Part shown: in pieces, positions 1 through 23,703 of the stretch | Position numbering within the stretch: position 1 is the stretch's first letter | How the letters are laid out: every line of letters starts with the position of its first letter | Notes under the pieces: model-generated | Told to the model about the DNA's origin: nothing | The model's input: the letters and a program-made list of their open reading frames with translations, nothing else | The model's database searches: none | Origin: a virus | Strand: one strand, 5' to 3' | IMG/VR virus record: IMGVR_UViG_3300036651_001176 | Span: 1 to 23,703 of that record | DNA length: 23,703 nucleotides | Translations under genes and position numbers: made by a program

Positions 1-1557
1 AGGCTTGTTTACCGAGACTCCACCAGCCGCAGTTGGAGGTGACCCTCCTGTCGCTGGCTTTTTAGCGTTGGGATTTGTTTTACCTTTACCATTTAAGTTT
101 TGGGTCCAGGCCGGTGTTCCCGTACCTGGTTTAATTGGTTTACCAGGAGCTTCAGGTGGAGCAAGTTCCCTATTAGAGATTGCAGTATATAGTTCTTGTC
201 TATCTGCATCGAGTGGCTCCTTGAGTTGGATTCTTGCTTCGTCCCAAATAACTAAGTCAGAAATCCACTTCTGGATAATATGGTTTTCTTTCTTAACCTG
301 AGTATCGACATCGATCTCATTAAATACAAAATAACAAGTATCTAAGACATCCTTGCGAGCAACGAATGGATCAAAGTCCGCCTCCAACAGAAGCTCATTA
401 AAAATATGCAGACGTATCAATTCACCGAAGGTCTTCTGATAAAGCTTGATCTTATCAAAGATCTTGGTATCGTCTTCTTCGTCTTTGGCTGCATTCGCCT
501 GTGACATACCAAGACGCTTTTTAGTCAACCCCATACCGACAGCAACGCGTTCTTTGAAATGGTCTAGGTAAGGTTGGATGTCAAGTGCCTTACCCTGACT
601 ACCTACAACATCAATATCATGTCGTTCTGGCAGGACAATGCCACCACCAGTACCAAGACCCTCAATCGAACCTACTGCAGCATTAATCTCGTCAGGTTCA
701 GCGGGATGCTCCTCTGTACCAACAATATATTTATAGATAGGAAATAATTCTCTATGTACTAAATTCTGAACGTCCTCTTCTACCTGACGTAGAGCAATCA
801 CATCATCCATAACTGCCACGAAGAACGGCGTACCGAAAAGTCGGCCAGGCTTGACATCTACCGAGAAATGAATTACCTGCTCTGGTTTCCAAGTAGGTAG
901 GAGATTAGCATACCCGCGCTCGCCCCGACCAAAACCGGAGGGAGCATTATAGCCATGTGCACCCCATATATTCTGGCGATACTTTATAGGCTTGTTATGA
1001 TAATCGCGCATAATCTCTACGGTCTCAGCCGGTAGGAGTTCATACCCAATTACAGGCTTAGTTCCGTATACGGGATGAATATCAAGTGGGAAGAACTCAT
1101 TTATATCTGCACGGACTTTGACTACAAAAGCATTGCCGAACTTAACTAGTTGGTCCGCAACATCTATTAGGAAGTTATTAAAGCTCCTCTTCATCGACAG
1201 TTCCATAAACTGGATACGGAGCTTTAGATACTCAACAGCCTCAGGATTCTGAGAGATAATTGTATACCCTTCTTTCCAGAAGAGTTCTTTATACTGGTTG
1301 AATCCCTGCTTCACATAGGAGTCTGTATCGACAGCCTGTATAATCCTATCAAAATCATACGGCGCAGGTTCAAAGTTAACACGATTATAGCCAATGCTGT
1401 AGGTACCACCTGTATAACCTACGGCTAAACCGATTGATCGAAAGAGTTTAGGAAGTACTTTTAGATCTTCCTCGTCAAGAGCAGGAGTAAGATCTTTTTT
1501 CTTACTCCCGTCCCGCTCTTGAGGACCTATAAAAGGTACTAAATCTTTGAGGGCCAT
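1..1557 (-). CDS. Phage portal protein (C-terminal end cut by window edge)
   Basis: The reading frame is open for 519 codons from the ATG at 1557 to the left edge, so the C-terminus is missing. An AAGGA ribosome binding site lies just before the start. The product is likely the dodecameric portal that forms the DNA channel at one capsid vertex and docks the terminase. Support comes from the overall layout: an N-terminal domain with many aromatic residues, a central stretch with the portal-like signature VIHFSVD..PGRLFGTPFF near residues 230-250, then a long helical region containing RQVEEDVQNLVHRELFPIYK and a MGLTKKRLGMSQ segment. The visible C-terminus is low-complexity, rich in Pro, Gly, Lys and Thr. 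The large terminase lies in the same leftward block, which fits. The family call is from pattern memory, not a search. Confidence 0.85.
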   Translation of the reverse strand, partial: MALKDLVPFIGPQERDGSKKKDLTPALDEEDLKVLPKLFRSIGLAVGYTGGTYSIGYNRVNFEPAPYDFDRIIQAVDTDSYVKQGFNQYKELFWKEGYTIISQNPEAVEYLKLRIQFMELSMKRSFNNFLIDVADQLVKFGNAFVVKVRADINEFFPLDIHPVYGTKPVIGYELLPAETVEIMRDYHNKPIKYRQNIWGAHGYNAPSGFGRGERGYANLLPTWKPEQVIHFSVDVKPGRLFGTPFFVAVMDDVIALRQVEEDVQNLVHRELFPIYKYIVGTEEHPAEPDEINAAVGSIEGLGTGGGIVLPERHDIDVVGSQGKALDIQPYLDHFKERVAVGMGLTKKRLGMSQANAAKDEEDDTKIFDKIKLYQKTFGELIRLHIFNELLLEADFDPFVARKDVLDTCYFVFNEIDVDTQVKKENHIIQKWISDLVIWDEARIQLKEPLDADRQELYTAISNRELAPPEAPGKPIKPGTGTPAWTQNLNGKGKTNPNAKKPATGGSPPTAAGGVSVNKP

Positions 1558-1607
1558 ATCATTCCTTTAACGGTGCGTGACCCCCCTTATAGTAAAGGGT
1601 ATATAAA

Positions 1608-1832
1608 TTAATCTTTAGCTTTGGAGGCTCTTGCTACAGTTGACGCAGGAGTTACGGTCTGTTGACCGAGAGCTGCTGCAGCCATTTGAGCAGACAGCGA
1701 CTGCTGTAGCTCCTCGACTCGAATGTTTAAAAGAATATTCTGTAGCTGAATATCAGAAATAATTGCCTGATACTTAGCTACAATCTTATTGATATCAATA
1801 GTTGGTTGTTCTGACAACGGAATCATCTCCAC
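1608..1832 (-). CDS. Small helical protein of unknown function
   Basis: A 74-residue product lies between the portal and a 56-residue gene whose 3' end it overlaps by 38 bases. The longest frame begins with GTG at 1832; an in-frame ATG at 1826 is the alternative. Neither has a clear ribosome binding site, so translation is probably coupled to the upstream gene. Residues about 14-50 look like a continuous helix with regularly spaced Leu and Ile, suggesting a short coiled coil. The C-terminus is rich in Ala, Thr and Lys. The location immediately before the portal is compatible with a small head or packaging accessory factor, but nothing in the sequence proves that. Confidence 0.6.
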   Translation of the reverse strand: MEMIPLSEQPTIDINKIVAKYQAIISDIQLQNILLNIRVEELQQSLSAQMAAAALGQQTVTPASTVARASKAKD

Positions 1833-1965
1833 GTACTTGGGCTAGGATCATAAACTTTACTTCTTCTAACCAGAATACTACATTAGGAATGTCGAGATTA
1901 CCAATATCCCAGACTACCTGATCATCTTTAATGGTGATCTTTATTTCTGCAATGGTTTCGGACAT
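1795..1965 (-). CDS. 56-residue protein of unknown function, probably leaderless
   Basis: The ATG at 1965 opens a 56-codon frame ending with TGA at 1795-1797. The product starts MSETIAEIKITIKDDQ and continues VVWDIGNLDIPNVVFWLEE, giving a beta-strand-rich N-terminal half and a short helix. There is no Shine-Dalgarno sequence. Instead an extended -10 box (TGATATAAT) ends 6 bases before the ATG, so the transcript probably starts at the start codon. It overlaps the next gene by 38 bases. No family recognised. Confidence 0.65.
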   Translation of the reverse strand: MSETIAEIKITIKDDQVVWDIGNLDIPNVVFWLEEVKFMILAQVRGDDSVVRTTNY

Positions 1966-1980
1966 ATATAGATTATATCA
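1966..1980 (-). promoter_or_regulatory. Extended -10 promoter, leaderless start for the 1965 gene
   Basis: On the minus strand the sequence reads TGATATAAT (1980-1972), six bases, then ATG at 1965. A start point about 7 bases after the -10 box would fall on or next to the A of ATG. The same TCTGATATAAT string occurs before RecA (16320) and before the Clp-like gene (15808), so this is a repeated phage promoter type. No clear -35 box is visible. Confidence 0.6.
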
Positions 1981-1986
1981 GATTAT

Positions 1987-2136
1987 TTAACTAGGACGAG
2001 GGATAATCTCGGCGTGCTGTTCTAACCACGTAACCGCATCATCAGCTGCTCTCGCTTGATCAAAATCATCTTTAGTATAAGTGCCTTCGACCCATTCATA
2101 TGAGCCATTATCATTCTTGTATATTTTTATAGTCAT
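1987..2136 (-). CDS. 49-residue protein of unknown function
   Basis: The ATG at 2136 opens a 49-codon frame ending in TAA at 1987-1989. The start MTIKIYKNDNGSYEWVEGTY is a probable beta hairpin; it is followed by a short acidic helix (DDFDQARAADDAVTWLEQH). AAGG about 9 bases upstream overlaps the end of the fibre gene and may serve as ribosome binding site. Its place between a fibre gene and the portal cluster gives no firm functional clue. Confidence 0.6.
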   Translation of the reverse strand: MTIKIYKNDNGSYEWVEGTYTKDDFDQARAADDAVTWLEQHAEIIPRPS

Positions 2137-2146
2137 AATTTAAACC

Positions 2147-3505
2147 TTAGTATCCCCAAGCTATCCAATTAACACGAATGGTACCACCTAGTGAAGCATT
2201 ATTGTAATCAGCATGAAGGTTGAATCCAGAGGTAGTCAATGGATTCACCAATGACAATACAATAGGTATGGTTCCGCTCCAATCACCATCGCATATTACC
2301 ACACTACTACAAGCTCCAGGAAATCCTGACGGGAATGTAACAGTGCCAAATCCACTGCCATTAGTCGTAATAACTGAAGTCCCAAATTGTACTAACCATC
2401 CGTTACCACCAAATGGTACCATGGGAGCATAATGTCCACTTATACCAGTGAAACCACCCGGTGAAGAGATAACGCCTGATGTTGTACTTATAGTTCCATT
2501 TGCCGAAATGGGGCCATTACTAACTATCGATGTAGTACCAGTTATTGTATGACCAGTAATATTTCCTGATCCAGTACTGAGACTTGCACCAACTATATTG
2601 CCTGAAGTATCAACATGGAAGTCACTATTTCCAAGATAGAACGAAGATGCGGTAATTTGACCGGCTGCAGTTAGCGTAGAAGATAAGGTAGCTGCACCAC
2701 CCAAACTCAAAGTACTACTAGCGATTAAACTGCCACCCACAGTGGTATTGCCCGTTAAGGATAGATTCCCCGTGATAGTACTATTGCCAGTTATCGCAGC
2801 TCCACCGCTTGTAGCAACTAAACCCTGAACAGCCGTTACCTTACCCGTGGTATTTACATTACCCGTTACACCTACGTTACCGGTTATAGAACCGCCACCA
2901 GCTGTAACACTCAATCCATTATGGGCTGTAAGCGTTTGATTAGTAGTAATACCTAAAGTATCACTAATTCCAGAACTATTAAGAGTACCACTAAAATATC
3001 CTTGCCCACTGACAGTTAAGTTACCTAAAATACTTAAATTGCCACCCACCGTAGAAATAGATACCTGATCAGGAAAGGCATGAACGGGAATCCATGTTGC
3101 CGTCGCTACATTATAGATAAATCCAATTGCGCTTGAGTTATTGGGTGTAGGATCTGGTCCCCAAGTTGTAGCGTAAGACGAATTCCAGACTACACTATGA
3201 CCACCACTAGAGTCTTGCGTAAATACAAACACTAAAGGTAAAGAATACGAGGCTGCATTAATAGCTGCTGATATTTGAACATCACCAGTTAGTGCGCCTA
3301 TAACAATAACATTACCCTTGGATAAATCTGGAACTATAACTGGAGAATATGCCATAACCTGCTGAAGTAGTGCAGTTTCCATGGCTACGATAGCATCGTT
3401 AGCTACAGAGTGCATCAAGTGGTGAGGCTGCGCGGCGTTCTGTGGAGTATTGGGACCCGGATCAATAAATGAATCTATGCCGCTAGGGAAGACTGAATTA
3501 GACAT
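2147..3505 (-). CDS. Tail fibre / appendage protein with repeat shaft and gp53-like C-terminal tip
   Basis: A 452-residue structural protein. Residues about 155-350 are dominated by short repeats built on G-N-[LIV]-[ST]-[LIV]-[ST]-G (GNLTVSG, TGNVGVTGNVNTTG, GNLSLTGNTTVGG), typical of a trimeric beta-solenoid fibre shaft. The C-terminal part from about residue 365 (FGGNGWLVQFG ... VTFPSGFPGACSSVV ... NLHADYNN ... RVNWIAWGY) resembles the globular tip domain of phage fibres often called gp53-like, which ends in a W-I-A-x-G-Y motif. The tip probably contacts the host surface. The gene sits directly downstream of a 702-residue appendage gene and has its own promoter-like sequence overlapping that gene's end. 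No Shine-Dalgarno is seen; a leaderless or near-leaderless transcript is likely. Confidence 0.8.
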   Translation of the reverse strand: MSNSVFPSGIDSFIDPGPNTPQNAAQPHHLMHSVANDAIVAMETALLQQVMAYSPVIVPDLSKGNVIVIGALTGDVQISAAINAASYSLPLVFVFTQDSSGGHSVVWNSSYATTWGPDPTPNNSSAIGFIYNVATATWIPVHAFPDQVSISTVGGNLSILGNLTVSGQGYFSGTLNSSGISDTLGITTNQTLTAHNGLSVTAGGGSITGNVGVTGNVNTTGKVTAVQGLVATSGGAAITGNSTITGNLSLTGNTTVGGSLIASSTLSLGGAATLSSTLTAAGQITASSFYLGNSDFHVDTSGNIVGASLSTGSGNITGHTITGTTSIVSNGPISANGTISTTSGVISSPGGFTGISGHYAPMVPFGGNGWLVQFGTSVITTNGSGFGTVTFPSGFPGACSSVVICDGDWSGTIPIVLSLVNPLTTSGFNLHADYNNASLGGTIRVNWIAWGY

Positions 3506-3509
3506 GTTT

Positions 3510-3538
3510 TATATAGTAACCTTATGTAGTTGAGTCAA
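3510..3538 (-). promoter_or_regulatory. Sigma70-like promoter for the fibre gene
   Basis: On the minus strand TTGACT (3538-3533), a 17-base spacer and TATATA (3515-3510) are followed after four bases by the ATG at 3505. The -35 box lies inside the last codons of the 702-residue gene. The spacing is ideal and the start codon would lie at or just around the transcript start. Confidence 0.55.
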
Positions 3539-5630
3539 TTATAAGACCTAATGAAGCCAACGAAGTAATAAGACTAGTCAAGGCTGCATTGCCGCCCCTT
3601 GATCCAGTAACGGTTGGTCGACTAATAGGTGTTTGACCATAAAACCCCATTTGGGCACCCGATATATTAACGGCAGATGTGGCAGTTATTAGTATATTTT
3701 GAAAAGCTTCTAGTCGAAGATTACCAGATACTCCCCCCGCACCGGCTTGTACACTTAAATCAGCGGAAGTCGTTTGTAAGTTAATACTGCCACTACCTTG
3801 TTGTAGAATATCAATATCACTACTATTTTGTTCTTGTATTCTGATACCACTAGTAGTAGAATCGTCTACTATGCTAATGCCACCGGTACCCCCCAATCCG
3901 AGTGGCCCACCCGCATTGGCCTCGATACTTAACTGCCCTGATCCCATTTCTGCGATCACAATACCTGTTGTAGAAGTATCACTTATAAACAGACCACCGG
4001 TACTAACGGTACCTATAGATCCATCTACTCCATTCCCATTAGTTAATGCACCGCCGACAATAATTCGCGCAACACTTACCTCAGGATTACCCTGATAAGC
4101 GTCTAGGGCAATTCCATATCCTATACCTTGATCATCTGAAATAAAAGTCCCAATTCCGGATGCACTACTAATATATACTTCACCCGGATTAATACCCAGT
4201 CCAGAACTGAGTGGATAATTTATACCACCAACAACTCTTCCTAAATTACTTGAACTATTAATATGAACACTACCGCCATCTGTAGTTTTAATATAGACAT
4301 TCGCAGGGCCATATTCGCTAATAAAAATATCGTTTGTGGAGGTGTCAGTTAAACTAATACCTGACGTAGTTACATAATTAGATAAATCTAAGGTCCCCCC
4401 ACCCGAATCAGTATCACTATACCAAGCTGGAGTAGCTGAATTATAATCTGTTATTGTTAGATACTGGGGATGGCACTGTAGATTGAGAGTGTTATCTAGT
4501 TTTAGATGATCGGCATTGAACGATGGAGTAGCGGAAGGAATAACTCCACCTGCGGCAACTTCACTAAAGAAAGTCAATGCTGCTGGTGAATCTGTTGCCT
4601 GAATCATAACTCCAGACACACCAGAAGGTACAGGTACCCCGTGTGTAGATAGCTGATCAATCCAGTTACGGAATGAATCACGGTTAATAATATCCGTCAT
4701 GATAGTATCAACCTGATTAGCTAAAAATTGTATTCTACTTTGCTGATCTACTAAAGCGCTATGTAAATTTTGGTTAGTCGCATCTATAGATGAGTTAAGA
4801 ACAGAACCAAGTACTCCCGAATATATAGGGAGCATCTGTGAAGCTACATTCTGCCTGAATTGCAGAGCCGGTTCAAGAAACTGGCTATAGAAAACAGCAG
4901 CGCTTGACGCAAAGTTTGTGTTTAAAGTGTGTATATTCTGATTAAGCTGTATATTAAGCTTATTTAGATTAACTTGAAACAGTGCTTGTGCGTTTTGGGC
5001 ATCTCCCTGGGATAGCTGGGCTGTTTCGGTCGAGGAGAGGATGACACCTTGGTTTTGGAATACGTTTTGCGCGTTTTGTACTTGTGTGTTAAGGGAGGTG
5101 AGTAAGTCTTGGAATAGTTCGGCAATACGTTGTTCCGACGAGTCAACTATGCCCCCTGAGAGATTGTTCGTAATGAAGCCATTTACATAACCGACTTCGG
5201 CAATGAGGACTTGAACAACCGGGAGTAGGTCAATTGCGTCGTTCCCTCCGACATTCTGGGCTGCTGCCAGATAGGCGTTAGTAATTATTGTTGCGGCCGT
5301 AGAAGTATGGCCCAACAGGTAATTATAGTAATTGAAAGTGACGTAATTGGGTGGGGATCCTAGCTGAATCGGCCAAGTTTGAGCTACTGCTGCGGCTAGG
5401 GTGGTATCTGATATAGTTACCGGTAAAGCTAACCCATCCATTGCAGAAACCAGTTGCTGCTGCAGTGATATAAGATTGCTTTGTACAGAATTTATTAAGC
5501 TTTGTATCGTCGCTAAGTTAGCGTAAGTAGGTTGAAAGGTGGGTGGCTTAAACCACTCCACACCTTTGCTATGTTGACCTAAGGGTGCTGATACATCTAA
5601 TGGATTTTTGGGTGTATCAAATGCTGCCAT
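3522..5630 (-). CDS. Large structural protein, helical N-terminus plus beta-solenoid C-terminus (fibre/appendage)
   Basis: A 702-residue protein starting exactly one base after the terminase stop codon. Residues 1-340 are mainly helical and rich in Gln, Asn and Leu (for example VQNAQNVFQNQ and LNKLNIQLNQNIHTLN), which suggests a trimeric coiled-coil stalk. From about residue 420 the sequence turns into repeats alternating hydrophobic and small or polar residues, with recurring I-S-[DE]-x-S-T-x-x-I-x-I units (ISLTDTSTNDIFISEYG, LFISDTSTTGIVIAEMG, ISIVDDSTTSGIRIQEQ). This matches a right-handed beta-helix seen in phage fibres and tailspikes. No catalytic motif was identified. Its location with the 452-residue fibre suggests the two form one adsorption apparatus. 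A stretch inside the N-terminal half (about 4975-5260) has more C-rich codons than its flanks. Confidence 0.75.
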   Translation of the reverse strand: MAAFDTPKNPLDVSAPLGQHSKGVEWFKPPTFQPTYANLATIQSLINSVQSNLISLQQQLVSAMDGLALPVTISDTTLAAAVAQTWPIQLGSPPNYVTFNYYNYLLGHTSTAATIITNAYLAAAQNVGGNDAIDLLPVVQVLIAEVGYVNGFITNNLSGGIVDSSEQRIAELFQDLLTSLNTQVQNAQNVFQNQGVILSSTETAQLSQGDAQNAQALFQVNLNKLNIQLNQNIHTLNTNFASSAAVFYSQFLEPALQFRQNVASQMLPIYSGVLGSVLNSSIDATNQNLHSALVDQQSRIQFLANQVDTIMTDIINRDSFRNWIDQLSTHGVPVPSGVSGVMIQATDSPAALTFFSEVAAGGVIPSATPSFNADHLKLDNTLNLQCHPQYLTITDYNSATPAWYSDTDSGGGTLDLSNYVTTSGISLTDTSTNDIFISEYGPANVYIKTTDGGSVHINSSSNLGRVVGGINYPLSSGLGINPGEVYISSASGIGTFISDDQGIGYGIALDAYQGNPEVSVARIIVGGALTNGNGVDGSIGTVSTGGLFISDTSTTGIVIAEMGSGQLSIEANAGGPLGLGGTGGISIVDDSTTSGIRIQEQNSSDIDILQQGSGSINLQTTSADLSVQAGAGGVSGNLRLEAFQNILITATSAVNISGAQMGFYGQTPISRPTVTGSRGGNAALTSLITSLASLGLIIDSTT

Positions 5631-7574
5631 TTAAAAACTTCTTCTACTCACCTTTGGTGTTGCTCGACCTTTTGTAGCCGCAAATGCACGACGGACCAAT
5701 ACAGGACCATTCTGATCGTTTAATGCTACACGCGAAGTACTCTCGTCAGTGTCTGCTTTAACTAAGGATTGAAATATATTACCTTGTATGATTGTACCAT
5801 AACGCGCGAGATTGAGTTTCATTAAATCCCCATAGTTCTGCGTTATAGCAAGACACGCTAAAATTAGCGCATCATGAGCATGGTCTACAGAGTTATCACC
5901 CGGCTCGAATACAGGACGACCGGCTTCTGTGACATGCTTAATACGATAACCTACTAATTGCGTATACAATTCCTGATCCTTGGCCGAGAAGTAAATATAT
6001 TCTTTTTCCAAGAAGTTATGTAGGTTGTCTACCATAAATGGTTTGATCGGCTTCTTGTCCTTCTGGAAAGTTTCTGGATCTGTAAGCTCAATAGCTTCAC
6101 CGAAGGCAATACGCTTAACGACTTTACGTAACTTAGTTTCTGGATGAAGCTCCCCATGCTTGTGAAGCATTTCGATCTGAGTTTCACCAGCTCCAGCATC
6201 TGCGTAGATATGTCTAAAGTTAAAGACCTTATGCAGTGCGATAATCCGCTTCACCGCATTCAGATAAGAATACTCATCTTTACGAGTTTCTTCTCTGAAA
6301 ATACACTTAACCTTGTTGCGGAACTGTGGATCTTCATATCTAGAACCACAGACTTCCAGAACAACCATATTTGTACCAGCACCATACTTATCCCAGTCAA
6401 TACCCATGACATAGAATGAGTCGCTAGAATTAGATGGAATCGGCTTGGTATAATCCCAACACTTCCATCCAGGCTTAGTTGCGTGTGGATCTTCTGGATC
6501 GTCTGGGAATTCATCCTGAAGGAACTGGCGATCTAGATAACGGCGAGGATAAACACCAGTTACATCTTCGCCCCAGTCAGCTTCAAATTCGTGAGCATAA
6601 TCATTTACCGAATACTGGCCTCTCATTTCATCTTCAGTATCTTGAGTCCAGAAAGGGTTACACATAGAAGGGAACCAGAACTCAGTAAAACGAGGATTAT
6701 GCGCGAACTCCCAGAAAGGCGTAGTGCGCTGACCAGTTGGGGTTGATGCGGCGATCAGAACCTTTTCTTCCTGACCTTCCCTAGTTGTCTGGAGCATAGC
6801 ATACAAAGAAGTAATGTCATCTGGATGCATATAGTCTAACTCATCTAGCACAAGTACATCTGCTTCCTGACCACGGACAATGTTGGCCTTACCACCAGAG
6901 TTAACCCCCGAAGAGAAGAACTTAATTTCAGATCCGTTTGATAACTCAATCTTATACTGAGGTGAAGTTACGTTTCTAGAAATTGAGTCTTCTATTATAG
7001 GACTTGCTTGAACGAATTCAAGAATTGACTTATAGATCAGTCCACCCTGTTCTTTCTGGGGTGTAATGATTAGACATTTAGCATTGTTATGAATATAAGC
7101 CCAATGGAGAAGAAACAAAGCCAATGAGTACGACTTGCCACTTCGTCGTCCTTGACGGAGTACTTTTCTAATAGAGGGATGACGTAATACAAGTACTTGA
7201 TAAACTCTTGGCTGAATCGGATTGCCATCAGGATCTTTAAGTACTGAACGCGCCCATGTAACCGGATCTTTAGCTATGTGGATCTTACGTTGCTGTTCTT
7301 CGTCTAAGCCAGCTGCGGTCAATTCTCTCTTAATCTTAAATGGTTCATCAATAAGTAGACTTAACTCCTCACGAGTTAAGGGCTTACCCTGAATATACTC
7401 ACCAGCCTCTGGGCCTGATTCCCATTTAAGGTGCCGAAGCTTATGCTTAAATACAAACTCAATTCTCTCGACACCACGAAGAAGATCCGGATTCTGATCT
7501 CCAATTATCTCTAGAAGCTCTTCTCTTGTTAGACTATCTACAAGCTTCTGTCTGAATGGATCTAAACCTCTCAT
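5631..7574 (-). CDS. terL: Terminase large subunit (DNA-packaging ATPase and nuclease)
   Basis: A complete 647-residue TerL that drives genome packaging into the prohead and cuts the DNA. The ATPase domain shows a Walker A motif GRRSGKS (residues 142-148), Walker B LVLDELD (241-247, with the following catalytic-type Glu) and the coupling motif STPTG (278-282). The RNase H-like nuclease domain shows its acidic residues in YVMGIDWD (Asp393), HIYADAGAG (Asp459) and SVDHAHDA (Asp564 and Asp568). About 100 residues precede the usual ATPase core, making it somewhat longer than typical TerL proteins. It lies 3 bases after the 477-residue gene and abuts the 702-residue appendage gene, so it is translated from the late operon. 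No intein or split is seen. Confidence 0.95.
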   Translation of the reverse strand: MRGLDPFRQKLVDSLTREELLEIIGDQNPDLLRGVERIEFVFKHKLRHLKWESGPEAGEYIQGKPLTREELSLLIDEPFKIKRELTAAGLDEEQQRKIHIAKDPVTWARSVLKDPDGNPIQPRVYQVLVLRHPSIRKVLRQGRRSGKSYSLALFLLHWAYIHNNAKCLIITPQKEQGGLIYKSILEFVQASPIIEDSISRNVTSPQYKIELSNGSEIKFFSSGVNSGGKANIVRGQEADVLVLDELDYMHPDDITSLYAMLQTTREGQEEKVLIAASTPTGQRTTPFWEFAHNPRFTEFWFPSMCNPFWTQDTEDEMRGQYSVNDYAHEFEADWGEDVTGVYPRRYLDRQFLQDEFPDDPEDPHATKPGWKCWDYTKPIPSNSSDSFYVMGIDWDKYGAGTNMVVLEVCGSRYEDPQFRNKVKCIFREETRKDEYSYLNAVKRIIALHKVFNFRHIYADAGAGETQIEMLHKHGELHPETKLRKVVKRIAFGEAIELTDPETFQKDKKPIKPFMVDNLHNFLEKEYIYFSAKDQELYTQLVGYRIKHVTEAGRPVFEPGDNSVDHAHDALILACLAITQNYGDLMKLNLARYGTIIQGNIFQSLVKADTDESTSRVALNDQNGPVLVRRAFAATKGRATPKVSRRSF

Positions 7575-7577
7575 AAC

Positions 7578-9011
7578 TTAATATCCCATTTCTGATCCAG
7601 CAAAGTGCGAATACATTGGTCCTGCTTCATTTCCGAGAATAGAACGAGCATTTAACCTAGAACTAGCAATTGCCTGGAGTCCTCTTTGTCTTGCTGTAGC
7701 AGATGCAACAGTATCATGAAAACCAAAACCACTTCCAGGTGTCCTGGTAATATCACCACGATAAGAAGCAGAGGCAGCCTTTACTCCTCCACCCACAACG
7801 TCAGCACCGATTTTAGCTACATCGAATCCCAACTGAGCAATAGACGCAATAGCGAGAATATCCATAACAGGGTTTAGACCACCTTCACCTAAGGCCCCTG
7901 CAGCCTCAGCCCCTGCTAGTGCTAGGCGTGCGCCGAGCTTCTTAGCTATATCTGTACCAGCCGTTTTCGCCACATCCTCACCAGCAGCTCTAGCTGCATC
8001 AGCGCCAGCACTAGATATTGCTTTACCATGGAGAATATCTCTATATGCTAGATTTTGCCCGTTCTCATCTATAGCCCAATTACGAACTTGATCACCCCAT
8101 TTTAGACCCACATTAACTGATTCATTCAAATCGTAGGTTGATGCTTTAAATCCCGTTGCTTGTGCTATTTTTAGGGAGGTTTCAGGTAATCCAAACCGCA
8201 AACCCTCAAGACCTCCCATCAATCTACCGGAAAATGCACCGGATACACCAAGACGAGTCATAGTCGCGGCGTCAGCACCGGATATCTCACCACCATCTTT
8301 AACGAAACTTTCTATACCTTTAGCTAAGTTTTCGTTGGCCCCAGCCTTTAAATAGCTAGTAAGACCTGTAACATTTTTCTCGGAAAGAACGGCCTTCTTA
8401 GCAAAATCTCCAGCCGCACTAATACGAGACATCATTCGAGGATCCCACCAGTGAGCTAACTCCCCAGACTCGGTAAGTATTCCACTTTTTCGAATCCACT
8501 TATTAGGATTAGCCTGATCATATAGTTTGGTTGCGTCATCGAAACCAGCTGCCTTATGTAGTTGCTTTTGTACCCTACTACCAAACTTAGTTAATTGACC
8601 TCGCTTCGGATTACCAAGCTCATCAACCCCCTTACCACCATGCCAGAAAAGCATGTTCCATTCATTGGGATTTCGGGGATCAAAACTAAATGCAGTGGCT
8701 CCGCGCTTCCAGGCTCTAGGACTGTAATCATCTAGCCACTTTTGGCGGATCCATCCGTAGTCGTTTTCCCACTTTTCGTTGGTCATACCCCTAGAGTCTA
8801 AGTAACCACCCTCGGTAATAGCCCTCGCACCAGAACGTATCTTAATAGGAATAGTGATGTGCAAGTATTGATCTAACGCACGTTGACCCTTAGCTACGAA
8901 GTTTAGGGGACCCGGGGCGTTTACAACCTGGCTCGCTACGTTCGAAGCTACATCTGCTTCGCCGTAGGCGATTGAAGGTATAAAATACTCTGGATTAGAA
9001 TAAGATGGCAT
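7578..9011 (-). CDS. Probable internal virion / morphogenesis protein, function unknown
   Basis: A 477-residue protein whose ATG overlaps the stop of the upstream gene by one base (TAATG), indicating coupled translation. The N-terminal 200 residues are rich in Trp and Arg (ENDYGWIRQKWLDDYSPRAW). The region about 335-410 is rich in Ala and Gly and hydrophobic, with helices that could be membrane-active. The C-terminus has a distinctive segment, ARQRGLQAIASSRLNARSI followed by LGNEAG, and ends in SEMGY. From memory, similar RQR..QAI..S..NAR..LGNEA tails occur in other large-phage virion-block proteins of unknown role. Placement between the exonuclease-containing protein and TerL suggests a capsid-internal or portal-associated protein; this is inference. 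Confidence 0.6.
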   Translation of the reverse strand: MPSYSNPEYFIPSIAYGEADVASNVASQVVNAPGPLNFVAKGQRALDQYLHITIPIKIRSGARAITEGGYLDSRGMTNEKWENDYGWIRQKWLDDYSPRAWKRGATAFSFDPRNPNEWNMLFWHGGKGVDELGNPKRGQLTKFGSRVQKQLHKAAGFDDATKLYDQANPNKWIRKSGILTESGELAHWWDPRMMSRISAAGDFAKKAVLSEKNVTGLTSYLKAGANENLAKGIESFVKDGGEISGADAATMTRLGVSGAFSGRLMGGLEGLRFGLPETSLKIAQATGFKASTYDLNESVNVGLKWGDQVRNWAIDENGQNLAYRDILHGKAISSAGADAARAAGEDVAKTAGTDIAKKLGARLALAGAEAAGALGEGGLNPVMDILAIASIAQLGFDVAKIGADVVGGGVKAASASYRGDITRTPGSGFGFHDTVASATARQRGLQAIASSRLNARSILGNEAGPMYSHFAGSEMGY

Positions 9012-9562
9012 TAGCGTAACCTGTTATTATACATACCAAATACCATAGAGCCATTAGCGCCTAAGTTCATAGCCGAAGACCTTGCACCGAAAGAGCTACC
9101 AACCATAGATGGGGGTGCTGGTCCATCGTAATGGCCGGTTGCATCGAAGTTGTTCTGAAATAACGCTGCATCTGAATTAGGATTGGGACCGCCATAACGA
9201 GCATTTAAATCTTCATGTGCTAATGCAGAAAAGCCCCATTGAAATTCTGGCATATTTGCACCGGGGAATATTGCACCTCCAAGTGCTGGCTTCACTTGGT
9301 AATCGCGTATGGCGGGCCATAGACTATCCATCGGGATTCCAGTTATTTCATTACCGACTTGTCCACCAGCTAAAATAGCACTATTTAGAAAGCCACCACC
9401 TAGTGCCAATCCCGTTACGAATGTAAGCGGAGTACGAATAGGGTGTTGAGGTCTGTACTTTTGCGGAGTTAACATGTAACCAACACCAATACCGGCAGCT
9501 AACTTACCGGGCTTACTTGTAAGTGCTTTTACACCAAAGGATAAAAGATTATCTAAAGCCAT
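9011..9562 (-). CDS. Probable membrane-active virion protein, function unknown
   Basis: A 183-residue protein coupled at both ends through TAATG overlaps, so it is made in fixed stoichiometry with its neighbours. Residues about 20-70 are Gly-rich and hydrophobic (KLAAGIGVGYMLTP, then LTFVTGLALGGGFLNSAILA), consistent with one or two membrane segments. The C-terminal half is polar and ends with SSFGARSSAMNLGANGSMVF then GMYNNR. The S-S-x-x-L-G-A-x-G-x-x-V-F pattern is one I associate with small virion-block proteins of other phages, with no known activity. The neighbour with a DEDD exonuclease domain also carries a hydrophobic helix, so these proteins may act together in the capsid or during DNA ejection. 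Confidence 0.55.
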   Translation of the reverse strand: MALDNLLSFGVKALTSKPGKLAAGIGVGYMLTPQKYRPQHPIRTPLTFVTGLALGGGFLNSAILAGGQVGNEITGIPMDSLWPAIRDYQVKPALGGAIFPGANMPEFQWGFSALAHEDLNARYGGPNPNSDAALFQNNFDATGHYDGPAPPSMVGSSFGARSSAMNLGANGSMVFGMYNNRLR

Positions 9563-12306
9563 TATGAGGTGAAGCCTCCACCGTTAAACAGATAAGAATA
9601 CTTAGTTTGTTGATTCATATTAGTATGACCAATGGCGTTAGAGTCTAGATTACCTACAACATTAGCTGTATTCAAATAGCTATGTGGGTCACGCTTAGGA
9701 TTGTATGGAACTGCTTGATAATAATTTTGTCGAGAGAAGCCAGGTGGCTCAGCAGGCATCGGATCAAAGGTCTCATCAATCCTCTTATTTTTCTCGTGAC
9801 GCTTATAGGCATAGTAACCTCCGGCAGCTACTACTGTGCCCAGAGCTGCATATGGCGCAGCCTTAAATAGCTTTTGTTGAGTAGCGATCCATTTCATAAC
9901 CTGCTCTTGACTACGTGGATCCTGCTTGGCTCCCTTAAGTCTTTCGATCATTGGAGCACTACGTTCTGGTGACACAACGTCTTTATAACCACGCACCATT
10001 TGCGTTATCTGTGGTATCAAAGCATGATGTTCCTCTTGAGTTAGGAGATCACCCCGTAGGAAGGCACCTGCTGAATAGACAGATTCTTCACCCCCTACAC
10101 CGACATCTATTCCCGTACCAGCATAAGCCGTCTGGAACATAGGCGTTTGATCAGACTTATCGGCACCGACACCTCGATATGATCTAAGGACGTCGTACAA
10201 CCTTGATACATCCTGATGATGGCCCCTTACTCCTCCTAGGGTACCAATCTGTACACCATAGGTTCCAGAGTTGCCAGCAAAAGCTTGGGCTAATCTACCT
10301 AAAAGGCTTTCACCTTCTTCACTTTGAAAGTCTGCATGTCGTGACAGATACTCTAGAAGACTATCGCGTTGCTCTCCAGAAAGATCAACACTTAAACCAA
10401 TCTCTTTAATTGGTGTAGCTTCTTCGTTTGGTCGCCACTGGAATGGAGACAAACCAAGCATCTGATTGCCCTCTAAGAAGTTAGTGGCTAACTGATCATG
10501 ACCTCCCGCTCGCATCTCCGATTCCCAACCCTTAAGGTATCTAAGGGGTACTACACCTATTCTGGAATCACCTACAACTTTAGCTTCTTCTGCGCCAACG
10601 AACTTACCTAATCCTAAAACATCAGAACCCAAGTACTTACGCATTAACATCTCACGTTCATCCATTTCTGGACCAGAGATTGTTGACATAACAGAGGCTA
10701 TGTGTCGTTCAAATAATGATAGACCAGGAAGGGGAACACCGCGCTCAGCCAAATCTTTTTGAAAATTATACCATTCTGCTGGAAGTGGTATATCAGCTGC
10801 TGAGTTAAGGTATTGATAATCTTGAGATAGAAGTTTACGACCTGACTTCATACCGATCACACGATCTTGTGAGCTTATACGAGAAACGAGATCATATTCA
10901 GTAGATGCTGGAAGAACTTTAGACCTCAAAGTCATGTTACGACTTTCAACCGACATCAGTTCCATGGGAGACATACTGCCAGCACGATCCCACATCCCAT
11001 CGGTGTAATAGTCTTGGTCAACCATCTCGATGTTCGGACCCATCGGCACGGACTTAGCTATTTTATTTCTTAACTCTCCAGTAAGAAAGTGCTCTCCTAC
11101 TTGAATCTGTCGTTCACCCCTAAGGTGCTCACGTAAAGCTTGTAACAGTTTACTTTCGAACGGAACGTCTACATCCGCGTAGTGCAGTCCCCTACTAACT
11201 GCTCGTTCTAGTTCTTTACGGCTAAAGCGTGTCGATAAATCAGTATTTAGTAATAGATTCTGTAAAGAGAAGGCATATGGCTGAGGACCATTAGCTATAT
11301 CACTAGCCACACCCAAATGCGGTAGAACCATACGTGCTAGGACGTTAGTATCAATAACATTACCGATCTCCTTAGTGACTGGATCGGCAAATTTGGCGAA
11401 GAATAAATCAGCCTGCTCCTTAAAGGCTTGATTAGTATTGTAGACTTTCTCTTTAGTTATAGCATGTACCATCCGCTCGTAATCGAATAGCACGTTATGA
11501 CCAGCAATGTGGGTCACTTCTGGTGCATTAGCCATCTTAAAGAAGGCCATCATATTCTTTTCAAAATCCGTACTCTTATTACCATTTAAGAACTTATCTA
11601 AGCGAACTGCCTCCCCTGTGCGTGACCGAACCATACCTCTTCGCATGATAGGATTATCAAACCGAAAATCAGCAACCTTACTAAGAGTACCGTCTTCGTC
11701 CATAACCTGTGCAGCTAGCTGCCAAATACCCTCAGCGGGATTGAGGCTGGGGGTTTCAACATCGAATATAAGGGTTTTACCGTGACCACTAATGTAGTTA
11801 GCTAGCAGATCTTGATTACGAAGTAAATTATCTACACGAGGTAATGTATTTGCTAATTGATAGTTGTCCGCGGGTGTATCTCCACCGAACTTAAACCAAC
11901 GCAGAGTAGACTGTGATAGATAAGCCGCCCTAATATCTGAAGCTATTGCTTCGGGAGCCATCTGATAGCGACCGGCAGGTGAACGTTCCGTATACTTTTT
12001 GATCATTGCCGGACCAAGGTTTTTAACACTCAGAAGATGCTCTACTCCTAAGAGTTGTCTCAACTCGGCGTGAACTTCTGCTTGTTCTGCCTTAGAGAGA
12101 TATCCCAAGCGCATCTTGAAGGGATCGTAGCGATAGTCTGCGCCCATACGACGACGCAGCTTATCTTCAACGTCATATTCAATCTCACGCATTCGATCTA
12201 TAATAGATTGTATTGAATCTACATCTGGTAGATCTGATGCGTTAAGTAAACGACCTTGTGATGGGATTGGGTCGAAAGGAACTGGTTTTCCGAATCTAGG
12301 CGGCAT
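9562..12306 (-). CDS. Large virion-block protein with DEDDh 3'-5' exonuclease domain and C-terminal membrane helix
   Basis: A 914-residue protein. Residues about 178-392 form a DnaQ-like exonuclease domain with all five expected residues: ExoI FDVETP (Asp182, Glu184), ExoII HNVLFDYE (Asp275) and ExoIII HYADVD (His375, Asp380), the DEDDh pattern HxAxxD. Insertions between ExoI and ExoII are longer than in a minimal proofreading domain. The next 400 residues have no recognised domain. A hydrophobic helix at about 817-835 (YAALGTVVAAGGYYAYKRHE) is followed by a polar tail rich in Asn and Tyr. The start overlaps the upstream gene by 11 bases and the stop is coupled to the next gene. Because it lies next to terminase rather than replication genes, it may be a virion component that processes DNA or RNA on entry or packaging. 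That role is inferred. Confidence 0.75.
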   Translation of the reverse strand: MPPRFGKPVPFDPIPSQGRLLNASDLPDVDSIQSIIDRMREIEYDVEDKLRRRMGADYRYDPFKMRLGYLSKAEQAEVHAELRQLLGVEHLLSVKNLGPAMIKKYTERSPAGRYQMAPEAIASDIRAAYLSQSTLRWFKFGGDTPADNYQLANTLPRVDNLLRNQDLLANYISGHGKTLIFDVETPSLNPAEGIWQLAAQVMDEDGTLSKVADFRFDNPIMRRGMVRSRTGEAVRLDKFLNGNKSTDFEKNMMAFFKMANAPEVTHIAGHNVLFDYERMVHAITKEKVYNTNQAFKEQADLFFAKFADPVTKEIGNVIDTNVLARMVLPHLGVASDIANGPQPYAFSLQNLLLNTDLSTRFSRKELERAVSRGLHYADVDVPFESKLLQALREHLRGERQIQVGEHFLTGELRNKIAKSVPMGPNIEMVDQDYYTDGMWDRAGSMSPMELMSVESRNMTLRSKVLPASTEYDLVSRISSQDRVIGMKSGRKLLSQDYQYLNSAADIPLPAEWYNFQKDLAERGVPLPGLSLFERHIASVMSTISGPEMDEREMLMRKYLGSDVLGLGKFVGAEEAKVVGDSRIGVVPLRYLKGWESEMRAGGHDQLATNFLEGNQMLGLSPFQWRPNEEATPIKEIGLSVDLSGEQRDSLLEYLSRHADFQSEEGESLLGRLAQAFAGNSGTYGVQIGTLGGVRGHHQDVSRLYDVLRSYRGVGADKSDQTPMFQTAYAGTGIDVGVGGEESVYSAGAFLRGDLLTQEEHHALIPQITQMVRGYKDVVSPERSAPMIERLKGAKQDPRSQEQVMKWIATQQKLFKAAPYAALGTVVAAGGYYAYKRHEKNKRIDETFDPMPAEPPGFSRQNYYQAVPYNPKRDPHSYLNTANVVGNLDSNAIGHTNMNQQTKYSYLFNGGGFTS

Positions 12307-13048
12307 CTTCTTCGTCTACAACTTCCGCATCTATAACATAATCGTCTGTACGTTTGATACCTGCCTTCTCTAATAGGAAGTCAGCTTTAGTACGCTCAAT
12401 CTTGCGTGCTTCACTTACAAGATTAGCTATAGCTTGTGCATTATCAATAGAACCCTGCCCCGCCTTAGCTCTAGCCTCTCTAGTAGCAAGAAGTTGATTA
12501 CGAATTTCCTTCTTACGTTTCTGAAGCTTATCTTCAAGCTCTACAGCTAAGTGAAGTTGCTTCTGTTTAATGACTTCCCCATCAGGAGACACACCTACTA
12601 CATTTTCTTGAATAAAGTGCTCTATGGATAATAACCACGTGGCTCGGTGCTGTAAGACTTCCTGATTGATAAGATCACGTACCATGGCGACTTCGATCAT
12701 GTTAGCGGGGTTTACCCCTAGCTCAAACATGTAAGCCTGCTGTAGTTCGCTAATAATAGATACCTCAATAGGACAACTAGATCCTACTGGTGCTAGGTTC
12801 TCAGCTAATAGTGGGCATACCTCTGAGAGGGGACATTTATCCCCTCTACACTTCAAAGGTATAATACCGAACATACGCCTACGCGTTTGTTCTGGTTTAA
12901 CTAGATCGGCTGCCTTAGCCCGAGTTTCAGAAGACCATGATTCGGGGTAAACCAAATCAGGTCGCATCTTCTCGACCTGGCGCATAAAAGCTTCCTTGGA
13001 AAAATCAGTATTCTCTTCCTCAACGGGAGCTATCTCTTTTTTGGGCAT
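12296..13048 (-). CDS. Cys-cluster protein with long helical C-terminus, possible packaging factor
   Basis: A 250-residue protein. Four cysteines at 67, 72, 78 and 92 form CRGDKCPLSEVCP followed by GSSCP, each of the last three followed by Pro; such a compact cluster usually binds zinc or an iron-sulfur cluster. Residues about 140-215 are highly charged helix (KRKKEIRNQLLATREARAKA), probably a coiled coil. The C-terminus is acidic (DAEVVDEEDAA). The gene overlaps the exonuclease-containing gene by 11 bases. Cluster position upstream of TerL would suit a small terminase subunit or scaffold, but I see no clear DNA-binding motif and do not assign one. Confidence 0.5.
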   Translation of the reverse strand: MPKKEIAPVEEENTDFSKEAFMRQVEKMRPDLVYPESWSSETRAKAADLVKPEQTRRRMFGIIPLKCRGDKCPLSEVCPLLAENLAPVGSSCPIEVSIISELQQAYMFELGVNPANMIEVAMVRDLINQEVLQHRATWLLSIEHFIQENVVGVSPDGEVIKQKQLHLAVELEDKLQKRKKEIRNQLLATREARAKAGQGSIDNAQAIANLVSEARKIERTKADFLLEKAGIKRTDDYVIDAEVVDEEDAA

Positions 13049-13050
13049 AA

Positions 13051-13194
13051 TTACTTGCCCTTCTTGCTGCGGCCCTTCCCCTTGCCTGCACCCTTAATTG
13101 TTAGAGGATTCTGCATCATGGGACCATATGCTCCATCTTGGAACTTAGCCCCCGGCTTCATACCCTTGCCCTTAGACATTTTCTTTGTTGCCAT
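13051..13194 (-). CDS. 47-residue strongly basic Lys/Gly-rich protein
   Basis: The ATG at 13192-13194 opens a 47-codon frame ending in TAA at 13051. The product is extremely basic: it starts MATKKMSKGKGMKPG and ends AGKGKGRSKKGK, with a central GAYGPMMQNP segment. It lies 2 bases upstream of the Cys-cluster gene and 6 bases downstream of a zinc-ribbon gene, inside the leftward operon. The composition suggests nucleic-acid binding, for example packaged with DNA, but a disordered head accessory is equally possible. Confidence 0.6.
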   Translation of the reverse strand: MATKKMSKGKGMKPGAKFQDGAYGPMMQNPLTIKGAGKGKGRSKKGK

Positions 13195-13200
13195 TTTAAA

Positions 13201-13365
13201 TTATCCTTTAATGTAGTTAGTTGAGACTGTTCCGTCTGCGTGTAAGTAAGTCGTTTCAGTTGAGTGACACTGGGGGCACCAGTAATCCAAGATGACTGTG
13301 AAATTCCATAGATCGAAACATTCTAGACAACAGTCTAGCTCATATCCACAAACCGCACAAAGCAT
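13201..13365 (-). CDS. 54-residue zinc-ribbon protein
   Basis: The ATG at 13365 opens a 54-codon frame ending in TAA at 13201-13203, with an AAGGAG ribosome binding site about 10 bases upstream. The product carries MLCAVCGYE, then CCLEC, then YWCPQCHS: three CxxC-type knuckles that can hold one or two zinc ions in a ribbon fold. It starts 14 bases after the end of the neighbouring upstream gene. Zinc ribbons of this size in phages often bind nucleic acid or act as protein adaptors; nothing more specific can be said. Confidence 0.65.
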   Translation of the reverse strand: MLCAVCGYELDCCLECFDLWNFTVILDYWCPQCHSTETTYLHADGTVSTNYIKG

Positions 13366-13378
13366 CTACTAATTCTCC

Positions 13379-13819
13379 TTATTGATATTGAAATTCGCCC
13401 CAAGAACCGCCAATTTCACGAAGTGCCTTTTCAAGACCCTTTGTAAGCTTCTCTTGGAGATTATCATCTCTGTCGGGCGAGAGAACAACCGAGATCTCTC
13501 GTACTGCATCAGGACTCATAACTTCACTTAGTCGGTACCGAGATCCACCGCAAACCTTGCAATAAACAGAATCCGCACAACCGCATGGAGTAATAATACC
13601 AAATGACTCTAACGCTTCAGCTAGATCTAGCCAATCCTTCTTGAAGGACTTTTTGATCTGCTCCTTGAATGCACGTAGCTTCGCAGGATCATTCGACAAC
13701 ATAGTGCCGAAATCGAGTGCTGTTTTCATCTGATTCATGAGAAGACGATATAGATAGAACGGAAGTTCGAAATTACCATCTGTGTCAATATAATTAGTCC
13801 AACTTATTTGTTTACTCAT
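13379..13819 (-). CDS. 146-residue protein with zinc-binding CxC...CxxC motif
   Basis: An all-helical N-terminal 75 residues (LPFYLYRLLMNQMKTALDFG, then KEQIKKSFKKDWLDLAEAL) precede a zinc-knuckle-like segment with Cys79, Cys81, Cys87 and Cys90 (PCGCADSVYCKVCGG). The C-terminal 50 residues are helical and charged, ending GGSWGEFQYQ. A GGAG sequence 11 bases before the ATG may be the ribosome binding site. The family was not recognised. Position in the packaging block makes a packaging or head-assembly role possible, including small terminase, but no motif decides it. Confidence 0.55.
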   Translation of the reverse strand: MSKQISWTNYIDTDGNFELPFYLYRLLMNQMKTALDFGTMLSNDPAKLRAFKEQIKKSFKKDWLDLAEALESFGIITPCGCADSVYCKVCGGSRYRLSEVMSPDAVREISVVLSPDRDDNLQEKLTKGLEKALREIGGSWGEFQYQ

Positions 13820-13862
13820 AACTTTTTAAACTCCTAACATAAAATTACATATTACACTATTT

Positions 13863-14300
13863 TTAATAACCCATACCACCGCCGCTGGAACCTGGTTGAA
13901 TTCCATTACGGGCGCTAGAACGATTTTTACCCATTTCATACATAGTCAAAGCTAGTGCACCACCACCAATAGCCAAGCCCTTCTTACTCTTCAAGAGTGA
14001 ACCCAACATACCCTTAGATTTATCAGCCACTAAAGCATCGTAAGTAGGTGATGTCCCTTTCTTATAGGTCTTGAGGGGAGGTGCCATCATCGGTGCGCCA
14101 CGGTTCATAACACCAGTACTACTGATGGGTCCATATACTGGCCTGCCCCTAAGGGGAGCACGCCCAGCAACAGTTACACGTCTTCTAGGACCCATACGAC
14201 CAACAGGTACTGAACTAGGTGGCATCTTGCTACCGCCATACGTTCTTGGTCCAGCTGTTGTCACTGGCATACCCATACTGCGGAAACCGGGTCTTCGCAT
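13863..14300 (-). CDS. 145-residue basic protein with one membrane helix, probable virion component
   Basis: The longest frame begins at 14363, but the ATG at 14300 has a good GAGG ribosome binding site 6 bases upstream and begins the sensible sequence MRRPGFRSMGMPV, so I use it. Residues 1-85 are basic and rich in Arg, Gly, Pro and Met, probably disordered (GRMGPRRRVTVAGRAPLRG). Residues about 108-123 (GLAIGGGALALTMYEMG) form a short hydrophobic helix. The C-terminus is PGSSGGGMGY and shares its last three residues with the 477-residue virion-block protein (SEMGY). The basic N-terminus could bind packaged DNA. Family not recognised. Confidence 0.55.
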   Translation of the reverse strand: MRRPGFRSMGMPVTTAGPRTYGGSKMPPSSVPVGRMGPRRRVTVAGRAPLRGRPVYGPISSTGVMNRGAPMMAPPLKTYKKGTSPTYDALVADKSKGMLGSLLKSKKGLAIGGGALALTMYEMGKNRSSARNGIQPGSSGGGMGY

Positions 14301-14347
14301 TCTGACCTCGCTCTTTAGAAAATATAAGAATCTATAGATATAGTAAC

Positions 14348-14395
14348 GAGGAGCCTCCAGCAACGGACTTAATCAACGCTGCCAGAGGCTTCCTC
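14348..14395 (-). other. Strong imperfect hairpin between the Clp-like gene and the 145-residue gene
   Basis: GAGGA (14348-14352) pairs with TCCTC (14391-14395), GCCTC (14353-14357) with GAGGC (14385-14389), and CAGC (14358-14361) with GCTG (14378-14381). There is one single-base bulge and one three-base bulge, giving about 14 bp and a 16-base loop. On the minus strand it lies just after the Clp-like stop codon and about 50 bases before the next start. No T-run follows on either strand, so it is a poor intrinsic terminator. It may be an mRNA processing or stabilising structure. Confidence 0.5.
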
Positions 14396-14407
14396 ACACA
14401 TACGAGG

Positions 14408-15808
14408 CTATTCTGCGGAGCATGCCCCCGACACTTGGGGTAGCATGCGCTTTTGAGAAGGGCGGTTGGCTATTATTCGGTAATCTTCGGCATCGTGGGA
14501 TAATTGGAATACAGTGCCTCGTGGTATTCTAGTTTCCAATATTAAGTTCGCCAGTAGATTTTCGATCCGATCTCGTCGGAGTTGTGCTAGTCCTCGCGCA
14601 CCCTGGATATGGTTGACTCCATCTTTAACCATGGCCTCTAAGATTGAGGTGTCATATGCTAAAGAGCAGCCACGCTTGTCAAGCTTTTGCTGAAGCTTAT
14701 TAAGTTCCAGCTCTGCGATCTTTAAATAGTCCTGATTCGTTAGATAATTAAATACAACTATCTTATCAATGCGGTTTATGAACTCAGGACGAAAATGTTT
14801 CTTAATTGCTTTGTTAGTTGCTGCGGCAACTGCATTTCTTGGTAAAGGTTCATTAGTTTTAGCAATTCGACTAAATCCAACTCCCTTACTTTCTATTTCT
14901 GCAGAGATTTCGCCATTTCCCAAGTTGGTAGTCATAATGATTACACAATTGCAGAAATCTAGACGATTCCCCTTAGCATCAGTCATATATCCTTCATCTA
15001 AAACAGGTAGGAGGATATTAAACAGATCTGGGTGAGCTTTTTCGACTTCATCGAATAAAACAACTGTAGATGCGTTCTTTTTTAACGCTTCGGTTAGTTG
15101 ACTACCTTCATCGTAGCCTACATAACCAGAAGGCGACCCAAGAAGCTTGGCAGCTTCATGCTTGAGTTGATATTCACCACAATCAACGCGTACAGGTTCG
15201 GCATCGAATAGATAGGTAGATAATTCTTTTGCTAATGAGCTTTTACCTACGCCGGACGATCCAGAGAAGAGAAAAACTCCTAAAGGTCTATTTTCATCGT
15301 TCAAGCCAACTTGAGATCGACGTAATGCATGTACAATTTCATTTATAGCTTCGTCTTGACCTACAATATTAGTTTTAAGATGATCTTCTAACTCTATAAA
15401 CTTCTGACGTGAGATACGCTTACTTTTGGCCCTAATAGTTCCCTTAGCATTAGGAGACTTAGTTGCCTGAAGTGAAAAGGCCTTTTCTGTCGCATCTGAA
15501 ATTAAATTCGGTGCTGCAGATAAAGTTACCCATGTCTCCATATCTAAACCAGGATTTAGCATCACAGAGGCATTGTACAAAGTTACAAGGAACTTATTCG
15601 CCTTATCTTTTGACATCTTACGTAGAGCTGTGAGAACATCTGTTTTGACATTAGACACTACGGCTTCAAGAACGACCCGCATAAAGGTTTCCTTGTCTAC
15701 ATCCGCATGTTCCTCAACAAGTGCCGAGGTGTCTTCTAGCGGTAGAGTCTTAAAATAAACCCAAGTCTCTATATCCGGGTAGAAGATCTCATAGATTCTA
15801 CTAGCCAT
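14408..15808 (-). CDS. Clp/Hsp100-like AAA+ unfoldase with a phage-specific N-terminus
   Basis: A 466-residue protein whose residues 135-450 match the second ATPase module of ClpA/ClpB/ClpC. Visible motifs are Walker A GSSGVGKS (183-190), the substrate-gripping pore loop GYVGYDEG (228-235), Walker B VVLFDEVEKAH (249-259), sensor 1 TTNLG (293-297), arginine finger FRPEFINRID (Arg346) and sensor 2 GARGLAQL (from 403). The usual N domain and first ATPase module are absent; residues 1-130 are an unrecognised helical domain. After sensor 1 lies KGVGFSR, at the position of the IGL/VGF loop by which ClpA and ClpC dock on ClpP. The protein might therefore partner host ClpP, or act alone in head or tail assembly. 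It heads the leftward operon under its own extended -10 promoter, with a leader of about 45 bases. Confidence 0.85.
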   Translation of the reverse strand: MASRIYEIFYPDIETWVYFKTLPLEDTSALVEEHADVDKETFMRVVLEAVVSNVKTDVLTALRKMSKDKANKFLVTLYNASVMLNPGLDMETWVTLSAAPNLISDATEKAFSLQATKSPNAKGTIRAKSKRISRQKFIELEDHLKTNIVGQDEAINEIVHALRRSQVGLNDENRPLGVFLFSGSSGVGKSSLAKELSTYLFDAEPVRVDCGEYQLKHEAAKLLGSPSGYVGYDEGSQLTEALKKNASTVVLFDEVEKAHPDLFNILLPVLDEGYMTDAKGNRLDFCNCVIIMTTNLGNGEISAEIESKGVGFSRIAKTNEPLPRNAVAAATNKAIKKHFRPEFINRIDKIVVFNYLTNQDYLKIAELELNKLQQKLDKRGCSLAYDTSILEAMVKDGVNHIQGARGLAQLRRDRIENLLANLILETRIPRGTVFQLSHDAEDYRIIANRPSQKRMLPQVSGACSAE

Positions 15809-15859
15809 TGAGATTGTATCGCCTTCTTCGCAAGAATAACTTCTAGTGTGATAGTAACC

Positions 15860-15868
15860 ATTATATCA
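15860..15868 (-). promoter_or_regulatory. Extended -10 promoter for the leftward block
   Basis: The minus strand reads TCTGATATAATGG, with the TGATATAAT element at 15868-15860. It lies about 50 bases before the Clp-like start at 15808, so this transcript has a short leader. The element matches those before 1965 and 16320. No good -35 box is visible. Confidence 0.55.
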
Positions 15869-15885
15869 GACCATCCCTTCTACCG

Positions 15886-15899
15886 CTTTTTATAAAAAG
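15886..15899. promoter_or_regulatory. 14-bp perfect palindrome in a divergent promoter region
   Basis: CTTTTTATAAAAAG is its own reverse complement. It lies about 18 bp upstream of the leftward -10 box and about 83 bp upstream of the rightward one. The 185-base region between the Clp-like gene and the 15994 gene holds no gene I can support; it contains this palindrome, a run of seven G near 15923-15930 and the two promoters. An operator role is possible but not shown. Confidence 0.35.
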
Positions 15900-15981
15900 T
15901 ATGATACCATGGTTGGCGGAGGGGGGGAAGTTTAAAGAACATACAGTATTTTAATTCGTTTATTAGATAGAGATTTTACGG

Positions 15982-15987
15982 TATAAT
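15982..15987 (+). promoter_or_regulatory. -10 box, leaderless start for the 15994 gene
   Basis: TATAAT is followed by six bases and then ATG at 15994, with no Shine-Dalgarno in between. The geometry puts the transcript start at the start codon. The candidate -35 (TTTATT about 17 bases upstream) is poor. Confidence 0.5.
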
Positions 15988-15993
15988 GGTTAT

Positions 15994-16155
15994 ATGTCAA
16001 GACGCCATAAGAAAGCGCCGAAACTAGTTGTCAAGAGTATCGCCTCTGAAGTAACTATTAAGAGCATGCGTACTGGGGAAATAGTTGGGACGTTACCGGC
16101 GCTGACAACTTATGAACTAAATAAGGTTATTGCATCTCGCAAACGTAGATACTAG
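15994..16155 (+). CDS. 53-residue basic protein of unknown function
   Basis: An ATG at 15994 opens a 53-codon frame closed by TAG at 16153-16155. The product starts MSRRHKKAPKLVVKSIASEV and ends VIASRKRRY, so both ends are strongly basic. The middle (TIKSMRTGEIVGTLPALT) looks like a small beta sheet. It is the first gene of the rightward RecA block. Nucleic-acid binding is plausible from charge alone; the family was not recognised. Confidence 0.6.
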   Translation: MSRRHKKAPKLVVKSIASEVTIKSMRTGEIVGTLPALTTYELNKVIASRKRRY

Positions 16156-16173
16156 AGAGTTAAGGACAACTCT

Positions 16174-16299
16174 ATGCCAATCCCAGAAAGACGTAACAGA
16201 GAGTTCGAACGAGCTATCTGGATGCTTGAAAATCAGATCAAAAGTCCAGATGATCTCCAACGTTATTGGTCACTCTTTCCTTATAGGCGTAGATCCTAA
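16174..16299 (+). CDS. 41-residue basic helical protein of unknown function
   Basis: An ATG at 16174, preceded by AAGGA with an 8-base spacer, opens a 41-codon frame ending in TAA at 16297-16299. The product MPIPERRNREFERAIWMLEN continues QIKSPDDLQRYWSLFPYRRR, with an Arg/Glu-rich helix and a basic end. It sits between the 53-residue gene and RecA and is probably cotranscribed with the former. The RecA promoter overlaps its last codons. Confidence 0.55.
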   Translation: MPIPERRNREFERAIWMLENQIKSPDDLQRYWSLFPYRRRS

Positions 16300-16301
16300 T
16301 C

Positions 16302-16310
16302 TGATATAAT
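16302..16310 (+). promoter_or_regulatory. Extended -10 promoter for recA
   Basis: TGATATAAT (16302-16310) ends 9 bases before the RecA ATG at 16320. A transcript starting there would have at most a few bases of leader, and no ribosome binding site lies between. The upstream string AATCTGATATAAT is shared with the promoter at 1966-1980. Confidence 0.55.
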
Positions 16311-16319
16311 GTAAGTATT

Positions 16320-17309
16320 ATGTTAAACGAAAACCAGAAGAAGCAACTGGAATTAGCAGTTGCTGCTTTGGACCGTCAGTATGGTAAGGGTACAGTTATC
16401 AAACTGGACTCAGACGCCGTAGAACCTTGGCCATCAGTACCAACTGGTGCACTTACGTTAGATAATGCGTTAGGTATAGGGGGACTACCATTAGGGCGTG
16501 TAGTTGAAATATATGGAGAAGCCGGAACCGGCAAGTCAACTCTAGCCCTATCTGTTGTAGCCGAAGCTCAAGCTAAGGATATGGCTTGTATATATATCGA
16601 TGCTGAACATGCCTTAGATCCTGTATATATGAAGGCTGTCGGAGTGAATCTAGATGATCTCTATCTATCGCAGCCCGATTCTGGTGAACAGGCCCTTGAT
16701 GTAGTGCAGAAAATGGTTGCATCTCATGCTGTGGGAGTAATTGTTATAGATTCTGTCTCAACTCTAGTTCCACAGGTAGAGTTGGATGGCAACATTGGCG
16801 ATTCCCATATGGGCACTCAAGCTAGAATGATGTCACAGGCCCTAAGAATCCTAAATCCTGCTATTGCTAAATCCAGCACTATGGTAGTGTTTATTAACCA
16901 GTTTAGAGACAAGATGGTTCCGTATGGCGACCCTAGAACTACTTCTGGTGGTCGTGCACTTAAGTTCTATTCATCAGTACGCCTAGAAGTTTCTAAGGCT
17001 TCTGACATGAAGGGGAAGAACGGTGATATAAGTGGAATACGTTCTAAAGTAAAAGTTGTTAAGAACAAGCTTGCTCCAGCTCTTAAGGTGGCCGAATTTG
17101 ATATAGTCTTCGGTAAGGGCATTGATAAAGTAGGTTGTGTTGTTGATGTTGCTGAAGCAAGAGGTTTCCTGATAAGAAAGGGTGCTTGGTATTCAGACCC
17201 CGAGACTGGTGAGAACTTATCACAAGGCCGCGATAATCTTATTACATATCTTAAAGAAGACGATGCATTTTTATCAAGTTTAATTAAGAAGCTAAACGAA
17301 AATGTCTAA
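16320..17309 (+). CDS. recA: RecA-family recombinase
   Basis: A 329-residue RecA that should polymerise on single-stranded DNA and catalyse strand exchange in phage replication, recombination and repair. Motifs in order are Walker A GEAGTGKST (66-74), the catalytic Glu in YIDAEHALDP (Glu96), Walker B VIVIDS (140-145), the DNA-binding loop region GDSHMGTQARMMSQALR, FINQFRDKMVPYGDPRTTSG with GGRALKFYSSVRLEV, and VKVVKNKLAPALKVAEFDI. Bacterial RecA normally has GPESSGKTT as Walker A, so this P-loop is a divergent version. The protein is about 20 residues shorter than the E. coli one and lacks a long acidic C-terminal tail. A downstream zinc-ribbon gene overlaps its end by 8 bases. Start chosen because the ATG immediately follows a strong -10 box. 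Confidence 0.95.
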   Translation: MLNENQKKQLELAVAALDRQYGKGTVIKLDSDAVEPWPSVPTGALTLDNALGIGGLPLGRVVEIYGEAGTGKSTLALSVVAEAQAKDMACIYIDAEHALDPVYMKAVGVNLDDLYLSQPDSGEQALDVVQKMVASHAVGVIVIDSVSTLVPQVELDGNIGDSHMGTQARMMSQALRILNPAIAKSSTMVVFINQFRDKMVPYGDPRTTSGGRALKFYSSVRLEVSKASDMKGKNGDISGIRSKVKVVKNKLAPALKVAEFDIVFGKGIDKVGCVVDVAEARGFLIRKGAWYSDPETGENLSQGRDNLITYLKEDDAFLSSLIKKLNENV

Positions 17310-17475
17310 AAAAGATTTAGAAGAACCATGCTATGATTGTGGTGGCCTTAATGCGAGCCGCAGACTACATAAAGTCAATGGTGTAGGACAATTTGTTTAC
17401 GAATGCACCTGCAGAGATTGTGGTGCTAAGTGGCGAGAAGAAGAGGATGTAGATGAGTTCGGCCACGCCAAATAG
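17302..17475 (+). CDS. 57-residue zinc-ribbon protein
   Basis: An ATG at 17302, inside the last codons of RecA, opens a 57-codon frame ending in TAG at 17473-17475. Cysteine pairs occur in PCYDCGG and ECTCRDCGAKW, the usual two knuckles of a zinc ribbon resembling transcription-factor ribbons. The C-terminus is acidic (REEEDVDEFG). Overlaps of 8 bases upstream and 23 bases downstream indicate a coupled operon with RecA and the 132-residue gene. DNA or RNA polymerase-associated roles are possible; none is shown. Confidence 0.65.
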   Translation: MSKKDLEEPCYDCGGLNASRRLHKVNGVGQFVYECTCRDCGAKWREEEDVDEFGHAK

Positions 17476-17851
17476 TGATGACTTCTGGGATATTACTAAT
17501 TCAATAGATCTAGGCAGTGATCATAGTTATGATCTTATCTATGGCGATGCTCTATGGTGGGAAGATCATTGGCCCACTAAGAAATGGAGTAGTATAACTA
17601 GATTAACTCCAGAGGTCGGTGCACCAGAGATCCTCACAGCGGTCGTAATTTGGCACCGGAGGCCCGATAATGGTGAGATCTGTGGAGTACTAGTTCACTT
17701 CGCTAGACCGCTTCAGAAGTCAGAAAAAGCATTAGATTACCCTATCTGGGAAGTTAAATCTTTCAAGCCCTTTGAGATTATGCCATCGGTTATTTGTAAG
17801 ACTTGTGGAGATCATGGATGGATTAGAGATGGAAGATGGTTCGGAGTTTAG
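17453..17851 (+). CDS. 132-residue protein with C-terminal CxxC, actinobacteriophage-like
   Basis: The ATG at 17453 overlaps the zinc-ribbon gene by 23 bases. The N-terminal half is acidic and Trp-rich (DALWWEDHWPTKKW), followed by a beta-rich core (TAVVIWHRRPDNGEICGVLV). It ends with SVICKTCGDHGWIRDGRWFGV; a C-x-x-C-G-x-H-G-[FW]-I-R-D-G-x-W tail is one I recall from small proteins in mycobacteriophages and related actinobacteriophages, annotated as domain of unknown function. Only one CxxC pair is present in the tail, with His residues nearby. Role unknown. Confidence 0.65.
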   Translation: MSSATPNSDDFWDITNSIDLGSDHSYDLIYGDALWWEDHWPTKKWSSITRLTPEVGAPEILTAVVIWHRRPDNGEICGVLVHFARPLQKSEKALDYPIWEVKSFKPFEIMPSVICKTCGDHGWIRDGRWFGV

Positions 17852-17853
17852 AG

Positions 17854-17994
17854 ATGTTATGTAATTGTTTATGTCATACCTCAAGCGGTATTACCCATTT
17901 TATTGCTTGCTGCTGCCCGCATAGGGTAATTGCTAATGCTGAATGTCAGCAATGTAATGGTCCAGCTAAAAGAGTACCTCGGAAGAAGAAATAA
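17854..17994 (+). CDS. 46-residue Cys/His-rich protein
   Basis: The ATG at 17854, with GGAG 7 bases upstream, opens a 46-codon frame ending in TAA at 17992-17994. Metal-binding residues are dense: MLCNCLCH, then ACCCPH, then ECQQCNG. That gives at least eight Cys and two or three His in 40 residues, enough for two zinc sites. The C-terminus is basic (KRVPRKKK). It follows the 132-residue gene by 2 bases and is the last small gene before the HNH-like gene, whose promoter lies right after it. Confidence 0.6.
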   Translation: MLCNCLCHTSSGITHFIACCCPHRVIANAECQQCNGPAKRVPRKKK

Positions 17995-17999
17995 GTTAC

Positions 18000-18005
18000 T
18001 ATAAT
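18000..18005 (+). promoter_or_regulatory. -10 box, leaderless GTG start for the HNH-like gene
   Basis: TATAAT is followed by five bases and the GTG at 18011. There is no Shine-Dalgarno sequence in the interval. The element lies 5 bases beyond the stop of the preceding gene, so the HNH-like gene seems to have an independent transcript beginning near its start codon. Confidence 0.5.
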
Positions 18006-18010
18006 ACAAT

Positions 18011-18457
18011 GTGACAGACATTCCCGCACATGATCAAACCTTTACGCATAGATATGTAGTACATTACCCGGATCACAGTCCGCGGGAGTCTGATCCGCAT
18101 TACAAGGACTTCAACGAGTACCATCATAAGACTAGAGCAACAGCTAAGTGTTATTTTGCAGATCAGATTGGAGATGATTCAGGATGCGATCACGAGAATC
18201 CACTAGAGTTACACCACGCGCACATAGAATTCGCGCTACAAAATGCTGTAGATCTTACCCTTCTAGAAAAAGCATACCCAGGCGTCTCTAATCCCGAAGA
18301 ACTAGGAGCCTGGGTTGAATCTGCAGCTAATCTTATTTGGCTATGTAGATTCCATCATCGTGGTGCTGGAGGCGTTCATAATGCGAGCGCCTCCGACTAC
18401 GAAGCTGAGAAGTTTATTAAGAACTTAATTTCTGAGAATACAGAACCGACGAAGTAA
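18011..18457 (+). CDS. HNH-like (His/Cys) protein, possible endonuclease
   Basis: A 148-residue product starting with GTG. The segment ENPLELHHAHIEFALQN (His68, His69, His71) and the later NLIWLCRFHHRGAGGVH (Asn107, Cys112, His115, His116, His123) give the spaced His..Asn..Cys/His pattern of an HNH or beta-beta-alpha-metal nuclease. The N-terminal FTHRYVVHYPDH and a C-terminal ASASDYEAEKFI complete a layout I recall from actinobacteriophage proteins annotated as HNH endonucleases or of unknown function. It could nick or cut DNA, or be a structural zinc protein. It ends 2 bases from the end of the convergent AAA ATPase gene, leaving no room for a separate terminator. Confidence 0.65.
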   Translation: MTDIPAHDQTFTHRYVVHYPDHSPRESDPHYKDFNEYHHKTRATAKCYFADQIGDDSGCDHENPLELHHAHIEFALQNAVDLTLLEKAYPGVSNPEELGAWVESAANLIWLCRFHHRGAGGVHNASASDYEAEKFIKNLISENTEPTK

Positions 18458-18459
18458 CT

Positions 18460-19572
18460 TTATAGATATTGTCCTGTAGCTACAGCGGTTTTATTCTCTT
18501 CTTTAATCTGTTGATGAGTTCTCTGTGCGTCGAATAGTTCCGCCAGAGAATACTTATTCTTTGTTTCTAGCCGCTCCGGCCATCCACCTTCTTCATCGAA
18601 CCATTGACGAGCGTCAGCTAGATCAAAAGCTCTAAACTCTATATTTGCAATACATCTACCAGGACGGATAACCGCCTGATGAAGATTCTTTAAAGGCTCA
18701 TTAGTTGTCAGTAAGAAGATGACCTTAAGGCCTTGCCCTAGAATGCCATCAGCCAGGTTTAGAAGCCTTGAGAGGCCCTGTCCAGTACGCTCCTTAGCAT
18801 CTGCCCGAATGAATTCATCGGAGTCTTCCGCGATGATAAGACGCCACTTTTCATTTTCATCATCTCTGTTTGACAAGATGATATCGAACATGTAAGATGG
18901 TACTGAGAAGAACTTTTCTGGATCCATTAGATAGCTGGGTCTTGCCCAATTCTGCATAGACTTCATTAATGCTCTAATAGCATATGACTTACCAAGTCCA
19001 GGCTCTCCATGAAGAAGAATAAGTTTGCCGCCTTCTCCTATTGTCTCTGGATTAAGATCAACTAAATTTTGAATTTGTCGTCTTGTTTCAGCCTGATAGT
19101 TATGCGCTATTTGATCCCATGATGGGGCAATAAGTGACCTTGGAATCTTTGTAGTTCCATCGGGACCAAGCATATAGAAATCAAAGATAACATGATCAAT
19201 CTTTGGCGGATCCGGCTTTGGTATAAGGTCTTTAAATGATTGTGCTACTCGCTCAGAGTAATCTAAGTCATTAGACGATACAGTGCAGTAGTAGTCTCTG
19301 CCGTAGAAGGTAAACATAAAGATTGCACCCTCTAGGTGCCCTACTAAGTACCAGTAATTATCAAAACCAGTACACTGCTCATCAAAGCGTTCAAAGCCCT
19401 CTAACGCTGCCAGATACTCTAGAACTAAAGGCCGTAGATCATCACGCTTTAAAGATGTCTCGCCGCGAACCTTAAAAGACTGGAAGAATTCTCCTTTAGC
19501 AACTGCAACTGATTCTATAACCGCTGCAAGATTGCCATTATAAGCTCGATCATAAATAGGTAAAAGCTCCAT
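18460..19572 (-). CDS. AAA ATPase with unrecognised N-terminal domain
   Basis: A 370-residue protein. Residues 1-170 form an unrecognised alpha/beta domain. The ATPase core follows: Walker A GEPGLGKS (189-196), DPEKFFSVPSYMFDI (217-231), Walker B-like RLIIAEDSDEFI (244-255), sensor 1 LLTTNEP (288-293) and an arginine-finger-like IRPGRC (302-307). The Walker B carries an extra Glu-Asp-Ser before the expected Asp-Glu. The overall pattern, including the DPE.FF segment, resembles actinobacterial AAA ATPases with an N-terminal domain of unknown function (I recall DUF5925). The partner is unknown. The gene has a perfect sigma70-type promoter and a start codon where transcription should begin. It is convergent with the HNH-like gene. 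Confidence 0.75.
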   Translation of the reverse strand: MELLPIYDRAYNGNLAAVIESVAVAKGEFFQSFKVRGETSLKRDDLRPLVLEYLAALEGFERFDEQCTGFDNYWYLVGHLEGAIFMFTFYGRDYYCTVSSNDLDYSERVAQSFKDLIPKPDPPKIDHVIFDFYMLGPDGTTKIPRSLIAPSWDQIAHNYQAETRRQIQNLVDLNPETIGEGGKLILLHGEPGLGKSYAIRALMKSMQNWARPSYLMDPEKFFSVPSYMFDIILSNRDDENEKWRLIIAEDSDEFIRADAKERTGQGLSRLLNLADGILGQGLKVIFLLTTNEPLKNLHQAVIRPGRCIANIEFRAFDLADARQWFDEEGGWPERLETKNKYSLAELFDAQRTHQQIKEENKTAVATGQYL

Positions 19573-19579
19573 AGAAGTA

Positions 19580-19608
19580 ATTATACTATATAAGAGCTAT
19601 TTTGTCAA
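19580..19608 (-). promoter_or_regulatory. Perfect consensus sigma70 promoter for the AAA ATPase gene
   Basis: The minus strand reads TTGACA (19608-19603), a 17-base spacer, then TATAAT (19585-19580). Seven bases later is the ATG at 19572. Both hexamers and the spacing match the consensus exactly, and the expected start point is at the start codon, with no Shine-Dalgarno. This is the strongest promoter-like sequence in the window and suggests early transcription by the host polymerase. Confidence 0.8.
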
Positions 19609-19614
19609 GGCCTT

Positions 19615-20466
19615 TTATTTTCGCATTCTTTTTAAAGCACCTATAGCTGACTCAGTAGCACTGAGCATTTTAACGGTAGCCATTTTTTCTTTTCGGGATA
19701 ATCCTAGCTCAACAGCTCGTGCTTTAGAAACAGGGTTAAGTATCTTTGTCTCCATTTTTCTAGCTTGAGTAAACCCAGGACCTGTACCAGACCTAGAACG
19801 TGCAAAAATCTCCGCAAAGAATTCTTGAGTACTTTTTTTAGAGTATCTAGATCCAATTGATTCTGGACTTATTCCAAACTTACGTGCATCTTCTTCTACT
19901 ACAGCAAGAGAATTATCCATTTGTCTATTTACTGTTTTAACTCTTTGTAGATTATCTGGTATAGACTTTAGTGTTTTTTCTCCTGGGGAAACCAAAAAAT
20001 TATGCACTGAGTGACCGAATTCGTGATTAATGGAATCTTCTAATACATCACCCCTTAGACCTGTTACTGTATGGCCTGACTGTGTCCCTACTAATTGATT
20101 CATTTGTATATTTGGCATGTGTAGAGCTATAGAGCCTGGTACTACGCCTGGGATGTTTGGTACTGTTAGAGCTGTTTCATTAAAGCTTTTAGCGTTTCTG
20201 AATCTATCGAATACAGAATGAGATAAAGCAGATCTTCCTTGCGGCATCGAATATGAATCGTGTATTAGGTGGATTTGTTTTAGTTCATTTCCAAAGACTT
20301 CTGGATAATCAGAGTGTAGTTGTTTGAATGTATCTTCGAAGGTTTTTATTTGCGCCGTGGTCATTCTGTTTTGACCGTGGTGATGTACCTCTATTCCTAG
20401 GAAGTTTTGAACAGAATTAGAGATATTTGAGGTGTTAGCAGCTTGGTCATAGAAGCTTAAGGCCAT
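19615..20466 (-). CDS. Zinc metallopeptidase resembling the anthrax lethal factor catalytic domain
   Basis: A 283-residue protein with the zinc-binding motif NHEFGHSVH (His148, Glu149, His152) and, about 65 residues later, YSKKSTQEFFAEIFARS (Glu215, Glu219). HEFGH plus a downstream S.Y......EFFAEAF-type helix is the arrangement in the lethal factor peptidase family and in related toxin domains attached to phage head proteins. Glu215 or Glu219 would be the third zinc ligand. No signal peptide or transmembrane helix is seen. The C-terminal 50 residues are basic and helical. The role may be host-protein cleavage after infection or processing of a virion protein. Translation appears leaderless or weakly initiated: TATACT/TACTAT lies 3-6 bases before the ATG and there is no Shine-Dalgarno. 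Confidence 0.7.
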   Translation of the reverse strand: MALSFYDQAANTSNISNSVQNFLGIEVHHHGQNRMTTAQIKTFEDTFKQLHSDYPEVFGNELKQIHLIHDSYSMPQGRSALSHSVFDRFRNAKSFNETALTVPNIPGVVPGSIALHMPNIQMNQLVGTQSGHTVTGLRGDVLEDSINHEFGHSVHNFLVSPGEKTLKSIPDNLQRVKTVNRQMDNSLAVVEEDARKFGISPESIGSRYSKKSTQEFFAEIFARSRSGTGPGFTQARKMETKILNPVSKARAVELGLSRKEKMATVKMLSATESAIGALKRMRK

Positions 20467-20510
20467 ATCAGTATAGTAATTTGGTTTTTAAGCTGCGGCC
20501 TTCGACCTTG

Positions 20511-20539
20511 GGAGGACTTTTGGTAGTACCAAAAGCTCC
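20511..20539. repeat. Inverted repeat in the divergent control region
   Basis: CTTTTGGTA (20517-20525) and TACCAAAAG (20527-20535) form a perfect inverted repeat around a single central base. GGAG (20511-20514) and CTCC (20536-20539) can extend it past a two-base bulge. It lies between the leftward metallopeptidase gene and the rightward small-gene module. No T-run follows on either side, and as a near-perfect dyad it could be an operator. Confidence 0.5.
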
Positions 20540-20555
20540 TTATAGGGTATAAAAT

Positions 20556-20612
20556 CTAGGAAAAAAATATATAGATGTATATATAGAAATCCTAGGGGAA
20601 AAAAATATAGAA
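20556..20612. repeat. Pair of A-tract direct repeats (bent-DNA-like control region)
   Basis: Two imperfect copies begin CTAGG and continue into seven A and a TATAGA-type tail: CTAGGAAAAAAATATATAGA at 20556 and CTAGGGGAAAAAAATATAGA at 20592. Between them is a TATATAGA doublet. The A7 tracts start 38 bp apart. Together with the inverted repeat to the left, this fills the 235-base gap between 20466 and 20702, in which I see no gene. It may bind a regulator or help promoter opening for the rightward module. Confidence 0.45.
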
Positions 20613-20630
20613 AAATAGCGTGGGAGATAC

Positions 20631-20684
20631 GATCAATAAAGCATTGATCATCTAATCATTTGATGCCCCCCGGGGTATTCAAAT
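20631..20684 (+). promoter_or_regulatory. Two-hairpin leader before the 20702 gene
   Basis: Hairpin 1 is GATCAAT (20631-20637) with ATTGATC (20643-20649), loop AAAGC. Hairpin 2 is ATTTGA (20658-20663) with TCAAAT (20679-20684), extended inside by GCCC/GGGT pairing around a one-base bulge. GAAAGGA follows within 4 bases of the second stem, then ATG at 20702. This is the first of a series with the same order: hairpin, hairpin, ribosome binding site, small gene. Confidence 0.6.
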
Positions 20685-20701
20685 CAAGAAAGGATAATCA
20701 C

Positions 20702-20827
20702 ATGTTCAAGAGGATGACGAAGGAAGAGAAGAAGATCGGACGCCGGTACTACAGGCGTGTTTGTTTCATCAGCGCAGTCATTGATGCAGTGCTCGTGCTT
20801 GGCATCAAGCTCGCTGTGAAGGACTAA
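20702..20827 (+). CDS. 41-residue basic single-pass membrane protein
   Basis: The ATG at 20702 follows GAAAGGA with an 8-base spacer and opens a 41-codon frame ending in TAA at 20825-20827. The start MFKRMTKEEKKIGRRYYRRV is strongly basic; the rest (CFISAVIDAVLVLGIKLAV) is one hydrophobic helix, so the basic end should stay in the cytoplasm. Codons are mostly G- or C-ending, unlike the AT-rich surroundings. It is the first gene of the rightward small-gene module. A role at the host membrane is plausible; the family was not recognised. Confidence 0.6.
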   Translation: MFKRMTKEEKKIGRRYYRRVCFISAVIDAVLVLGIKLAVKD

Positions 20828-20896
20828 TCTGATCTAGTCAGATGGTTAGCTATAGGTCTTTGTATCTATAGCTTTCCATGTGCTTAGATTAAGCAC
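20827..20896 (+). promoter_or_regulatory. Structured leader A (GGTT...TTCC family)
   Basis: Three stem-loops follow the preceding stop codon. ATCTGA (20827-20832) pairs with TCAGAT (20838-20843). The family hairpin is GGTT (20844-20847), AGCTATAG (20848-20855), a 10-base loop, CTATAGCT (20866-20873), TTCC (20874-20877). The last is GTGCTTA (20880-20886) with TAAGCAC (20890-20896). A GAAAGGA ribosome binding site and the 20917 ATG come next. Confidence 0.7.
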
Positions 20897-20916
20897 TGTA
20901 TAGAAAGGATAATGTA

Positions 20917-21132
20917 ATGGCTGTTATTAAAGCCTTTGCGGCTGGTTTGAAGGAAGGTTGGAATACAACTCCAACTGAAGAGCAGATGCAGTCTGTGGCG
21001 CGGATAGTAGTCCGTAAGACTACTGGACACGACTATGTAGGTGCTATTAGCACCCTGGTTCATCTGTTGAGTATTGAAGGCGAGATAGATGAGGATGTGA
21101 AGAAGAACGCAATAGAGTGGATGGAGGATTGA
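20917..21132 (+). CDS. 71-residue protein of unknown function
   Basis: The ATG at 20917 is preceded by AGAAAGGATAATGTA, giving a clear ribosome binding site. The product (MAVIKAFAAGLKEGWNTTPT, ending IDEDVKKNAIEWMED) is predicted helical throughout, with a Thr/Glu-rich centre and an acidic end. No metal-binding or membrane motif is seen. It lies between leaders A and B, consistent with a separately controlled early gene. Family not recognised. A long reading frame on the opposite strand here is a shadow. Confidence 0.65.
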   Translation: MAVIKAFAAGLKEGWNTTPTEEQMQSVARIVVRKTTGHDYVGAISTLVHLLSIEGEIDEDVKKNAIEWMED

Positions 21133-21143
21133 TGTATGTAGAT

Positions 21144-21206
21144 GGTTTGCCACAAACAGTGTGTTGTGGCATTCCATCCATGTACAGAAGCCAAGTATGT
21201 ATGTGG
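21144..21206 (+). promoter_or_regulatory. Structured leader B (GGTT...TTCC family)
   Basis: GGTT (21144-21147), TGCCACAA (21148-21155), an 8-base loop, TTGTGGCA (21164-21171), TTCC (21172-21175): a perfect 8-bp stem with the family flanks. The second stem is CCATGTAC (21178-21185) with GTATGTGG (21199-21206), 8 bp including two G-U pairs. AGAAAGGA starts immediately afterwards, before the 21223 ATG. Confidence 0.7.
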
Positions 21207-21222
21207 AGAAAGGAAGACAGTC

Positions 21223-21531
21223 ATGTCTGCTGCAACTGTAACTGAGACCAACACCAACAACAAGGAGAGCAACATGAAGGAGCTGGAGAACAAGGTCGAT
21301 AACCTGTTCAAGCACGCGCGCGTGGTCTGCACGAAGGAGGACTTCGCCAAGACCGTCAAGACCGTCGTGTACGGCATCGGACACCTGCTGCAGCTCGCGT
21401 ACTACGCGGGCATCAGCCTCATCGGACTCATCGTGGAGTACGTGGCCAAGTTCATCAACTGGCTGAAGAGCAAGTTCGATGCGGCCAAGGTCAACTTCGC
21501 GAAGAAGCACCTCGCTGATGCAGTGAAGTAG
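21223..21531 (+). CDS. 102-residue membrane-associated protein with two possible starts
   Basis: The ATG at 21223 has GAAAGGA upstream; a longer frame from 21142 would run through leader B and is rejected. A second in-frame ATG at 21274 has an ideal AAGGAG six bases ahead and would give an 85-residue form (MKELENKVDNLFKHARVV). The segment VVYGIGHLLQLAYYAGISLI continuing GLIVEYVAKFINWL is long, hydrophobic and amphipathic at its end, suggesting one or two membrane helices. The C-terminus is Lys/Ala-rich helix. From 21274 onward nearly all codons end in G or C, unlike the N-terminal 17 codons. A holin-like or host-membrane-targeting role is possible but unproven. Confidence 0.65.
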   Translation: MSAATVTETNTNNKESNMKELENKVDNLFKHARVVCTKEDFAKTVKTVVYGIGHLLQLAYYAGISLIGLIVEYVAKFINWLKSKFDAAKVNFAKKHLADAVK

Positions 21532-21542
21532 CATGCATATAG

Positions 21543-21605
21543 GGTCTATAAGGCGCTTGTATAGGTCTTATAGGCCTTATTATGTGTACTGCTGTGGTAT
21601 ACATA
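21543..21605 (+). promoter_or_regulatory. Structured leader C
   Basis: GGTCTATAAG (21543-21552) pairs with CTTATAGGCC (21567-21576), 10 bp with one G-U pair. TATGTGTAC (21581-21589) pairs with GTATACATA (21597-21605), 9 bp with one G-U pair and a 7-base loop. GAAAGGAG follows directly, then ATG at 21618. This is a more divergent copy: it has GGT and GCC flanks rather than GGTT and TTCC. Confidence 0.6.
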
Positions 21606-21617
21606 GAAAGGAGAATA

Positions 21618-21704
21618 ATGATAATTGGTCCTGGACCACATCCAAATCAAGGTAGTTATGATATGGCAGAGCTGGATTGGTATAGGTTGTATAACCTATC
21701 ATAG
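21618..21704 (+). CDS. 28-residue peptide ending at an in-frame amber codon
   Basis: The ATG at 21618 has a strong AAAGGAG ribosome binding site. The frame reads MIIGPGPHPNQGSYDMAELD then WYRLYNLS and stops at TAG (21702-21704). The same frame stays open past this codon for another 24 codons to TAG-TAA at 21777-21782, which is where the next leader would be expected to begin. The short product may therefore be the N-terminal part of a 52-53-residue protein interrupted by a nonsense codon, or the upstream half of a readthrough product. Too short for family recognition. Confidence 0.5.
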   Translation: MIIGPGPHPNQGSYDMAELDWYRLYNLS

Positions 21705-21779
21705 CGTGTTCATGTTGTAGATGTTGATTTGATGCCGTGGCCTGGAGATGTCGTATGGGACATCTGTAACAGGAAGTAG
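21705..21779 (+). other. In-frame extension beyond amber codon (readthrough or pseudogene segment)
   Basis: After the TAG at 21702-21704 the frame continues RVHVVDVDLMPWPGDVVWDI then CNRK before TAG at 21777. The composition is protein-like, with an aromatic and Val-rich core. An internal ATG exists (MPWPGDVV) but has no good ribosome binding site. Either the amber codon is suppressed or read through, or this is a recently broken gene. Confidence 0.4.
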
Positions 21780-21788
21780 TAAGTAATC

Positions 21789-21848
21789 GGTTTGTGGCAA
21801 AGGTAGTGTTGCCACATTCCGCATACTTATTACATCCCGTAGTAAGTA
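21789..21848 (+). promoter_or_regulatory. Structured leader D (GGTT...TTCC family)
   Basis: GGTT (21789-21792), TGTGGCAA (21793-21800), loop AGGTAGTG, TTGCCACA (21809-21816), TTCC (21817-21820): a perfect 8-bp stem with an 8-base loop. The second stem is TACTTATTAC (21824-21833) with GTAGTAAGTA (21839-21848), 10 bp with one G-U pair. AAAAGGAG and the 21870 ATG follow. Confidence 0.7.
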
Positions 21849-21869
21849 GTAGAGAAAAGGAGAGAAGTA

Positions 21870-22025
21870 ATGTATAACGTTATTGTTGAGTCGTGTGATT
21901 GTGGATGTCATTTGCCTGGCATTGATGCCAAGACTGGTTGGCCGGTTTGTTGTCAATGTCATGGTCGTGTCAAGTTTGCTGTATGGGCAAAGCTTGATTG
22001 GTTGATGGCTAAGATTGGTAGGTAG
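21870..22025 (+). CDS. 51-residue Cys-rich zinc-binding-like protein
   Basis: The ATG at 21870 follows AAAAGGAGAGAAGTA. The 51-codon frame ends in TAG at 22023-22025. SCDCGCHLPG and VCCQCHGR give six Cys and two His in two clusters about 18 residues apart, a small zinc-ribbon arrangement. The C-terminal half is a basic amphipathic helix (VKFAVWAKLDWLMAKIGR). It is separated from neighbours by leaders D and E. Nucleic-acid or host-protein binding is plausible; family not recognised. Confidence 0.65.
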   Translation: MYNVIVESCDCGCHLPGIDAKTGWPVCCQCHGRVKFAVWAKLDWLMAKIGR

Positions 22026-22034
22026 TAGATAGTC

Positions 22035-22093
22035 GGTTAGCCTATGGCTTAGGTCATAGGCTTTCCGCATATCTATTGCATAGTGTATAGATA
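22035..22093 (+). promoter_or_regulatory. Structured leader E (GGTT...TTCC family)
   Basis: GGTT (22035-22038), AGCCTATG (22039-22046), loop GCTTAGGT, CATAGGCT (22055-22062), TTCC (22063-22066): a perfect 8-bp stem and 8-base loop. The second stem is TATCTAT (22070-22076) with ATAGATA (22087-22093). GAGAAAGGA and the start at 22109 follow. It serves a three-gene run (22109, 22264, 22526) whose later members lack leaders of their own. Confidence 0.7.
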
Positions 22094-22108
22094 GCAGAGA
22101 AAGGAAGA

Positions 22109-22264
22109 ATGATGTTGTGTAAGGTTAATCGTTGTGTAGTTTTGGATGAAGCCGATAAGGCTTTGGAGCAGATTGATGTGGCACTGAAGGATAACTATGT
22201 GGCGCAGTTGTGTATTGTGCCCATGATATTCATTAGCTGTGTCGAGATAAAGGAGATAAGGTAA
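22109..22264 (+). CDS. 51-residue protein of unknown function
   Basis: Two adjacent ATG codons (22109 and 22112) follow GAGAAAGGAAGA; I use the first. The product starts MMLCKVNRCVVLDEADKALE and ends IVPMIFISCVEIKEIR, with a short hydrophobic stretch near the C-terminus and four Cys that are not arranged as a zinc motif. Its TAA overlaps the next ATG by one base (TAATG), and AAAGGAG lies inside its last codons, so it may exist partly to couple translation of the 82-residue gene. Family not recognised. Confidence 0.55.
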   Translation: MMLCKVNRCVVLDEADKALEQIDVALKDNYVAQLCIVPMIFISCVEIKEIR

Positions 22265-22512
22265 TGGCATATAAGACTGAGACAATCATTGAGATGGTGT
22301 CGAAGGGTCAAGAGTTGCCGAAGCAAGTTACAAAGGATGACTTGGTGAGGACGATTAAGTCATTGCTGCAGCAGGCACCTGTGGTGGACATGTCCATGAA
22401 TGTGGATAATGAGAAGTTGCATACGGTTACGTGTGCAAGGACAGGTTGTTGGAATAAGGCTAGTTTGCCGAAGTCCAAGGCTATTGCTTGGCGTTGTGAG
22501 AATCATAGGTAG
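22264..22512 (+). CDS. 82-residue protein with C-terminal CCCH-like metal site
   Basis: The ATG at 22264 overlaps the preceding stop codon and has AAAGGAG upstream. The first 50 residues are helical and charged (ETIIEMVSKGQELPKQVTKD). The C-terminal part VTCARTGCWNKASLPKSKAI, then AWRCENHR, has C-x4-C ... C-x2-H spacing suitable for one zinc ion. This architecture, an N-terminal helix bundle plus a small zinc knuckle, is common in small phage proteins that bind host factors, but I cannot name a family. A 13-base gap separates it from the next gene. Confidence 0.65.
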   Translation: MAYKTETIIEMVSKGQELPKQVTKDDLVRTIKSLLQQAPVVDMSMNVDNEKLHTVTCARTGCWNKASLPKSKAIAWRCENHR

Positions 22513-22525
22513 AAAGGATAGATTA

Positions 22526-22690
22526 ATGTCGAATACTCCAGAGTGGTATGAGCAGAAGGCTGAGTTGGCGCGTAGGACTATTGAGTTCTATGCACAAGAA
22601 GGTGATATAGATAAGATGTTGTTATGGACTGAGATAGAGGAGGAAGCAAGTCGTATCGCTATGATCTTGCGTGATATTGGTGAAGCCTAG
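22526..22690 (+). CDS. 54-residue acidic helical protein
   Basis: The ATG at 22526 has AGAAAGGATAGATTA ahead of it; a longer frame from 22400 overlaps the 82-residue gene in another frame and is rejected. The product starts MSNTPEWYEQKAELARRTIE and ends ASRIAMILRDIGEA. It is predicted to be two helices, rich in Glu, with an EGDID turn. It is the last gene of the leader E run. Function unknown. Confidence 0.6.
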   Translation: MSNTPEWYEQKAELARRTIEFYAQEGDIDKMLLWTEIEEEASRIAMILRDIGEA

Positions 22691-22721
22691 TGCGGATTCT
22701 AAATGTGTCTAACCTCCGGTT

Positions 22722-22750
22722 TTGACATTACGGTGAACGATAGATCTAGT
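22722..22750 (+). promoter_or_regulatory. Candidate promoter upstream of the 22867 gene
   Basis: TTGACA (22722-22727) is followed after 17 bases by TCTAGT (22745-22750), which matches four of six -10 positions. It lies in the 176-base gap after the leader E operon, just upstream of leader F. The -35 is perfect but the -10 is weak, so confidence is limited. Confidence 0.4.
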
Positions 22751-22763
22751 CGGTTGGTTGAGC

Positions 22764-22839
22764 AGTCGGTTGTGGGCGCTTTCGTCCCTTCCGACTCCCC
22801 AGCGAACCAGGCTGGCGTACATGTCCCACAATGGGCATG
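22764..22839 (+). promoter_or_regulatory. Structured leader F (variant of the GGTT...TTCC family)
   Basis: AGTCGG (22764-22769) pairs with CCGACT (22791-22796) and GGG (22774-22776) with CCC (22786-22788). GGTT (22768-22771) and TTCC (22789-22792) occupy the family positions. The second stem is CATG (22820-22823) plus CCCA (22825-22828) with TGGG (22832-22835) plus CATG (22836-22839), with one bulged T. AAGGAG and the 22867 ATG follow. AGTCGGTTG also occurs 16 bp upstream at 22748-22756 as a direct repeat. Confidence 0.55.
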
Positions 22840-22866
22840 GTGACAATAGATAAGGAGAGCTATACC

Positions 22867-23457
22867 ATGGTACAAGCAGCAGCTAAGAGTGGTAGCCGTC
22901 CCCGTCAGACCAAGGCGTCTGAGCCGCAGGTGATGACCCCGCAGAACTTCATGCGGGAGCTGGAAGAGCTGTTCGCTCAGGCGAACCGCAAGGTCGCCAA
23001 GAGCCAGCTGTATGTCATGACCCTGCTCGCAGCAGAGGACGAGAACGGCCCGGCGATCAGTCACGTCAGCGACATCGCCGGTGTGGAGGACGTGGCCCGT
23101 AGCGTCGGACGTTACGTCCAGACGGCCATGATGAGCAAGGACGCCAGCGACCTGCCGACCGAGCGCATGCTCAAGGGCATCAACTGGCTGACGCAACCGC
23201 TCAGCCCCGGCCAGCTCAGCTTCCTGGCCCGTCACACAGAGTGGATGGAGGGCAACTCCATCGCCAAGCCGAGCACCATCGCTGGCTACCAGCGTGTGTA
23301 CACCCGCCATGCCAACGAGTTCGGCATCGGCGACAACAACAGCTGCGACATCTGCATCATGCAGCGCGAGGTGAACGAGCAGGACACCGCAGCGAAGAAA
23401 GCCCGTGCAGATCAACTGTCGGCGCAGTTCCGCCAGCAGGTCAAGATCAGCCTGTAG
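22867..23457 (+). CDS. 196-residue protein of unknown function with high-GC codon use
   Basis: I choose the ATG at 22867 because AAGGAG lies 9 bases upstream; the frame could extend to 22831, but that start lies inside the hairpin of leader F. The N-terminus (MVQAAAKSGSRPRQTKASEP) is basic and disordered. The rest looks helical (MRELEELFAQANRKVAKSQL), with a possible small motif NSCDICIMQRE near residue 159. The C-terminus is charged helix. Nearly every codon ends in G or C, in strong contrast to the upstream small genes. It is the largest gene in the small-gene module. A 288-residue frame on the opposite strand is an artefact of this codon bias. Confidence 0.65.
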   Translation: MVQAAAKSGSRPRQTKASEPQVMTPQNFMRELEELFAQANRKVAKSQLYVMTLLAAEDENGPAISHVSDIAGVEDVARSVGRYVQTAMMSKDASDLPTERMLKGINWLTQPLSPGQLSFLARHTEWMEGNSIAKPSTIAGYQRVYTRHANEFGIGDNNSCDICIMQREVNEQDTAAKKARADQLSAQFRQQVKISL

Positions 23458-23458
23458 G

Positions 23459-23520
23459 GCTAAGCAGGTAGTGAGTGTGGTGGCGTTCAATGGGGAGCGC
23501 CACCCACTCATTGCTTTAGC
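23459..23520 (+). other. Long stem-loop after the 196-residue gene
   Basis: TGAGTG (23472-23477) and GGTGGCG (23479-23485) pair with CGCCACC (23498-23504) and CACTCA (23505-23510), 13 bp with one bulge and a 12-base loop. An outer stem GCTAAGCA (23459-23466) with TGCTTTAGC (23512-23520) can close it. It begins 2 bases after the stop codon. A short T-run follows, so termination is possible; it may also open the next leader. Confidence 0.55.
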
Positions 23521-23541
23521 TTTAAAGCCCAGGATAGAGTC

Positions 23542-23616
23542 ATATTGCTGTTTGCGGCAAAACACTCAATATCTAATGTTTAACTCTATATATAATGCTA
23601 AATACAGTATATAGAG
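23542..23616 (+). promoter_or_regulatory. AT-rich region with inverted repeats and a -10-like box
   Basis: ATATTG (23542-23547) pairs with CAATAT (23567-23572). CTCTATATA (23584-23592) pairs with TATATAGAG (23608-23616). TATAAT at 23591-23596 lies within the second repeat, with no good -35. This may be the leader or promoter of a gene starting near 23650. No gene is seen between 23458 and 23649. Confidence 0.35.
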
Positions 23617-23649
23617 ATAATAGATATAGTGTTAAGCAAGGTATGAACA

Positions 23650-23703
23650 ATGTCTTTAAGTGGTATTAGAGGTTTTGTTCATGTTTTGCGTGGGTCGCTT
23701 CCT
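23650..23703 (+). CDS. Possible start of another small gene, cut by window edge
   Basis: An ATG at 23650 opens a frame that stays open to the right edge (MSLSGIRGFVHVLRGSLP). AAGGT lies about 8 bases upstream. ATGAACA just before the ATG is repeated in inverse as TGTTCAT about 30 bases later, so the start region could fold. With only 18 codons visible this is tentative. Confidence 0.3.
   Translation, partial: MSLSGIRGFVHVLRGSLP

Follow-up and report, generated by a model that had tools for sequence, protein, structure and literature searches.

Leader RNAs with copy-specific stems before small phage genes look like an undescribed family

The leaders that precede small genes in the window, the whole 23,703-nucleotide stretch of viral DNA analyzed here, are almost certainly RNA structures, and together with their counterparts in related phages they seem to form a family of gene-leader RNAs that has not been described. 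We draw this from two observations taken together, namely that pairing is kept despite changes in the letters and that sister versions occur in the same region of relatives. The window itself belongs to an uncultured virus of bacteria. A preliminary description had placed seven leaders on one plan, and five strong copies (A–E) bear this out as a single design, with C as a sequence-divergent rod; F matches it weakly, and the first leader belongs to another kind. Nor is there a leader ahead of every small gene, as the closely packed genes starting at 22264 and 22526 lack one. The features are as follows.

20631–20684, + strand: first leader, two ordinary hairpins, GATCAAT/ATTGATC (20631–20649) and ATTTGATgCCCC/GGGGtATTCAAAT (20658–20684), without GGTT/TTCC (from fold and sequence)
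20702–23457, + strand: small-gene block served by the leaders, ORFs with SD
20702–20827, 20917–21132 and 21223–21531, + strand: genes g1, g2 and g3, ORFs with SD
21618–21704, or to 21778 past a TAG, + strand: gene g4, ORF with SD
21870–22025, 22109–22264 and 22264–22512, + strand: genes g5, g6 and g7, ORFs with SD
22526–22690 and 22867–23457, + strand: genes g8 and g9, ORFs with SD
20830–20891, + strand: leader A rod, core GGTT..TTCC at 20844–20877, 2 nt past the stop codon at 20825–20827
20880–20896, + strand: leader A second hairpin, GTGCTTA/TAAGCAC, overlapping the rod 3' arm; SD AGAAAGG at 20902
21133–21186, + strand: leader B rod, core at 21144–21175, immediately 3' of the stop codon at 21130–21132
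21177–21207, + strand: leader B second hairpin, 10 bp, rod 3' arm in common; SD AGAAAGG at 21207
21527–21593, + strand: leader C rod, a long near-perfect stem without GGTT/TTCC, overlapping the stop codon at 21529–21531; model score not significant
21581–21605, + strand: leader C second hairpin, 10 bp, competing with the rod outer arm
21776–21833, + strand: leader D rod, core at 21789–21820, its 5' arm overlapping the stop at 21776–21778 if g4 is read past an in-frame TAG
21821–21850, + strand: leader D second hairpin, rod 3' arm in common; SD AAAAGG at 21855
22022–22079, + strand: leader E rod, core at 22035–22066, its 5' arm overlapping the stop codon at 22023–22025
22067–22095, + strand: leader E second hairpin, rod 3' arm in common; SD AGAAAGG at 22098
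22746–22815, + strand: leader F rod, long, GGTT..TTCC in its inner part, matching the family weakly, 5' of g9
22820–22839, + strand: leader F second hairpin, CATGTCC/GGGCATG

The first hairpin described earlier for leaders A, B, D and E, consisting of GGTT, an 8-bp perfect stem, an 8- or 10-nt loop and TTCC, was found at all four sites (20844, 21144, 21789 and 22035), against a mean of 0.005 such sites in shuffled windows. It is real but does not stand alone: base pairing continues through its flanks for another 7–10 bp, so that it forms the center of a 54–62-nt rod, which runs from an outer helix through a small internal loop, GG/CC and a tandem U·U (UU/UU) internal loop near the rod middle to the inner helix and the terminal loop. 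Arm 1 pairs with arm 2 over ~22–28 rungs, with folding energies predicted at about −27 to −35 kcal/mol. Across these four rods, GG, UU/UU, CC and one G-C pair are invariant, and the remaining inner-helix pairs vary. The leader z-scores were −3.9 (A), −3.5 (B), −4.8 (C), −6.6 (D), −6.9 (E) and −2.0 (F), and the covariance-model E values were 9.4 for C and 2.2 for F. Leaders D and E have flanking sequence in common and look duplicated.

The claim that the stems change in sequence while pairing stays held up. Two-sided changes were found at 12 of 18 pairs (0/500 shuffles) in a comparison of four copies from a single genome, two of which, D and E, are similar in sequence. Upon folding, rods made of their own arms reached −27 to −33 kcal/mol, versus −8 to −14 kcal/mol with an arm from another copy, and in each of A–E no foreign arm gave as good a second hairpin as the leader's own. 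In the alignment of A, B, D and E, 97% of cells were paired, compared to 28–49% after sliding by 1–3 columns. A covariance model built on the window leaders scored 56–65 bits on the + strand versus 24–28 bits on the − strand, and the UU/UU loop has its symmetry only when a single strand is folded, and forms no DNA dyad. Leaders A, B, D and E display what is expected of a conserved structured RNA: compensatory changes beyond chance and a one-strand signal, to which the relatives add an RNA-like wobble.

The small-gene block lies 3' of recA (16320–17309, + strand), with other genes between. Most of 50 related phage loci carry a hairpin-rich block downstream of recA: at 46 of 50 recA loci, strong hairpins were more numerous downstream than upstream, with densities of 0.74 versus 0.07 per kb (shuffled, 0.065). 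Many of these loci have lineage-specific covarying leader hairpins of about 8–9 bp, usually 3' of a terminator, and the window leaders match the group in position, being located in a small-gene block downstream of recA, on the same strand, before the SD. The expectation that the element recurs in the equivalent gaps of relatives was borne out in part, as these gaps carry hairpins of other consensus, but the exact GGTT/TTCC form was found nowhere else: model R1 gave no match in 15 terminase loci, 47 other whole viral records and 80 recA loci, and a strict pattern gave none outside the window across all viral contigs. In some relatives a comparable small internal loop sits between GC-rich flanks, as in GGA-UA/AG-UCC. 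The loop motif WAGGT, seen in window leaders A, C, D and E and in relatives, was considered as a sign of homology and kept as a lead only, because its distance from GGTT varies in the window.

Covariation in the relatives was tested on their own leader hairpins (99 collected), in which own arms outperformed swapped ones (z −3.6 to −10.9). G·U wobbles were favored (26/31; control, 33%) and A·C mismatches were not (6/21; control, 32%), which speaks for transcribed RNA rather than DNA. Together with the one-strand model scores in the window, this asymmetry points to RNA over a DNA operator.

Searches for known families gave little. Rfam 15 returned no window match above the gathering cut-off and, in six relatives' loci, nothing but a tRNA, nor did the literature searched describe a matching element. 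The small proteins scanned had no credible Pfam or PHROG match, and those other than g8 gave no tblastn match in relatives; g9, an AAA ATPase and RecA found no protein relatives in a single-sequence scan of viral contigs. A search of the relatives for a single-subunit RNA polymerase (PF00940) gave no match, as did its control, and an 18-base group motif matched bacterial genomes only as scattered single sites.

In all five leaders A–E, a third arm directly 5' of the ribosome-binding site pairs with the rod 3' arm (arm 2), and the arm sequences vary among leaders with the pairing retained. Because arm 2 is common to both structures, the rod and the second hairpin are largely mutually exclusive. 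The two-hairpin plan proposed earlier is therefore right in that both hairpins are present, the second one being real just 5' of GAAAGG/AAAAGG in A–E, but the two compete rather than coexist. Arm 1 starts 0–2 nt past the upstream stop codon, or overlaps it, in all five leaders. In B, D and E the SD stays largely free of pairing (P 0.95–1.0); in leader A it is only 45% unpaired, and the fold already joins the inner hairpin and hairpin 2.

Among the functions suggested previously (processing or stability, a protein site, gene cassettes), we favor processing or stability. We tentatively propose, at less than even confidence, that the rod is cut between cistrons and that the arm released by the cut then folds anew, as a 5' hairpin by the ribosome site. 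The leaders sit between small cistrons of a probably polycistronic phage message, in which the rod would be an intercistronic processing site, cut most likely by host RNase III near the central UU/UU. Such a cut would split the cistrons and release arm 2 from arm 1, allowing it to re-pair with arm 3, so that the small mRNA would gain a protective 5' hairpin beside an exposed ribosome-binding site. The rods span the about two turns of dsRNA that characterize an RNase III site, and in length, as in having an internal loop near the middle, they are similar to RNase III sites of the T7 type. The hairpins of the relatives, at about 8–9 bp, are too short as RNase III substrates, so cleavage cannot be a function of the whole group; relatives may get a similar outcome by placing a terminator and then a lineage-specific leader hairpin ahead of each small gene.

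The main rival to processing is a ribosome-gated switch, in which a ribosome at the end of the upstream gene covers arm 1, arm 2 pairs with arm 3, and initiation is altered without cleavage. The location of arm 1 at or near the stop codon and the three-arm competition, both seen in each of A–E, fit such translational coupling. We nevertheless consider it rather unlikely, since in B, D and E the SD is already open while the rod is formed, leaving the switch little to release, and since the relatives' terminators between stop codon and leader break such coupling.

An invariant GG/UU-UU/CC is not something that RNase III requires; that this core is conserved suggests a dedicated binding protein, or else that the copies duplicated recently. 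Such an RNA-binding protein, of phage or host origin, could read the constant GG-UU/UU-CC, held by variable helices, and so define a small-gene regulon; the invariant core amid varying inner-helix pairs and the similar internal loop of some relatives are consistent with this idea. As the core varies between lineages, the loop is not conserved, no candidate protein is at hand and the conservation may stem from recent duplication, we judge it to be unlikely.

An origin as transcription signals (promoters, terminators, dyad DNA operators or hairpin promoters of the phage N4 type) is improbable. It draws on the relatives, where a terminator T-run and a conserved TTTATGNNTAG lie immediately 5' of the hairpin, and on other lineages with TATAAATA-like boxes at the hairpin site. 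In the window, however, TTTATGNNTAG after a T-run is absent (0 TTTATGVCTAGNNNNNNGG matches, no T-run); as noted in the preliminary description, the leaders are not ordinary terminators, given that none of A–F contains a run of 5 or more T and that a terminator scan gave a single weak match, in C. Sigma-70 −35/−10 hexamers occurred at chance level (5 found versus 5.6 expected), which together with the missing T-runs led us to reject a terminator or promoter for the window leaders, and neither the G·U excess without an A·C excess nor the UU/UU loop, with no DNA dyad, suits a DNA signal. Still less probable is a Put-like antiterminator, as in phage HK022, whose two nascent-RNA hairpins load RNA polymerase for terminator read-through: many leaders have tandem hairpins and the relatives have terminators between genes, but these window genes have no T-run terminators and the window hairpins compete instead of coexisting. 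That the leaders bound mobile gene cassettes, as integron attC-like or other recombination sites, is hardly credible, for although hairpin and tiny gene recur as a unit and D and E have like flanks, an apparent duplication, no attC boxes were seen on reading, no recombinase was recognized among the window proteins scanned, and the tightly spaced g6-g7-g8 have no leaders between them.

More broadly, it is conceivable, if somewhat doubtful, that a group of large phages uses fast-evolving leader RNAs for each small gene, with a consensus particular to each lineage and stems particular to each copy, here built as a three-arm switch that either cleavage or the ribosome would operate. This would be a gene-by-gene expression module new to science.

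Among known systems, the intercistronic RNase III hairpins of phage T7 are likewise rods with an internal loop between cistrons and variable primary sequence. Their internal loops are asymmetric and of no single constant UU/UU type, unlike the symmetric, constant UU/UU of the window rods, for which cleavage is a prediction, and we know of no third arm re-pairing with the 3' arm in T7. The put sites of HK022 are antiterminator RNAs with tandem hairpins that act early in an operon; they share with the window a side-by-side pair of hairpins in the nascent leader RNA of a phage, whereas the window leaders are repeated per gene, compete within themselves and lie in a block without T-run terminators. 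Host-takeover clusters of the SPO1 type also group small phage genes (PMC6873191), and the papers searched described no similar structured-RNA leader for them. The ESAS of Cluster K mycobacteriophages, 13-bp SAS with 17-bp inverted repeats, recur as imperfect inverted repeats a short way 5' of the starts of some non-structural genes, with a few-base spacer, a subcluster-specific consensus and changes that generally do not support RNA pairing, such that their authors favor DNA binding (PMC3203893). The window leaders resemble them as repeated inverted repeats 5' of phage gene starts with a short spacer and a lineage-varying consensus, but differ in having compensatory, RNA-oriented changes that support RNA pairing and a third arm, and the 13-bp SAS 5'-GGGATAGGAGCCC was not seen on reading them. 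Overall, phages are already known to have structured leaders and processing hairpins between cistrons; what is unusual here is an array of one three-arm fold in which every copy differs in sequence and the consensus is swapped between lineages. Such an array is a natural set of compensatory mutants that makes expression of a small-gene cluster directly testable, and it flags small-gene clusters in uncultured phages through position and structure rather than sequence.

The window is a tailed-phage fragment, a 23.7-kb IMG/VR virus record, in which the following genes are of concern:

16320-17309, UvsX/RecA-type recombinase
elsewhere in the window, terminase, ClpB-type ATPase and AAA ATPase
from 20702, plus strand, run of tiny genes

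Among the leaders A–F, the intergenic hairpin stretches before these small genes, the form GGTT–8 bp–loop–TTCC (A, B, D and E) occurs four times on the plus strand of the window and never on the minus strand, with 0.005 expected from shuffles. Upon folding, each GGTT..TTCC hairpin is the middle of a longer rod, which in D comprises, from the outside in, 10 bp, a 2x2 loop, CGG/CCG, UU/UU, 8 bp and an 8-nt loop. The covarying stems claimed for these four copies in the preliminary description were borne out: 97% of cells in their alignment are paired and 12 of the 18 pairs show two-sided changes, while control slides of one side by 1–3 columns left only 28–49% paired. Whole-leader folds gave z values against dinucleotide shuffles of -3.9 (A), -3.5 (B), -4.8 (C), -6.6 (D), -6.9 (E) and -2.0 (F). 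A covariance model, the check proposed at that time, was built from A, B, D and E; no further significant copy was found in the window, and C and F scored at chance level. Despite this score, C forms a very stable rod, positioned as in the other leaders. Between B (21144-21175) and D (21789-21820), the middle three inner-helix pairs are strand-swapped (GCCACA/TGTGGC vs TGTGGC/GCCACA).

The sequence from the rod core to the Shine-Dalgarno sequence (SD) alone folds into a second hairpin in each of A–E, with z values of -2.4 to -3.1 for A, B, D and E. Because the 5' strand of this hairpin is the outer 3' arm of the rod (arm 2), arm 2 is contested by the rod's 5' arm (arm 1) and by a third arm just before the SD (arm 3); of the two-hairpin plan described earlier, the second hairpin stands in all of A–E, but as a competitor of the rod. 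Arms 1 and 3 of D are near-repeats, GTAGTAAGTAAT and GTAGTAAGTAGT. Own arms paired better than all swapped combinations, both in the second hairpins (5/5 rows) and in the rods (4/4). The upstream stop codon is overlapped by arm 1 or lies at most 2 nt before it in A–E, counting for D the second stop in the frame of gene 4, and the SD is predicted to be open in B, D and E. This frame (21618-21778) continues past one in-frame TAG (21702-21704; MIIGPGPHPNQGSYDMAELDWYRLYNLS before it, RVHVVDVDLMPWPGDVVWDICNRK after it) and, thus extended, stops where leader D starts; the remaining leaders among A–E likewise begin at a stop codon. The TAG, a normal stop at other places in the small-gene block, may be read through, may have arisen by recent nonsense mutation or may reflect an error in the assembly.

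The sequence settles the anatomy only, with the fold resting on comparison. We favor intercistronic processing followed by refolding, as this would give the simplest role to an arm 3 able to replace arm 1. The rod would be cut between cistrons and arm 1 removed, whereupon arm 2, left partnerless, would take arm 3, yielding a 5' hairpin adjoining an open SD. The central UU/UU, near the middle of the ~22–28-rung rod, is where RNase III could cut, in line with general knowledge of this enzyme, and the closest working parallel is offered by the RNase III sites of T7. The main rival, a ribosome-gated switch, would draw on the identical three-arm anatomy and on the closeness of arm 1 to the upstream stop codon. 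In third place, a binding protein might read the constant core.

Three lines agree in pointing to an element that acts as RNA and not as DNA. The invariant TT/TT interrupts the dyad symmetry of the DNA and is symmetric only once a single strand has folded on itself, and coding-strand scores of the covariance model were 56–65 bits vs 24–28 bits for the opposite strand. In leader hairpins of related phages, with the register set from Watson–Crick pairs alone and copies with at least 6 such pairs, 26 of the 31 non-Watson–Crick cells facing G or T were G·U (control 33%), but only 6 of the 21 facing A or C were A·C (control 32%); such a G·U excess without an A·C excess is characteristic of transcribed RNA.

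When the search was extended to related phages, as had also been proposed, the window consensus found no match outside the window (related loci and other viral records with the covariance model, all viral contigs with a strict pattern), but the block downstream of recA proved hairpin-rich, on the same strand as recA, and to hold covarying leaders. Across 50 dereplicated recA loci, strong stems per kb numbered 0.74 downstream, 0.07 upstream and 0.065 in shuffles, with downstream exceeding upstream in 46/50; the window's small-gene block has 1.54 vs 0.05–0.10 in the rest of the window. Four sets of leaders were gathered in which a terminator and its T-run are followed by the hairpin (GVCTAG, GGGTAG in two sets, GGATAG); in each set, own arms paired better than swapped ones (z -10.9, -3.6, -5.0 and -5.1; 0/300 permutations each). 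Seven records, some of them near-identical, contain 5–13 copies each of the pattern TTTATGVCTAGNNNNNNGG, always in a single orientation within a record, and its reversed control had zero occurrences. At loci L044, L035, L136, L137 and L129-L134, a terminator precedes many small genes downstream of recA, a lineage motif (TTTATGVCTAG, TTTATGGGTAG or TTTTTGAGGATAGG) directly after the T-run forms the 5' arm of the covarying hairpin, and a second hairpin often holds the SD in its loop, e.g., GUACC-AGGA-GGUAC. Other lineages carry markedly different boxes 3' of the hairpin: downstream of recA in L268 and L252, TATATAAATA-like (T4-late-promoter-like) or TATATATCTTTAAATT boxes follow it, and in L252 SD and start codon lie within a hairpin with a stem that varies among copies (AUAGUGUCC-UUAGGA-GGUACACUAU). 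In some relatives' hairpins, GC-rich sequence flanks a small internal loop, as in GGA-UA/AG-UCC, reminiscent of GG-UU/UU-CC in the window. We read window and relatives as one positional theme whose element turns over rapidly; homology by descent is plausible.

Many viral contigs encode terminases ~50% identical to the one in the window; among the matches listed, the longest contig measures 216 kb. The AAA ATPase is closest to those of mycobacteriophages Myrna, Phabba and ScoobyDoobyDoo (34–36%), which weakly hints at an actinobacterial host. GC3 reaches 0.87 in gene 3 (21223-21531) and 0.84 in gene 9 (22867-23457) vs 0.31-0.71 in neighbor genes, as though their codons had been optimized for high expression or the genes had come from another source. 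An A/T-rich stretch between two transcription directions (20540-20615), with a repeated CTAGG..AAAAAAATATA unit, may serve the small-gene block as its promoter region. Directly after gene 9, a long hairpin without a T-run (23466-23520, about -42 kcal/mol) drew only weak sub-threshold Rfam matches to microRNA precursors, generic hairpins.

Rfam 15 gave the leaders no match at its curated cut-off, and the sub-threshold matches were to hairpin families of a generic kind. Among published layouts, the nearest one found is that of the ESAS of Cluster K mycobacteriophages, for which the authors considered mRNA hairpins poorly supported and preferred DNA binding (PMC3203893). We class the leaders with phage intercistronic/leader RNAs, a known type, as a variant not previously described; possibly, the group-wide leader family deserves a kind of its own.
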